Assembly: GCA_026390135.1 (NCBI GenBank)
Contig: JAPLGN010000046.1
Span: forward strand, 1-64,000
Source: Campylobacterales bacterium
Lineage (GTDB): Bacteria > Campylobacterota > Campylobacteria > Campylobacterales > Sulfurimonadaceae
Reading direction: 5' to 3'
Length of the DNA: 64,000 bases
Shown here: positions 1 to 64,000 of the stretch, piece by piece
Layout of the letters: the number at the start of each line of letters is the position of its first letter
How positions within the stretch are numbered: the first letter of the stretch is position 1
The notes under the pieces: model-generated
The model's database searches: none
What the model saw: only the letters and a program-made list of their open reading frames with translations
Told to the model about the DNA's origin: nothing
Made by a program: the position numbers and the translations under genes

Positions 1-189
1 GCATGCCCCATCCAATCCATTGATATTCTCAATGAAGTTACCACTATGGTAAGTTTCTGCCAATCTGCTCTACGTGCGCCGTATCTCGAAGAGGAAGCTA
101 AAGACGGATTTCATATTACACTTGACTGCATTAACCAAAAGATCGAAAACGCCATACAAATCATCTCGGATCATATTAAAGCCTCCTAA
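1..189 (+). CDS. C-terminal part of a short prophage protein of unknown function (truncated by window start)
   Basis: Open frame 1 from base 1 to TAA at 187-189 (ACPIQSIDILNEVTTMVSFCQSALRAPYLEEEAKDGFHITLDCINQKIENAIQIISDHIKAS*); not in the ORF track. Confidence 0.5.
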   Translation, partial: ACPIQSIDILNEVTTMVSFCQSALRAPYLEEEAKDGFHITLDCINQKIENAIQIISDHIKAS

Positions 190-205
190 ACAATCGGGGG
201 CTTTT
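178..205 (+). terminator. Candidate intrinsic terminator
   Basis: aaagcctcc / gggggcttt stem (9 bp, one G-T wobble), 9-nt loop, short T run; overlaps the end of the preceding ORF. Confidence 0.45.
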
Positions 206-245
206 CGTGCTCCTTCATTGTTTAACTCTGCGTAAAACTTAAACA

Positions 246-800
246 CTACCTCACCGCTTCTTCCAGCTTACTATCCACATAACTCAAAATAGCCGTTCTC
301 AAGCTCGGTTCTAAATTTCCGCTTTTATCAATCGGCATGAACGGTCGAGCGGGAATCTTCACTTTTCGTCCTCTTCCTGCCATACCTCCAAACTGGTGGA
401 TAGCGGCATACTTTAAATTTGTCCCCACCGTAACACTGTCATTTGATACCTTAAAAATATTTCCATCTGATCCAATACGTGTAATTGAATTACGCAAATG
501 ACGCGACTTCTGCAATATCATCCTATCCGCAATATACTTCTCAAATCCTCGTGATGTCTTTCCGTTTTTTAGATGCGTCCCTTTTGACTTACTTTTTCCC
601 ATATTCGTATATCCCAAACGTAGCGTCGTACGACTGAGCTGTATCCATTTTGGTTTACCCTCTGCCTCAAATGTTTCATCAATATCATTGAGAATCATAT
701 TCCCTATCTCAGCCATGATCGGGCGCATGTGTTCAACTTTTACTTGTAAAGCCGAGAGCTTGGTTTGTATAGCTTCGACTCCGATTACTTCGATCGGCAT
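246..800 (-). CDS. Mu gpG-like phage virion morphogenesis protein
   Basis: Sequence and position typical of the Mu G / Phage_tail_S family, next to the gpF-like gene. Confidence 0.8.
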   Translation of the reverse strand: MPIEVIGVEAIQTKLSALQVKVEHMRPIMAEIGNMILNDIDETFEAEGKPKWIQLSRTTLRLGYTNMGKSKSKGTHLKNGKTSRGFEKYIADRMILQKSRHLRNSITRIGSDGNIFKVSNDSVTVGTNLKYAAIHQFGGMAGRGRKVKIPARPFMPIDKSGNLEPSLRTAILSYVDSKLEEAVR

Positions 801-906
801 AATGGCTCCTTGAACATGTTTAACTTTTGTGCTAGAATTGAAACTGTAGAAAGAATGGGACTGTTTAGAATAGGCAATGCAAGCTCCGCCATGCAGGACT
901 CAGTCT

Positions 907-2097
907 CTAATCTTGCTTTAATTCTTTCTGCCATACAAGCTTCTGTGATCTCTTCGTCTCTACCGCTCCCTGACTATCAATAACATATAAACTTAGCCCC
1001 TGCGTTTTATCCTTCAGATATTCAAATAATGCAATTATTGCTTTCTTTTTACCTTTGTCATCCGTAAAATACCGTAAAAACTTTTTAACAATCCGCTCTT
1101 TTGGATTAGGATATTTATCGCTTTCAATCCGTCTCTCTTCCGCTGCAATCCAAATCTCATCAGGCTCCATAATCGTTTTGGCAAACTCATCCATGTATAG
1201 CCCTCGATCTTTTGTACCAAGCTTACTCCATCCACCAATACCGTGGAATAACTCATCATCAATTAATGTCGGATCACCTATCTTATCGATGTAAACCGTC
1301 CCTGCTGTGACACCAAGATCATCATAGAATTTTTGTTTTAGTTCATTTGAGGTCAAACCTGCATAATCATTATTTGGAGTGAGCTTAGGTAGTTGCAATA
1401 GGCTTTGGTCTAAATCAATTTTAGTAAGTTTCCCAACACGGCTCCCGGCTCCTACGTTATACGCCCAATCGGGTGATGCGATGTTTTCATGTGATGCCTC
1501 AGATATATCCCACCCTTTTGTCTGAAGCTCATCTATGCGGTAAGCTCTGACTTTGCACCGACAGTTCCATGCATTTGGAGGATAGTTTATATGCCACCAT
1601 GGATCATCACGATGAAGGATAATCCCATTTTTAGCTGCATGCCCTGGGCGAGATCTACCATCAAGTACCGCACTGTATCTCCAGTATACAGAATCACTTA
1701 GACTCATCATCTGCTTATAGCGCCCTACACTGTAGCTAACACGCATGTTAGTATCAAAAATAGTACGAAGACGTCGTGACCCTACATAAATATCTTTTGC
1801 TTCTTTAGTTATAGGATTTATAACAGTAGTCTCTCCCCACCAACCATATTTTTTTAATGTCGGTGCGAGTTCTTTTTTCCAAGCTTCAAAGGGCTGTCCC
1901 TCTTTTTGAGCTTTGATAATACTATCATGGAGGTCACTTAATAAATCAAGGCGGGTTACCTTGGCAACGGTGAAAGAGGTATGATGAGCTTCATGCATAA
2001 TCTCTTCATAGTTGAACCCGAGCTTTAAACCTTTGCCCCCAAGATAGTCAATAGCATCTTTGGGCGGTAGATTAAAATCAAAGCTGATCGGAGGCAA
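907..2097 (-). CDS. Mu gpF-like head morphogenesis (minor head) protein with C-terminal extension
   Basis: DGRSRPGHAAKNG...WWHINYPPNAWNCRCKVRAY is characteristic of the Mu F/SPP1 gp7 family; C-terminal ~115 aa look like a separate domain. Confidence 0.85.
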   Translation of the reverse strand: MPPISFDFNLPPKDAIDYLGGKGLKLGFNYEEIMHEAHHTSFTVAKVTRLDLLSDLHDSIIKAQKEGQPFEAWKKELAPTLKKYGWWGETTVINPITKEAKDIYVGSRRLRTIFDTNMRVSYSVGRYKQMMSLSDSVYWRYSAVLDGRSRPGHAAKNGIILHRDDPWWHINYPPNAWNCRCKVRAYRIDELQTKGWDISEASHENIASPDWAYNVGAGSRVGKLTKIDLDQSLLQLPKLTPNNDYAGLTSNELKQKFYDDLGVTAGTVYIDKIGDPTLIDDELFHGIGGWSKLGTKDRGLYMDEFAKTIMEPDEIWIAAEERRIESDKYPNPKERIVKKFLRYFTDDKGKKKAIIALFEYLKDKTQGLSLYVIDSQGAVETKRSQKLVWQKELKQD

Positions 2098-3526
2098 TCT
2101 CAGCTCCTCCGAGAATCATACTGTTAGCGGTCATTTTGTCCATCGTTTGTGAGAGTATAGGTAAATCGAAGGTAGGATACGCTCCTAGTATCGCATCAAT
2201 TGCCTCTTCGTAGGTAGATGCACTTTCCAATATCTTCATAACTGAAGAAAGAATCTCCTGCTCTGATGAGCGAGTATCAAGAACTTTACTTTGAGAATCT
2301 AATACGTCGGCAGGCTTTAGTTGCAGTGGAGCTTCTGAGAAGTTTTGTACTACAGGTGGCGTTTGTGGCTGGACAGTATCGATAACCTCAATATCTCCCT
2401 CCTCGAATCCGTAGGCTTTCATATAGTAACTCTTTGTGAACTTAACCCCCGTTTTTGTCAACGTCTCATCACGTTTAGCTAAGGCTTCATCAACGTCTTC
2501 TTCTTCATAGAGGGTAAAGGTTGGAGCTGTTCCACTAAAATTAAGCTCCCATATCCATCCGATTAGCTCGTTGATCGTCCCCTGAACTAGATGCGTATCC
2601 TCAACAATCAGGTCACCTCGTACCTCTTGGTGGGTTTGGCTTGCGGCATAGCTCCCAGTTTTACCGACTTCAGTTGTAAGGGTTTGTCCCAGTACCGCTT
2701 TGGAAATCTCAGAGTTAAAGAACGTTGCCATCTTTTCATAGATATCACCGCTAGATGCTTTACCAGCTGCCTCTTTGATCTCAATACTAGCATCATCCGG
2801 GATAACGGCAATTGCATCTTGGATCATTGCTTCCATATTGTCAGCAAGAGCTTCTGTCTCTTCTTTAGAAGTCCCTCGAGGAGTTTTTCCAATCATAAAC
2901 GGCATTCCGTATTTTTCAGCAAACGTTACCCAAAACTTGATGCCGCCTTTTTTAAAGACTACCGGCCAGAAACATCGAGAGAGGATCTTTTCGCCATAGG
3001 GGTTTTCATACGAGGCTTGATTGCGGGAAAGTAAAAACTTATAGGGCGGTACTAGTTCACCCATTGGAGCCTTACGCGACTTGATCAATAGCTCTCCGGA
3101 TGAGTTAAAGGCAAACCACTCTTTAGGTTTAGATACGACTTTAAGCGGAAGGATAAGACCGTCACGATGTTCCCATACGACCTCCATAACCGAATAACCG
3201 TAAAAGTTAGCGTCGAGAATAGAGCCCATCAATTCAAAAGGGATAACTTTTGTTTTAAAGAGATCCTCGATAATCTTGCTTTGTCGTGTCTTTGCGCTCC
3301 CTCGATCGATTGCCCACTCTTTTGAACGAACACCCGCACGGCGTGATCCCATAACAGAGAACAGATGGCTGTCGCTGGTGAGCTCTTTATAGACACTTAT
3401 CGATTTACCCTGTTTTCGTAAAACGGGATCAGGATCGGGAAGGATATTTAAAAAATTGGTAAATCCGGCTACGTTTTGATGGACAGCCAGTTCATTTAAA
3501 AGATCAGTAGTATTTTTCTTTGCCAT
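2078..3526 (-). CDS. Mu gp29-like portal protein (DUF935)
   Basis: Recognisable DUF935 features (LPDPDPVLRKQGKSISVYKEL...SRRAGVRSKEWAI); gene order 28-29-F. Confidence 0.87.
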   Translation of the reverse strand: MAKKNTTDLLNELAVHQNVAGFTNFLNILPDPDPVLRKQGKSISVYKELTSDSHLFSVMGSRRAGVRSKEWAIDRGSAKTRQSKIIEDLFKTKVIPFELMGSILDANFYGYSVMEVVWEHRDGLILPLKVVSKPKEWFAFNSSGELLIKSRKAPMGELVPPYKFLLSRNQASYENPYGEKILSRCFWPVVFKKGGIKFWVTFAEKYGMPFMIGKTPRGTSKEETEALADNMEAMIQDAIAVIPDDASIEIKEAAGKASSGDIYEKMATFFNSEISKAVLGQTLTTEVGKTGSYAASQTHQEVRGDLIVEDTHLVQGTINELIGWIWELNFSGTAPTFTLYEEEDVDEALAKRDETLTKTGVKFTKSYYMKAYGFEEGDIEVIDTVQPQTPPVVQNFSEAPLQLKPADVLDSQSKVLDTRSSEQEILSSVMKILESASTYEEAIDAILGAYPTFDLPILSQTMDKMTANSMILGGAEIASDQL

Positions 3527-3647
3527 ATTATCTCCTATACGTCGTGTATGGTGTTTAACTTATGTTTAACTCTTACGATAAATGTTTTTCCGATACTTTC
3601 CCTATCTAAACAATAAAATGTCTTGTAGTGGCTTATATGATCGTTTT

Positions 3648-5060
3648 TCATTCATAGCCTTTCATCATGCTGCTCGATTGTCTTCTTGAGCGTGAAGCAA
3701 CATGTATTTCTCCATCACCGCTATCGGCCGCATGAGCACATAATGCGAGAGCGATTCCTCGGTCTCCGTGTCCATCGGTATTGCTCTTCTCTACATCAAA
3801 GCGAATATTTCCTGCGGCTGTTGTCGTTTTTCGGAAGGAATGGAGATCACCACGGGTTGCTTTATCTGCGGGGATAGTAATCGCGGTATCTTCCATTTGT
3901 TCTAACAGCGTGTGCATTAAAACGGATTTGAGCGGTGCCGTGATCATAATCGCTTCGACACGTGAACTTCCAAATTTATCCTGGGCGTTTTCAGCCAACT
4001 GCATACCAAGCCCTGTTGCATCCAAAGCAGCACGTCTCATATTAGGAAGACCCAAGTGGCGATATAAAATTTCTTCTTGTTTTCTAAACGGCGTTTTTTC
4101 CAGTATCACGACACGGACGGTTTCAAGGATATGACCCAGTTTGCGAGAAAGCCATAGAACCGATAAATCTTTTTTACGACCGACGTCGTAGCCTAGATAG
4201 AGTTCACCCTCTGAAGTATCAATGGAGTATCCGGGTTTTGTCATAGTCATAATCGTCCACTTCTTACCCTTATACGTTCCCGTATCGGTATCACTTACAA
4301 ATGCTTCCTGCTCACAGGAGTGGATCAGTTCATAGGATAAAAATGCCGTTGCTTCATCTACGGGTGTACACATATATTCTTGCTGCCATGTATCTTCATC
4401 ACCGACATTGGCATGTTCTTCATCAAGCCATGCCATGCGCTCATCTTGCGTGAGTACTCTTCCCATGATCTTATCGGCAAGACCCTCGTTGACCGCAAGC
4501 TCAATATCCGTAGTGTGGAGTGACCAATTTAAAAGCCCTTTTTTAACATCATCTACAAACTTGAAATACTTATTCCCCTTCCCGTTATAGGTGGAGAGTA
4601 TCCGAAGAGGAAAGCCCCATGTGATAGCGGGTCGTGCTGCTTTCCACATAGCAGCTTGATCTTTATGGAATGCATACTCATCAAGAATGACTTTCCCCCC
4701 TTTAGAACGGAACTGTGTTGGATTAGAGCTAAGAGCATTGATGCGGGTACCGTTGACGAATTGGATGGAGAATGCTTTGATGTCTTTATCACTGTCAATG
4801 ATAATCTCGCCCAGTGCTTTGGCTGCAATATTAAGAGCTTTAGCCCATAACTCGCAATATAAAATATACTCTCTAGCTGCCGTTTCATCCGCTGATGAAA
4901 ACCAAACAGCCGGAACTTTTTTAGCAGCACAATCACGTACATCTTCATACGCTTGAACGTAGGTTGCACCAATACGACGCGATTTTTCCCAAATCTTGAT
5001 ACGGCTGTCATCTTTGAGCCATCGTTGCTGATAAGGGAGAAAGTATTTATTAGGATTCAT
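3648..5060 (-). CDS. Mu gp28-like terminase large subunit
   Basis: FLPYQQRWLKDDSRIKIWEKSRRIGATYVQAYE, VILDEYAFHKD, YLGYDVGRKKDLSVLW motifs. Confidence 0.88.
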   Translation of the reverse strand: MNPNKYFLPYQQRWLKDDSRIKIWEKSRRIGATYVQAYEDVRDCAAKKVPAVWFSSADETAAREYILYCELWAKALNIAAKALGEIIIDSDKDIKAFSIQFVNGTRINALSSNPTQFRSKGGKVILDEYAFHKDQAAMWKAARPAITWGFPLRILSTYNGKGNKYFKFVDDVKKGLLNWSLHTTDIELAVNEGLADKIMGRVLTQDERMAWLDEEHANVGDEDTWQQEYMCTPVDEATAFLSYELIHSCEQEAFVSDTDTGTYKGKKWTIMTMTKPGYSIDTSEGELYLGYDVGRKKDLSVLWLSRKLGHILETVRVVILEKTPFRKQEEILYRHLGLPNMRRAALDATGLGMQLAENAQDKFGSSRVEAIMITAPLKSVLMHTLLEQMEDTAITIPADKATRGDLHSFRKTTTAAGNIRFDVEKSNTDGHGDRGIALALCAHAADSGDGEIHVASRSRRQSSSMMKGYE

Positions 5061-5063
5061 TTA

Positions 5064-5483
5064 TTAATGTCCGAATACTTCGCTCTCAATGAGACGCAGT
5101 ACCTCTTCATTGATTCCACCGGAGCCTTTTTTCTCATCCTCTTTTTCTTTGCTAGAGATAACGTCCTCATACTCTTTTACATTTTTAAGACGACCTACGA
5201 GATTATTAAAAGCAAACATCCGTCCCGGATCAATCTTATTGCCATCATCCAGATCAGCAGAAATAGAACGCATCAGCTTACGAGTGAAATCATAGAGCTC
5301 TTCATGAAAAGCTTGTTTACCGGCTAAATGGTTACGGCGTTTATTTTCCCAATCGCCCTCTTCTTTCCAGTTAGAAACGGTCTTTTCATGGATGCGCAGG
5401 CGTGAGGCAATCTCACCAAGAGTGCAGTGGTCAATAACATAAAGTCGTTCGGCATCGGCAAAGAGAAACTGTTTTTTAGCCAA
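5064..5483 (-). CDS. DUF1804/Mu gp27-like terminase small subunit
   Basis: HTH-like N-terminus (CTLGEIASRLRIHEKTVSNWKEEGDW) immediately upstream of the terminase large subunit. Confidence 0.75.
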   Translation of the reverse strand: MAKKQFLFADAERLYVIDHCTLGEIASRLRIHEKTVSNWKEEGDWENKRRNHLAGKQAFHEELYDFTRKLMRSISADLDDGNKIDPGRMFAFNNLVGRLKNVKEYEDVISSKEKEDEKKGSGGINEEVLRLIESEVFGH

Positions 5484-5751
5484 GGTATGCCTCCAGACGC
5501 TTAAGCTGTTCCGTGGTAGTTTTGATCTGAGTTACACATTCGTGAAGGAGTCGAGCTGAAATAGAAAGCTGTTCAGATTTGATATGAGTCATATCGTTTT
5601 CATACGGATCAGCGAGGGAGCGAATTTGGATGATTAGACCGGAAGCTTCAAGTTCTTTTTGCTGAAGGATTTGGCGTAGTTCGGTAATTCTACCTTTGAG
5701 TTGAAGGATTTCTTGTCTCATATTTTTAAATCTCCTCGAACAACCGGACAT
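5476..5751 (-). CDS. Small coiled-coil phage protein, function unknown
   Basis: ORF overlapping neighbours in the same operon; a start at MRQEIL is more likely than the longest ORF start. Confidence 0.5.
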   Translation of the reverse strand: MSGCSRRFKNMRQEILQLKGRITELRQILQQKELEASGLIIQIRSLADPYENDMTHIKSEQLSISARLLHECVTQIKTTTEQLKRLEAYLG

Positions 5752-6113
5752 TGATGATGGGTATCGATTTTGTGTTCCATACGTGCCATGATCCCGGTAT
5801 TACATTGATTGGTCTCAAGCATATCTTTTAGCAGTTCATAACTGCGTTCTTCACGCTTGCTTTGCTCATTCATGATTCTATTGAAGGCATCTAACTGCAT
5901 TTGAAAGTTTCGTTGTTCTTTTGATGCTTGTTCTTCAAATGTTATTTTTATCATCTCTGCCATACGCTCATTGGATGCGACAATACTTTTATTGACGATA
6001 TACCATGCGATAAAGAATAAACCACCGACTCCTGCTACGCTCCATACCCCTTTAATAACTTCTAAATCTCCCACGCCCGTCCTTTTTTTAAAATATTGCA
6101 ATTGTCGCTTCAT
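5718..6113 (-). CDS. Single-TM phage protein (DUF2730-like position)
   Basis: One predicted TM (VAGVGGLFFIAWYIV) plus coiled coil; first gene of the minus-strand packaging operon. Confidence 0.5.
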   Translation of the reverse strand: MKRQLQYFKKRTGVGDLEVIKGVWSVAGVGGLFFIAWYIVNKSIVASNERMAEMIKITFEEQASKEQRNFQMQLDAFNRIMNEQSKREERSYELLKDMLETNQCNTGIMARMEHKIDTHHQCPVVRGDLKI

Positions 6114-6243
6114 GCGTCGGAAGTGTCTATATGAAAGCCTTTTGGAAACTTTTTTAGAAGCGGTTGGGGAGCGGTTATTCTATTTTATGGGGTGCCATGA
6201 ATCCTACAATGCGACTGACAAAACGAATAAACATGAAGGAGAA

Positions 6244-7197
6244 ATGATGGAACACTGGATCGAACTGTTTCGCGCTGGTACTCATACCGACTCTTCAGGA
6301 AAAACGCAAAACTGGAGTGAGCAGGATCTGGACACAATTGTTTCCAAATATGATCCGTCAACCCATGAAGCGCCTGTTGTCATCGGTCATCCAAAAGATA
6401 ATGCTCCGGCATACGCCTGGGTCGAATCTCTCAAACGTGAGGGAACATCACTTTGGGGTAAATTCAAGCAGGTACTTCCTGAATTTGCAGAAGCAGTAGC
6501 ACAGGGCAGTTATAAAAAACGCTCGATTGCACTTTATCCGGATATGACGCTTCGCCATGTTGGATTTTTAGGTGCACAAGCCCCGGCTATCAAAGGTCTT
6601 GAAGATATTGCCTTTAAATCCGGTGAAGAGTGCATCATGATTGAGTTTAGCGAAAGTACTGAGGGAGGTGATGATAAAGATGAACAAATCAAAGCATTGC
6701 AAGCGCAGCTCAAAGCGTCACAGCAAAATGAAGCATCACTTGAGACTAAGTTCTCTGAAGCGCAAACTACTGCTATTACGCAAGAAGACGCTCGTAAAAA
6801 GCTCGAATCCGAACTTGATACCATACGAAATGAAACACGCTCTAAAGAGCGAGAGCTCTACATCGATACTCTCATCGCCCAGGGCAAACTTACTCCAGCG
6901 ATGCGCCAGATGGCTATTGACGTAGTATCGATCTGTGACTCAGTGGGTATGTACACGTTTTCCGAGGGTGATGCACCTGCAACCCAAAAAGTTGAATCTT
7001 TTCTATCGGCACTTCCTACGGTCGTTACGTTTGGGGAGATGGATGATCCGGGGGCAGGTATCAATGTGGATCTAAGTGATCCAAAGGTGATCGCAGCAAA
7101 AGCGATCGAATTCCAAGAGAGCAAAGCTAAAGAGGGTATCACTATTTCTACCGCTCAAGCTGTAGCTCATACCATGAAAGGAGCCTCCAATGGCTAG
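6244..7197 (+). CDS. Mu gpI-like protease/scaffold protein
   Basis: MMEHWIELFRAGTHTDSSGKTQNWSEQDLDTIVSKYDPSTHEAPVVIGHPKDNAPAYAWV is typical; start re-assigned from track start 5971 to ATG 6244 after GGAG SD. Confidence 0.82.
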   Translation: MMEHWIELFRAGTHTDSSGKTQNWSEQDLDTIVSKYDPSTHEAPVVIGHPKDNAPAYAWVESLKREGTSLWGKFKQVLPEFAEAVAQGSYKKRSIALYPDMTLRHVGFLGAQAPAIKGLEDIAFKSGEECIMIEFSESTEGGDDKDEQIKALQAQLKASQQNEASLETKFSEAQTTAITQEDARKKLESELDTIRNETRSKERELYIDTLIAQGKLTPAMRQMAIDVVSICDSVGMYTFSEGDAPATQKVESFLSALPTVVTFGEMDDPGAGINVDLSDPKVIAAKAIEFQESKAKEGITISTAQAVAHTMKGASNG

Positions 7198-7549
7198 ACC
7201 TGATCTTATTGTAAGCTTTATTGCAGGTGCTTTAATCGCAGCTCATCGAATCGTTGTTTTTGGAAGCGATGACAATACCGTTGTTACTGCATCAGCAGCA
7301 ACCGGTTCTCTAATCGGAATCTCTGATTTAGGTGCAGATGCTGCAGGTGATCGACTTGATGTCATTTTAGATGATATTGCCGAGGTAGAGTACGGAGGTA
7401 CTGTAACACGAGGCGACTTGATTACCTCAGATGCTAGTGGAAAAGCCATTACGGCGACAGTTGCCGGAAGCCGTACTATTGGTTTTGCTATGGTATCCGG
7501 TGTTACCGGTGATATCGGATCGATTAATATCGTTCCATCAAAAATTTAA
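7190..7549 (+). CDS. Capsid decoration/cement-like protein (DUF2190-like)
   Basis: Between protease/scaffold and major capsid; beta-rich sequence with GxLITSDASGKA pattern. Confidence 0.6.
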   Translation: MARPDLIVSFIAGALIAAHRIVVFGSDDNTVVTASAATGSLIGISDLGADAAGDRLDVILDDIAEVEYGGTVTRGDLITSDASGKAITATVAGSRTIGFAMVSGVTGDIGSINIVPSKI

Positions 7550-7561
7550 TAAGGATCTACT

Positions 7562-8491
7562 ATGGGACAAAAAACACCTTTTATTATTACCCCTGAGCTG
7601 ACGGCGATTGCAATCGCTTACAAGAACAAGGCGATGATCGCCGATAAAGTATTGCCTCGTGTTCATGTCGGAACACGTTCATTCAAATTTACAGCTTATC
7701 CAATTGGCGAGAGCTTTACTGTCCCGGATACAAAAGTAGGACGTAAATCAAAACCGAACAAGGTAGAGTTTTCAGCAACTGAGCAAACGGCATCGGTAGA
7801 TGATTATGCGCTCGATGATGATATCCCTAATGATGATATTCTAACAGCACCGGCGAACTATGACCCAAAAGGTAATGCAGTTATGCAAATTACCAATCTA
7901 ATCGAGTTGGATCGTGAAGTACGTGCAGCTAATCTTGTATTTAATCCTGCTAACTATGGTTCGGATAAAAAGATTATCCTATCTGGATCAAGCCAGTTTT
8001 CAGACCCTACATCTGACCCGATAAAAATTATTATGGATGCCCTTGATGCAATGCTCATGCGCCCTAATGTTATGACAATCGGTCGTGCCGCATTCAGTGC
8101 ACTAATCCGCCATCCAAAAATCGTTAAAGCGATCTTGGGCAATGCAGGTGATAGCGGTATTGCCCGTCGTGAAGATATCGCAGCACTTTTCGAACTTGAA
8201 GAGATTGCTGTTGGAGAAAGCTTCGTCAATACGGCACGCAAAGGTCAAGCCGTCAATATGCAGCGCGTATGGGGTAAACATATCTCCTTGATCTATCGTG
8301 ATGTACTGGCAAATAATCAAAGTGGAACCACATTTGGATTCACAGCGCAATACGGTGACCGTGTCGGTATGGAATTGCCTGATGCGGATATCGGTATGCG
8401 CGGAGGCATCACGGTTCGTTCAGGTGAGTCGGTAAAAGAATTGATTACTGCTCCGGATCTTGGATACTTCATCCAAAACGTCATTGCATAA
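7562..8491 (+). CDS. Major capsid protein
   Basis: 309 aa, position after scaffold and decoration protein; capsid-like composition. Confidence 0.72.
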   Translation: MGQKTPFIITPELTAIAIAYKNKAMIADKVLPRVHVGTRSFKFTAYPIGESFTVPDTKVGRKSKPNKVEFSATEQTASVDDYALDDDIPNDDILTAPANYDPKGNAVMQITNLIELDREVRAANLVFNPANYGSDKKIILSGSSQFSDPTSDPIKIIMDALDAMLMRPNVMTIGRAAFSALIRHPKIVKAILGNAGDSGIARREDIAALFELEEIAVGESFVNTARKGQAVNMQRVWGKHISLIYRDVLANNQSGTTFGFTAQYGDRVGMELPDADIGMRGGITVRSGESVKELITAPDLGYFIQNVIA

Positions 8492-8501
8492 GGAGCTATG
8501 A

Positions 8502-8789
8502 ATGAAAACGAAAATTTTACTGGTCGCGCTTACTGCGGTCATGCATAATGGTATCACTTACACTCCAGAGGGTAATAATACATTTGAATGTGATGAACAA
8601 GAATCTAAGTTTCTGATTGAAGCCGGTGCGGCTCAAATCGTACAGGAAGATGATCCTCTCTTATCTATGACGGTGGCAGAGCTTAAACAGCTGGCTGTTG
8701 ATCGTGGAGTAACACTCTTAGATGGTGTAACAAAAAAAGCAGACATCATCGCTTTTCTAAATACCCCAGAGGGGCATGGTAACACTTAA
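8502..8789 (+). CDS. Small phage structural protein with C-terminal HeH/SAP-like helix motif
   Basis: LLSMTVAELKQLAVDRGVTLLDGVTKKADIIAFL; position equivalent to Mu gp35. Confidence 0.5.
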   Translation: MKTKILLVALTAVMHNGITYTPEGNNTFECDEQESKFLIEAGAAQIVQEDDPLLSMTVAELKQLAVDRGVTLLDGVTKKADIIAFLNTPEGHGNT

Positions 8790-9214
8790 TGTCGTATTGC
8801 ACTCTACAAGATATTACATCAACGATTACATCTGAAGATGTGCTGCAGCTCACTGACGATAATGGTACCGGCATTGTCGATACCGATAAAGTTAATGAGA
8901 CGATAGCCAAAGCAGACGGTTTAATCTTGGCGTTTATCGGGGGTGATGTACTTAATCCGGTTCCAGAGCTCATTCGACAAATTAGTGTTGAGCTATCAAT
9001 CTACCATCTTTTTAAACGCCGATTCGCTGCCAATATGCCTGACTCAATTGAAAAAGGATATTCGCATGCGATGGATTTACTTAAACAAATCCAGAGCGGA
9101 AAATTATCGATAGGTACTGTTGCTACAGAGCAAACAGCACCATCACGGCATTATAAAACCAATAAGGCATCAGATGATCGTCTCTTTGGAAGATCAAGAT
9201 TGAGTAGTTACTAA
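8789..9214 (+). CDS. Mu gp36-like head-tail connector (DUF1320)
   Basis: MSYCTLQDITSTITSEDVLQLTDD...IAKADGLILAFIGGD pattern. Confidence 0.75.
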   Translation: MSYCTLQDITSTITSEDVLQLTDDNGTGIVDTDKVNETIAKADGLILAFIGGDVLNPVPELIRQISVELSIYHLFKRRFAANMPDSIEKGYSHAMDLLKQIQSGKLSIGTVATEQTAPSRHYKTNKASDDRLFGRSRLSSY

Positions 9215-9570
9215 TGAGTATTGGTACGGCCAAAGCAAAAATACTAAGTGCTTTACCAGGTATGAAAATTGATTGTATCGACGATACGACTACGATTCAT
9301 CCCGAGGGGTTACTTCTCTCTTTTGAAGGGATGGATAAAGAAGGTTTTGCAAAGAATGGATACCTATTCGGTCTTTATGTATCCAAAAAAATACTCAATA
9401 AAAATACTGCATCAATCTATTCAATACTTGATGACATTGATGAAAAGATTTTAATAGAGGCTCGAAAGGGACCGTATGGAGATGAAATATCGCTTCGATC
9501 AATACGTCCTGTTGGATTTGATAACGGGATTTTAGAATACCGGCTCGAGATACGAGTCGTAGAAATTTAA
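9214..9570 (+). CDS. Mu gp37-like protein (DUF1834)
   Basis: Position directly after DUF1320 gene, overlapping stop/start. Confidence 0.55.
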   Translation: MSIGTAKAKILSALPGMKIDCIDDTTTIHPEGLLLSFEGMDKEGFAKNGYLFGLYVSKKILNKNTASIYSILDDIDEKILIEARKGPYGDEISLRSIRPVGFDNGILEYRLEIRVVEI

Positions 9571-9581
9571 AGGGGTACGCC

Positions 9582-9782
9582 ATGGCAAAAATACCGGCAG
9601 ATCAACAACCAAAAGTTACTCTTATCATCGACGAGGCAACTGTCCTAGTTCACGATGGTATTGAGCACAGTGGAACGGTAACAGTTTCACAAACTGTAGC
9701 CGATGAGCTACTTAAAAGCGATCGTGCAACGGTCGTAACAATTACAGAGGAGATTACCGATGGCACTACAGGAAACGCTTAA
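9582..9782 (+). CDS. Hypothetical phage tail-associated protein
   Basis: 66-aa ORF with SD, overlaps the tail tube start. Confidence 0.45.
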   Translation: MAKIPADQQPKVTLIIDEATVLVHDGIEHSGTVTVSQTVADELLKSDRATVVTITEEITDGTTGNA

Positions 9783-10677
9783 AAATATTGTCTTAGTCGG
9801 GTCAGGAGCATTACCGGTTGTCGGTGATGTTGTCGCGACTACTGACCCAGTACTGCTTAGTCCAAAAGTAGCAACAGGATCACTCAATGCTATCGGGTCA
9901 GGTGCATTGGCAAATAATAGCGGATATGTTGATCCTCAAAACATTACAGCTGAGTTCAATATTAATTTAGCTCTACGTTCTCCAGTATCACTTGGAGTAG
10001 CCCCTGAGTCCTCAAAACTGCTCAAACTTGCTGGATTGGTTGAGACACTTACGGCAGGAGTAACTTCTGTGTATAAGCTCGGTGGTATCACTGCAGATGG
10101 TACGGGGCAAGTACAGGTGTATAACGATGGTTTTACTAGACTTGTAACCGGTGCGAGCGCAAATCTTAAAATTAGCGGAAAAATCGGGGAACCTATAAAA
10201 GTAGAGTTTTCGGTAAAAGGGGTAACTATGGCATCAGCATCAGCAGTTGCAAATCCTGCCGTTACTCTTAATACTGGCAATGAAATCATCATGACGAAAG
10301 CTGATACGTTTGTTGTAAATGGAGTAACACTTAGCGTTATGGATTTTGAGCTTGATTTAGCAGGAACTCTCGAGCGATCTTATACTACTGGGACAAACGG
10401 ATTTTATATCTCAAATTTTGCACCAAAACTCTCGATTACTGCAATTAAAACAAAAATAACAGATGAAGCTGCATGGACAGATTTGGCAGCAGGAGGAAAT
10501 AAAGTCATTACGATTACATGCGGTCCTGTAGGAAATCAAATGCTCTTAAATATTCCATACGCATTTGCGAGTGATCTTAGTGAAAACGATGATAAAGGGC
10601 GTGTATCAATGAAGCGCGCATTTAACTGTGAAAATGGCGGTGTTGCAAATAGCAACGTAACCATTACATTGAAGTAA
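9760..10677 (+). CDS. Phage tail tube protein
   Basis: 305 aa, beta-rich, position upstream of tail assembly chaperones and tape measure; no sheath gene. Confidence 0.65.
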   Translation: MALQETLKNIVLVGSGALPVVGDVVATTDPVLLSPKVATGSLNAIGSGALANNSGYVDPQNITAEFNINLALRSPVSLGVAPESSKLLKLAGLVETLTAGVTSVYKLGGITADGTGQVQVYNDGFTRLVTGASANLKISGKIGEPIKVEFSVKGVTMASASAVANPAVTLNTGNEIIMTKADTFVVNGVTLSVMDFELDLAGTLERSYTTGTNGFYISNFAPKLSITAIKTKITDEAAWTDLAAGGNKVITITCGPVGNQMLLNIPYAFASDLSENDDKGRVSMKRAFNCENGGVANSNVTITLK

Positions 10678-10685
10678 GGAATACT

Positions 10686-11153
10686 ATGACTCCAATCTAT
10701 ACCACTCAACCAATTGAAATCATGATTGATGATGAAACCTTCCATGTTGTCATATCAGACCTTAATGCTTCTCAAAAAGAGGAGATCAATAAGTATGCAA
10801 CTGAACTTGAATTTTTAGTGGAATGTATTCGAAAATCATCATCCCTTATGGATGATATTGAAACGAATAGAGAGCTTATTGGCTGTGTTGGAATTCTAGA
10901 AAAAACAAAGTTGCTCTGGGAAAACAAAGATCTGAAAAAACAAATTTCCGAACTTCAAAACACTATTAGGACTTCCAACCAAGATCAAATGATTTCTGAT
11001 TTATTTATGCGACGTCTCGAGCTAACTATCAGCGGTGAAGATAAAGTAAAAATGATGGCAGTAATCAAATCAAAAATGATTCACCCTCAAATTATTATCG
11101 GTGCGATCGGTAAGCAAATTGAAGTGATCAATCAAAAAAAGTTGCTCGCCTAA
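10686..11153 (+). CDS. Tail assembly chaperone, zero-frame (G-like) product
   Basis: Between tail tube and tape measure; contains A_AAA_AAG near its 3' end. Confidence 0.72.
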   Translation: MTPIYTTQPIEIMIDDETFHVVISDLNASQKEEINKYATELEFLVECIRKSSSLMDDIETNRELIGCVGILEKTKLLWENKDLKKQISELQNTIRTSNQDQMISDLFMRRLELTISGEDKVKMMAVIKSKMIHPQIIIGAIGKQIEVINQKKLLA

Positions 11154-11425
11154 TCCGATTCGCAGATGAATACAGTCGTGGAGAATCTTGTTTTAACCTT
11201 GATGGTTACGACAAAAATGATTTTAATGACAGTGATGTCATCTGGCTTGAGGGGCAAGAACCGACGATCGTTTACGGTTGGATGATGGCAATGAAAAGTG
11301 GAATGGCCGGTGTAGAAATTGATTACGATTTTGTAAAAGATTTTTCCAATAAAGAAGGGCTTGATCCTATCGATACCTATGGGCTGTTTCGTCGAATGAC
11401 CGCTGAATTTAATGCTAAAAAATAA
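10686..11425 (+). CDS. Tail assembly chaperone, -1 frameshift (G-T-like) fusion product
   Basis: Slippery heptamer A AAA AAG at 11135-11141; -1 frame open from 11141 to TAA 11423-11425 (VARLIRFADEYSRGESCFNLDGYDKNDFNDSDVIWLEGQEPTIVYGWMMAMKSGMAGVEIDYDFVKDFSNKEGLDPIDTYGLFRRMTAEFNAKK*). Confidence 0.8.
11135..11141 (+). promoter_or_regulatory. Programmed -1 ribosomal frameshift site A_AAA_AAG
   Basis: Zero-frame codons CAA AAA AAG with stop 12 nt downstream and a long open -1 frame. Confidence 0.8.
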
Positions 11426-11455
11426 TTGAATAAACATCATTAAAGGAGGTGGTAC

Positions 11456-14400
11456 ATGCCATCAGAACTTAAAATAAAAATCAGTACTACCGCTGATGTA
11501 TCTGCTATTCAAGCAACAATTAAGGGGCTTGAGGGTGTAGAAAAAGTTTCAATTCCGGCATCTGCTGGTATTAAAAAGTTTGGAGACGAAGTTGATAGTG
11601 CTGGACGTGCCTCATCAGGCTTTTCTAGTAGTATTAATGATTCTATATCATCAGTTAAAAACTTAGTACTTGGATATTTTGCACTTAACTCACTTATGTC
11701 AGGTAGCAAAGCATTTATTGAAACTGCCGACTCTATGAACAATCTTAACGGAAGACTAAAGCTTGCTACCTCTTCTACCGCTGAATTTGCTTCACAGCAA
11801 AAAGAGCTTTTAGGGGTTGCATTACAAACCCATAACCCCTTGAAAAACATTACCGACCTCTATATCAAACTTGACCCTGCACTTAAAGCAATGGGGGCAA
11901 CAACCGTAACTGTCAATAAAGTAACTGAAGATTTTGCCAAAGGGTTGAAACTTGGAGGGGCAAGTGTAGCGGAAGCCGCTGCCGCTTCTTTACAGTTCGG
12001 ACAAGCAATGGGTTCGGGAGTTCTAAGAGGGGATGAATTCAACTCCATGATGGAAGCCTCCCCTAAACTAATGAGCTATATGGCCAAGGGGATGAATGTA
12101 CCCATTGGTGCGCTTCGTGCAATGGCGGAGAATGGAGAACTTACATCGGGTAAAGTCTCTGCCGCACTTTTGAAAATGTCGGGTGATATTGATCGGGATT
12201 TTAAACAGCTTCCTCAAACTGTCGGTAATTCGATGGTAGACTTTAGGACTAATCTAGGGTTAATAGTAGAGGATATAGATAAGGCAACTGGGATAACAAG
12301 CTTTTTATCAAGCACTATTACTGACTTATCAAAAAGTTTAAGTGGTAGTACTGAGTCGTTTGTAAATGCTCTTCCTGTTATTGAGGGTATAGCAACGGCA
12401 ACGATTGTCATGGGTACCGCTGTTAAATTGGCAGCAGGATATGAAGCACTAAGAGCAATTAGTCTTATAGCATCCACAGAGGCTATGGCTATCGCTTCGG
12501 CAACGACTGCTGTACATACTGCTATGGAAGCAGCAGACGCGGAAGCGGTAACCCTTGGTGCGTATGCTGTAACGGCTAGATCCATTGCTGATCGTGCGAA
12601 TGCGACTGGAATTATTAATAATACAATTGCAACAACGGCACAAATAGCAGCATTAAATGTGGAAGCAACATCCGCAGAGGCGGCGGCACTTGCACAAACC
12701 GGACATGCGTTAGCATTGAGAGAAGCTGGTATATCAGCAGTAGGCGCATCAGCATCAGTAGGATTGATGGGTATGGCTATGAAAGCTGTCCCATTCGTAG
12801 CGGTTGCCTCTACCGTAGCACTTTTAGCAAGTAGTTTTTTTGATGCAAAGAAAGACAGTGATGAACTCAATAATAGTTTAACCCAAACTACCGATACCCT
12901 TGCAAAACTGACAAAAAATCAGCTTGAATATCGAAAAATTACATTAGCTAGTAGCGTTACTGATTTGGGGTTAGAACTACGACAAGCAAAACAATCAGCA
13001 CAGGTACAAGGAATTTTTCAAAGCGATGCTGATTATGCAAAAGAAAAATCAGACCTTGACGAACTTAAACAAAAATATAACGATACCTTAAAAGCTTCAC
13101 GCCAAGTTGATGAGTTTAAGCCAAATACTACGATGAAACCCACTGATAAAAATACTGAAGCAGAAAACTTAAAGGCGCAAATTGCGCTATTACAAAACGC
13201 ACCTATTACTAAAACAGCAGCTCAACTATCTAAAGAAGCAGCTGCTTTAAAGAAACAGGAAACCGAAGCAGAGAAGCTAAAACAATCCTATCTATCAATC
13301 AACAAGGATATCGCAGATTTAACCGGGAATGATCACGATAAAGCTATTGCATCAATTAATCAAAAAGCCGAAACATATCGAAAAGGTAAAGTAGATGAAT
13401 TAAAAATATCCGAGTTAACATCTAACGGAATGATCGCTCTTTATCAAAAAGAACAAGAAGAGAAAAACAATCTGTTGATCGGTCATTATCAGACTATCGG
13501 TGATGAAGATGCCGCGTATTATTTGAAGCTTTCCATGGATATAGACAATATGCTTAAAAAGGGAGTTACTTCCTACTCTGAGATCAATACCTTTCGAGAA
13601 GACAGCGACAAAAAATATACCGATAAACGCTTAGAGCAAGAGAGATCATTCTACTCATCTTTAAATACTCTTGCCGGTGATTGGTATACCAATGAGTCTA
13701 TTAAGATAGGTGAACAATATTCTGTATATGAGAAACAAGGTAGAAATCGCCTAGAACTTGAGCAATGGCTAAATGATTCAATGCGCGCCCTGGATAAAGA
13801 TCGGTTTGATAAGAAAAAAACTACTGTTGAAAGTTATGAAGACCAAATCAATAAATTATCGGCTTCTACAGTACTGACGTTTCAACCTACCGGAGATAAG
13901 AATGTAGATGCATTCTCCTCAATGATTAATGCCCTTTCTCAAGTCAATAAAATGTATGAAGACCAGATGCTAACACTTAGAGAAATCAATAAATTAAAAT
14001 ATCAACTTACCAATGATAAAGAGCTTCCTGAAGCTGAAAAAGCTCGAATACTAAAACAGATTCCGGAACTTGAGGCAAGAAATGCCAAATTGTCTTTAAA
14101 GCATAATATTGATGCAGCGGCTCAAGCATTGGGTGCATCTAAACTATTAGTAGGTGAAAAATCAAAAGCCTATACAGCTATATCTGCGATGGAAAAAGCA
14201 GCACATATAGCAAGTCTTACTATGACCGCAGAGCAACAAGCAGCGGATTTAGGTAAAGCCCTTACGTCAGCCGTAGCATCTGTTACCGCATCAGGAAGCG
14301 GAGACCCCTATACCGCTATACCACGTGTTATTGCTATGACTGCATTAATGGCGAGTACTCTTGGACAAATCGGTGTTTCATTTGGCGGAGGCGGCGGTGG

Positions 14401-15817
14401 AAGCAGTGGAGGAAGTTCAGCAAGTTATACTCCACCTGCTGCCTATTCCGGTACAGTTTTAGGGGATGCATCAAAGGTATCAGAGAGTACAACTAAGATT
14501 GTTGATATTCTAGGGTCTATCCACATATCCGAGTACTCACAGCTAAGAGACATTAACCGTGCCGTGACTTCGATGTCTGAAAATATTAATAGTGCTATTA
14601 CTAATATTTTTAGAACTCAAGGGGGCTTTAGTGCGTCTAGTTTTGCATCACAAAACGAAAATAGTATTGTCTCAATGACAAAAAGTGTTCTTAATACTGC
14701 TATGGATTCAGCTACGAACATAGCAAATAAACTTGGAGGCCCATTAACTCAAGCTCTAGTCAATTTAATGAATAATAGTCTAGGTAAGGTAATGGGCAGT
14801 ATCGCGAGCAAAGCATTCGGTAGGGGAACATCTACTAGCTTAGAATCAAATAAACTTGTAACAGGATCAAATACCGTCGATTCCTATCTAAATGGGGGAT
14901 CGGCAGGGGCTTACTACTCCGGGCTAATTCATACCCATAAAGATGGTGGATGGTTTGGAAGTGACAGTGATTCCTATAGAAATTTAACTCAGGGCGTTGA
15001 TGCAAGTGTTCAATCATCCATCACTGCTATTTATCGATCTCTATCCGATACCCTTATGGCAGTATCTGAAGGTGTTGGCCAAGGTACTGAAGCTAAAGCA
15101 AAAGCCTATCAATTTGGTGCTTTATCGATAGAAACACTCGGTAAAACCTCTGAACAAATCGTTACTGAGATGAACAACGCAATATCCTCAATGGGTGATC
15201 AAATGATCAGTGGGGTATTTAATGGAATCTTAACCCAGTATCAGCATCTTGGAGAGGGATTACTTGAGACAGCTGTTCGTGTTGTTGTTGAAAAAGAAGT
15301 AGTCTTACAAGATCTTGCGAATGTAAATAAATCAATAACTGGAAATGTTCTTGATATAACCCAAAGTCTTGTAGATTTAAGCGGTGGATTGACAAAGTTT
15401 TCCGATGCCAACTCTTCTTACTTTGATAATTATTTTACTGATGCTGAAAAATCAGCTGTTTATCAAAAGAACCTAGAGTCTGCCTACAAATCCATGAATA
15501 TCACTATGCCGACAACGATTGCAGGATTTAGATCAACGGTTGATGCACTTGATCTTAATACTGCAAGCGGTAGAGATACCTATGTTTCATTGATGAACAT
15601 CGCTGATGCTCAAAAAACCTATATGGACAGTCTCAAGGCGCTTACAAAGTTGACTGCACCAAAAGACATGATGCTCTCACGGGCAAATGATGCAACATAT
15701 ATTGGCGGAAAAACAGACGGTACGGTAAATGTTTTACAGCTTGATGCACTCAATAATATTCTAAGAGAATTCCAGACACAGACTAGAATACTCCAACTTT
15801 CAGGCGGAATTGCATGA
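11456..15817 (+). CDS. Phage tail tape measure protein
   Basis: 1453 aa, N-terminal tape-measure motif (GVLRGDEFNSMMEASPKLMSYMAKGMNVPIGALRAMAENGELTSGKV), hydrophobic Ala-rich segment. Confidence 0.9.
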   Translation: MPSELKIKISTTADVSAIQATIKGLEGVEKVSIPASAGIKKFGDEVDSAGRASSGFSSSINDSISSVKNLVLGYFALNSLMSGSKAFIETADSMNNLNGRLKLATSSTAEFASQQKELLGVALQTHNPLKNITDLYIKLDPALKAMGATTVTVNKVTEDFAKGLKLGGASVAEAAAASLQFGQAMGSGVLRGDEFNSMMEASPKLMSYMAKGMNVPIGALRAMAENGELTSGKVSAALLKMSGDIDRDFKQLPQTVGNSMVDFRTNLGLIVEDIDKATGITSFLSSTITDLSKSLSGSTESFVNALPVIEGIATATIVMGTAVKLAAGYEALRAISLIASTEAMAIASATTAVHTAMEAADAEAVTLGAYAVTARSIADRANATGIINNTIATTAQIAALNVEATSAEAAALAQTGHALALREAGISAVGASASVGLMGMAMKAVPFVAVASTVALLASSFFDAKKDSDELNNSLTQTTDTLAKLTKNQLEYRKITLASSVTDLGLELRQAKQSAQVQGIFQSDADYAKEKSDLDELKQKYNDTLKASRQVDEFKPNTTMKPTDKNTEAENLKAQIALLQNAPITKTAAQLSKEAAALKKQETEAEKLKQSYLSINKDIADLTGNDHDKAIASINQKAETYRKGKVDELKISELTSNGMIALYQKEQEEKNNLLIGHYQTIGDEDAAYYLKLSMDIDNMLKKGVTSYSEINTFREDSDKKYTDKRLEQERSFYSSLNTLAGDWYTNESIKIGEQYSVYEKQGRNRLELEQWLNDSMRALDKDRFDKKKTTVESYEDQINKLSASTVLTFQPTGDKNVDAFSSMINALSQVNKMYEDQMLTLREINKLKYQLTNDKELPEAEKARILKQIPELEARNAKLSLKHNIDAAAQALGASKLLVGEKSKAYTAISAMEKAAHIASLTMTAEQQAADLGKALTSAVASVTASGSGDPYTAIPRVIAMTALMASTLGQIGVSFGGGGGGSSGGSSASYTPPAAYSGTVLGDASKVSESTTKIVDILGSIHISEYSQLRDINRAVTSMSENINSAITNIFRTQGGFSASSFASQNENSIVSMTKSVLNTAMDSATNIANKLGGPLTQALVNLMNNSLGKVMGSIASKAFGRGTSTSLESNKLVTGSNTVDSYLNGGSAGAYYSGLIHTHKDGGWFGSDSDSYRNLTQGVDASVQSSITAIYRSLSDTLMAVSEGVGQGTEAKAKAYQFGALSIETLGKTSEQIVTEMNNAISSMGDQMISGVFNGILTQYQHLGEGLLETAVRVVVEKEVVLQDLANVNKSITGNVLDITQSLVDLSGGLTKFSDANSSYFDNYFTDAEKSAVYQKNLESAYKSMNITMPTTIAGFRSTVDALDLNTASGRDTYVSLMNIADAQKTYMDSLKALTKLTAPKDMMLSRANDATYIGGKTDGTVNVLQLDALNNILREFQTQTRILQLSGGIA

Positions 15818-16731
15818 AAGTTATGATCCCAGGTGCAGTTACTCTCGTATCATCAAATATAGCCGTAACCTCATATCTCGCATGGAATATTTCCAATAAC
15901 TACATGATCGGGGCTATTGTCTCTTCTCCTGGCACATCCAAGGGCGAGTTTCAAGCCATGTCAGCTAATGTCGGCAAAGATCCTGAAGTGAGTGCAAATA
16001 TCTATGATGTAATAAATAATCCTCTTGGTGTCTGGAAGCTCCTCGGTACTCAAAACCGATTTAAAGCATTTGACCAGTATCTCAATACTCAAGCAGTCAA
16101 TACAGGCACTATCACTATGACCGTTGCGTGTTACGGAGCACATGCCCTTTACCTTGGAAATATCGATGCGATCGATGTCACGATCTCCGTCATTGACAAT
16201 GATACTGCGCTAACCATTGAAGGACCGGTAACGATCGGTGTTATCACTGAGCCGACTACTCATGAAGAATACGGGTTCGGGGACTGGGTAGATGAGACAC
16301 AAGGAAACATTACCTATGAGCGTACAACTTTGACCCGTAATATCTCTTTCGTTGTCATAATCAATGGTGAAGCAGGTATTGCAAAACTGGGTATTTTTAT
16401 TGCAGGGATGGTTCGGTATATCGGAGACACGCAATGGGGAGTCGAATTATCATGTCTTGATTACTCGGCGATCACTACCGATTCATCAACTGGAGCAACA
16501 TTCTTATCAAAGGGGAATCAAGCAAAAACACTCAATCCAAGACTAAATAGCGATACGTCTCAGATAACTGCGTATTATCGGAGCCTATCAAAATTTCAAG
16601 GACAGCCGGTTGTTTTTATCGGAGAGGCATATGAAGCTTTTAGTATGTACGGATACCTTCAAAAATTCCGTCAAACCGCTACGAATCCAACTATAACAAC
16701 AATCCAAGCCGACATGGTCGGATTAATCTAA
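15814..16731 (+). CDS. Phage distal tail/baseplate-region protein, function unknown
   Basis: ATGA overlap with tape measure gene; tail module position. Confidence 0.5.
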   Translation: MKVMIPGAVTLVSSNIAVTSYLAWNISNNYMIGAIVSSPGTSKGEFQAMSANVGKDPEVSANIYDVINNPLGVWKLLGTQNRFKAFDQYLNTQAVNTGTITMTVACYGAHALYLGNIDAIDVTISVIDNDTALTIEGPVTIGVITEPTTHEEYGFGDWVDETQGNITYERTTLTRNISFVVIINGEAGIAKLGIFIAGMVRYIGDTQWGVELSCLDYSAITTDSSTGATFLSKGNQAKTLNPRLNSDTSQITAYYRSLSKFQGQPVVFIGEAYEAFSMYGYLQKFRQTATNPTITTIQADMVGLI

Positions 16732-16746
16732 ACAAGGAGATAAATA

Positions 16747-17971
16747 ATGGCAATGAATGTAGTTTTCCCAATACCACCAACACCACCGTCGAGTACAGAC
16801 AAGATAAATTTTAGAGCAAGATATGATGCTTTTTTTGCATATATACAAAATATTGGGACACTTCTAATTAGTTTTATTACACAGTTAAACAGTACTGAGA
16901 CTAATATAAATGCGAAAGAAGCAAGTGCAACGTCGTCGGCTTTAGCATGTACTTCATCTGCAAACTTCCAAGGTACTTGGGTGAACAAAACTACTTCTGT
17001 AGGAGAGAGCTGGGCATTTAATGGAATAATCTATAGGGTTGTTATTGCAGGAACTACTTCGCCCATAACTACTCCTGCAAATTGGCTACCTATTACGTAT
17101 AAAGAATGTGTATTAGCCACCCCAGTTGCCTCAGCCACAACCACCACTATTGGAACAGCTGCATCCGGAGATACCGTCCACATCACTGGAACAACAACAA
17201 TCACATGCTGTAAGTCTGATTTTACCGACTGGTGCAAACATCGTAACAGCGGCAGGGGATACGGCAGAGTTTATTTGTGAGCATGGAGCAAACCAGTATT
17301 GGAGATGTACGGGGTATCAGCGTAAAGATGGTACAGCACTCTATACAGGGTATGCAAATATTTCAACTGTCGGAAGTCTTGGACAGCAGTCGGGTATTTT
17401 ATCAGCATCCTTTACTCTTGCTCAGTCTCATGCTGGAAAAATGCAAGTATGTACTCCTGGTATTACCGTGACGCTTCCACCTATAAATACCATAGCGTCT
17501 GGCAGTTGTTTTATTCTAAAAAATGTGGGAGGTTCGCCTTATACCCCAGTGACTATCGCAGTTAATGGTAATGGTTTAGAATCTGTATCTCTTAAAATAG
17601 TTCCCAATGAAATACTGATTCTTCAATCTGATGGAGGGTCAACTTATAGACTCGTATCTCGCACAGGTAGAACGCCTATGTACGATGATAGCAATATTGC
17701 CATTACCTACAATACTGTCTATCAAGCAGCGACTGATTTAACATTGATAGCGGTTTTAGCTGGAAGTTATATGAATGGAGCACAACTTGTAGTCGGTAAT
17801 ACAAGTTCTCCAACTCGTGTATTGTCACAATTCGGTGATGATATTAATAGCAATACAAAAGAAGCAACTATGACTGCAGTTATACCTGCCGGTATGTATT
17901 ACGCAGTTCAACCCCAAGGTGCTTGGGCATGGGAAATTACAGTGTCTATAACTGCGTACCCACATAAATAA
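16747..17971 (+). pseudogene. Putative tail fibre/tip gene split by a frame break (ORFs 16747..17280 and 17126..17971)
   Basis: N-terminal half reads into VHITGTTTIT in frame 1; continuation SLILPTGANIVTAAGDTAEFICEHGANQYWRC is in a different frame. Confidence 0.55.
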
Positions 17972-17980
17972 GGAGATACG

Positions 17981-18322
17981 ATGAAAGATAATATTTTTAT
18001 TACCTATGATGAACAAAACAACGTTACTGGGGCCTTTGGGTTTGAACCTGAACCCCCTTTTATTGTAGTTCCTTCAAGCGTATGGCAGCAATTTGCTATT
18101 TATAAAAAAGAAGATCTTACGATTGAAGATGGGCAGATTAAAGTCTATGATTCTGCTTTAGCTTTAATGGAAACCGCTAAAAAAGTTCAAGAGATGCTTG
18201 CTTTTTTAACAGCCACAAATCATAAAGATTTTCCAAGATATATACCCAAAGAGGGTGAGGATATGGAAACTCTTTATACCAAACGTGAGGAAGCATTACT
18301 ATTTATCAGGGAGAATAAATGA
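17981..18322 (+). CDS. Hypothetical phage protein (tail-fibre-adjacent)
   Basis: 113-aa ORF with SD, co-directional. Confidence 0.45.
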   Translation: MKDNIFITYDEQNNVTGAFGFEPEPPFIVVPSSVWQQFAIYKKEDLTIEDGQIKVYDSALALMETAKKVQEMLAFLTATNHKDFPRYIPKEGEDMETLYTKREEALLFIRENK

Positions 18323-18945
18323 AGTACTTTGAATACATTCTAACCCTCGTTTGGCATGTGCTATCAAAGCTTATTGGATACGTTTGGTTCTTCGTAGTAG
18401 TACCATTTCGTCGCTATGCAAATAATGTAGTTTTTAACTATGTACTTGTAAATGGGATCTATCTCAAACGATTACAAGAGCGACCGATTGAAGAGCATGG
18501 GAAGCTATATGTCATATCTCCATATCATGGCACTATGTGTGGCGGATATATCGTTAAGCGAAAAGTTTCATGGCTCGAATATAAGCTAGTTTATTGGTTA
18601 ATTTGGGGCTTTCTTGATGCCGATGCCAATGATGATACGTTTGATATTGGCCGAGTTAAAGAACTACGTAAAGAGTCAAAACTATACGCATTTTTATTAC
18701 GAGGATGTCAGCGTAATCAATATGGAAATGCTTTTGATTTAGGGGATTGCAGAGGGGATAACTTTCACTTCTTTGCAACTTTGTTTTGGAACACACGCAA
18801 TACAGCACAGAACTTTTTGTATATGCAGTTTCAAAAGAAAACACAACCTTTCTTACACACTGTTTTCGGGCATAAGTGGGGATGGGATTTGTGTGAAGAT
18901 GGCACGAGCTATCAGTTAGTATATTTTAAAAAGGCGGGGAAGTAA
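18319..18945 (+). CDS. Hypothetical phage membrane-associated protein
   Basis: Overlapping start with upstream gene; two N-terminal hydrophobic segments. Confidence 0.45.
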   Translation: MKYFEYILTLVWHVLSKLIGYVWFFVVVPFRRYANNVVFNYVLVNGIYLKRLQERPIEEHGKLYVISPYHGTMCGGYIVKRKVSWLEYKLVYWLIWGFLDADANDDTFDIGRVKELRKESKLYAFLLRGCQRNQYGNAFDLGDCRGDNFHFFATLFWNTRNTAQNFLYMQFQKKTQPFLHTVFGHKWGWDLCEDGTSYQLVYFKKAGK

Positions 18946-19218
18946 ATGAAAAAAGAGACATTAAGAGTATTGTTTGAGTTACTGATAATTGCTATTGGTA
19001 TGTGGTTCTTTATTGATGGAATTTATAAGTTTGCACCAGCCCCTCTCCAATTGGTTGCGATCAAGATGATCATGGTATCAGGAGCGCTTGCTCATGCTCA
19101 TATATCAGGTAAAGCAATGTTTCCAAAAGTAAATTGGTCATATGCTCACACCCCAGCTCATAGCGTGAGGATGGTCTTATATGCGATTATACCTATTGCT
19201 TACGCTTTTGGCGGTTGA
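18946..19218 (+). CDS. Putative holin-like small membrane protein
   Basis: 90 aa, two to three TM segments, immediately upstream of the lytic enzyme. Confidence 0.45.
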   Translation: MKKETLRVLFELLIIAIGMWFFIDGIYKFAPAPLQLVAIKMIMVSGALAHAHISGKAMFPKVNWSYAHTPAHSVRMVLYAIIPIAYAFGG

Positions 19219-19774
19219 TCTCCTAGCTGGGGGATACATCGCAAGATGCAATCAATATACGCAAGAGGTACGACGCGCTCACTGGTCACAGTTCGGAGTT
19301 GACTACCCGTATCAGTATGGCGTTGGTCAGCTTGTCCAAGAGAGCGGATGCCGTAATATCATCTCACTTGATGGTGTAGGATCAGAAGGATTACCTCAAA
19401 TTACCTATCGAGTATGGCAGCAACCTCTTAAAGCTAAAGGGGTTACTGGAATAACTGCAATAGGAGATCAGCTCAAAGCTCAGGCAATTATTATGAAGAG
19501 TTGCCATGATGGGAACCAATACAAAAAGCTTTGGATTGCATATCAGGTCTATAACGGCGGTGGACTTGTAAAAAAAGAGATTAAGCGTGCTGGCATAGTG
19601 GACTGGGAAAAAGCAAAAGCATCATGCAATCGCGGTCAATCTTGTTTTACTTATAAGGGCGTGAAAACGTGCCGAAGTAATTGCGATATCAACTATGAAT
19701 ATAGTCAAAACATTTTTAAATATGGAGGGAAATATGGGAGTATTATCGAGTCTAGCCAGTACCGTTATTGGTAA
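19181..19774 (+). CDS. Lytic transglycosylase-like endolysin with N-terminal signal/anchor
   Basis: YGVGQLVQESGCRNIISLDGVGSEGLPQIT resembles an SLT catalytic region; N-terminal hydrophobic segment. Confidence 0.65.
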   Translation: MRLYLLLTLLAVDLLAGGYIARCNQYTQEVRRAHWSQFGVDYPYQYGVGQLVQESGCRNIISLDGVGSEGLPQITYRVWQQPLKAKGVTGITAIGDQLKAQAIIMKSCHDGNQYKKLWIAYQVYNGGGLVKKEIKRAGIVDWEKAKASCNRGQSCFTYKGVKTCRSNCDINYEYSQNIFKYGGKYGSIIESSQYRYW

Positions 19775-20111
19775 AGTGCTCATTTGGATCATTGTGCTTT
19801 TGTCAGGGGTAATAATTGCTCTTGGCTTTTATACGCTTACTGTGTCCGGAGAGCGCAACGTTCTCAAGCAAGAGATCAAAACAAAAAATACTGAGATTGC
19901 AGGCAAGGTTAAAGATGTAGATTTTATGAAAGCATGGATGGCGCGTGACAAACTCGATGCCATAAAGAAAGAAGCTGACTATAACCGAACAATGGCAGCG
20001 AAGCCGAAGTTTAATACTTTAATCAAGTATGTCCCTACTGGGGATAACTGTACTGATCTGAATGCAATTGCAGAAGAAGCACGTAGAAATGCTGAAGGGA
20101 ACCAATTATGA
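19734..20111 (+). CDS. Inner-membrane spanin-like (Rz-like) protein
   Basis: One N-terminal TM plus coiled coil; ATG 19734 preceded by GGAGGG; overlaps lipoprotein gene. Confidence 0.55.
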   Translation: MGVLSSLASTVIGKVLIWIIVLLSGVIIALGFYTLTVSGERNVLKQEIKTKNTEIAGKVKDVDFMKAWMARDKLDAIKKEADYNRTMAAKPKFNTLIKYVPTGDNCTDLNAIAEEARRNAEGNQL

Positions 20112-20350
20112 AAATGCTTTATTTAATGGTCTTGACCGTGGTTTTAATCTTCTCCGGGTGCGCTGCTAAAGCAGCCCCATGTGAACCGACAACCATCACA
20201 AAAAAATGCGACGCTAAACATCCAGTTAAGCCAAAGATGAGTCCTGAAAGTGGTGATATTGTACAGTGGACAAAGGCACGATTGGAAAATTATCCGAAGC
20301 TAGAGAGTATTATTTATGACCTGGAGGCAGAGTTAGATAAGTGCTTATGA
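20108..20350 (+). CDS. Outer-membrane spanin-like (Rz1-like) lipoprotein
   Basis: Lipobox IFSGC; overlaps the Rz-like gene. Confidence 0.55.
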   Translation: MKMLYLMVLTVVLIFSGCAAKAAPCEPTTITKKCDAKHPVKPKMSPESGDIVQWTKARLENYPKLESIIYDLEAELDKCL

Positions 20351-20386
20351 GAAGCCCCGCCACTACCCATCTGACAAGATAGTTGC

Positions 20387-20417
20387 GGTATCAGATTTAT
20401 ATCTGATATCTTATTTT
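20387..20417 (+). terminator. Candidate terminator after lysis cassette
   Basis: GGTATCAGAT ttat ATCTGATATC stem followed by ttatttt. Confidence 0.55.
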
Positions 20418-20437
20418 AGCTGTGAAAATATGTCACA

Positions 20438-21232
20438 GTGCAATGGAATTTCATGCAGCATCTTAAAGCCCCGTTCGCTTGGATCGGGGGCAAATCAAAA
20501 TTAGCGGACGATATTGTCGCCCAATTCCCTGAACATCGTCTCTATGTTGAAGTATTCGGCGGTGCGCTGAACGTTCTTTATCGTAAGCCTTGTACTGCCA
20601 AACAAGCCGAAGTAGTCAATGATATCAACGGAGAATTGATCAATCTTCACCGTGCTATTCGCACTAATCCTCAATCCCTATCGACGTGCCTAAATCACTT
20701 ACTGATTAGCCGTGAACTCTTCGCTGATATTCTCTCCGGACGAATGAAACCACGTAATAATATCGAGCGTGCTGCTTTCTATTTTTACCTGCTCTCTCAG
20801 AGCTTTGGAGCCAAGGGTACTACGTTCGCAATGAACGCTAAGAGTAGACGTCCAAAAGATATCTACAAAGACTTCGGACAGTGGTCTAAACGGTTGAAAT
20901 TTGTCACGATCGAGAACATGAGCTTTGATAAGCTGATCGCTACCTACGATAAAGAGGATGCGTTCTTTTACTGTGATCCACCATACGTATCGACTGAGAA
21001 GTATTATCAGCATACGGGTGGTTTTGGAGAGGTAGAGCATCGGAAGCTTTCAGAGCTACTTCACGGTATCAAGGGTAAGTTTTTATTGAGCTATAACGAC
21101 TGTGAACTAGTCAGAGAACTATATGCTGATATGAAGATCACGTCCACCAAAGAGATCAATTATACCCTTCGAGGGGCGGGAAGTAAGAAAAGTGTTCGGG
21201 AGGTATTTATTACAAACTATTGGGGGGATTAA
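20438..21232 (+). CDS. Phage-encoded D12-class (Dam-like) DNA adenine methyltransferase
   Basis: FAWIGGKSKLADDIVAQFPEH...YVEVFGGALNVLY and catalytic DPPY; start GTG 20438 or ATG 20453. Confidence 0.88.
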   Translation: MQWNFMQHLKAPFAWIGGKSKLADDIVAQFPEHRLYVEVFGGALNVLYRKPCTAKQAEVVNDINGELINLHRAIRTNPQSLSTCLNHLLISRELFADILSGRMKPRNNIERAAFYFYLLSQSFGAKGTTFAMNAKSRRPKDIYKDFGQWSKRLKFVTIENMSFDKLIATYDKEDAFFYCDPPYVSTEKYYQHTGGFGEVEHRKLSELLHGIKGKFLLSYNDCELVRELYADMKITSTKEINYTLRGAGSKKSVREVFITNYWGD

Positions 21233-21240
21233 TCCCCCCA
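21221..21240. terminator. Perfect 20-bp palindrome between convergent genes (possible bidirectional terminator)
   Basis: TGGGGGGATTAATCCCCCCA is its own reverse complement and contains the dam stop codon. Confidence 0.45.
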
Positions 21241-21243
21241 TTA

Positions 21244-22146
21244 CTAATATACTATTGCGCTTAAATGCTTGCGAAGTCTTTCTTCAACAATATTTTTTCC
21301 ACCTATAGTGTTATCATAAAATAAAGTTCTAAATCCAGATAAATCGAAAGGAAGTTTTTCACGTTTTCTATCACTCAATAAAATGGTGGCTTTGCCAACA
21401 CCATGAGCATATCCAACTTCATAAAATACGTTTGGATTATCCGGGGTAATATCTGCAATAATTAATGTTGACTCATTGATTGACATGGTGATATCATCAA
21501 TAATTAGACCTGATGTGTAATAATCATCTGCCCTGATTACTTCATATCCATATGATTCACAGGTAGGTTTAATCACATCTGCATAAAGTACATTATATTC
21601 ATCAGTAAATTGCATTACTACAAAACATACTGGTTTTGCAGCATCTACTTTAATATTTTTTACTTTTACTTCTCCAATTCCTTGCAAAAACAATCCAATA
21701 GAAGAACGTGAAATGATATAATTCACTGAAGATACTTTCACATCATCTATATATAAGTCCAAGAGTGATCCCTTAACCACCATTTTCATTGTATGCCATT
21801 GTTCAATTGCTATACTACTTCCAAAACCACTCACAGCTTTGTATTCCCATTGCCAATTTGCAACTGTTGCAAATCCATATTTTGAACCAGCTGCATTGAT
21901 ACCAGCGTATAGTTCAATTGGTTGTCCTATATTCAGGCCAATCAAGCAAGCAGCATCTTTACTTTCCATATAAAATTCTAACGATATAGTTCCTTTTTCA
22001 AATTCCATATTTGATCTTATAAATGAGTAAGGTGGCTGTCCGTTTGGATAATGTTCGTTAGGAGGAAGTGGCATAGATGAAAGTGTAATGATGCCATTAT
22101 CAATTTTTATATCCCCCATTATTGGTATCCAATGCCCTTCTTTCAT
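21244..22146 (-). CDS. Prophage right-end cargo protein: ConA/LamG-like N-terminal domain plus nucleoside 2-deoxyribosyltransferase/TIR-like C-terminal domain
   Basis: N-term QWHTMKMVVKGSLLDLYIDDVKV; C-term CFVVMQFTDEYNVLYADVIKPTCESYGYEVIRADDYY...IADITPDNPNVFYEVGYAHGVGKATILLSDRKREKLPFDLSGFRTLFYDN. Confidence 0.65.
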   Translation of the reverse strand: MKEGHWIPIMGDIKIDNGIITLSSMPLPPNEHYPNGQPPYSFIRSNMEFEKGTISLEFYMESKDAACLIGLNIGQPIELYAGINAAGSKYGFATVANWQWEYKAVSGFGSSIAIEQWHTMKMVVKGSLLDLYIDDVKVSSVNYIISRSSIGLFLQGIGEVKVKNIKVDAAKPVCFVVMQFTDEYNVLYADVIKPTCESYGYEVIRADDYYTSGLIIDDITMSINESTLIIADITPDNPNVFYEVGYAHGVGKATILLSDRKREKLPFDLSGFRTLFYDNTIGGKNIVEERLRKHLSAIVY

Positions 22147-22200
22147 GCTGACTCCTTATAGATAATTATGAATACAAAGTTTATCAGAAAGTTAAATGTT

Positions 22201-22528
22201 TTCACATATTTTTTGAGTTTTTGCACTATTTGAGTTTAAAATATAAGTTATTACTTATAATTGATGGATATTGCAGTTATTTATATTTGAATTTGAAATG
22301 ATAGTAATTTGGTCACATGTGGGTTAAAAAAGGAGCGTTACTATCATTTTAAATTCAAATTACTATCATTTTTAAATCGGTTGTACAGTTTTCTTGCAAT
22401 ATATGGCGTAATGCAGTTATCTATAAAAAGTTAAACAAATTCGCGTATTATTTTGAAAAAGTGTTTAACTTCCTCACGTAATTCACGTATTTTTTGGGAA
22501 ATTTTCGCGTATTTTTTGGGTTCTTACA
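22201..22528. repeat. Mu-type right end: four direct copies of a candidate transposase-binding repeat
   Basis: TTCACATATTTTTTGAGTTTTTGCAC (22201), TTCGCGTATTATTTTG (22440), TTCACGTATTTTTTGGG (22482), TTCGCGTATTTTTTGGGTTCTTACAC (22504); last two spaced 22 bp. Confidence 0.65.
22285..22373. repeat. Long imperfect inverted repeat plus direct repeat
   Basis: ATTTGAATTTGAAATGATAGTAA (22285-22307) vs TTACTATCATTTTAAATTCAAAT (22338-22360), one mismatch; TTACTATCATTTT repeated at 22360. Confidence 0.8.
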
Positions 22529-22733
22529 CGTTCAAATGCTAAACAGCGGAACGATGAAAATAACCGATATATCTCGGCTCATGGGTCACAATTCGACACA
22601 AATGCTTTTGACACGATATGCAAAATTTATTAAGTCAGAAGAGATAAAAATCGAAGAAAAATTTGATTTGTTTGGGCTCAAAACGGGCACAAATGAAAAA
22701 GAAGTTAAAGGGAAAGCCCTGAAAATAGGGTAA
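22529..22733 (+). pseudogene. C-terminal remnant of a tyrosine recombinase/integrase
   Basis: VQMLNSGTMKITDISRLMGHNSTQMLLTRYAKFIK matches the C-terminal H-x-x-R-LGH...Y region; no N-terminal part present. Confidence 0.75.
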
Positions 22734-22738
22734 TCTCA

Positions 22739-22822
22739 TGGTACCAGTGGGCGGACTCGAACCGCCACATATTGCTATACCGGATTTTGAATCCGGCGTG
22801 TCTACCATTTCACCACACTGGC
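22739..22822 (-). tRNA. tRNA-Leu (anticodon CAA)
   Basis: Reverse complement GCCAGTGTGGTGAAATGGTAGACACGCCGGATTCAAAATCCGGTATAGCAATATGTGGCGGTTCGAGTCCGCCCACTGGTACCA; acceptor, anticodon and T arms pair; encoded CCA. Confidence 0.93.
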
Positions 22823-22970
22823 ATGTGTTTGAAGAGATGGAATTATAGGTTGCCTTTGCTTAAAGAATCGTAAAGTACCTGCAAACTAATTTTTTTTCTT
22901 CTTTTGCCGATTTAGATGGTATGGAACTTTTATTGCTTATTAGAGTTCAATTCGTGCAAAAGGATTTTAG

Positions 22971-25049
22971 ATGAGAGTTACATCTACATCGTATTACAAT
23001 AATATTTACGGCGAAAATAATAAAATTAATCAACAACTTTTTGATGTCAACAAACAAATTTCGTCAGGACAAAAAATTCAATATGCTCACGAAGATCCTG
23101 GTGTTTTTATCGATACACTACGTCTTGACAGTGAAATAACTACACTTTCACAGATCAAGGATAGTGCGCAAAGTGCTTATAAAGTCAGCACGCAAACTGA
23201 TACAACGATTGGTGATATCGTTAAAACTATCGAATCAATGAAAGTCAAATTAATCAATGCGGCCAACGGTTCCAATTCAGATACAAGCACTCAAGCCATT
23301 GCAAAAGAGTTACGCGGTTTAAAAAATAATTTACTGACTCTTGCCAATACTTCGATCGGAGGAGTATACCTTTTTTCTGGTACGGCAACTTCACAAATAC
23401 CCATTGGAACAGACGGAACGTATCAGGGTAATGATAAAAATTTAAATGCATTTTTAGGTTCAGGAGTCAAACAAAAATACAATATTTCTGGAACGCAGCT
23501 ATTTTTAGGTGATGAAAGTAAAATCAATCGTACTATCACAACCAATGTACCGCAACTCAGCCTATCAGAACAATTTCCTGACGTCATGAAAGACTCAAGT
23601 TTGACACGTAATTCAGGCATACCAACATATATCAGCGCATCAAGTACAATACGTGACCTGATGGGAGATACCGATACTGACACAACCAATGATGCAACAC
23701 GGCTTTCTCATTTTTATATTCAAGGGACTAAAACAGACGGTACAACATTTAAAAAACAAATTTCCCTCAATACTACTGATACAGTTGATACTTTACTCCA
23801 AAACATTGCTACCCAATACGGCGCAAATCAGGTCAATGTCAGTATTAATGCTCACGGTCAAATTGAGATTCAAGACAAAAATACCGGTTCAAGCAAGCTT
23901 GATTTTCACATGGTTGGGGCTGTCGATTTTAACCCTGCTGGAACCGATACGGCAGATGTGCCTGCTAATATTGACTTACTTCAAGCGGGTACTACTAATT
24001 TTAAAGATGTTATTGCTTCCCCTATCGTTAACTCATTGTATGTTAAAGAATTTACCAAAAGTGGACTCGATTCTTTTAATGCTGCTAACAAAATTGATGG
24101 AATCGATTATGATCGTACCAATTTTACGCAAAATGGTGCACAACTAACTTCCAACATTTCACAAATCGATAAAAGTACTAATGCATATGTTTCTTCTGCT
24201 AGCAAACTTATCGATGTGGCAGGAGTCTCCAATTTGGATGGAAAACAGCTCCTGCTTACAGGATCTAATATTGCAGGAGCAGCATTTACTGCACAAATCA
24301 ATCTTGCAGCAGCTGGTTCGACGTTCTCACTCGATAACGGGGTAACAAATTATGACATTTTCAACACAACCACTCCTCGAGCTGCTGTAGATGCTAATAA
24401 AATGACGTATCAACAACTATTAGATGTGGTCAATATAGCAATGAGCGGAACACTGCCCGCGAGTAATACTAGTGCTGGTTATGATACTGCAATTACTGCT
24501 GCGAACACCCTCTCTTCGACAACCCTCGATTATGCTGGAAAAATAGTATTTAAAGACAAAAGCGCACCAGTAACACAAGCTGCAATGTCGTTGTATGACG
24601 CCTCATCAGCAAATTACACTGGAGCAGCAGGAAGTGCCTTAACCTTTAATGCCAACAGTGCACTCACCATCCGCGATCCAAAAAACGACTTCTTTGCTCA
24701 AATCGAAGAAATCATTAAATCTGTTGAAGAAGGTAAAATACGATCAGATGGATCAGATAGTAAAGACCCAAGAAACGTTGGTATACAAAACGCAATACAC
24801 ATGATGGATGATTTAAGTGATCATGTCAGTCGTCTGCAAGCCGAATCAGGTTCTTATTCTCAAGTTTTACAAGCCTCCTCGGATCGCAGTGATTTGCTCA
24901 TCGTCAATAGCAAAATGCTCCAATCCAGTATCATCGATACCGATGTAGCCGAAGCAACGTTACAAATGCAGCAATTAAGCCTCAGTTACCAAGCAATGTT
25001 GTCAAGCATATCCAAAGTTTCTAAGCTCTCACTGGTCAATTATTTATAG
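22971..25049 (+). CDS. flgL: Flagellar hook-associated protein 3 (FlgL)
   Basis: MRVTSTSYYNNIYGENNKINQQLFDVNKQISSGQKI flagellin-like N-terminus and Leu/Ser-rich C-terminal helix; long central domain. Confidence 0.88.
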   Translation: MRVTSTSYYNNIYGENNKINQQLFDVNKQISSGQKIQYAHEDPGVFIDTLRLDSEITTLSQIKDSAQSAYKVSTQTDTTIGDIVKTIESMKVKLINAANGSNSDTSTQAIAKELRGLKNNLLTLANTSIGGVYLFSGTATSQIPIGTDGTYQGNDKNLNAFLGSGVKQKYNISGTQLFLGDESKINRTITTNVPQLSLSEQFPDVMKDSSLTRNSGIPTYISASSTIRDLMGDTDTDTTNDATRLSHFYIQGTKTDGTTFKKQISLNTTDTVDTLLQNIATQYGANQVNVSINAHGQIEIQDKNTGSSKLDFHMVGAVDFNPAGTDTADVPANIDLLQAGTTNFKDVIASPIVNSLYVKEFTKSGLDSFNAANKIDGIDYDRTNFTQNGAQLTSNISQIDKSTNAYVSSASKLIDVAGVSNLDGKQLLLTGSNIAGAAFTAQINLAAAGSTFSLDNGVTNYDIFNTTTPRAAVDANKMTYQQLLDVVNIAMSGTLPASNTSAGYDTAITAANTLSSTTLDYAGKIVFKDKSAPVTQAAMSLYDASSANYTGAAGSALTFNANSALTIRDPKNDFFAQIEEIIKSVEEGKIRSDGSDSKDPRNVGIQNAIHMMDDLSDHVSRLQAESGSYSQVLQASSDRSDLLIVNSKMLQSSIIDTDVAEATLQMQQLSLSYQAMLSSISKVSKLSLVNYL

Positions 25050-25060
25050 CAAAATGACAT

Positions 25061-25087
25061 AAAAAAGAGTTCAGCCTCTTTTTTTTT
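25061..25087 (+). terminator. Intrinsic terminator after flgL
   Basis: AAAAAAGAG ttcagc CTCTTTTTT followed by TTT. Confidence 0.75.
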
Positions 25088-25127
25088 GCTATAATCCAAG
25101 CACTTTGCAATATCTCAAGGATTTACC

Positions 25128-27383
25128 ATTTTACGTGATACACTTTTCATCGGAAGCTTTGGCATACTTTTTTATCTAGGACTTGCTACAATCATTGGCG
25201 ATTCTTCCATCATTGGTGCATGGGGTGCAAGTTTTTCAGCCAATAACATAGCACTATTTGGGTACGTGGCTTATATGTATCTCTTGTTATTTATGGTACC
25301 GCTGATGTATTTTTATAAATCCAGAAGTGACACAAAACGTCATCTTGAAATGGGAAGCATATTTTTACTTCTGTTTTTTATACTCATAATTTTTCAAGCA
25401 TTAGTTGTTAACGGGTCTTATCGAGGAGCTTTTGGTGGTGCAATTGTTGACTTTTTAAGCCTTTACGTTGGAAGTTTCGGTCTTTGGATAATGTGGCTCA
25501 TGATTGTCGCTGTTTCAATGATAATTATATTAGAACAATCACTCGGTGATCTGGCACGTCCTTTTAAAAATTATATGGAAAAACCACTTACTACACTCAA
25601 AAAATCACCATACAATACAACGCTTAAGACTACATACAAAACTACTGCTTCCAGTACACCTGAGGATACTTTTATCCCTCCTTATGAGTACAATGAACCT
25701 CAATTTGAGTGTGAGCCTGAAATAACATTGCCAATCCACACCCCAACATCCATGAATGTTACAGAAAAAAGTGACGATCTATTCCCAGTACAACAAGAAC
25801 CGATACGAGAGAATACTCCAATTCCTGTAATAACTGAACACCCAAAAGAATCTACTATTCTCAGTATGGCAAAAAAAGTCAAAGAAAATAAACAGCACGC
25901 TGTGGTTGTCGAAGAATTGGAAGAAAATAAAATCCTCTTAGAACAAATAGACCGTGGTGTTAGTGAGAAACCTAAAAATTTCAAGCTTCCGCCTACAAGC
26001 TTTTTACAATATCCTCCCAAGAAACAAACCGTTATTGATGAGAGTGAATTAGACGATAAAATTCGTGATTTGATCGAAAAACTTGCTCATTTCAATATTG
26101 ATGGTGACGTCGTTCGAACTTATGCAGGTCCTGTTGTTTCAACTTTTGAATTTAAACCCGCAGCTAACATCAAAGTCTCTAAAATTTTAGGACTTCAAGA
26201 TGACCTTGCAATGGCATTAAAAGCTCAAACAATTCGTATTCAAGCCCCTATTCCAGGCAAAGATGTTGTAGGAATTGAAATACCAAACAAAACTGTTGAT
26301 ACTATTTATTTACGTGATATTTTTGAAAGTAAGCTCTTCCAAGAAGCTTCATCTCCACTCACGCTTGTTTTAGGTAAAGACATCGTGGGCAAACCTTTTA
26401 TAACCGATCTCAAAAAACTTCCGCATCTACTCATTGCAGGAACAACTGGTAGCGGTAAGAGTGTCGGAATTAATGCCATGATTTTGAGTTTATTGTACAA
26501 AAATTCACCCGATCAGCTCAGACTTCTGATGATTGACCCGAAAATGCTTGAATTTTCTATTTATAATGATATTCCGCATCTCCTAACACCTGTTATTACT
26601 AAACCAAAAGAAGCCATTGCCGCTTTGAATAATATGGTCTATGAAATGGAACGACGTTATCAAATGATGAGCGAAACACGAACTAAAAATATTGAAAACT
26701 TCAATGAAAAGATGAAATCTGAGGGAGGAACACCGCTTCCTTACATCGTTGTTATTATTGATGAGCTTGCTGACTTGATGATGACCAGCGGTAAAGATGT
26801 TGAGTATTCCATTGCAAGGCTTGCCCAAATGGCCAGAGCAAGCGGAATCCATCTTATTGTAGCAACCCAACGCCCCAGTGTAGATGTTGTAACAGGACTT
26901 ATCAAAGCCAACCTACCCTCACGGATTAGTTATAAAGTGGGACAAAAAATCGATAGTAAAATCATCCTTGACGGGATGGGTGCAGAATCTCTTCTCGGTC
27001 GAGGCGACATGCTCTTCACACCTCCGGGAATGAGTGGATTGGTACGACTCCATGCACCTTGGAGTACTGAAGCTGAAATTGAAAAAGTAGTCGATTTTCT
27101 CAAAGCGCAGCGCGAGCCTGAATACGATCGACGTTTTTTACGGGATAAAGAAGAGATTATACGTGATGGCGGAAGTGAACGAGGAGAGGGTAAGCCCCTA
27201 GATGAACTCTATGAAGAGGCTAAACATATTGTTTTGTCTGAACAAAAAACCTCTATCAGCTATTTACAACGACGTCTTCAAATTGGCTATAACCGCTCTG
27301 CAAGTCTTATCGAACAACTTGAGCAAAATGGTATCCTCTCTGCACCTAATGCAAAAGGAAATCGCGAACTTATGAATGAATAA
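25128..27383 (+). CDS. ftsK: DNA translocase FtsK
   Basis: TTGSGKSVGINAMILSLL Walker A, gamma-domain C-terminus; track start 25266 lacks the first TM, the frame is open to ATT 25128 preceded by AAGGA. Confidence 0.88.
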   Translation: MLRDTLFIGSFGILFYLGLATIIGDSSIIGAWGASFSANNIALFGYVAYMYLLLFMVPLMYFYKSRSDTKRHLEMGSIFLLLFFILIIFQALVVNGSYRGAFGGAIVDFLSLYVGSFGLWIMWLMIVAVSMIIILEQSLGDLARPFKNYMEKPLTTLKKSPYNTTLKTTYKTTASSTPEDTFIPPYEYNEPQFECEPEITLPIHTPTSMNVTEKSDDLFPVQQEPIRENTPIPVITEHPKESTILSMAKKVKENKQHAVVVEELEENKILLEQIDRGVSEKPKNFKLPPTSFLQYPPKKQTVIDESELDDKIRDLIEKLAHFNIDGDVVRTYAGPVVSTFEFKPAANIKVSKILGLQDDLAMALKAQTIRIQAPIPGKDVVGIEIPNKTVDTIYLRDIFESKLFQEASSPLTLVLGKDIVGKPFITDLKKLPHLLIAGTTGSGKSVGINAMILSLLYKNSPDQLRLLMIDPKMLEFSIYNDIPHLLTPVITKPKEAIAALNNMVYEMERRYQMMSETRTKNIENFNEKMKSEGGTPLPYIVVIIDELADLMMTSGKDVEYSIARLAQMARASGIHLIVATQRPSVDVVTGLIKANLPSRISYKVGQKIDSKIILDGMGAESLLGRGDMLFTPPGMSGLVRLHAPWSTEAEIEKVVDFLKAQREPEYDRRFLRDKEEIIRDGGSERGEGKPLDELYEEAKHIVLSEQKTSISYLQRRLQIGYNRSASLIEQLEQNGILSAPNAKGNRELMNE

Positions 27384-27510
27384 GTCATACCATAGTGTTT
27401 CGTTATTACACACTACCATTTAAATAAGTGTTTACTTTTGTAACACTTTGAAAAAATACTTCGTCTCTTCTGCTATACTTTACTATAATTAAAATTTAGC
27501 AGGAGTTCCC

Positions 27511-30120
27511 ATGGCATTTATGGACGAATACACAGCACACGTAGCACAGCGCACAGCGCAAGGAATCCCTCCTCTCCCCCTTACAAAAGAACAAGTAACT
27601 GATTTAGTAGAGCTTATCAAAGCAGAAAAATCTAAAAATTCTGACCTCACAGAGATGTTAGCATCACGTGTCAACCCAGGTGTCGATGATGGCGCTCACG
27701 TCAAAGCAGCATTTTTACACCAAATCGTTCAAGGTGAAGTAAAAGCATTTTTAGCTGACAACAGTGATATCAATAGCGACGATCATAAAAAAGCGGCTAT
27801 TAAAATTCTTGGTAAAATGGTAGGCGGTTACAATGTTAAACCACTTATCGATGCTCTCAGCATCGACGCATTAGCTCAAGATGCGGCTAATGAGCTTAAA
27901 CACACATTGCTTGTTTATGATGCATTCAACGATATTGTAGAACTTGCAAAAACAAACAGCTATGCAAAAGAAGTATTGGTAAGCTGGGCAAACGCTGAAT
28001 GGTTTACAAGCAAAAAACCTCTTGAAGAAAAATTCAGTGTGGTTGTGTTCAAATTCCCAGGGGAAACCAATACCGATGACCTCTCTCCTGCCAGTGCAGC
28101 ATTTACACGTTCTGATATCCCTCTTCATGCAACAACGATGCTTGCGGCAAAAATGCCAGAAGGTCTTGCAAAAATTGCTGAACTCAAAAAACTCGGAATG
28201 CAAATCGCTTACGTCGGTGATGTTGTAGGGACGGGTTCAAGCCGTAAATCTGCTGCAAACTCTGTCCAATGGCACATGGGTGATGATATTCCCGGTATCC
28301 CTAACAAACGTACCGGCGGTGTTGTTATCGGTAGTATCATCGCACCTATTTTCTTTGCAACGTGTGAAGATTCAGGCGCACTTCCAATCGAAGCCAATGT
28401 AGAGCAAATGGAAACAGGCGATGTTCTTGACATCGACACCAAAGCAGGAACCATTACCAAAAACGGTTCTGTGATTGCAACTTTTAGCCTTCGCCCAAAT
28501 ACCATCGAAGACGAAGTACGTGCAGGCGGACGTATCCCTCTCATCATCGGTCGTGGATTGACGGCTAAAGCACGCACTGCTCTTGGACTAGAGCCTGCTA
28601 CCTTCTTCGCTTTACCTATTCAGCCAGCTGATACAGGCAAAGGCTACACCCTTGCACAAAAAATGGTCGGTAAGGCATGTGGCATGGAAGGTGTACGCCC
28701 AGGTATGTACTGCGAGCCACACACTTCTACTGTTGGAAGCCAAGATACAACCGGACCAATGACGCGTGATGAGATCAAAGAGCTATCAGCACTTGGTTTC
28801 TCAGCGGATTTCGTGTTACAGTCTTTCTGTCATACGGCAGCTTATCCGAAACCTTCTGACGTGATTTTACATGCAACGTTGCCTGCATTTATCTCTACGC
28901 GCAGCGGTGTTGCTCTTCGTCCTGCCGATGGTGTTATCCACTCATGGCTTAACCGTATGGTTTTACCAGATACCGTAGGAACAGGCGGAGACAGTCATAC
29001 ACGTTTCCCAATCGGTATTAGTTTCCCTGCGGGTTCTGGTCTTGTTGCATTCGCGGGCGTTACAGGGGCAATGCCTCTTGAGATGCCGGAGTCTGTTTTA
29101 GTACGTTTCAAAGGCGAAATGCAACCGGGTATTACGCTTCGTGACCTTGTTAATGCGATCCCTTATTATGCAATCAAACAAGGTCTTTTGACCGTTGAGA
29201 AAAAAGGTAAGAAAAACATTTTCAACGGACGTGTTTTAGAGATCGAAGGTCTTCCAAACATGAAAGTGGAACAAGCATTCGAACTTTCCGATGCATCGGC
29301 TGAACGTTCAGCGGCTGCGTGTTCGGTTCACCTTAACAAAGAACCGGTCATCGAATACCTAAAATCAAACGTTGCTCTTATCGAAGCGATGATTGCAGAT
29401 GGATATGAAGATGCACGTACATTGCAACGCCGTGCTGACAAAATGAAAGAGTGGTTAGATGCTCCTTCATTGATGTCTGCCGATGCGGATGCAGAGTATG
29501 CAGCGATTATCGAAATTGACTTGAATGAAATTAAAGAACCGATTTTGGCATGTCCAAATGATCCAGATAATGTTAAATTATTGAGCGACGTTGCAGGAAC
29601 TGAAATTAATGAAGTATTCTTGGGCAGTTGTATGACCAATATCGGTCACTATCGTGCAGCGGGTGAAGTGATGCGTGGCGAAGGTAAAATCGCCGTTGAA
29701 AAATTCTGGATCGTACCACCAACACGTATGGATGAGCAACAACTTATCAACGAAGGCTACTATGACGTATATAACGCGATAGAAGCACAGACAGAAGTTC
29801 CGGGATGTTCATTGTGCATGGGTAACCAAGCAAGCTCACGTGAAGGCTCAACGGTATTTTCAACCTCTACACGTAACTTCGACAACCGTCTTGGTAAGGG
29901 AACACAAGTCTATCTCGGCAGTGCTGAACTAGCATCTGTATGTGCCAAACTCGGACGTATTCCAACAGTAGCAGAATATCTGAGTATTGTTCCTCAAAAA
30001 TTAGCAGGAAAAGAGAGTGTTGTTTACAAATATCTCAACTTTAACGAAATTAGTAACTACAAACTCGAAGCGCGTGATGTTGCTCAAGAAAAATATGGCG
30101 TGACTATTAAAGCGGTATAA
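27511..30120 (+). CDS. acnB: Bifunctional aconitate hydratase 2/2-methylisocitrate dehydratase
   Basis: Full-length AcnB-type sequence ([15 protein letters not shown]..., [17 protein letters not shown]..., [10 protein letters not shown]). Confidence 0.95.
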
Positions 30121-30135
30121 AAAAATTCTTTCTAT

Positions 30136-30212
30136 TGTCATTCCCGCGCAGGCGGGCGAAGTGCCCTTTGGGTAAATCTAGCTGGATCCCCGTGTTAAGC
30201 ACGAGGATGACA
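30136..30212. repeat. Dispersed palindromic intergenic repeat (GTCATTCCCGC...GCTGGATCCCCG...GATGACA)
   Basis: Same family as elements at 37966, 42564 and 56580. Confidence 0.65.
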
Positions 30213-30257
30213 ACATAGATGTGCTATAATTACACATCTACATACTAAAGCAACACT

Positions 30258-31610
30258 ATGTCCTCTTTTACATCTTTACCTCTTCATGCACCACTTCAAA
30301 CTGCCCTAAAACGGTTAAATTTCAACACCATGACCCCCATCCAAGCCCAATCACTTCCTGTGATTTTAAAAGGAAGCGACGTCGTTGCGCAAGCCTCTAC
30401 AGGGAGCGGTAAAACGCTAGCCTTTGCTTTAGGAATTTTACAAAATGTTAATCCAAGATACTTTGCAGCCCAAGCACTTGTTTTATGCCCGACACGTGAG
30501 CTTGCTGAACAAGTAGCAAAAGTTATCCGCTCGTGTGCCTCTGAAATCGGGAATATAAAACTACTCACCTTGTGTGGCGGTGTCCCTATGAAAGCTCAAC
30601 GACATTCATTGACACATGGAGCACATATTATCGTCGGTACTCCGGGACGTGTTCTCAAACTTTTAAGTATGGATGACCTTGATCTCAAATCATGTTCTAT
30701 GAGCGTTTTGGATGAAGCGGATCAAATGGTTGATATGGGATTTATCGACGACATTGAAGCTATTTTTGCCTTTTTACCCTCACCTAAACAAACACTCTTA
30801 TTTTCAGCCACTTATCCAGAATCAATACGAGAACTCTCTTCTAAACTAACCAATAATCCTGTTTTCATCAAAACGCAAATCAGCGAAAAAGCTCCAGCTA
30901 TTACCGAAATAGCCTACATTGTAAACGATAAGACTGCTGCACTAAACAGTGTTCTTCGTCATCACTCTATTACCAATGCTATTATTTTTTGCAATACCAA
31001 AGTAGTAGCGGCCGAATTATGCGAAACACTTAATTATGCAGGCATACACGCCTTAACTTTGCATGGTGATATGGAACAATTTGATCGTAATGAGGCTATT
31101 ATTCAGTTTCGAAATGGAAGCGCACCCTTCCTCGTAGCCACGGATGTTGCCGGTCGCGGTATTGATATTGCAGAGCTTGATGCTATTATCAATTATGATG
31201 TCCCTCAGCAACTCGATCGCTACATCCACCGAATTGGTCGAACAGGTCGTGCGGGAATGGATGGGACGGCTATAACATTGGTTAGTTCTCACCAAATCGA
31301 ATCATTTAAAGCACTTGATCGTAACATAGAAATTCAAGACCTTCCATCAAGCCGAAGCAATCATGATGTGTCCACATTGATGCAAACTATTTGTATTGAT
31401 GCAGGAAAAAAAGATAAACTTCGCGCTGGAGATATCGTCGGTGCTTTGATACACGAAGGCGGTCTTACAAAAGAGCAAATAGGTAAGATTGATCAACAAG
31501 ATCATCTAAGCTATGTGGCAATTGAACGTTCCATTGCTGCTTCAGTTCATCAAAAAATTCAAAAACGCCCCATAAAAGGGAAAGTTTTCAGGATATGGCT
31601 GTTAGACTAA
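30258..31610 (+). CDS. dbpA: DEAD-box ATP-dependent RNA helicase DbpA-like
   Basis: ASTGSGKT, DEAD, SAT, HRIGRTGRAG motifs and a DbpA-like C-terminal domain. Confidence 0.85.
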   Translation: MSSFTSLPLHAPLQTALKRLNFNTMTPIQAQSLPVILKGSDVVAQASTGSGKTLAFALGILQNVNPRYFAAQALVLCPTRELAEQVAKVIRSCASEIGNIKLLTLCGGVPMKAQRHSLTHGAHIIVGTPGRVLKLLSMDDLDLKSCSMSVLDEADQMVDMGFIDDIEAIFAFLPSPKQTLLFSATYPESIRELSSKLTNNPVFIKTQISEKAPAITEIAYIVNDKTAALNSVLRHHSITNAIIFCNTKVVAAELCETLNYAGIHALTLHGDMEQFDRNEAIIQFRNGSAPFLVATDVAGRGIDIAELDAIINYDVPQQLDRYIHRIGRTGRAGMDGTAITLVSSHQIESFKALDRNIEIQDLPSSRSNHDVSTLMQTICIDAGKKDKLRAGDIVGALIHEGGLTKEQIGKIDQQDHLSYVAIERSIAASVHQKIQKRPIKGKVFRIWLLD

Positions 31611-31641
31611 CAATAACTTTTTATAAGTAGGAGTAATTTTT

Positions 31642-32130
31642 ATGGCCAATCAAGAATTAACTTTTGGAGAAGAAGAATTTATTGTCTCCAAAACGGACTT
31701 AAAAGGGAAAATTACGTATGGTAATGCCCTATTTATTAAAATATCAGGGTATGATGAAACCGAACTGATCGATCAGCCCCATAATATTCTCCGACATAGT
31801 GATATGCCAGCCGTCGTTTTTAAACTTTTATGGAAAGAGATCCAAGCGGGTAAAGAGATATTTGCCTATGTAAAAAATAAAAATAAAAATGATGACTTTT
31901 ATTGGGTATTTGCCCACGTAACCCCCTCTTTTACTGCTAATCGCGCTATCTCTAATTATCATTCTGTACGTCGTAAGCCGTCCAAAAATGCAATCAATGT
32001 GATCAAACCTCTCTATGAAATGTTATTGCAAAAAGAGAAAAGCGAAGGCATTAAAGCATCTGAAGAATTGCTGCTTAAAATATTAAAAGACAAAGGGGTC
32101 TCATATGAACAATTTATCCTCTCTCTCTAA
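31642..32130 (+). CDS. PAS-domain redox/energy-taxis sensor (Aer N-terminus/CetB-like)
   Basis: [52 protein letters not shown]. Confidence 0.8.
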
Positions 32131-33559
32131 AGTACAATATGCCAATATAGTGTCCATTTTACTTTTTGTGATTGGATTAACTATCGAAACATTTTTAGAT
32201 GGATGGAATTGGATTCGCATTTTAACATTACTTAATTTTGCGTTGGCATGGTATGTTTTTATCAATATTCGCCGTACACAAGAAATAATTCGTGGTGTTT
32301 CTGTCGTTATTAATGGAGCAGAAAAAGGATACCTTGAAAATCGAATTACCCATATCAGTGATTTTGGTGAATTAAAAGATCTTTGCTGGAATACCAATAA
32401 TATGCTTGATCAGATTGAAGTCGTTATGCGTGAAATACAAGCCAGTGTCAATGCAGCCAGTCGTGATGAGTATCATCGTATTATCCTCATTCAAGGGCTT
32501 CATGGTGAATTCAAAGAAGCAAGTACTCATGTTAACAAAGCAATCTCTTCAATGCTGGCTAACCATACACACATTCAAAAAACAGTCTTAAGTGGAGAAT
32601 TGGGTCAAATCGGTGCAGGGGTTAGCGGAGGGTTAAAAGTTATTCAAGGGGATTTGCAAAATACAATAGCAAGACTTGACAATATTACCACAATTTCACA
32701 CTCCACATCTACACGATCATCTGAAACGGTCGATGAACTCGAAGCGATTATTGCACGTCTCAATCATTTGATTGAATTGGTTCAGATATCGGCTGATTCT
32801 ATCCAATCACTGAATGACAAAACAGGCGAGATCACCTCTGTCGTCAATTTGATCAAAGACATTGCCGATCAAACCAATCTATTAGCTCTCAATGCTGCTA
32901 TTGAAGCGGCACGGGCGGGTGAACACGGACGAGGGTTCGCCGTTGTAGCAGATGAAGTGCGTAAACTGGCTGAGCGTACCCAAAAAGCAACCGGTGAAAT
33001 TGCGATTGCCGTTCAAACACTCCAACAAGAGACCACCGAAATTTACTCTAATTCTGAGTCGATGAATGCTATTGCCTCAGAGTCGAGTCAATCAATCGAA
33101 TCCTTTCACTCAACACTCCAAAATTTCAATAGAGATGCCACTTCAACCTCAGAACAAGCAAAAATAATCGAAAACACTACCTTTATTACCCTCGCAAAAA
33201 TTGATCATATTATGTTTAAATCCAACTCATATATTTCCATTATCAATGCCGATACTACCAAATGGAAACCCGTCGATCATCACCAATGCCGACTGGGGCA
33301 ATGGTATGAGAGCGGTGCAGGAAAAGAGCGTTTTTCACATCTTTCAAACTACAAGTTAATTGATGAGCCACACAGTAAGGTTCACAAATATTCTATGGAT
33401 AATTTCAAATTTATTGAAAATAGTGATAAAACAGTAGAGAATAAAAAAGAGATTATTGAAAACTTTACGGCAATGGAAGAGTCAAGTGAGAAACTATTCG
33501 TGATTATGGATGATCTTATCCGAGAGTCTGAAGCTGACCTCAATAGCCACCGAAAATAG
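32105..33559 (+). CDS. Methyl-accepting chemotaxis protein with C-terminal CZB zinc-binding domain (CetA-like)
   Basis: [50 protein letters not shown] hairpin; [25 protein letters not shown] motif. Confidence 0.88.
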
Positions 33560-33565
33560 TCTATA

Positions 33566-33593
33566 TCTTTAGTATCATATCTGATACTAAAGA
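33566..33593. terminator. Hairpin between convergent mcp and gapA
   Basis: TCTTTAGTATCA tatc TGATACTAAAGA, perfect 12-bp stem. Confidence 0.6.
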
Positions 33594-33601
33594 TTCAATA
33601 A

Positions 33602-34600
33602 TTATTTGTGATTCCCAACTAAAACCGTCATATCAACTAGACGACTGCTGTAACCCCACTCATTGTCATACCAGGCTAAGACTTTAACAGTATTGCCATC
33701 GACGACACTTGTCATATCAGGAACATACGTCGCACTGTATGTAGAACCGATAAAATCGCAGGAAACACGCTTATCATTGTCCACTTCGACCAGTCCTTTA
33801 AATACACCTCTACTCGCATTGTTAAATGCTTCGTGAATCTCTTCTTTGGTAACACTTCTAGAGAGGTTTGCTGTCAAATCGACCACAGATACATCGGGAG
33901 TCGGAACACGCATCGCATAGCCGTTAAGCTTCCCTTGCAAGTGAGGCATAACTTTTCCGATTGCTTTTGCAGCACCAGTAGAAGTTGGAATCATATTCAA
34001 TGCAGCAGCACGAGCGCGACGAGGATCTTTTTCGTGCTTAACGTCCAATATATTTTGGTCATTCGTATAAGAATGAATTGTAGTCATCAGAGCATTTTTA
34101 ATCCCAAAGGCATCATCAAGTACTTTACAAATCGGTCCTAAACAGTTGGTAGTACAGCTAGCATTAGAAATAATTGCTTCACCTTTATACTCACTCGAAT
34201 TTACCCCAATCACATACATCGGAGTATCATCTTTTGCAGGTGCAGATATAACAACTTTACGTACACCATTTTTAAGATGTTTTTTACAACTCTCTTGATC
34301 TAAAAACACGCCTGTACATTCGATTACAACTTCTGCACCAACACTTCCAAAGTCAACCTTATCGGCATCACGTTCACGAAACATACGTACATTCTTTCCG
34401 CCGATAGAAATCGTATTATCATCAATGACTTTTGCGTCAATTCCACGATGAACACTGTCAAATTTTAATAAATATTCAAGCATTTCGGGCTTTGATGTAG
34501 TATTAAGCGCTACTAACTCTATATCATCGCGTTCTGCAATGATTTTAGCAACGATAATCCCGATTCGACCAGTTCCATTGATTGCTACTTTAAGTGCCAT
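33602..34600 (-). CDS. gapA: Glyceraldehyde-3-phosphate dehydrogenase, type I
   Basis: NGTGRIG, SNASCTTNCLGP catalytic motif, WYDNEWGYS. Confidence 0.95.
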   Translation of the reverse strand: MALKVAINGTGRIGIIVAKIIAERDDIELVALNTTSKPEMLEYLLKFDSVHRGIDAKVIDDNTISIGGKNVRMFRERDADKVDFGSVGAEVVIECTGVFLDQESCKKHLKNGVRKVVISAPAKDDTPMYVIGVNSSEYKGEAIISNASCTTNCLGPICKVLDDAFGIKNALMTTIHSYTNDQNILDVKHEKDPRRARAAALNMIPTSTGAAKAIGKVMPHLQGKLNGYAMRVPTPDVSVVDLTANLSRSVTKEEIHEAFNNASRGVFKGLVEVDNDKRVSCDFIGSTYSATYVPDMTSVVDGNTVKVLAWYDNEWGYSSRLVDMTVLVGNHK

Positions 34601-34674
34601 GAAGTCTCCTGAAAAATTTCAATATATAAATTATTGTAACAAAAAATGGCTAAAAGTGGGATAAGAAAAGAAGA

Positions 34675-34695
34675 ATGCCCCGACACCGGAGGCAT
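34675..34695 (-). terminator. Candidate terminator of the 34705..35226 gene
   Basis: Minus strand ATGCCTC...GGGGCAT stem followed by TTCTTCTTTTCTT. Confidence 0.45.
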
Positions 34696-34704
34696 AAATT
34701 AGGA

Positions 34705-35226
34705 TTAATAACTGTACGTAACTGTAACAGGAATTTGTTTAAGAGGCTCATCACTTTGAATACGAATCTCTTTGCCTTTAAATTTTGCAATATTTAAATA
34801 TCCATCAATAACCTGATGTGACTTGGTTGCATAAACTGTCTCGCATCTACGAACCGTTTGATACGAGGTAGTTTGAGGTGTATTGTATTTACTTCCTACG
34901 TTTTGACCCGCCAATACACCTAAAACAGCACCACCGATGGTAGCAGCTGTTTTACCTTTACCACCACCTATTTGGTGACCTAAAACACCACCGAGCGCAC
35001 CACCTGCAACTGCGCCGACAACATCACCATTTCCAGTACCGCCACTTGAAACTGCTTCTTGTATATCTCTGCACTGCTGAGTTGGGATCTCTTCACTAAT
35101 GGTTGTATAAATAGGATTTGAACTACTTACTTTAATGTATTCCATTGTTGTGAATCCCTCGGCTGATAAAACAGTCGTTCCCAATATCATTGCTAAAATC
35201 AAAGTATTTTGTTTCTTCATTATCAT
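34705..35226 (-). CDS. Glycine-zipper 2TM domain envelope protein
   Basis: Signal peptide; VGAVAGGALGGVLGHQIGGGKGKTAATIGGAVLGVLAGQNVG. Confidence 0.8.
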   Translation of the reverse strand: MIMKKQNTLILAMILGTTVLSAEGFTTMEYIKVSSSNPIYTTISEEIPTQQCRDIQEAVSSGGTGNGDVVGAVAGGALGGVLGHQIGGGKGKTAATIGGAVLGVLAGQNVGSKYNTPQTTSYQTVRRCETVYATKSHQVIDGYLNIAKFKGKEIRIQSDEPLKQIPVTVTYSY

Positions 35227-35292
35227 TATTTATTCCTATTTTTGATGCATATTTAACATTATAAGGGTCAATCGTTAATCGATTGTGAATAC

Positions 35293-35913
35293 TCAGACTT
35301 TAGGATAAAGTAGATTATTTATTCTTTCATAAATATCCAATATTTCACTCTTTTTTTCGAAAAAACTGTTTTTATTGGCAATGAGATGCGTCGTTGATTC
35401 CATAATCGTCTCAACCACTTCAAGACCGTTTTGTTTCATCGTACTGCCTGTTTCAACCACGTCAACAATCATATCGGCAAGCCCAACAAGAGGTGCAAGT
35501 TCGATCGAACCGTACAGTTTAATAATATCCGCAGCCACAGCTCGTTCTGCAAAATAGCGCTTGGTGATATTCACCATTTTCGTCGCCACTTTGATTTCAC
35601 TTTTCGTAAAATCAGGTTTTTCGCCCGCGCGCATACCGATAGCAACACGGCATTTTCCTTTTTGTAAATCCAGAAGACGAATAACGTCCAATCCCTGTTC
35701 TTCAAGCGTATCAAGACCCACAACCCCTATATCAGCCGCTTGGTGATAGACATACGTGGCAACATCTTGGTTACGAACGAGCAAAAATTTAAAATGTTCC
35801 GTTTGTAAAATCAGCTTTCGATCATCAAACTTGAAACTGCTTCCGAAAATCGTCTCAAAAATTTCGAGTGTATCCTCTGCGATTCGTCCTTTTGGTAATG
35901 CAACACTTAACAT
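35293..35913 (-). CDS. hisG: ATP phosphoribosyltransferase, short form
   Basis: MLSVALPKGRIAEDTLEIFE...VVETGSTMKQNGL. Confidence 0.93.
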   Translation of the reverse strand: MLSVALPKGRIAEDTLEIFETIFGSSFKFDDRKLILQTEHFKFLLVRNQDVATYVYHQAADIGVVGLDTLEEQGLDVIRLLDLQKGKCRVAIGMRAGEKPDFTKSEIKVATKMVNITKRYFAERAVAADIIKLYGSIELAPLVGLADMIVDVVETGSTMKQNGLEVVETIMESTTHLIANKNSFFEKKSEILDIYERINNLLYPKV

Positions 35914-36533
35914 TGTGAACCTTTATCTATGAGCTTTTTCATCCCTTTGAAAATCAAGGTCTCATCCACAATAACTTCCTTCAAAAATGAAGATAAGAGA
36001 TGTGCATCGCCTCCCGTTACGTAAATAGGGTTTCTATAACTCTTAATTGACTGAATCAAAGGAGCTAGGAATCCTAACGTAATGGCATCAGGGGTATTTT
36101 TCGCCATTATAGTCAAATCAACCTCAAAGTTAAATGACGTTGCAAGTGCTGGCGACAATCTAGAGTATGCTTCTTGTGCTGCTCGAAGTCCAAGAGCAAT
36201 AAATCCGCCTTTATAGATAGCATCTTTCATCACATCGACGGTAATCGCACTCCCCGCATCCACAATCACCCCATCCTCAATCGCTTCACACACCATAATC
36301 CGATCAAGCCCCATTGTCGGATAATATTTATCCCAATCAATGAGTGTCGCACAATTGTGCCAGTTTGGTAAATCCCCTAGCATTTTAGAAAAACTGCCAT
36401 TAACACAGCAGTACCACATTTCACCCTCAAGTAATTCAGGCTGAAATTCTGTAAGTACGATTTTTCGGTACACACCGTTTTCAAAAATATCAGCCGTTGT
36501 GTTGCCTATGTCACATAAAATTATTTTTTTCAT
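35907..36533 (-). CDS. coaX: Type III pantothenate kinase
   Basis: CDIGNTTADIF, GLDRIM, DAGSAITVDV, GGFIALGL motifs. Confidence 0.88.
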   Translation of the reverse strand: MKKIILCDIGNTTADIFENGVYRKIVLTEFQPELLEGEMWYCCVNGSFSKMLGDLPNWHNCATLIDWDKYYPTMGLDRIMVCEAIEDGVIVDAGSAITVDVMKDAIYKGGFIALGLRAAQEAYSRLSPALATSFNFEVDLTIMAKNTPDAITLGFLAPLIQSIKSYRNPIYVTGGDAHLLSSFLKEVIVDETLIFKGMKKLIDKGSQC

Positions 36534-37414
36534 TTTAATCTCCCTATAATATCCAATGAACCCACATCAAACTTTGAAAATGCAAACCACTTTTTACCCA
36601 AATCTTTGAGACTTGCACCGATATGATAAACTTCTTTACCATCAATTATCAAAAACCTATCGTGTGAAGAATCAAACTTTTTTAGCTCTATATTCGGATA
36701 TTGGGCATTATGTTTTTGTAAATCAAGTTCTAGCTGTTTGGTGATATTTTTGGTGTAAATAGTCGTTTTAACTTTTGCTTCTCTTTTGGATAGCAACGTC
36801 AAAACTGTATCATCAATATAGTTATCAATTAATACAATACTTTCATCAGCACTTTTTATCAAATCAGAGACAAAAATATACGCATCATATACTTGTCCAT
36901 CGTAAAAAATTCCTTGTTTAGGTTTGATAGATTTGTCTTCGATGGCGCTAAATATTTTTTCAAATCTTTCATCGCTTTTTGACTCATAAGTGATTTGTCT
37001 TTTTTCGATTTGCTCAATCTTTGAAAATAATTCACTATTTGAAGCAATTACTTGTCGCATTTGTATAAAAGTTCTCATTATTTTCACGCTAATCTCTACC
37101 GCTATATCACTTCGTAAAACTGCACTGAGCATAGAAACGCCTTGCTCTGTAAAAACATAAGGATTTACCGTCGAATGTTTCAGACTATTCAACCGGTCAC
37201 AATTTGTGACCAGTTCATTTTTTTCTATGACTGTCAGTTGAAATCTAAAATCAGAGGGAAATCTATCCTCATTTCTTTTGACTGCCTGATTAAAAACTTT
37301 TGTCTCCACTCCATAAAGCTCCGCTAAATCCCTATCCAGCACCACTTGCAATCCGCGAATGGTGTAGATTTTGTTTTTGATATTGTCGTCGATGGAGGCG
37401 GTGACTTCGTTCAT
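36530..37414 (-). CDS. ORF6N-domain DNA-binding protein with C-terminal PLD/HKD-like domain
   Basis: YTIRGLQVVLDRDLAELYGVETKVFNQAVKRNEDRFPSDFRFQLT (ORF6N); C-term SSHDRFLIIDGKEVYHIGASLKDLGKKWFAFSK. Confidence 0.8.
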   Translation of the reverse strand: MNEVTASIDDNIKNKIYTIRGLQVVLDRDLAELYGVETKVFNQAVKRNEDRFPSDFRFQLTVIEKNELVTNCDRLNSLKHSTVNPYVFTEQGVSMLSAVLRSDIAVEISVKIMRTFIQMRQVIASNSELFSKIEQIEKRQITYESKSDERFEKIFSAIEDKSIKPKQGIFYDGQVYDAYIFVSDLIKSADESIVLIDNYIDDTVLTLLSKREAKVKTTIYTKNITKQLELDLQKHNAQYPNIELKKFDSSHDRFLIIDGKEVYHIGASLKDLGKKWFAFSKFDVGSLDIIGRLK

Positions 37415-37489
37415 CTATTATTCCTCAAATTTTGCTTCATTGTACCCTATCGCTCGAAAATGGGGGGAAATATGGCAGGATGAAAAATT

Positions 37490-37867
37490 TTAAAGTCCAA
37501 GCTGTTTTTTCAAATAATCTTTTCCAAGTTCTATGATTAGCGGCAAACTAAAACCACCAATTTCAACTGTTTTAGCTTTTACAATCTCCCATGTATTTTG
37601 TTGTCTGATTGTGTCTAAAAAATCTTGTCCCTCAGAAGTGACAGTAGTAATGATAAAATCTCTTGTACTATTTATATATTTTTCTTCCCTTGCTCCAATA
37701 AAGTTAGCTTCAACCAATAATCCTATATGATAGAGCAATTTTTCAATAGAAAGTGTTTCATTTTGCATGGTTCCAAATAATCTATCACTTGTAAAATTCT
37801 TACCGTATTCCATCTTATCTTCTAAGACAAGCATAATCTCACGAATTAAGTCTAAATCCCGTTTCAT
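37490..37867 (-). CDS. DUF2513-like winged-helix protein
   Basis: MKRDLDLIREIMLVLED start and YHIGLLVEANFI pattern. Confidence 0.7.
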   Translation of the reverse strand: MKRDLDLIREIMLVLEDKMEYGKNFTSDRLFGTMQNETLSIEKLLYHIGLLVEANFIGAREEKYINSTRDFIITTVTSEGQDFLDTIRQQNTWEIVKAKTVEIGGFSLPLIIELGKDYLKKQLGL

Positions 37868-37965
37868 CCTGTTTTCCTCTTAGAAATTTTCGGTTCATCA
37901 CCCTTATTATACGTAAAAAAGCAAAAGTAATGAAAAATTATGTCAATTTGAAATAAAAAGGAGAG

Positions 37966-37994
37966 GGATTCCGTATCAAGCACGGAATGACGGA
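37966..37994. repeat. Dispersed palindromic repeat (partial) overlapping the xer gene 3' end
   Basis: GGATTCCGTATCAAGCACGGAATGACGG. Confidence 0.6.
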
Positions 37995-38815
37995 GAAAGA
38001 GCCATCGGGTGACACTCTAAAACCGTTGCTTGCAAATTATGCTTCTGCACATGAGTATAAATCTGTGTCGTGAGCAAGGAAGCGTGTCCTAACAACTCTT
38101 GAACGACACGTAAATCAGCACCACCTAAAATAAGTCCTGTCGCATACGAATGACGGAGAGCATGAGGGGATACTCCTAGATATTTTTGGGTGATTTTAAA
38201 GGCGGAAATACGGCTTAAGGGTTCATAGCGATAGTTCATCCATAGAGAGTGTTGTTTAATGCATGGGCATGCATCTTGGTAAGCACGTAATGCTTTTAAC
38301 GCCTCTTGCGCGATTGGAATGTAGCGCTCTTTTTCCCCTTTACCGTGACGGACTCGCAGCCACTCTCCCTCTATATCATCTTCTTGTACGGCTAAACACT
38401 CACTAATCCTAGTCCCCGTCGCATATAAAAAAAGGATTAATGCATAATCACGCTGTCCTAGCCAATCACTTCGGTCAATAGACTTCAATCCACGCATGAT
38501 GGATTCAAACGGTAAATATTTTGGAAGCGTTTTAGGAACTTTTGAGAGTGAAAATTTGGTTGAGTTTGAGTCAAAACGCTGATTGTGGCAAAAATCTAAA
38601 AAAGAGTTAATAGCTGATAGTTTTCGGTTGAGTGTCCGTTTATTTTCAATCTTTGAAAGAGCTTTAAAAATAGAAGCACTGTCTAATCCAACAAGTGCCC
38701 CTGATGCTACCGTCTCAATCTCCGTTAAATCATAACGATATGCTTCAATGGTTTTAGGGCTAAGAGCTTTTATTATCGTGATGTATTCTAAAAAAGCCTC
38801 AACTCCTGATGACAT
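37976..38815 (-). CDS. Tyrosine recombinase, XerH/XerC-like
   Basis: TRISECLAVQ, HALRHSYATGLILGGADLRVVQELLGHASLLTTQIYTHV catalytic motifs. Confidence 0.88.
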   Translation of the reverse strand: MSSGVEAFLEYITIIKALSPKTIEAYRYDLTEIETVASGALVGLDSASIFKALSKIENKRTLNRKLSAINSFLDFCHNQRFDSNSTKFSLSKVPKTLPKYLPFESIMRGLKSIDRSDWLGQRDYALILFLYATGTRISECLAVQEDDIEGEWLRVRHGKGEKERYIPIAQEALKALRAYQDACPCIKQHSLWMNYRYEPLSRISAFKITQKYLGVSPHALRHSYATGLILGGADLRVVQELLGHASLLTTQIYTHVQKHNLQATVLECHPMALSPSFRA

Positions 38816-39810
38816 TATTTAATTTCAATGTACCGATCGTTAAAATAAATTTTTCCATCTCCAACAAAAACAGTATCATGCTTCATATCAATATCATACA
38901 CATCGCTAGAGAGCAAATTTTTACTCAAAGCAATCATGTATCCACCCTGCTCCAAAACATAAACTCTATCATTTTGGACGCTGATTCCAACAAAATGTGC
39001 AAATGGAAATTTTTTCTTCGCTTTATACTGTAATGTAGGACTAAGAGCGACGACTTCACCTTGCTTTGTCGTCAACCAAACACCATCCTCGGTATAAGCA
39101 ATATCACGTACTTCGTATTTCTCACGGTTCTCTTTTTGTGAAAGAGATAATACTGTATTACCCGTGGCCGCAACCATATTATTTTCAATCACATTCAAAT
39201 AGGTAATATTGTTAAAATACTCTTCCGAACCAACAATAATTGAACGCAACAACTTCTTGTCCGTTGCATTGACAATAACAATTTTTCCATCTAAACTCAA
39301 AAATACTACCAAATCTTTCAAAAAGTACGGATTGGCTATTCGAGCATCAACTGCTATGGGTGCGTTAGAACTTTCTTTAAAGGTCATTTTTTTTGTTTCT
39401 AATGAATACAATGCCATTTCATTATTTCCAAATAAAATAGCAAGGACATCACCTTGTACACTGGCAGAAGCAACGGTTCGTTTCAAATCAACAACGACAT
39501 GTTCACTTACACCGTCTTCAGGAATTAATTCTAAATCATTGGTATTGTTTTGAGTAATTATCCACCCATCACTGATATTGAGCAAACGAAAGTCAGCAGG
39601 AACTTTTTGCTTTTTTTCTCCTGCTTTAGTAAGAATATTTCCATTTTTTAATATGGCACCTGATTGTGTCACTTGCGAGATAGGGGCACTTAAATGTCCA
39701 GCACTACGCCATTCACCTTTAATACTTACCGGTTTATAGACTTCTTTTTGTGCACAACCACTCAATATAAGTATACTGGCAACACTTAAACTTGCCCATA
39801 GATATTTCAT
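38815..39810 (-). CDS. Lipoprotein with beta-propeller-like repeats (BamB-like)
   Basis: Lipobox LSGC; repeated beta-propeller-like segments; downstream of a YfgM-like gene. Confidence 0.55.
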   Translation of the reverse strand: MKYLWASLSVASILILSGCAQKEVYKPVSIKGEWRSAGHLSAPISQVTQSGAILKNGNILTKAGEKKQKVPADFRLLNISDGWIITQNNTNDLELIPEDGVSEHVVVDLKRTVASASVQGDVLAILFGNNEMALYSLETKKMTFKESSNAPIAVDARIANPYFLKDLVVFLSLDGKIVIVNATDKKLLRSIIVGSEEYFNNITYLNVIENNMVAATGNTVLSLSQKENREKYEVRDIAYTEDGVWLTTKQGEVVALSPTLQYKAKKKFPFAHFVGISVQNDRVYVLEQGGYMIALSKNLLSSDVYDIDMKHDTVFVGDGKIYFNDRYIEIK

Positions 39811-40406
39811 TATTTCACTCCGTAATGGCTTAGCATTTGTGCTAGTGGATAAACTGCCGAATCTTCTTTGATCAATGCCAAAGAAGTATGCGCAGCTTTG
39901 CTATCACCTTGTTGAATTGATAATACTGCTAATTCAATGACGGCTAACTCATGATAAATTGAGCCTTGTTTTTTACTGTATGCATCCAAAGCCTTATCGT
40001 CTTTTGACAAAACAGCACTCTCATACGATGCAATATCAGCTACTTCAAAACTACTGGCACCTTTAAGTGTTTGAAGCGTTTTTAAATCATTGTCACGCAA
40101 TGCTTTAGACAAACTGTACAATTCATACAATGGTCCACCTTGTGATGAAAGCTCTTTCAATGCATTTTGATCCATAGGATTCATCAACAAAGTATTAAGT
40201 GCTGTATTGGCACGCTCTACTTTAGCATCATGTATCATTTGATAAGCAACACTTCCACCCAGTCCCAAAAGCAATACAATAACAGATGCAATCATCGGTT
40301 TTTGATATTTCTTGACAAAACGCTCCGTTCTAACGGCACTTTCGAAAAATTTTTCTTCCGAATTTAGCTCATCTTTTAGAGCTTGCATATTTTCTTTTAG
40401 GTTCAA
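39810..40406 (-). CDS. Membrane-anchored TPR-like protein (YfgM-like)
   Basis: Cytosolic N-term, one TM (MIASVIVLLLGLGGSVAYQMI), helical repeats. Confidence 0.55.
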   Translation of the reverse strand: MNLKENMQALKDELNSEEKFFESAVRTERFVKKYQKPMIASVIVLLLGLGGSVAYQMIHDAKVERANTALNTLLMNPMDQNALKELSSQGGPLYELYSLSKALRDNDLKTLQTLKGASSFEVADIASYESAVLSKDDKALDAYSKKQGSIYHELAVIELAVLSIQQGDSKAAHTSLALIKEDSAVYPLAQMLSHYGVK

Positions 40407-40526
40407 AAGGACTCCTATAGATATTTGACTATTTTGCTACAATAATAACTCAACTGTTGTTAAAATTCCGTAAAGCCTATTTTTTCGCTACAATATTGGA
40501 ATAAAATTCTCTGTAGGTTATTAACC

Positions 40527-40817
40527 ATGAAAATCGATGAAAAACTTTTACAACGTCTAGAAAAACTTTCCTATCTTCAAATACCAGATGAAAACCGAGC
40601 TCAAATGATTGAACAGATGTCTGAAATAGTCTCTTTTGTTGATAATCTTTCTGAATTGAATACGGATGGAATCAACCCCACTTTTTCGATGGATACGTCT
40701 GCAACACTTTTGCGTGAAGACGTTGGAATTGTTGATCGAAAAATAAATGATGATATTTTAGCGCACTCACCTCATGCACAAGAACACTTTTTTATCGTTC
40801 CTAAAATCATTGAGTAA
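40527..40817 (+). CDS. gatC: Asp-tRNA(Asn)/Glu-tRNA(Gln) amidotransferase subunit C
   Basis: LEKLSYLQIPDENRAQMIEQMSEIVSFVDNLSELNTDGINPT. Confidence 0.9.
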   Translation: MKIDEKLLQRLEKLSYLQIPDENRAQMIEQMSEIVSFVDNLSELNTDGINPTFSMDTSATLLREDVGIVDRKINDDILAHSPHAQEHFFIVPKIIE

Positions 40818-40822
40818 TCTGA

Positions 40823-41167
40823 ATGATTACAATATATGGGATTAAAAACTGTGGCTCTGTCAAAAAAGCATTTCAATTTTTTAACGAGCACGCCCTAGAC
40901 TATACCTTTGTTGATTTTAAAACCTCACCTGTCGATAATGACAAAATTACCCAATGGTCACAAAAAGCTTCTTTATTGCTTCTTCTAAATACCAAAGGGA
41001 CCACCTACCGAACTTTAGATTTAAAATCGCTCACTCTCAACGATAGCGATAAAATAGAATGGATGGCCAAAGAAAATCGTCTTATCAAACGCCCCGTGAT
41101 AGAATACAACGCAAACCTAATCGTCGGTTTTAATCCAACTCAATACGAAGGAATTTTTTTATCATGA
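40823..41167 (+). CDS. ArsC/Spx-family protein
   Basis: MITIYGIKNCGSVKKAFQFFNEHALDYTFVDFK; RLIKRPVIE. Confidence 0.8.
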   Translation: MITIYGIKNCGSVKKAFQFFNEHALDYTFVDFKTSPVDNDKITQWSQKASLLLLLNTKGTTYRTLDLKSLTLNDSDKIEWMAKENRLIKRPVIEYNANLIVGFNPTQYEGIFLS

Positions 41168-42234
41168 GCCAATCACTGGATATTCACAAACTTTTAAAAA
41201 GCGTTGTCGCTTACAAATCATCTGATTTACACCTTGTTAGTCGTTCTGAACCTCAAATTCGTATTGACGGACGCCTTGTTGCCCTTAATTTGCCCGTTAT
41301 GGACGGAAAACAAATTGAAGAAATGGCCTACTCGCTTTTAACCGAAAAACAAAAAAAGGTATTTGAAGAGAATAATGAACTGGACTTTTCCATCGTTATT
41401 CCTGATGTAGGTCGTTTTCGTGCCAACTACTACAAAACAATGGATGATGTTGCCTGTGCGTTTCGTATTATTCCAACTATTATCCCCTCACTCGATGATT
41501 TAAATGCCAAAAAAATCTTTAAAGAGCTAATTAAGCGTGAAAAAGGTCTGATATTGGTTACCGGTCCAACAGGTAGCGGTAAATCCACAACGCTCGCTGC
41601 TATGCTCAATGAGGTCAATCTCAATGAAGCACGTCATATTATTACCGTAGAAGATCCAGTCGAGTTTGTTCACACCAATAAAAAATCTCTTTTTTCACAA
41701 CGTAATGTTGGAAGTGATACCAAAAGTTTCTCTGCCGCACTCAAGTACGCTCTTCGTCAAGATCCGGATGTTATTTTAATCGGAGAGATGCGCGATCGTG
41801 AAACTATTGCTGCCGCACTTACTGCAGCTGAAACGGGGCACTTGGTTTTTGGAACTCTTCATACCAATTCTGCTCCCAGTACCATCAACCGTATCATTGA
41901 CGTCTTTAGCGGTGATGAACAACCCCAAGTTCGTGCTCAACTCTCAACATCTCTTATTGCCGTTATTTCCCAAGCTCTTCTACCAAAAATAGGAGGGGGA
42001 CGTGTTGCAGCACAAGAAGTTATGATTACCAACCCAGCCGTTGCCAACTTGATACGTGAAGACAAAGTGCATCAGCTTTATTCCCAAATGCAACTCAATC
42101 AGCAAGGTACGGGAATGACCACTCAAACCCAAGAAATTGTGGAGTATTTACGTAAAAAAATGATCAGTAAAGACATCGCAATGCAATATTCCAATAAACC
42201 CGATGAACTCCAAAGGGTTATCGACTCAATGTAA
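41164..42234 (+). CDS. pilT: Type IV pilus retraction ATPase PilT
   Basis: VTGPTGSGKSTTLAAM, EDPVEFVH, RQDPDVILIGEMRD, TGHLVFGTLHTNSA. Confidence 0.93.
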   Translation: MSQSLDIHKLLKSVVAYKSSDLHLVSRSEPQIRIDGRLVALNLPVMDGKQIEEMAYSLLTEKQKKVFEENNELDFSIVIPDVGRFRANYYKTMDDVACAFRIIPTIIPSLDDLNAKKIFKELIKREKGLILVTGPTGSGKSTTLAAMLNEVNLNEARHIITVEDPVEFVHTNKKSLFSQRNVGSDTKSFSAALKYALRQDPDVILIGEMRDRETIAAALTAAETGHLVFGTLHTNSAPSTINRIIDVFSGDEQPQVRAQLSTSLIAVISQALLPKIGGGRVAAQEVMITNPAVANLIREDKVHQLYSQMQLNQQGTGMTTQTQEIVEYLRKKMISKDIAMQYSNKPDELQRVIDSM

Positions 42235-42327
42235 CAAAAAGGTGAGCATTAAATAAATATTAATTTATACAATGCCTCACATCTCCTTTAGGTAACTTCT
42301 TGGAATTTTTTCTTATAATTCCATATT

Positions 42328-42557
42328 ATGAACAACAAACACTTATTACAGCATTATCAGCTTAAAGCAACGCCGCAAAGAATAGCAATTATTGAAGTAA
42401 TCATGCACATGTGTTGTGTAAAACGTGCGGAGAACTTAAAGATATTCCCTTTGATCCAACAAGTTTACTGGAAGATACAGTAAAAAGAAGTGATTATCGT
42501 GCGGATGATGTATCGATTATGATTTCGGGCCTTTGCCCTGAATGTCAGAAAAAGTAA
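42328..42557 (+). pseudogene. Fur-family regulator remnant (internal deletion/frameshift)
   Basis: MNNKHLLQHYQLKATPQRIAIIEVI then, in another frame, HVLCKTCGELKDIPFDPTSLLEDTVKRSDYRADDVSIMISGLCPECQKK*. Confidence 0.75.
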
Positions 42558-42563
42558 TAATCC

Positions 42564-42634
42564 CGTCATCCTCGGACTTGATCCGGGGATCCATCTTAAA
42601 ATAAAAGCTGGATTCCCGCCTTCGCGGGAATGAC
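42564..42634. repeat. Dispersed palindromic intergenic repeat
   Basis: CGTCATCCTCGGACTTGATCCGGGGATCC...GCTGGATTCCCGCCTTCGCGGGAATGAC. Confidence 0.7.
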
Positions 42635-42635
42635 A

Positions 42636-43982
42636 TTAAGGATGCGCTTCTCTAAGCGTATCTGCGATTAAGAAAGCGAGTTCTAACGACTGGTCGGCAT
42701 TCAATCTTGGATCGCAATGCGTATGGTAACGGCTCTTGAGATTTTCAGAGGTAATCTCAAATGACCCACCAAGGCACTCAGTAACATCTTTACCGGTCAT
42801 TTCCAAATGAACGCCACCTGCATACGTCCCTTCGGATTTGTGTACTTGGAAAAATTGTTTCATCTCTTTGAGAACTGCATCCACAGGACGGGTTTTATAT
42901 CCATTACTGGTAATGGTATTTCCGTGCATCGGATCACAACTCCATAATACTTTTTTTCCTTCTCTCTCAATTGCACGAATCAAAGCCGGCATTCCATCCG
43001 CAACCTTGTCAGCACCCATTCGAACGATAACATTGAGGCGTCCTGCTTCATTGGTAGGATTTAAAATATCACACAAACGAATCAAGTCTTCAGGATCCAT
43101 CGAAGGACCTGCCTTAACGCCGATCGGATTTTGGATACCACGCATAAATTCAACGTGTGCACCGTCAAGTTGACGTGTTCGGTCTCCAATCCAAAGCATA
43201 TGCGAAGAAACATCATACCATTCTCCCGTTAGAGAATCTTGACGTGTAAATGCCTCTTCATAATTAAGCAATAATGCTTCATGTGAGGTATAAAAATCAG
43301 TTTCTCGTAGAGTTCTGGAAACTTCCGATGTAATTCCGCATGCTGCCATAAAACGCAATGAATTATCAATTTGACGTGAAATTTCATCGTATTTTTTGGT
43401 TAACTCGTTTTGCCCAACAAAACCGAGATTCCACGCATGAACTTGGTTTAAGTCCGCTAATCCGCCGGATGCAAATGCACGAAGAAGATTCAGTGTGGCT
43501 GCAGACTGATTGTACGCTTGAACCATACGATAGGGATCAGGGATACGGGCAGCAGCATTAAATTCTACACCATTGATAATATCGCCACGATAACTCGGAA
43601 GAGTCACACCATCAATCGTTTCCATATCAGCCGATCTAGGCTTAGCAAACTGTCCGCCTAAACGCCCTATTTTAACAACTGGAACGCCACCGGCAAAGGT
43701 CATTACTACGGCCATTTGCATCATAACTTTGAAAGTATCTCGAATGTTGTGCGCATGAAACTCTGAAAAACTTTCAGCACAATCTCCGCCTTGAAGTAAA
43801 AAGGCTTTCCCCTCACATACATCCGCAAGGTTTTTCTTCAAATTTCTAGCTTCACCCGCAAAAACAAGAGGTGGATAATTTTTAAGTTGTTCTTCAATCT
43901 CTTTTAACCGTACCTGATCTGGATAGGTAGGCTGCTGCGTGATTGGTTTATCTCTCCAACTCGCTCGGCTCCATGTACTCAT
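42636..43982 (-). CDS. 3-deoxy-7-phosphoheptulonate synthase, class II (plant type)
   Basis: [58 protein letters not shown]. Confidence 0.95.
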
Positions 43983-44161
43983 TTAATATATATCTCCAAT
44001 CTTACTAGATTGCCAAAAGGCTTATTTGTTATTTTTAAAGTAAGCAATTTTATCGTTTTATCCTAAAAAGCGACTGATTATGGTAACTGAAAGCTATATT
44101 TAGGTTTTAAAAAGTATAATTGCGTCATTTCAAAGAGAGATAATTCATCCTAAGAGAGTCA

Positions 44162-45088
44162 ATGAAATCAACACAAGTGAACTTTTTTTTATCTCTTTTT
44201 TGCAAAGAGCTCTCCTTTCATTTAGAGACTGCTAGCGCGCGGCAAGATAAAATTGCCCCTGACGAATTGGCAGAAATCATTTCTTTAGCAACAAAAGAAG
44301 TTCTTGAGCACTATTTAAATGGCGAACTTGATATGCATGAATATGCCGCTGACACGGAAAATGAATATAAAGACATCGCATTGTTGAGCATTGATTCTTA
44401 TATCCAATCAAACCAAACATTTGAAAAAATAACTGATGATCATGCAAATATTTTAAAAGAGCATAAAAATCCAAATTTTATTGATTTCAATAATATAAGT
44501 GAAAAATTTGTAGATATTCAATCACACATGAGCCACGAAGTTAAACGTGCTAATAAAATTATTCAAGACTTGCACGAACAAGTTAAAACACTTGAAGTCA
44601 CAACAACACTTGATCCTCTTACAAAAACATTTAATCGATATGCACTCCAAAACAATCTTACTGAACTTCTAACAAAGCATCGTCAGATAGAAGAACTTTT
44701 TATTCTGATGATCGATATTGACAACTTTAAAACTATTAATGATCTTCATGGACATATTGCAGGCGATAAAGTTCTCATCTTTATTGCTAAATTGCTCAAA
44801 AAAACCCTTAGAGACGGTGATAAAGTGTACCGATTTGGTGGAGAAGAGTTTGTCATCATCCTCAACCGAACCGATTTAGAAGGGGCGCAATTGGTATCTA
44901 ACCGCATTTTAAATCTTTGCCGCCAGAATAAACCGGTTTTTCACAATGAACAAATCACAGTTACCTTAAGTGTAGGACTGACTCAAACACGAAATAAAGA
45001 CACAATGGATGACGTAATTCATCGCGCAGATACGGCACTGTATCGTGCAAAAAACAATGGAAAAGACAGAATGGAGATAGAATTATAA
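44162..45088 (+). CDS. Diguanylate cyclase (GGDEF domain)
   Basis: DPLTKTFNRYAL...DIDNFKTINDLHGHIAGDKVL...RFGGEEFVIIL. Confidence 0.9.
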   Translation: MKSTQVNFFLSLFCKELSFHLETASARQDKIAPDELAEIISLATKEVLEHYLNGELDMHEYAADTENEYKDIALLSIDSYIQSNQTFEKITDDHANILKEHKNPNFIDFNNISEKFVDIQSHMSHEVKRANKIIQDLHEQVKTLEVTTTLDPLTKTFNRYALQNNLTELLTKHRQIEELFILMIDIDNFKTINDLHGHIAGDKVLIFIAKLLKKTLRDGDKVYRFGGEEFVIILNRTDLEGAQLVSNRILNLCRQNKPVFHNEQITVTLSVGLTQTRNKDTMDDVIHRADTALYRAKNNGKDRMEIEL

Positions 45089-45651
45089 TGGACTTAAATT
45101 ATTTTGATGTGGCAGTTGGATCAATCGTATTATTGCTAGGGTTAAAAGGACTTTTGAATGGTTTTTCAAAAGAACTTTTTGGACTAATCGGAATTGTAGG
45201 CGGACTCTTTGTTGCTTCTCATATCGGTGGGGCCATTGGGAATTTTTTAAATAATCTACTCTTTAACTTCGAAACAACAACTGCCATCAACCTTATAGGT
45301 TTTGTTTTTAGTGTTGGTATTTTTTGGCTTCTTATGGTGGCATTGGGTGCTGGCTTTAAGCGCCTTAGTTCCCTTAGCGGACTGGGAAGTTTAGACCGAG
45401 CGTTAGGCTTTGTGGTGGGAGCAAGTAAATTCTTTTTTATCCTTTCTGTCATAATTTATGCTCTTTTTAGTGTCACTGCTATCCGTGAAAATTTTGGTGA
45501 AAAAATGAAAAGCAGTATCTTCTTTGAACCTATGTTTGCTACTGGTAATTTTATTTTACATATTGAAACAAAGGACGTCACAAGCCTCCTCGATTCCAAT
45601 GACAGTGATAAGAATATTTCCCATTCTTCATCCGATAAAAAGGAGAAATAA
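45088..45651 (+). CDS. CvpA family membrane protein
   Basis: Four TM segments, LLGLKGLLNGFSKELFGLIGIVGGLFVA. Confidence 0.82.
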   Translation: MDLNYFDVAVGSIVLLLGLKGLLNGFSKELFGLIGIVGGLFVASHIGGAIGNFLNNLLFNFETTTAINLIGFVFSVGIFWLLMVALGAGFKRLSSLSGLGSLDRALGFVVGASKFFFILSVIIYALFSVTAIRENFGEKMKSSIFFEPMFATGNFILHIETKDVTSLLDSNDSDKNISHSSSDKKEK

Positions 45652-45655
45652 TCGC

Positions 45656-46132
45656 ATGGGCTCTTTAACTAATTTTACAGAACGCACTGTTGAATATGCG
45701 AAATTCTTAAACGATTTCAAACAACTTCTCAAAGAGAACAGTTTGAAATTTACCATACAGCGTGAAGTAATTTTAGAGATGTTATACAACTCTGACGAGC
45801 ATCTCACACCTGAAGGATTGCATCATCTCATCCAAGAAAAACACCCTGATTTAAACACCGGGATTGCAACTGTTTATCGTACCCTCTCGCTTCTTGAAGA
45901 TTCCGAGATGGTAACATCCCTCTCATTTGGGGCACAAGGCAAAAAATACGAGCTGGGTGCGAAGGATCATCATGATCACATAATCTGTACAAAATGTGGC
46001 AGTATTAGTGAATTCGTCGATGAAGAAATTGAGTCTAGACAGAAAAAAATTGCCGAAGAGCTTGGCTTTATAATGCAAGAACACTCAATGCAAATTTATG
46101 GCATTTGCAAATCATGCCAAACTAAAAAATAA
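45656..46132 (+). CDS. fur: Ferric uptake regulator Fur
   Basis: LKFTIQREVILEMLYNSDEHLTPEGL...TGIATVYRTLSLLEDSEMV...DHHDHIICTKCG; start reassigned to ATG 45656. Confidence 0.88.
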   Translation: MGSLTNFTERTVEYAKFLNDFKQLLKENSLKFTIQREVILEMLYNSDEHLTPEGLHHLIQEKHPDLNTGIATVYRTLSLLEDSEMVTSLSFGAQGKKYELGAKDHHDHIICTKCGSISEFVDEEIESRQKKIAEELGFIMQEHSMQIYGICKSCQTKK

Positions 46133-46144
46133 AGGGAATTTATT

Positions 46145-47668
46145 GTGACATTCGATAATCAATATGTAGTTCAACGAATTGAAAAAGCCAACCAATTGAG
46201 AGAGGCAGGAATCGATCCCTACGCAAACAACTCTGCACGGAATACTACCATTGAGAAATTCAATAACGTTAACTCAGATCTTTTTCAAAAAGAAGATAAA
46301 CGGGATGAACATCGTCACTATACCGTTGCAGGGCGTATTAAACTCTATCGCTTGATGGGAAAAGCGAGCTTTGTTAAAATTGAAGATGAGAGCGGAATGC
46401 TCCAAATTTACGTTGCGCGTGATAATCTTCCTGAGAATTTTTACAATGACATCTTTAAAAAACTCATTGAAGTCGGTGATATTATCGAAGTAAGCGGTTA
46501 TCCGTTTGTTACCCAGCAAGGTGAACTTTCACTTCATGTCGATACCTTAAAAATTCTTACCAAAGCCATTTCACCGCTCCCTGAAAAATTCCACGGAATT
46601 ACCGATAAAGAGATGCGCTACCGCCAACGCTATCTTGATCTCATTATGAATTCTGAAGTACGAAAAACCTTTCATATTCGTTCACGTGTCATCAGCTTAA
46701 CACGCCGTTTCTTTGAAGACAAAGGCTTCTTAGAAGTTGAAACACCAATGATGCACCCTATTGCAGGTGGAGCAAATGCCAAACCGTTCGTTACCCATCA
46801 TAATGCATTAGGTGTTGACCGTTTTTTACGAATTGCCCCGGAACTTTATCTCAAGCGTCTCATCGTCGGCGGATTTGAAGCGGTATTTGAAATCAATCGC
46901 AATTTTCGTAATGAAGGAATGGATGCAACCCATAACCCTGAGTTTACCTCTATCGAATTTTATTGGGCGTATAAAACCTACAAAGATTTGATTGTCATTA
47001 CCAAAGAGTATTTTGATTATCTTTTCGATCACTTGAATCTTCCTAAACGTCTTCCGTATGGTGATTTTGAGATTGATTTCGACCAATTTACTGAGATCGA
47101 ACTTATCAAAAGTCTGAGCGTTATCGGCGGCGTTCCTGAGAATATCGTTAATGATAAAGAAGCTATTTTAGAGTTTTTACGTTCTCAGAAACTTGAGGCA
47201 AAAGCAACCCTCAACTTAGGTCAGCTTCAAGGCGAACTTTTTGATGAATTTGTTGAGTCCAAGTTGATTAACCCAACATTTATCACCCATTATCCGGTTG
47301 AGATTTCTCCGCTTGCTCGTCGTAATGATGAGCGCCCAGAACTTACCGACCGTTTTGAACTCTTCATCGCAGGTCGCGAAATTGCCAATGCCTTTAGTGA
47401 GCTTAATGATCCGATCGATCAGCTAGAGCGTTTCAACGGGCAAATGGCTGCCAAAGAGTGTGGCGATGATGAAGCCCACGAGATGGATGAAGATTTCGTC
47501 ACTGCCCTATCCTATGGAATGGCCCCAACAGCAGGTCAGGGAATCGGAATCGATCGCCTTGTCATGATGCTTACCAATCAACACTCAATTCGGGATGTTT
47601 TACTCTTCCCAGCTATGAAACCACAAAATAACAATCTTAACAACGGAGAACACAATGAGCTTTCTTAA
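46145..47668 (+). CDS. lysS: Lysyl-tRNA synthetase, class II
   Basis: [43 protein letters not shown]. Confidence 0.95.
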
Positions 47669-48902
47669 AGAATTCGATAACGAAATTTACGCCCTATGTG
47701 AGCAAGAGCTCGAACGCGAAACGGATCATTTAGAGATGATCGCTTCAGAAAACTTCACCCTCCCCGCCGTCATGGAAGCGATGGGAAGTATATTTACAAA
47801 CAAATATGCCGAAGGATACCCTGGAAAACGATACTACGGCGGATGTGAATACGCGGATGGTGTTGAGCAACTGGCAATTGACCGCGCATGTAAACTTTTT
47901 GGATGTAACTATGCAAACGTACAACCCCACTCAGGTTCATCTGCAAATGGTGCAGTATATGCTGCATTATTGCAAGCGGGAGATAAATTATTAGGGATGG
48001 ATCTTAGCCACGGTGGGCACTTAACCCATGGTTCAAAAGTCAGTTTTTCCGGTAAAAACTATCACAGTTTTTCATATGGTGTAGAACTTGATGGATGCAT
48101 TAATTATGAGCGTGTCTTGGATATCGCCAAAATTGTACAGCCTAAAATTATTGTGTGTGGTGCTTCAGCGTATGCACGTGAAATCGATTTTGCTAAGTTT
48201 CGCGAAATCGCTGATGCGGTTGGAGCAATTTTGTTTGCCGACATCGCGCACATTGCAGGTCTCGTGTGTGCTGGAGAGCACCCAAGCCCGTTCCCTCATG
48301 CACATATTGTGACAACCACCACTCACAAAACCCTTGCCGGTCCTCGCGGCGGTATGATTATGACCAATGATGAAGAGATTGCCAAAAAAATAAATTCTGC
48401 TATCTTCCCAGCTCTTCAAGGCGGACCATTGGTTCACGTTATTGCAGCCAAAGCAGTTGGATTTAAATACAACCTCTCACCTGAGTGGAAAGTCTACGCA
48501 AAACAAGTCAAAGCTAATGCAAAAGTTCTCGCTGAAGTATTAATTAAACGCGGATATGACATTGTCAGCGGTGGAACCGACAATCATCTTATCTTGGTCT
48601 CTTTCTTGAATAAATCATTTAGCGGTAAAGAAGCCGATGCAGCTCTTGGACGTGCGGGAATTACCGTCAATAAAAATACCGTTCCGGGAGAAACACGTTC
48701 ACCGTTTATCACTTCAGGTATCCGTATCGGAAGCCCTGCCCTTACATCACGCGGGATGAAAGAAAAAGAGTTTGAAATTATTGCGAATAAAATTGCCGAT
48801 GTTTTGGATGATATTGAGAATACAACTGCCCAAGAAGCTATAAAAGAAGAGTTAAAAGCACTTGCACGCGGATTTATTATCTATACACAATCTACCTATT
48901 AA
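47655..48902 (+). CDS. glyA: Serine hydroxymethyltransferase
   Basis: [18 protein letters not shown]...[15 protein letters not shown]...[15 protein letters not shown]. Confidence 0.96.
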
Positions 48903-48957
48903 AAACTATCGCTCCTGTTGGGGCAAAAATAGAGATGCGATACAAGGAGTTTAAATT

Positions 48958-49500
48958 ATGACATCAATGGATATAAAACTTATCAAAATGATCTCGGATC
49001 ATTATTGGCTTAAACACGATACTATGGTTGATAAGATCGAGTTTAAAGGGCGTACTTTTTACAATAAATACGAAAAAATATCTAAACCTATAACTCAAGC
49101 ACTCATTGATCAACATCATAAAAAACAGATTACTATTGCTCATTCTCTTATCAATCAATTTGGTAAAGTAGAAAATATTGTTATTGATTATAACGGTACG
49201 GATACTCAACGCTTCTATCATAAGGCACAATTATTGCTTAGAGAAGAAGGATATATTAATTTTACCGCTTTTGAGACAAAAACACCGGGACATTTGCATG
49301 TGTATATCCACAAAGGGCATACAACGTTGCAAGAAGCGATTCAATTGGGTAAGATGCTTTCATTAAAACTTGCTGCCAAGCAGCCAAAACAGTGGCGAAT
49401 GTTCCCAGCGGATGATTTACCACCAGAGTATAACATTCTTAATCTGCCCTACGAAGTCTACTCGAAAGAACGTGGTGCTGCGTGGTCAAAGCACCTATAA
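48958..49500 (+). CDS. DUF1882-family conserved Campylobacterota protein
   Basis: Gene order glyA-DUF1882-SPOR and sequence (HYWLKHDTMVDKIEFKGRTFYNKYEKI). Confidence 0.7.
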   Translation: MTSMDIKLIKMISDHYWLKHDTMVDKIEFKGRTFYNKYEKISKPITQALIDQHHKKQITIAHSLINQFGKVENIVIDYNGTDTQRFYHKAQLLLREEGYINFTAFETKTPGHLHVYIHKGHTTLQEAIQLGKMLSLKLAAKQPKQWRMFPADDLPPEYNILNLPYEVYSKERGAAWSKHL

Positions 49501-49629
49501 TGAACGCCCATTGGAGTAAAAACCCAACAGGCTGCGCTAACGCTGAGTTTCACCCTAAGGGTACTTTGTCTTCAGCAGAAAGCCCACGCATAGTAAACCA
49601 TGCTTTAAAACATACATTAGGAGACTAAA

Positions 49630-50472
49630 ATGGAAGAAAAAAACGAACTTAACGACATTATTCTAAATAAAAGCGGCTCAAGTACAGGAAGTAAAAAGCT
49701 GTTACTGGCCATTGCTACTTTGACGCTTATTCTTATCATTGTATTAGTCATTATGAACTCACTTAAAAATGATGTAGTTCAAAAGGCTCCTCAAGCCATT
49801 CTTCCACCTGAGCCCAGTGCGCCAACAGAAATCATTAATGATCCATTATTTGAACCTGTAGAAGTGATTCAAGAAGGTAATGAAAGTGCAAAAACTCAAA
49901 CATTAGATCAAGTTGCACAGAAAATTAAAGAAGAATCACTGCAAAACGCACCATCCAGTCAACCTACAGTTGTTCAAGCTGCACCGGCTGTAATAACACC
50001 TGTAAAAACTACTCCTGAAGCAAAATCTGTTACACAAAAAACAGTTGCTCAGCCAACTATTGCAAAAGCTCAAAAAGTTGAAGCAAAAACAATACAAGCA
50101 GCACCGGTGAAACAAGAACCTAAAAAAGTGGTTCAACCAAAAATAGTTCCGAAAGCCGCTCCCGTTGTAAAAGCTCCGGCAACAATCGTTCCTGCACCCA
50201 AAACACCTGAGCCAAAAGCTGAAGTAAAAACTGTACCGGCAGTTACGAATACCGGTACTGTCTATTTTATCCAAGTCGGTTCATTTGCTAAAGAGCCAAG
50301 TAAGGTTCTAATAGACCGTTTGAATGCCAGTGGACTGAAATATACTACTCAAAAAACAGGTGAAACTACCAAAGTTTTAGTGGGACCGTTCCAAGGGGAA
50401 AAAGCTGTACAGGATGCGATGAGTAATATTCATCAAAATATCGAAGCCAAAGCGTTCAAGATAAAGGGATAA
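49630..50472 (+). CDS. SPOR-domain membrane protein
   Basis: TM plus Pro/Lys/Ala-rich linker and C-terminal YFIQVGSFAKEPSKVLIDRLNASGLKYTTQ. Confidence 0.82.
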   Translation: MEEKNELNDIILNKSGSSTGSKKLLLAIATLTLILIIVLVIMNSLKNDVVQKAPQAILPPEPSAPTEIINDPLFEPVEVIQEGNESAKTQTLDQVAQKIKEESLQNAPSSQPTVVQAAPAVITPVKTTPEAKSVTQKTVAQPTIAKAQKVEAKTIQAAPVKQEPKKVVQPKIVPKAAPVVKAPATIVPAPKTPEPKAEVKTVPAVTNTGTVYFIQVGSFAKEPSKVLIDRLNASGLKYTTQKTGETTKVLVGPFQGEKAVQDAMSNIHQNIEAKAFKIKG

Positions 50473-50473
50473 T

Positions 50474-51886
50474 GTGATCCACTCTCACCGTTTCTCTCTA
50501 GACCAATTTGCTCCTATCGCGGTCTACGAAAAGTTAAAAGGGCTTTTTGCAGGTGAGCTTTCTTTTCTCCTCGAAAGTGCAGGCAATAGTAATGGAAACT
50601 ATACGATTATCGCACTGGGTGCACGTGAACGTCTACGCTATACGGATGGGCTAACTCACTACACCAATGCCAACAATGAGAGTATCATCTCTCACGAGTC
50701 TCCTTTTGAATTTTTAAAACGCTATTACAGTGCTATTGACTATGGTTTTTATCGCTCGAAAGCCAAAGAACTTGATATTGGTTATATTGATGGATTTATC
50801 GGTTATATTGGCTACGATATGGTTCAAGTTTTTGAGCCCACTCTAAAAGAATCTATGTCTACTCTTGAAGATCAGACTCATATTCCTGATATGGATTTAA
50901 TTTTACCAAAGTTGGTGGCGGTTGTCTCTCATAAATACTCTACCATTACCCTTATCAGTGCCCTATCAGAGTTTCAAGACCAATTTTTAACTCTTGAGCG
51001 TACCCTAAAATCACTCTACCACTATACTCCCCTCATACCCATTAAAAATGATACTGGTGGGGATTTTATTCATACGAAATCACACTTTTTTGAAATGATT
51101 GATGCCTCAAAAGAGATGATTCGAAGCGGTGATGTTTTCCAAATTTTAATGACCAATCGTTATATCCGTAATGCCACCGTTGATCCCTACAGCTTTTACC
51201 GTGTTTTACGGATTAAAAACCCTTCTCCCTATATGTATTTGATGGAGTACGGTGATTTTAGCATTGTTGGAAGTTCTCCTGAAGTTATGGTACGTCTGAG
51301 TGATGGGGACATATTATTACGCCCAATCGCCGGAACACGCAAACGCGGTGGAAGCAAGCAGCGTGATGCCGAATTGGAAGATGAGCTTTTGTCCGATCCT
51401 AAAGAATTAGCAGAGCATTTGATGCTTATTGATTTGGGGCGAAATGATGTCGGACGTGTGGCAAGCACAGGAACGGTACGGGTTGAAGAGATGATGCACG
51501 TGGAGCGTTATTCCCATGTCATGCATATCGTATCCGATGTTCACGCAACACTTCGTGACGATAAAGACATGTTCGATCTCTTAGCCGCTACCTTTACTGC
51601 CGGAACTATGACGGGTGCTCCTAAAATTCGCTCCATGGAACTCATTGCACAGCTCGAAGGTGTCAAAAGAGGTTTTTACAGTGGAACCATCGGCTATTTT
51701 GGTTTTGATGGCAATATGGACAGCGCCATTACGATTCGTACCGCACTTATCAAAGAAAATCAGATTATTCTCCAAGCAGGAGCCGGTATCGTTGCCGACT
51801 CTGTCCATGAACTTGAATATCTCGAAGTAACAAATAAACTAGGTGCCCTGACAAGTACCCTCGAAGATTTGATCGATCCTACGTGA
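50474..51886 (+). CDS. Chorismate-binding enzyme (TrpE/PabB family component I)
   Basis: PSPYMYLMEYGDFSIVGSSPEVMVRL, RPIAGTRKRG, LIDLGRNDVGRVA, AGTMTGAPKIRSMELI. Confidence 0.9.
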   Translation: MIHSHRFSLDQFAPIAVYEKLKGLFAGELSFLLESAGNSNGNYTIIALGARERLRYTDGLTHYTNANNESIISHESPFEFLKRYYSAIDYGFYRSKAKELDIGYIDGFIGYIGYDMVQVFEPTLKESMSTLEDQTHIPDMDLILPKLVAVVSHKYSTITLISALSEFQDQFLTLERTLKSLYHYTPLIPIKNDTGGDFIHTKSHFFEMIDASKEMIRSGDVFQILMTNRYIRNATVDPYSFYRVLRIKNPSPYMYLMEYGDFSIVGSSPEVMVRLSDGDILLRPIAGTRKRGGSKQRDAELEDELLSDPKELAEHLMLIDLGRNDVGRVASTGTVRVEEMMHVERYSHVMHIVSDVHATLRDDKDMFDLLAATFTAGTMTGAPKIRSMELIAQLEGVKRGFYSGTIGYFGFDGNMDSAITIRTALIKENQIILQAGAGIVADSVHELEYLEVTNKLGALTSTLEDLIDPT

Positions 51887-52677
51887 TGAATATTTTTACT
51901 ATCTTTGGTGATCCGGTAGCTCATTCCCGTTCACCGCTTATGCACAACACGGTTTTTAAAGCACTAGAAATAGATGCTTGCTATACCCGCACCCAGCTGA
52001 GTGATGGCGCAAAACTGCGTGATGTTTTTTTTGCCAAGGCTCTCAGTGGAGCGAATGTTACCGTCCCCCACAAAGAAACTGCATACACCCAATGCGATGA
52101 AGTTCGCGGTATTGCCCAAGAAATCGGTACGGTTAATACTCTTATCCTAGAAAATGATCGATTGATTGGTTACAACACCGATGCCGATGGTTTTATTGCA
52201 GCGATCCAATCCTTTGGACAACTCTCTACCGCATTGATTATCGGAGCTGGAGGGACAGCAAAAGCACTTGCCATTGCACTACAGCACCACGCAATCACCC
52301 CTACCATCCTTAATCGCTCCTCAGGACGGCTGGAGTATTTTAAAGAAAAAGGTTTTGAAGCCTACGATTGGGAGACATTCACGCCCCGTTCATTTGATCT
52401 TATTATCAATACAACCTCTGCAGGACTTACCGACAACCATCTACCCATTCCCATAGAACTTCTCACCGCATTACTCGCAACGTCTAAAGGAGCTATCGAC
52501 GTGATTTACGGTAAAGAAACTCCCTTTTTGGCCGAAGTCAAAAAAGTGAAGCTCCCCTATAAAGATGGCTCTGATATGTTGTTGGAACAAGGGGTGATTG
52601 CGAATGCTCTTTTTTTAAAGAGTACTGTTTCAGCCCAGCAGATTCGACCTATCATGAAACGAAGCTTTTTGTATTAA
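51883..52677 (+). CDS. aroE: Shikimate dehydrogenase
   Basis: FGDPVAHSRSPLMHN, GANVTVPHKE, NTDADGF, GAGGTAKA. Confidence 0.93.
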   Translation: MMNIFTIFGDPVAHSRSPLMHNTVFKALEIDACYTRTQLSDGAKLRDVFFAKALSGANVTVPHKETAYTQCDEVRGIAQEIGTVNTLILENDRLIGYNTDADGFIAAIQSFGQLSTALIIGAGGTAKALAIALQHHAITPTILNRSSGRLEYFKEKGFEAYDWETFTPRSFDLIINTTSAGLTDNHLPIPIELLTALLATSKGAIDVIYGKETPFLAEVKKVKLPYKDGSDMLLEQGVIANALFLKSTVSAQQIRPIMKRSFLY

Positions 52678-52714
52678 CGCGTTATAATAACGCATCTTAA
52701 TCAAAAGGCTCACA

Positions 52715-53248
52715 ATGTGCCGTTTCAATCAAATCAACAATGATGAAAAAATCCTTCTTCACGATCAACTATTAGCTTATGCTGCAGCGGTCGGCGGAAA
52801 AAACTCTTTTTTAAAACTTATAGAAACCATCAAAAAAACAACTCCTAATCCGCTACTTTCAAAAACATCTCTCCTGCGATTTCCAAAAGGGATTATCAAA
52901 TGGAATAAAAGCATCCACCGCGACAATCTTACACTTTTAAGCATACAAATGAAGAACCGAAGTGAAGAGAATCAAAATCTTATGGCTCCAAAGGAGCATA
53001 GAACCTACAAAGACGTCACCAATATGCTTCGAGCACTGGGAACATTGACATTTACCATTATTATGAACACTGAAGCAGATGGAAAAGGGTTCGAAATTAA
53101 AGCCTTTGATATGCCTGACGGAGAAACGACGATTATGAATCCTTTCTTTGAAATTATTTTTTTCTGTCCTGTAAATACAACAAAAAAACTACTCAATTTT
53201 GAAGAAAAAGAAAGCGCTGATAGCGCTGACAGCATCGAAGAAGACTAA
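52715..53248 (+). CDS. Conserved hypothetical protein
   Basis: 177-aa ORF, 6 nt upstream of modE. Confidence 0.5.
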   Translation: MCRFNQINNDEKILLHDQLLAYAAAVGGKNSFLKLIETIKKTTPNPLLSKTSLLRFPKGIIKWNKSIHRDNLTLLSIQMKNRSEENQNLMAPKEHRTYKDVTNMLRALGTLTFTIIMNTEADGKGFEIKAFDMPDGETTIMNPFFEIIFFCPVNTTKKLLNFEEKESADSADSIEED

Positions 53249-53254
53249 ACAACA

Positions 53255-54031
53255 ATGAAGATTGACGGACGTTTTTGGCTCACTAAAGAGGGTCAAAGCT
53301 TTTTAGGTGCAGGGCGGATAGAACTGTTGGAGCGAATCGATCAAACCGGTTCCATCAACGCTGCTGCCAAAGAAATGAAAATGAGCTACAAAGCGGCATG
53401 GGAGCGAATCAACGGGATGAATCTCTTAGCCGACCAACCGTTGATCGATCGCCTCACAGGTGGTAAGGGTGGCGGAGGGACAAAACTCACCCCCTATGCC
53501 CGTGAACTAATCGCTACATTTCATCGATTTAACGAACTTCACCGTCAGTTCATCGACCGTTTCTCTGAAGCTGGAAATGATCCTGAACGCCTTGCCCGAA
53601 TCCTCAGCCGTACGTTTCTTACCACCAGTGCACGCAATCAGATCCCCTCAACATTACAAACCATCGAAACAAACGGCCTCCACTCTACCCTCACCCTTGC
53701 CCTTAGCGGTTCAGATGTGCTACGTTCCACCATCACTGCTAAATCCGTTGACAATATGGGGTTGGCTATCGGATGTGACACCTACGCAATCATCAAATCA
53801 AGCGATATTAATATCGTCTCAACACCACCTTCTTCCGATACCGCTGATAATATCCTCTCAGGCACTGTGGAAACCTTAGAAAGCTCAGGGGATAATATTG
53901 AAATTGGCCTCCGCCTAGATGGAAACACACTCCTCATCGCCCTCGAAAAACAAGATGCACTACAAAAGTTAAAAGTAGGTATGACCGCTTACGCAATTAT
54001 TTCACCGTTGCATATAATTATCGGGCTGTAA
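53255..54031 (+). CDS. modE: Molybdate-responsive regulator ModE (HTH plus C-terminal TOBE/molybdopterin-binding repeats)
   Basis: GAGRIELLERIDQTGSINAAAKEMKMSYKAAWERINGMN...GGKGGGGTKLT; C-terminal SARNQIPSTLQTIE and AIIKSSDI. Confidence 0.92.
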   Translation: MKIDGRFWLTKEGQSFLGAGRIELLERIDQTGSINAAAKEMKMSYKAAWERINGMNLLADQPLIDRLTGGKGGGGTKLTPYARELIATFHRFNELHRQFIDRFSEAGNDPERLARILSRTFLTTSARNQIPSTLQTIETNGLHSTLTLALSGSDVLRSTITAKSVDNMGLAIGCDTYAIIKSSDINIVSTPPSSDTADNILSGTVETLESSGDNIEIGLRLDGNTLLIALEKQDALQKLKVGMTAYAIISPLHIIIGL

Positions 54032-54128
54032 AAAATCCCATCATAGCCGTGATAATGGAAATTCAATTTGATGCCAAATTTCAAGAGTATGACAAATAAC
54101 AAAAATTAAGACATTTTTTTCTATAATA

Positions 54129-54152
54129 CGTTATATCTTACAAAACATAACG
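54129..54152 (+). promoter_or_regulatory. ModE operator upstream of modA
   Basis: CGTTATATCTTACAAAACATAACG: same 8-8-8 half-site layout as the E. coli modA ModE box (CGTTATAT-N8-ACATAACG), adjacent to TATAAT at 54122-54127. Confidence 0.88.
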
Positions 54153-54205
54153 TAATTGTCGCATTTTTAAATGAATGCTTTTTGCATTGTTGTGTTTGTA
54201 ATTAT

Positions 54206-54229
54206 CGTTATATCAAAATAAACATAAAG
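54206..54229 (+). promoter_or_regulatory. Second, degenerate ModE-like box
   Basis: CGTTATAT CAAAATAA ACATAAAG, right half 6/8 match, just upstream of the modA start. Confidence 0.5.
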
Positions 54230-54237
54230 GATTCTAC

Positions 54238-54996
54238 ATGAACCCGTTAAAACTCATACTCACCTCTCTCACTTTCGCTACTGCTCTCACAGCACAAACG
54301 ATTACTGTTGCCGCTGCGGCCAATATGAAATATGCGGTCACTGACATCGCGCAAGCATTTACCAAAGAATCAGGAATCGATGTAAAAATCATTACGGGAG
54401 CTTCTGGAAAACTAACACAGCAAATCATGAGTGGTGCTCCATACGATGCGTTTTTATCAGCAGATGTTGAGTTTCCAGCGAAACTTGCAAGCGGTGGATT
54501 TACAACTACACCTTCTCAAGTGTATGCGTTTGGAACACTTATCCTTTGGAGTGATACGGGAGTTGATTTATCCAAAGGGGTAGCTATTGTAGCGGATCCA
54601 TCGGTTAAAAAAATCGCCGTTGCTAATCCTAAAACAGCACCATATGGTATCGAAGCAATGAACGCGATGAAGTTTTACAAAGTGGGCAATGCCATTGAAG
54701 GCAAACTGATTATTGCCGAATCCATCTCTCAAGTTGGAGCGTACGTCACTACCAAAGCGGTAGATGTTGGTTTCATGGCGAAATCAATCGTCCTCTCCCC
54801 TGAAATGAAAAATGTCGGTAAATGGGTCGAAGTTGATCCAAAATCGTACAATACAATTGATCAGGCGATGGTAGGACTCAAAAATGGCTCACCTGAAAAC
54901 CAAATCGCCGCTAAAAAATTTATCCGTTTTATGTCATCGGCTAAAGCACTCGAAATCTTAAAAGCAAGCGGTTATGGCTTGCCTGTTAAAAAATAA
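54238..54996 (+). CDS. modA: Molybdate-binding periplasmic protein ModA
   Basis: ITVAAAANMKYAVTDIAQAFTKESGIDVKIITGASGKLTQQI...APYDAFLSADVEFPAKL. Confidence 0.92.
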   Translation: MNPLKLILTSLTFATALTAQTITVAAAANMKYAVTDIAQAFTKESGIDVKIITGASGKLTQQIMSGAPYDAFLSADVEFPAKLASGGFTTTPSQVYAFGTLILWSDTGVDLSKGVAIVADPSVKKIAVANPKTAPYGIEAMNAMKFYKVGNAIEGKLIIAESISQVGAYVTTKAVDVGFMAKSIVLSPEMKNVGKWVEVDPKSYNTIDQAMVGLKNGSPENQIAAKKFIRFMSSAKALEILKASGYGLPVKK

Positions 54997-55005
54997 GGAT
55001 ATTTT

Positions 55006-56565
55006 ATGACAAAACTTAGCATTGCAACAGCACTACTTTTAGGGACGGCAGTTTTCGCTACTGCTGCAGATGATTTAGCGTCAGCTTTTAAAGAGGGGAA
55101 ACTTGATGGTCGTATCCGCATGCAGTATTTTAATACTGACTGGGTAGATAATGATGGATGGGCGATACCCAATAAACCTAACCTTGACAGTGAAGGGATG
55201 GCAATCGGTGGAAGTTTAATCTATAAAACTGCCCCGTTATATGGTATCAGTGCCGGCGCAGGGTTTTATGTGACTCACAGTACAGGGATTGCGACCGATG
55301 ATACAAACGGTATAACAAAAGGGTATGCTAAAAATACCACTGCGTCCGATCTATTTGCTCGCGGACCGGGAGCGGCTACCAATTTTGGAAGTGGCTATGC
55401 GATACTCGCTGAATCGTATCTGCAATACGATATTGAGAATACAAAAATCAAAGGTGGTCGATTTTTAATGGCCAATCCATGGATCACTCCAAATGATACC
55501 AAGATGATCCCTATCGCAGTTGAAGGAGCTCAAGCTATTTCCAATGATCTCCCCAACACCACCATCCAAGTTGATTATGCGGATAAGATCAAAGAACGGG
55601 GGATGACCTATTTCGGTTCTATGGCAGATACAGGAGACACTCCCGATGCGATCAAAAACTACTACCGTACTCACTACACGACTTCAGGAATTACTACTCC
55701 AGCAGGTTCTGTTGCAGATCAAGCTAAATTTGGTCAAGACGATGCACCAGCAGTTGTTATATTAGGAGCTAAAAACAAATCAATTGACTCTCTTGAAATC
55801 CAAGCATGGGGAATGCATTGGGCTGACATTATCGATCAGGGGATGTTGGAAGCCAACTATGCCATTGAAGCAGGAGATGCCATCATCACTTTTGGTGCTC
55901 GCTATATGCAGCAATTCGATAAAGGAGCAGGTGCCATTATCACACCACATGATGGATTATCTCCATACGCAACAGGTGCGGTGACAGCAACATCACCTGC
56001 TGGTGCAGTATCAAAAGTACAGCTTAAAGGGGATAATGACAACAGTGTCAATACCTATATGTATGCATTCCGTGCTGTTACGAACTATGGACCTGCAAAA
56101 CTACTCCTCGCTTATTCACACACCGATGATGGTGGAGACTTGATCGCCCCATGGCGTGCATTTCCAACCTATGACTACACTCGTTCTATGACAATTACCG
56201 ATTGGAATGCTAATACAAAAGCTTACAAAGCACAGTTTGATTACGACTTCAACGCGCTTGCATCAGGGCTTAGTGCTTTTATCAGCTATAGCTACTACAA
56301 CCGTGATCCATCCAAAGTGGGTTATCAAGGGGCAACCGATCGTTATTACAACAATGGTGATACCCGTCAATGGAATATCGATGCTATGTACAAAGTTCCA
56401 AGCATCAAAGGTTTAGATTTTAAAGCACGTTACATGATCCAAAATAATGAAATACTATCAAAAGCTTCAAGCGTTGCGATGGGAAATACCGGCACTGAAT
56501 CCGAAGGATACGGAAACGACACCTCGAATCGTGAATTACGTCTCGAAGCAAACTACCGTTTCTAA
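55006..56565 (+). CDS. Outer-membrane porin (OprD-like/Campylobacterota major porin type)
   Basis: Signal peptide, beta-rich sequence ending in aromatic LRLEANYRF, 519 aa. Confidence 0.75.
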   Translation: MTKLSIATALLLGTAVFATAADDLASAFKEGKLDGRIRMQYFNTDWVDNDGWAIPNKPNLDSEGMAIGGSLIYKTAPLYGISAGAGFYVTHSTGIATDDTNGITKGYAKNTTASDLFARGPGAATNFGSGYAILAESYLQYDIENTKIKGGRFLMANPWITPNDTKMIPIAVEGAQAISNDLPNTTIQVDYADKIKERGMTYFGSMADTGDTPDAIKNYYRTHYTTSGITTPAGSVADQAKFGQDDAPAVVILGAKNKSIDSLEIQAWGMHWADIIDQGMLEANYAIEAGDAIITFGARYMQQFDKGAGAIITPHDGLSPYATGAVTATSPAGAVSKVQLKGDNDNSVNTYMYAFRAVTNYGPAKLLLAYSHTDDGGDLIAPWRAFPTYDYTRSMTITDWNANTKAYKAQFDYDFNALASGLSAFISYSYYNRDPSKVGYQGATDRYYNNGDTRQWNIDAMYKVPSIKGLDFKARYMIQNNEILSKASSVAMGNTGTESEGYGNDTSNRELRLEANYRF

Positions 56566-56579
56566 TAAAAATAAGTATA

Positions 56580-56610
56580 AAGCTGGATTCCCGCCTTCGC
56601 GGGAATGACG
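56580..56610. repeat. Dispersed palindromic intergenic repeat
   Basis: AAGCTGGATTCCCGCCTTCGCGGGAATGACG. Confidence 0.7.
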
Positions 56611-56620
56611 AAAACAACAT

Positions 56621-56696
56621 ATAGAACATGAGACGAGGCGACAGGAGCGTTTGTCTGCGGTTATTCAAATGCCTGTCGTCTCCCCTGATGTTCTAT
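56621..56696 (+). other. Structured intergenic element (long two-part hairpin), possible leader RNA/attenuator
   Basis: Outer ATAGAACAT/ATGTTCTAT 9 bp; inner GAGGCGACAGG/CCTGTCGTCTC 11 bp (one G-T); 26-nt apical loop; ends 26 nt before the next ORF. Confidence 0.55.
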
Positions 56697-56722
56697 CTAT
56701 TTTATAAGTTAAAGGATAAAAA

Positions 56723-57298
56723 ATGACATTTTTAACAACCTCTGACGGTAAACCAGTTTCGCAGTTTAATGCCTGTGGTACAAAACCGTTTCAGCCTGCA
56801 AGCAATACACCGCATACGGCAGAAGCAAAAATAGATTTTGTTTACCCTGAAGTGCCGTTTCCCTCTATACTCCTCTACGAGACTTGGGGAAAAGAGAACA
56901 TTCGCGCTATGGTTCGTTATCACCACGGATTACTGCGTAAAAGTACAATCGGAGATTTGTTTCCTGCTGATGATACAATGTTTGCCTTTGCTACTGAAAA
57001 AACAGCCGATTTTTTCGTAGAAGCATTGGGCGGTGAAAAAGCGTATACTCCCGTTCACGGTCATCCTGCTTTGCGAATGCGTCATTTTCATATTACTATC
57101 GATGAAAAAGGGCGTGAGATTTGGCTGATGATGTACAAAAAAACGATCAATGATTTAGCAATGCCCGCAGAGTGTATCGAAGAGTTTTGGAACTGGATTG
57201 AACCTCTCTCGGTTCGGATGATAAACCGTCGTACCACCGTAGCACCGGTCGAGCGTCACTCGTATTCGTCTATCTGGGTAAAACAATGCTTTTTTTAA
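56723..57298 (+). CDS. Truncated hemoglobin-like globin
   Basis: LYETWGKENIRAMVRYHHGLLRKSTIGDLFPADD...TADFFVEALGGEKAYTPVHGHPALRMRHFHITIDEKGREIWLMMY...MINRRT, typical of trHb proximal-His region. Confidence 0.78.
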   Translation: MTFLTTSDGKPVSQFNACGTKPFQPASNTPHTAEAKIDFVYPEVPFPSILLYETWGKENIRAMVRYHHGLLRKSTIGDLFPADDTMFAFATEKTADFFVEALGGEKAYTPVHGHPALRMRHFHITIDEKGREIWLMMYKKTINDLAMPAECIEEFWNWIEPLSVRMINRRTTVAPVERHSYSSIWVKQCFF

Positions 57299-58080
57299 AT
57301 TCTGTCGTTATATCAAATAAGATACAATATAACGATTCCTTATTAAAAGTAAAATCATTTGCTGCCTCCGTGGCTCTTCATGCAACACTTTTGATAGCTA
57401 CCCTTTATTTTGCTTCACAGCATCCTATCTTGCTTCCCAAAGAGGAACCGATTATGATCTCTTTGGCTGATTATGCACCTACATTGGAAATTTATCCTGA
57501 TCAACCTCAAGCATCATCCTCTAAAAGTGTTCCTGTTATGCACAGTATGCTTCCTAAAAAATTAGCTGATTCAACATCTCAAAAGAGTCCGTCTTCCACT
57601 CCTCCTGTGGCGGATTCTTCTGAGGTGTTAGCACCCCAATCATCTCCAGTGCTTCCCAGTGTTGCTCCATCTGATCTCACACAAAAGTTTGCTGATTTGC
57701 TTCATTCAAATCAGCAAACTCTGATCATTGATTCTCCTAAAATCACTCCTGCTGCATTAGCGAACGAATTACCAAAATCGAACGTTTCTCAAGAAGAGAT
57801 CAATGGAGCAACACTGGGACGCATTCGAGCCATGATTGAAAATTCACTGACGTATCCTGCCATCGCCCGAAAACTTCGGTTAGAAGGTGTGGTAACCGTT
57901 TCCTTTTTACTCAGACCTAATGGTTTGGTCGAAAAGGCTGAAATTCTCAGTTCCAGTGGCAGTGTACTTTTGGACGCTAAAGCAATTCAAACTGTCCTAG
58001 CGTTGAGCGGCGATTATCCAGCGCTTCCCAAAGCCGCATATTTGAAAATACCCATCGCGTTTTCACTCAAAAAATCTTAA
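57286..58080 (+). CDS. tonB: Energy transducer TonB
   Basis: N-terminal TM, Pro/Ser-rich linker, C-terminal YPAIARKLRLEGVVTVSFLLRPNGLVEKAEILSSSGSVLLDAKAI. Confidence 0.85.
   Translation: MLFLNSVVISNKIQYNDSLLKVKSFAASVALHATLLIATLYFASQHPILLPKEEPIMISLADYAPTLEIYPDQPQASSSKSVPVMHSMLPKKLADSTSQKSPSSTPPVADSSEVLAPQSSPVLPSVAPSDLTQKFADLLHSNQQTLIIDSPKITPAALANELPKSNVSQEEINGATLGRIRAMIENSLTYPAIARKLRLEGVVTVSFLLRPNGLVEKAEILSSSGSVLLDAKAIQTVLALSGDYPALPKAAYLKIPIAFSLKKS
57306..57334. promoter_or_regulatory. Inverted repeat of ModE-like half-sites
   Basis: CGTTATAT-N13-ATATAACG, perfect half-site complementarity but non-standard spacing. Confidence 0.35.
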
Positions 58081-58090
58081 GGAGATTTCC

Positions 58091-59113
58091 ATGACAACAC
58101 TTATACGTTTGCTGCTCTTACTGTTGATCAGCTTCACACTGCACGCTAAAAGCATGAATGATATGGACGGTCATTCCGTTACTCTTCCCGATCAAACCGA
58201 TCGCGTATTTGGCTCATCCCCACCGATGAACTATCTCCTCTATACTCTCAATCCGGATAAAATGATCGGGCTCAATTTCAAAGCCAAAAATCCAAACAAC
58301 AGTGCGGATGAGCAGTTTTTGAGTAAAAAGTTTCTCTCTCTACCTGTGATTGGCTCCTTTCACGGTGGGGGACAAAATATCAATCTTGAAACTCTGATGG
58401 CCTACAAACCGCAACTGGTTCTCGTGTGGCAAGATGATATGTTGGTTCAAACGGTTGCTCATGAAATTGAAAAAACCAATATCCCTACTTTTATGATTCC
58501 CTTTAGAGAAGTTAAGGATATGCCACGCGCTTTTTGTCTCGCAGGAGATGCCATAGGCGAAAATAAACGTGGCAAAACGCTAGCACTGTATTCTCAAAAA
58601 ATCATCAACGAAGTGCACAAAAGCATCTCGAAAGTTAAGCCTGTCAATTATTACTATGCTGAAGGGTTAGATGGTCTTTCTACTGAATGTGATAAATCGT
58701 TTCATGTTGAAGCACTCAATTTTGCTGGCGGTAACAATGTCCATAAATGTCAGCAAAGCGGAATTTTAGGGTTAGAAAAAATCAGTTTCGAAACGCTCCT
58801 CACCTATAACCCTGATGTCATCATCGTCCAAAACCGCTCCGTCTATGAGGATCTAGTTAGCGATCCGATGTGGCAAAATCTCCGTGCAGTTAAAACAGGA
58901 CGCATCCACCTCGTTCCTGTACAGCCGTTCAACTGGATCGACCGACCTCCGTCATTTATGCGCGTTATAGGAATCCAATGGTTAGTACACCTCTTCCATC
59001 CTAAAGAGTATAAAGTAGATTTAACCAAACGAACCAAAGAGTTTTATGACCTCTTTTTACATGTCAAACTAAACGATGAACAAACCAAAAATCTATTAGG
59101 AGTTCAAAAATGA
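58091..59113 (+). CDS. Periplasmic binding protein of a MolA/FecB/BtuF-type ABC importer
   Basis: Signal peptide; DGHSVTLPDQTDRV; INLETLMAYKPQLVLVW; YYAEGLDGLSTECDKSFHVEALNFAGGNNV. Confidence 0.83.
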   Translation: MTTLIRLLLLLLISFTLHAKSMNDMDGHSVTLPDQTDRVFGSSPPMNYLLYTLNPDKMIGLNFKAKNPNNSADEQFLSKKFLSLPVIGSFHGGGQNINLETLMAYKPQLVLVWQDDMLVQTVAHEIEKTNIPTFMIPFREVKDMPRAFCLAGDAIGENKRGKTLALYSQKIINEVHKSISKVKPVNYYYAEGLDGLSTECDKSFHVEALNFAGGNNVHKCQQSGILGLEKISFETLLTYNPDVIIVQNRSVYEDLVSDPMWQNLRAVKTGRIHLVPVQPFNWIDRPPSFMRVIGIQWLVHLFHPKEYKVDLTKRTKEFYDLFLHVKLNDEQTKNLLGVQK

Positions 59114-61353
59114 AACTTTCACCTCTCATCCTCTCGATTGCAGCGTGCGCAGTTCTTGCAGCCAATCCCGTCAATATCGAGCGCATTGTCGTTACCGATA
59201 CTGCCAGTGACAACGATCAGCTTATTGCCGATAACAATCAAACGTCAGGCAAACAAACGTTTACAACCAAAAGTATCGCAACCCTTAGCACTCAGGCAAA
59301 CATGAACCCCTATACGGTCATCGCGTTTTCTCCCTCAGTCAATTTCACCCCAGTCGATCAGGCAGGCTCAAACGAGCCCTCGTATCACGATCCTATCCGT
59401 ATCCGTGGAAAATCGCAAAGCGGTCCGGGAGGAGTGTTTATGATCGATGGAATGCCGATTTCCAGTAATCCAGGTGGCGGAAAAGAGATGCTCGATATGG
59501 AGAATGTCTCCTCCATCGATTTACACAAAGGGTATCTCCCTGTGGATAAAAATCTGGGCTTCTCCAGCCTCATCGGTAAAGTAGATATGAATGTCCTTTC
59601 CGCTCGTGCCAAAGCGGGTGCTGAAGTCTCGCAAAGCTTCGGAAGCGATGACTTTATGCGGTCGTTTGTCCGTTTTGACAGTGGTAAAATCGGAGATGTA
59701 GCGGTATTTGGATCATTTTCCCATCTAACCAATGATAAAACCAAAGGAGAAGGGGATCTAAAACGTCTCAACGGAACGGTCGGATTAACCTATCAGCCAA
59801 ACAATAGCTTCAAAGCCAAAGTAACCGCTATCAGTAACTCCGACGATCATCATAATTATTACAATCTCTCCTATGCTGAGTCACAAAACCTTGGTGCAAA
59901 TTTCAACAAAGATTATGCAACTACCAAACCGACTGCTAGCAATGATGTTAACTACTACGATTGGAATAAACAACATTTCAATACCACAGCGCTTTTGGGT
60001 GAGTTTGAATATCGTCCAAGCAACAGTGATGTTATCACCATCAAACCCTATTATAAAAGAGACAAAGGGGAGTATTGGTATTCAAGTGTCAGTGCGGATG
60101 GTAATGCGAGTAAAAACCGCGTCATAAACTGGCAAATCGATCACGATCTTTTTGGTACAACTGCGTCAGAAGAACATACTTTTTCGGATGCGCTGAAAAC
60201 GAAAATCGGATATTGGTATCACAAACAGCTTCCTCCCGGACCTCCAAGCGATCAGGAAAAATATAAAGTAGTCAATGGTAATTTAGTATTTGATGGATAC
60301 GGTGTACTCGCAGACAACGACTATCATACCATCCAAGCACCGTTTATGGAACTTAGCGGTAGTATCAATAACTTCACCTACGCAGTAGGAGCACAATACC
60401 AGACATTTACACTTGGCTCACTCAAAAGCCATACGTCCAATACTACAGCCACAACAAGTTCAGATTATGATGTCGCTATTGCTACAACCGCTGTTGATCC
60501 ATGGGCTAGTGTTCAAACAAAAACATTCCATACGTGGATCCCCTCACTCTATATGGGATATGACCTCTCACCTGAGTCTTCGGTGTATCTTGATTACTCT
60601 CGTACGTATGGATTTGATGTCAACTTATTTCCTTCCTATGTTTCAGGTCGATCTAATTTTGTAGCTAAAAACGTCACCCTTCAGCAGCTGTGGGATAAGG
60701 AAGATTTGGAACTCTCCGATAACATCGACTTGGGAGTCAAAACCACTTTCGCAGGTCTAACACTTAATCCAAATCTTTTTGTCTCTTTCGTCCAAAACAA
60801 ACAGGCGACTATTTATGATCCTGCATTCGGTGTCAACTATCCTGCAAATATCGGAGATGCCCTCGGATACGGTGCCGAGTTCTCCGCTTACGGACCGATT
60901 AACGAGTCGCTTGAACTCCTATTAGGACTCTCGTATAACCGTTATCAATTTACACAAAACTTCCAAAGCAGTGCATCTTCAACGGTGGAAACCGATGGAA
61001 AACAACTTCCAGATGCACCGGAATACATGGCAAAAGCTGCCCTCTCCTATCATCTAGGGGATTGGACATTTACTCCAAGCGCACGCTATACCTCAAGCCG
61101 ATGGGGTGATGTTCAAAATACCCAAAAAATAAATGCTTACACGATTGTCGATTTTGATATGGCGTATCACATCGCTCGGTTTATGGGCTCACATAATGCC
61201 CTATTTCGTCTCACCGCAACCAACCTTACTAATGAAAAATACATTGCAACCATCAATGCAGCGGATAACTATTTAGCGGCTTCCACCACTGCTTCGACGT
61301 ATCAAACCGGAGCGCCTTTGGGTGTTTACGGCAGTATCAATCTGAAATTCTAA
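59110..61353 (+). CDS. TonB-dependent outer-membrane receptor
   Basis: TonB box-like ERIVVTDT; plug DPIRIRGKSQSGPGGVFMIDGMPISSNPGGG; C-terminal GVYGSINLKF. Confidence 0.9.
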   Translation: MKLSPLILSIAACAVLAANPVNIERIVVTDTASDNDQLIADNNQTSGKQTFTTKSIATLSTQANMNPYTVIAFSPSVNFTPVDQAGSNEPSYHDPIRIRGKSQSGPGGVFMIDGMPISSNPGGGKEMLDMENVSSIDLHKGYLPVDKNLGFSSLIGKVDMNVLSARAKAGAEVSQSFGSDDFMRSFVRFDSGKIGDVAVFGSFSHLTNDKTKGEGDLKRLNGTVGLTYQPNNSFKAKVTAISNSDDHHNYYNLSYAESQNLGANFNKDYATTKPTASNDVNYYDWNKQHFNTTALLGEFEYRPSNSDVITIKPYYKRDKGEYWYSSVSADGNASKNRVINWQIDHDLFGTTASEEHTFSDALKTKIGYWYHKQLPPGPPSDQEKYKVVNGNLVFDGYGVLADNDYHTIQAPFMELSGSINNFTYAVGAQYQTFTLGSLKSHTSNTTATTSSDYDVAIATTAVDPWASVQTKTFHTWIPSLYMGYDLSPESSVYLDYSRTYGFDVNLFPSYVSGRSNFVAKNVTLQQLWDKEDLELSDNIDLGVKTTFAGLTLNPNLFVSFVQNKQATIYDPAFGVNYPANIGDALGYGAEFSAYGPINESLELLLGLSYNRYQFTQNFQSSASSTVETDGKQLPDAPEYMAKAALSYHLGDWTFTPSARYTSSRWGDVQNTQKINAYTIVDFDMAYHIARFMGSHNALFRLTATNLTNEKYIATINAADNYLAASTTASTYQTGAPLGVYGSINLKF

Positions 61354-61361
61354 GGGATACA

Positions 61362-62381
61362 ATGTTGCGATTCAAAACGTTCTCGATACTCTCCTCTGCC
61401 ATGATGGTGTTATTGCTCATCATGGTTGTCTCTCTTTTATGGGGACAGTATCCTATCGATTTTCATACTTTTATGGGATATCTCGAATTTAAACTCATGG
61501 GTGGAACAGGAAATGATACATACACACTGCTGGATAACATCATCCTCCAGATTCGTCTGCCACGGGTTTTACTCGCAATCCTCATCGGTTCATCGCTTGC
61601 GGTGTCGGGTGCAGCGTTTCAGGCGATGTTTGTTAACCCTCTCGTTTCTCCTGGGATTTTAGGGGTACTCGCGGGTGCATCATTCGGGGCAGCACTGGGG
61701 ATGCTAATATCGGAGCAATGGTATGTTGTTCAGCTGTTGGCATTTGTTTTTGGATTTGTTGCCGTCGGTGTGGCGGTACTGATCGGGGGGATGGTGAGCA
61801 ACTCTCGCTCCACCATCATGCTCGTCCTTGGCGGTGTCATCAGCGGTTCACTCTTTACCGCACTGCTCTCGGTCATTAAATACATGGCGGATCCCTATAG
61901 CACCCTCCCCGCCATCGTCTACTGGCTGATGGGTAGCCTCACAATGGCGGATTTACACGGTGTTTTGATGGTCAGTATCCCTATGCTACTAAGCATCGCG
62001 GGGATGGTCGCTCTCTCAAAATATTTCGACCTCCTCAGTCTGGGTGATGAAGAGGCAAAGGCGTTGGGGGTAAACGTCCCCCTGATCCGTTTTCTCGCAA
62101 TCATCCTCGCGACGTTGGCGAGTTCCCTCTCCGTAGTTATGGCAGGGATGATTGGTTGGGTGGGGCTTATCATTCCTCATATCATCCGTATGGCTTTTGG
62201 ACCCTCACATCGTCTCCTCATTCCACTATCAGCGATTGTGGGGGCGATCTTTTTACTGTTAGCGGACACGGTATCGCGTTTGGCGATGAGCGTCGAAATC
62301 CCCATCGGGATTCTCACATCGCTCATCGGTATCCCCGTCTTTATCATCGTACTTAAAAACGCGAGGGCAGCATGGAACTAA
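61362..62381 (+). CDS. FecCD/MolB-type ABC permease
   Basis: LLDNIILQIRLPRVLLAILIGSSLAVSGAAFQAMFVNPLVSPGILGVLAGASFGAALG; WVGLIIPHIIRM. Confidence 0.92.
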   Translation: MLRFKTFSILSSAMMVLLLIMVVSLLWGQYPIDFHTFMGYLEFKLMGGTGNDTYTLLDNIILQIRLPRVLLAILIGSSLAVSGAAFQAMFVNPLVSPGILGVLAGASFGAALGMLISEQWYVVQLLAFVFGFVAVGVAVLIGGMVSNSRSTIMLVLGGVISGSLFTALLSVIKYMADPYSTLPAIVYWLMGSLTMADLHGVLMVSIPMLLSIAGMVALSKYFDLLSLGDEEAKALGVNVPLIRFLAIILATLASSLSVVMAGMIGWVGLIIPHIIRMAFGPSHRLLIPLSAIVGAIFLLLADTVSRLAMSVEIPIGILTSLIGIPVFIIVLKNARAAWN

Positions 62382-63163
62382 ATCCGATTATTACGGTCAA
62401 TGACCTCCATTTTTCCTACCCGAAACAATCCGTATTAGAAGGTATTGATTTTACCCTCAATCGCGGTGAAATAGTCAGCCTGCTAGGGCCTAACGGATGC
62501 GGTAAAAGCACCCTCATTCGTCTTATTTTAAAACTTATCCATCCAAGTCAAGGTGAGATATGGCTGGATAATAAAACCATTGATCGCTATTCTCATCGTG
62601 AGATTGCCAAACATATCGCTTACATTCCCCAATACAATAATGTCCCATTCAACTATTCGGTGTTGGAGATGGTAATGATGGGAAGGGTTGCAAAACACGG
62701 ATTTTTCGCTGCCCCCTCTGCAAGAGATAAAGAAGTTGCCCATGAGTCACTCTGTCGTATCGGGATAGATGATCTCGCACACCGACCTTTCGGACAACTC
62801 AGTGGCGGTCAAAAACAAATGGTACTCCTCGCCCGAGCTCTCACCCAAGAGGTCAATACGTTTATTATGGATGAGCCCGTTTCAGGTTTGGACTATGGAA
62901 ACCAAATCCGATTGTTGGAACTGATAAGCGATTTAGCACGCCAAGGGTACACGTTTCTTAAAACAACCCACTATCCCGATCATGCCCTTATGGTCTCCAG
63001 TCGTGTCGTCGTTATGAATGGCGGTAAGATCATCGCCAATGGAAAGCCTGAAGAGGTCATCACATCAACGATGATTCGTGAGGTCTACGGGATTAATGCC
63101 GACCTCATCACCCACAACACCAACACGTGGTGTATCCCCACATTTAACAAAGGAATCGTATGA
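62372..63163 (+). CDS. FecE/MolC-type ABC ATPase
   Basis: LLGPNGCGKSTLIRLIL Walker A, LSGGQKQMVLLARALTQEVNTFIMDEP. Confidence 0.93.
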   Translation: MELNPIITVNDLHFSYPKQSVLEGIDFTLNRGEIVSLLGPNGCGKSTLIRLILKLIHPSQGEIWLDNKTIDRYSHREIAKHIAYIPQYNNVPFNYSVLEMVMMGRVAKHGFFAAPSARDKEVAHESLCRIGIDDLAHRPFGQLSGGQKQMVLLARALTQEVNTFIMDEPVSGLDYGNQIRLLELISDLARQGYTFLKTTHYPDHALMVSSRVVVMNGGKIIANGKPEEVITSTMIREVYGINADLITHNTNTWCIPTFNKGIV

Positions 63164-64000
63164 AATATTTCCTATTCCTCATCACCCTGTTACTCTTTAG
63201 CGCACACGCACGAACCATCACCGATGATTACGGCAGAGTTGTCACCATCCCCGATAAAATCACCAAAATTTATGCCACCCATCCGCCACTCACCATGAGC
63301 GTCATCGCTTTTGATCCCAACCTTGTAGCGGCACTCAATTCCCCCTTAACCGATGAGCAAAAACCCTACGTCGGTACCGCCGCTGCACGTCCGATAGTCG
63401 GTGGTTTTTTCGGTCAGGGAAATACTCCAAATTTTGAGATTTTGGCAAGCGTTAAACCCGATGTGATTTTGATGTGGGGAGGAGCTACGGGGGCAGAAAA
63501 CCATCTGAAAAAATTTACGGCACTGGGTATTCCTGTTTTGATGGTGCGTAACGATTCTATAAACGATCTCATAAGCCAATTCACCCTCTACGGCAAGCTC
63601 ACCGGTAACACAAAGCGTTCTCTTGAACTTGTTGCCTATACTCAAGAAACATTAGGACTCATCCAATCGCTTCAAGCCAAAGTCAATGCGCGTAAAGACG
63701 TCCGATACTACTTTGCCGAAGGATTGGATGGAATGTCGAGTGAATGTGACGGCTCGTTTCATCTCGAACCTTTTACCTACAGTGGCGGAAAAAATGCCCT
63801 CAACTGCAAAATCTCTTCCAATTTTGGAATGGAAAAAATCTCGATGGAAACTATCCTGCTCTCCGATCCTGATGTCATTGTAGCCATGGAAAAAAGCTTT
63901 GCAGATTCTATTTCAGATAATCAAAAATTCAAGACTCTTCGAGCTGTGAAATCAGGTCATGTCCTCACTGTCCCCAGCATACCGTTCAACATCATCAGCC
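63160..64000 (+). CDS. Second MolA/FecB-type periplasmic binding protein (truncated by window end)
   Basis: Open frame from ATG 63160 to the window end; RTITDDYGRVVTIPDKITKIYATHPPLTMSV...YYFAEGLDGMSSECDGSFHLEPFTYSGGKNALNC. Confidence 0.85.
   Translation, partial: MKYFLFLITLLLFSAHARTITDDYGRVVTIPDKITKIYATHPPLTMSVIAFDPNLVAALNSPLTDEQKPYVGTAAARPIVGGFFGQGNTPNFEILASVKPDVILMWGGATGAENHLKKFTALGIPVLMVRNDSINDLISQFTLYGKLTGNTKRSLELVAYTQETLGLIQSLQAKVNARKDVRYYFAEGLDGMSSECDGSFHLEPFTYSGGKNALNCKISSNFGMEKISMETILLSDPDVIVAMEKSFADSISDNQKFKTLRAVKSGHVLTVPSIPFNIIS

Follow-up and report, generated by a model that had tools for sequence, protein, structure and literature searches.

The closest described relatives of the protein analyzed here belong to the DrHyd superfamily (PF05014), which includes DNPH1/Rcl, the nucleoside 2-deoxyribosyltransferases (NDTs) and the CMP hydrolase MilB. 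Its C-terminal domain shares their fold and glutamate nucleophile motif, and is linked to them by both profile and structure matches. Unlike these enzymes, the 300-aa protein scores below the Pfam gathering threshold and carries an extra N-terminal ConA domain. A second point of reference is PrrC, the anticodon nuclease encoded among hsdM, hsdS and hsdR in EcoprrI, which comes into play as a back-up effector if restriction is blocked or overwhelmed.

In conflict systems, DrHyd domains are reported to act as NADase effectors or as ADP-ribosyl cyclases (ARCs), and the viral DrHyd proteins have been stated to be only ARC-like (PMC9503650). Prophage and satellite hotspots for TIR-type effectors are also on record (PMC9122126). 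SpbK of ICEBs1, the TIR-NLR of P4 satellites and DSR2, which use TIR or SIR2 NADases, are often found on mobile elements and combine a sensor and an NAD+-cleaving effector in one polypeptide (PMC9122126, PMC12847820). In the protein described here, a proposed ConA-sandwich sensor is joined to a DrHyd enzyme rather than to TIR or SIR2. We found no description of a ConA-like plus DrHyd/TIR architecture in defense in the literature searched, which took in few subscription journals, so that a prior mention is possible.

Gene and prophage setting

The window, by which we mean the whole stretch of 64,000 nucleotides analyzed, contains phage late genes, a D12-class adenine methylase gene and flagellar/ftsK chromosome genes as neighbors of the gene under study (Table 1). 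The ORF is a real gene and lies exactly where the initial annotation had placed it, at 21244-22146 on the minus strand, with an ATG start that follows an AAGGAG ribosome-binding site at a distance of 4-5 nt. Within the prophage it forms a transcription unit of its own, and the terminator-like hairpin stands at the 3' end of both convergent genes, the methylase gene and the 300-aa ORF. The gene has a GC content of 0.33, lower than that of the prophage (0.41) and of the chromosome (0.40), and there is a single copy in its own genome (1.87 Mb, 82% complete).

Table 1. Features of the gene and its immediate surroundings
Feature	Position	Strand	Description
D12-class adenine methylase	20438..21232	(+)	Last late-side prophage gene, tail-to-tail neighbor; Pfam PF02086, 3.9e-31; phrog_56
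Near-palindromic hairpin TGGGGGGATTAATCCCCCCA	21221..21240	(.)	Terminator-like; between the convergent methylase and 300-aa genes
CDS	21244..22146	(-)	300 aa; ConA-like beta-sandwich fused to DrHyd/NDT-like N-glycosidase domain (predicted)
C-terminal domain, residues 172-300	21247..21633	(-)	DNPH1/NDT-type Rossmannoid (DrHyd); proposed effector
Glu243 codon (NPNVFYE243VGYAHG)	21418..21420	(-)	Counterpart of the catalytic nucleophile in DNPH1 (E104) and in NDT; invariant 31/31
Asp218 codon	21493..21495	(-)	Candidate acid/base; Asp 30/31, Glu 1; one position off DNPH1 D80 in an ungapped sequence alignment
N-terminal domain, residues 1-169	21640..22146	(-)	CBM66/levanase-type ConA-like beta-sandwich; proposed sensor
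Ribosome-binding site AAGGAG	22152..22157	(-)	Directly before the ATG; read from sequence
TTCrCGTATTTTTTGGG-like repeat, four copies (22201, 22440, 22482, 22504)	22201..22520	(+)	Probable transposase-binding end sites, Mu-like phage

Upstream phage head genes encode a terminase, a portal, a MuF-like head protein and a protease, with capsid E and a tape measure (Pfam). These are followed by a spanin/endolysin-like lysis block, read from the translations, and then by the D12 methylase gene. Two positional claims had been made for the 300-aa gene, that it is transcribed opposite to the late genes and that it adjoins transposase end sites. The first holds, the gene being tail-to-tail with the methylase gene, and the second is consistent with the repeats found in the 375 bp that separate the gene from the phage end. 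The two best repeat copies have no match with fewer than two mismatches elsewhere in the genome. We regard the adjacent methylase as context, and any functional coupling to the 300-aa protein is putative at most.

The region is consistent with a Mu-like prophage whose right end lies within an integrase gene, and the prophage seems to be inserted in the integrase gene of another element. A tyrosine-recombinase-like C-terminal fragment (22494-22733, plus strand), recognized by eye, lies right after the prophage end repeats; a Pfam scan of this fragment gave no match. The contig does not reach the left end of the prophage, which was not located elsewhere in the genome either. A search for MuA (PF09299) in the fragmentary assembly gave no match, and neither did a control search.

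Domain architecture

The AlphaFold model built with the family alignment (mean pLDDT 86.7, pTM 0.82) has strands from residue 6 to 169 and an alternating alpha/beta domain from residue 173. In Foldseek, the N-terminal half matches the CBM66 domain of Bacillus levanase (4b1m/4azz; E 2.5e-10, TMt 0.73-0.78). The C-terminal half, of which a separate AlphaFold model was made (pLDDT 83), is closest to DNPH1 of human and rat (E 1.6e-6, TM 0.73), with NDTs next in the list. Pfam gives sub-threshold matches to 3keto-disac_hyd at the N-terminus (E 4.8e-5) and to Nuc_deoxyrib_tr (PF05014; E 0.0012, 19.5 bits versus a gathering score of 28.8), and the latter family is matched at E<0.01 by 23 of 24 family members. 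An NCBIfam scan of the 300-aa protein returned no family. The structural comparison and the sub-threshold Pfam matches thus bear out the two-domain architecture, ConA-like plus deoxyribosyltransferase-like, that had been proposed for the protein.

The C-terminal domain had been described as deoxyribosyltransferase/TIR-like, a description that can be refined: the domain is closer to DNPH1/NDT, and its likeness to TIR is distant. Among PDB sequences, a profile search of the domain matches DNPH1 best (E 0.003), and hhalign favors NDT over the CAP12-type TIR (1.4e-6 versus 2.5e-4). Because Foldseek, the PDB profile search and hhalign agree, we place the enzyme half with DrHyd and not with classical TIR. 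Bacterial TIR and CAP12-Pycsar TIR effectors (PF10137; PDLC00733) have in common with it an NV-x-xE-x-G motif followed by a P-x-D-[LI] motif. The PADLOC TIR effector profile PDLC00733 matches at 7.5e-16, and all 24 members of family alignment A1 match that model. The PF10137 model of CAP12/Pycsar TIR, by comparison, scores 15.3 bits against a cut-off of 24.7, and in contrast to CAP12-Pycsar effectors the 300-aa gene has no cyclase or STING partner. CBASS, considered for the PDLC00733 match, was rejected, as no cyclase (CD-NTase or pyrimidine cyclase) was found among neighbors or family matches.

The N-terminal domain has its fold in common with the ConA-like domains of CBM66 and DUF1080 (3-keto-disaccharide hydrolase), at about 14% identity. 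It differs from them in that no secretion signal is evident by eye and in being the partner of an enzyme expected to act intracellularly.

Catalytic residues and conservation

The C-terminal motifs singled out in the initial annotation, CFVVMQF and IADITPDNPNVFYEVGYAHG, occur in the protein, and the putative catalytic glutamate expected there, E243, is indeed conserved in every homologue compared and aligned with the glutamates of DNPH1 and NDT. The DNPH1 nucleophile is E104 (PMC10603095). Also invariant in 31/31 homologues are R205, D207, N237, N239, Y242, H248, P266-F267-D268 and R273. The C-terminal domain is probably an N-glycosidase that cuts NAD+ or nucleotides.

The choice between these substrates is hinted at by one residue. 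Judging from motifs, the invariant Phe175 on strand 1 of the C-terminal domain probably takes the place of DNPH1 Tyr24 and of the corresponding NDT tyrosine. NADase TIRs have Phe or Ala at the strand-1 position (PMC11204291), and Phe175 is the sole hint for NAD+ over nucleoside monophosphates. A point against NAD+ is that DNPH1, the closest protein of solved structure, has deoxynucleotide monophosphates as its substrates.

The two halves of the protein are conserved very differently, with a mean pairwise identity of 59% for the enzyme half and 22% for the sandwich half. This asymmetry is expected if the enzyme chemistry is fixed while the sandwich tracks changing ligands, although weaker constraint on the sandwich would give the same result. 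Only three glycines, which are scattered, are near-invariant in the beta-sandwich, and its ligand site is putative.

Family and distribution

Full-length homologues with the same architecture are found in Pseudomonadota, Thermodesulfobacteriota, Bacteroidota, Bacillota, Nitrospinota and Omnitrophota, at 31-56% identity across several phyla, far beyond chance. About nine viral contigs also carry a homologue. The sample comes from pattern-seeded scans with one genome per species, and its counts are not exhaustive. The architecture is rare, patchy and sporadic: it occurs in 1 of 398 sampled genomes of its own phylum, in none of 9 sampled congeners, and in 3/392, 2/395 and 2/369 genomes of the classes to which three homologue-bearing genomes belong, each count including that genome. 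What emerges is a family that crosses phylum boundaries and keeps its sensor-like/effector-like layout fixed; phages have acquired it repeatedly, and Bacillota incorporate it into their type I restriction operons.

Some copies are broken. In the Bacillota locus L025, a second, partial family copy (10615-11202) lies shortly downstream of the first, past an AlbA_2-like ORF, which suggests duplication and decay. Frame-disrupted copies in three other loci (L009, L026, L043) are consistent with frequent loss.

Defense and phage neighborhoods

In Bacillota, seven of eight homologues are inside type I restriction-modification (R-M) operons (HsdM/HsdS/HsdR), either between hsdS and hsdR (L017, L018, L022, L024) or after hsdR (L014, L015, L020). 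The eighth (L025) follows a DUF1156 methyltransferase/PLD-helicase pair. These eight loci represent about three or four tree lineages, not eight independent events, and the R-M association is seen in Bacillota only. PrrC is likewise an accessory effector gene among hsdM, hsdS and hsdR. It belongs to another enzyme class, however, and the present family also occurs as stand-alone phage cargo.

Outside Bacillota, the Omnitrophota homologue (L019) abuts an AbiL pair, with AbiLi/PDC-M38 as neighbors, and a Saprospiraceae homologue has an EAD11 protein upstream. When neighbor ORFs were clustered across loci, most of what was recovered in Bacillota were R-M subunits, and outside Bacillota no partner was widely shared. 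The defense-island association anticipated for homologues is found in part. It is present at 8/8 Bacillota loci and at L019 (type I R-M, DUF1156/PLD-helicase, AbiL), counts made without a random-gene control, and it does not extend throughout the other phyla; homologues such as L003, L007 and L013, Bacteroidota and Pseudomonadota among them, stand alone among housekeeping genes with no recognized defense gene.

The proposed location of the window's gene as prophage cargo also holds, and homologues recur as such. Phage copies fall in at least five tree branches and occupy differing cargo positions. In P2-like elements the gene lies between gpS and gpV (L076, L080) or after the gpD tail gene (L079, L081), and elsewhere it adjoins a methylase gene (L041) or is found close to terminase/HNH genes (L077) or to an integrase gene (L004). 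Its GC content is below that of the surroundings in 8/8 phage or integrase loci measured. A tRNA attachment site suspected by eye in L041 was discarded, as ARAGORN found none there. In L076, the P2-like cargo slot is shared with a 407-aa protein (3187-4410, minus strand) that has no PHROG match and is possibly a defense gene.

Proposed function and alternatives

Because relatives recur in unrelated phages and in restriction-enzyme operons, the architecture probably defines an unstudied family of antiphage defense proteins. With moderate confidence, we read the window's gene as a single-gene, prophage-borne lysogenic-conversion factor, a NADase or nucleotidase that acts in abortive infection and has a divergent beta-sandwich as its sensor. 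The architecture, conservation, mobility and defense context on which this reading draws are observed directly. Counting against it are the one-residue offset between the DNPH1 general-acid Asp and D218, the homologues in housekeeping contexts and the restriction of the R-M link to Bacillota.

The mechanism we propose combines predicted ConA-like sensing, N-glycosidase activity, NAD+ as substrate and abortive infection. The protein would stay inactive until an infection-specific ligand, which may be a phage protein or a modified nucleic acid or glycan, binds to the ConA-like domain. The DrHyd domain would then hydrolyze NAD+ (most likely) or a nucleotide via a covalent sugar-Glu243 intermediate. 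The resulting depletion would stop phage production and so protect the lysogen from other phages. Where it is encoded in a type I R-M operon, the protein may be a PrrC-like back-up effector, called into action once restriction is blocked or overwhelmed.

A more specific version, which we consider rather unlikely as it stands, makes the protein an intracellular pattern-recognition receptor of lectin fold. The ConA-like domain would bind either a phage protein or a glycan-like mark specific to phages, such as glycosylated or hypermodified DNA that escapes type I restriction, and would directly switch on the DrHyd NADase or nucleotidase. The protein would thus be a fail-safe of R-M operons against modified phages and a stand-alone exclusion gene of prophages.

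If active, the family would extend the known triggers of NAD+- or nucleotide-depleting immunity by a ConA/lectin-fold sensor, and would explain one kind of accessory gene in type I R-M loci. As a one-gene system, it would be easy to test. If it is a NADase, it would be an exception to the ARC-only viral DrHyd proteins.

That statement about viral DrHyd also raises an alternative. DrHyd includes ADP-ribosyl cyclases, and the viral members noted in the survey that says so are all predicted ARCs (PMC9503650). The C-terminal domain could make or exchange a nucleotide, such as cyclic ADP-ribose, that activates a separate effector encoded elsewhere in the genome, as do ThsB in Thoeris and ARC-type DrHyd. 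Against such a signal generator, we found no conserved receptor or effector partner beside the gene across loci by neighbor-ORF clustering, and the gene stands by itself in the prophage. We judge this reading to be unlikely.

The remaining readings are less probable still. Carriage of the family by phages would suit a counter-defense enzyme that destroys a nucleotide signal or base of host immunity during the phage's own infection, and other phage enzymes of nucleotide chemistry do serve counter-defense. This role would be senseless in the R-M operons and beside the Abi genes where this family, widespread outside phages, is found, and the window's gene is a separate unit transcribed against the late genes, which together make the idea quite improbable.

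A phage enzyme for nucleotide salvage, sanitation or base modification, for example one linked to the adenine methylase, would account for DNPH1, a nucleotide-pool sanitizer, and NDT being the closest solved structures, and for the methylase gene adjoining the gene both here and in L041. Neither the fusion to a lectin-like domain that diverges quickly nor the presence inside R-M operons is in keeping with salvage. Although the methylase and 300-aa genes keep the same order in L041, the two methylases share only 30% identity, and no methylase is seen beside the gene in the rest of the listed phage loci, read by eye; the pair as a fixed cassette is unproven, and we give this family of explanations little credence.

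It is similarly doubtful that the protein is neutral cargo, a catalytically inactive nucleotide sensor or decoy of the kind known in the TIR/DrHyd/SLOG class (PMC9503650), given that the nucleophile glutamate and the polar residues surrounding it are invariant. A toxin-antitoxin pair was rejected, since the ORF has no small gene next to it as a partner and none is widely conserved across loci.

The enzyme domain in other contexts

Proteins of Firmicutes temperate phages that are DrHyd/TIR-like (Javan454_0007, phiEf11_0065 and proteins of S. aureus phages) share the core of the C-terminal domain at 27-39% identity. The match spans only the C-terminal 27-47% of the query, and no ConA-like N-terminus was matched in them. 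In Streptococcus phage Javan454, the gene is in the lysogeny region between the antirepressor and repressor/integrase genes; in Enterococcus phage phiEf11, it is at the end of the record. The two (L100, L101) represent a related cargo family. The enzyme domain also occurs in other protein contexts, with long C-terminal extensions or a receiver-like N-terminus (L027, L029-L034, L037), which portrays it as a modular effector.
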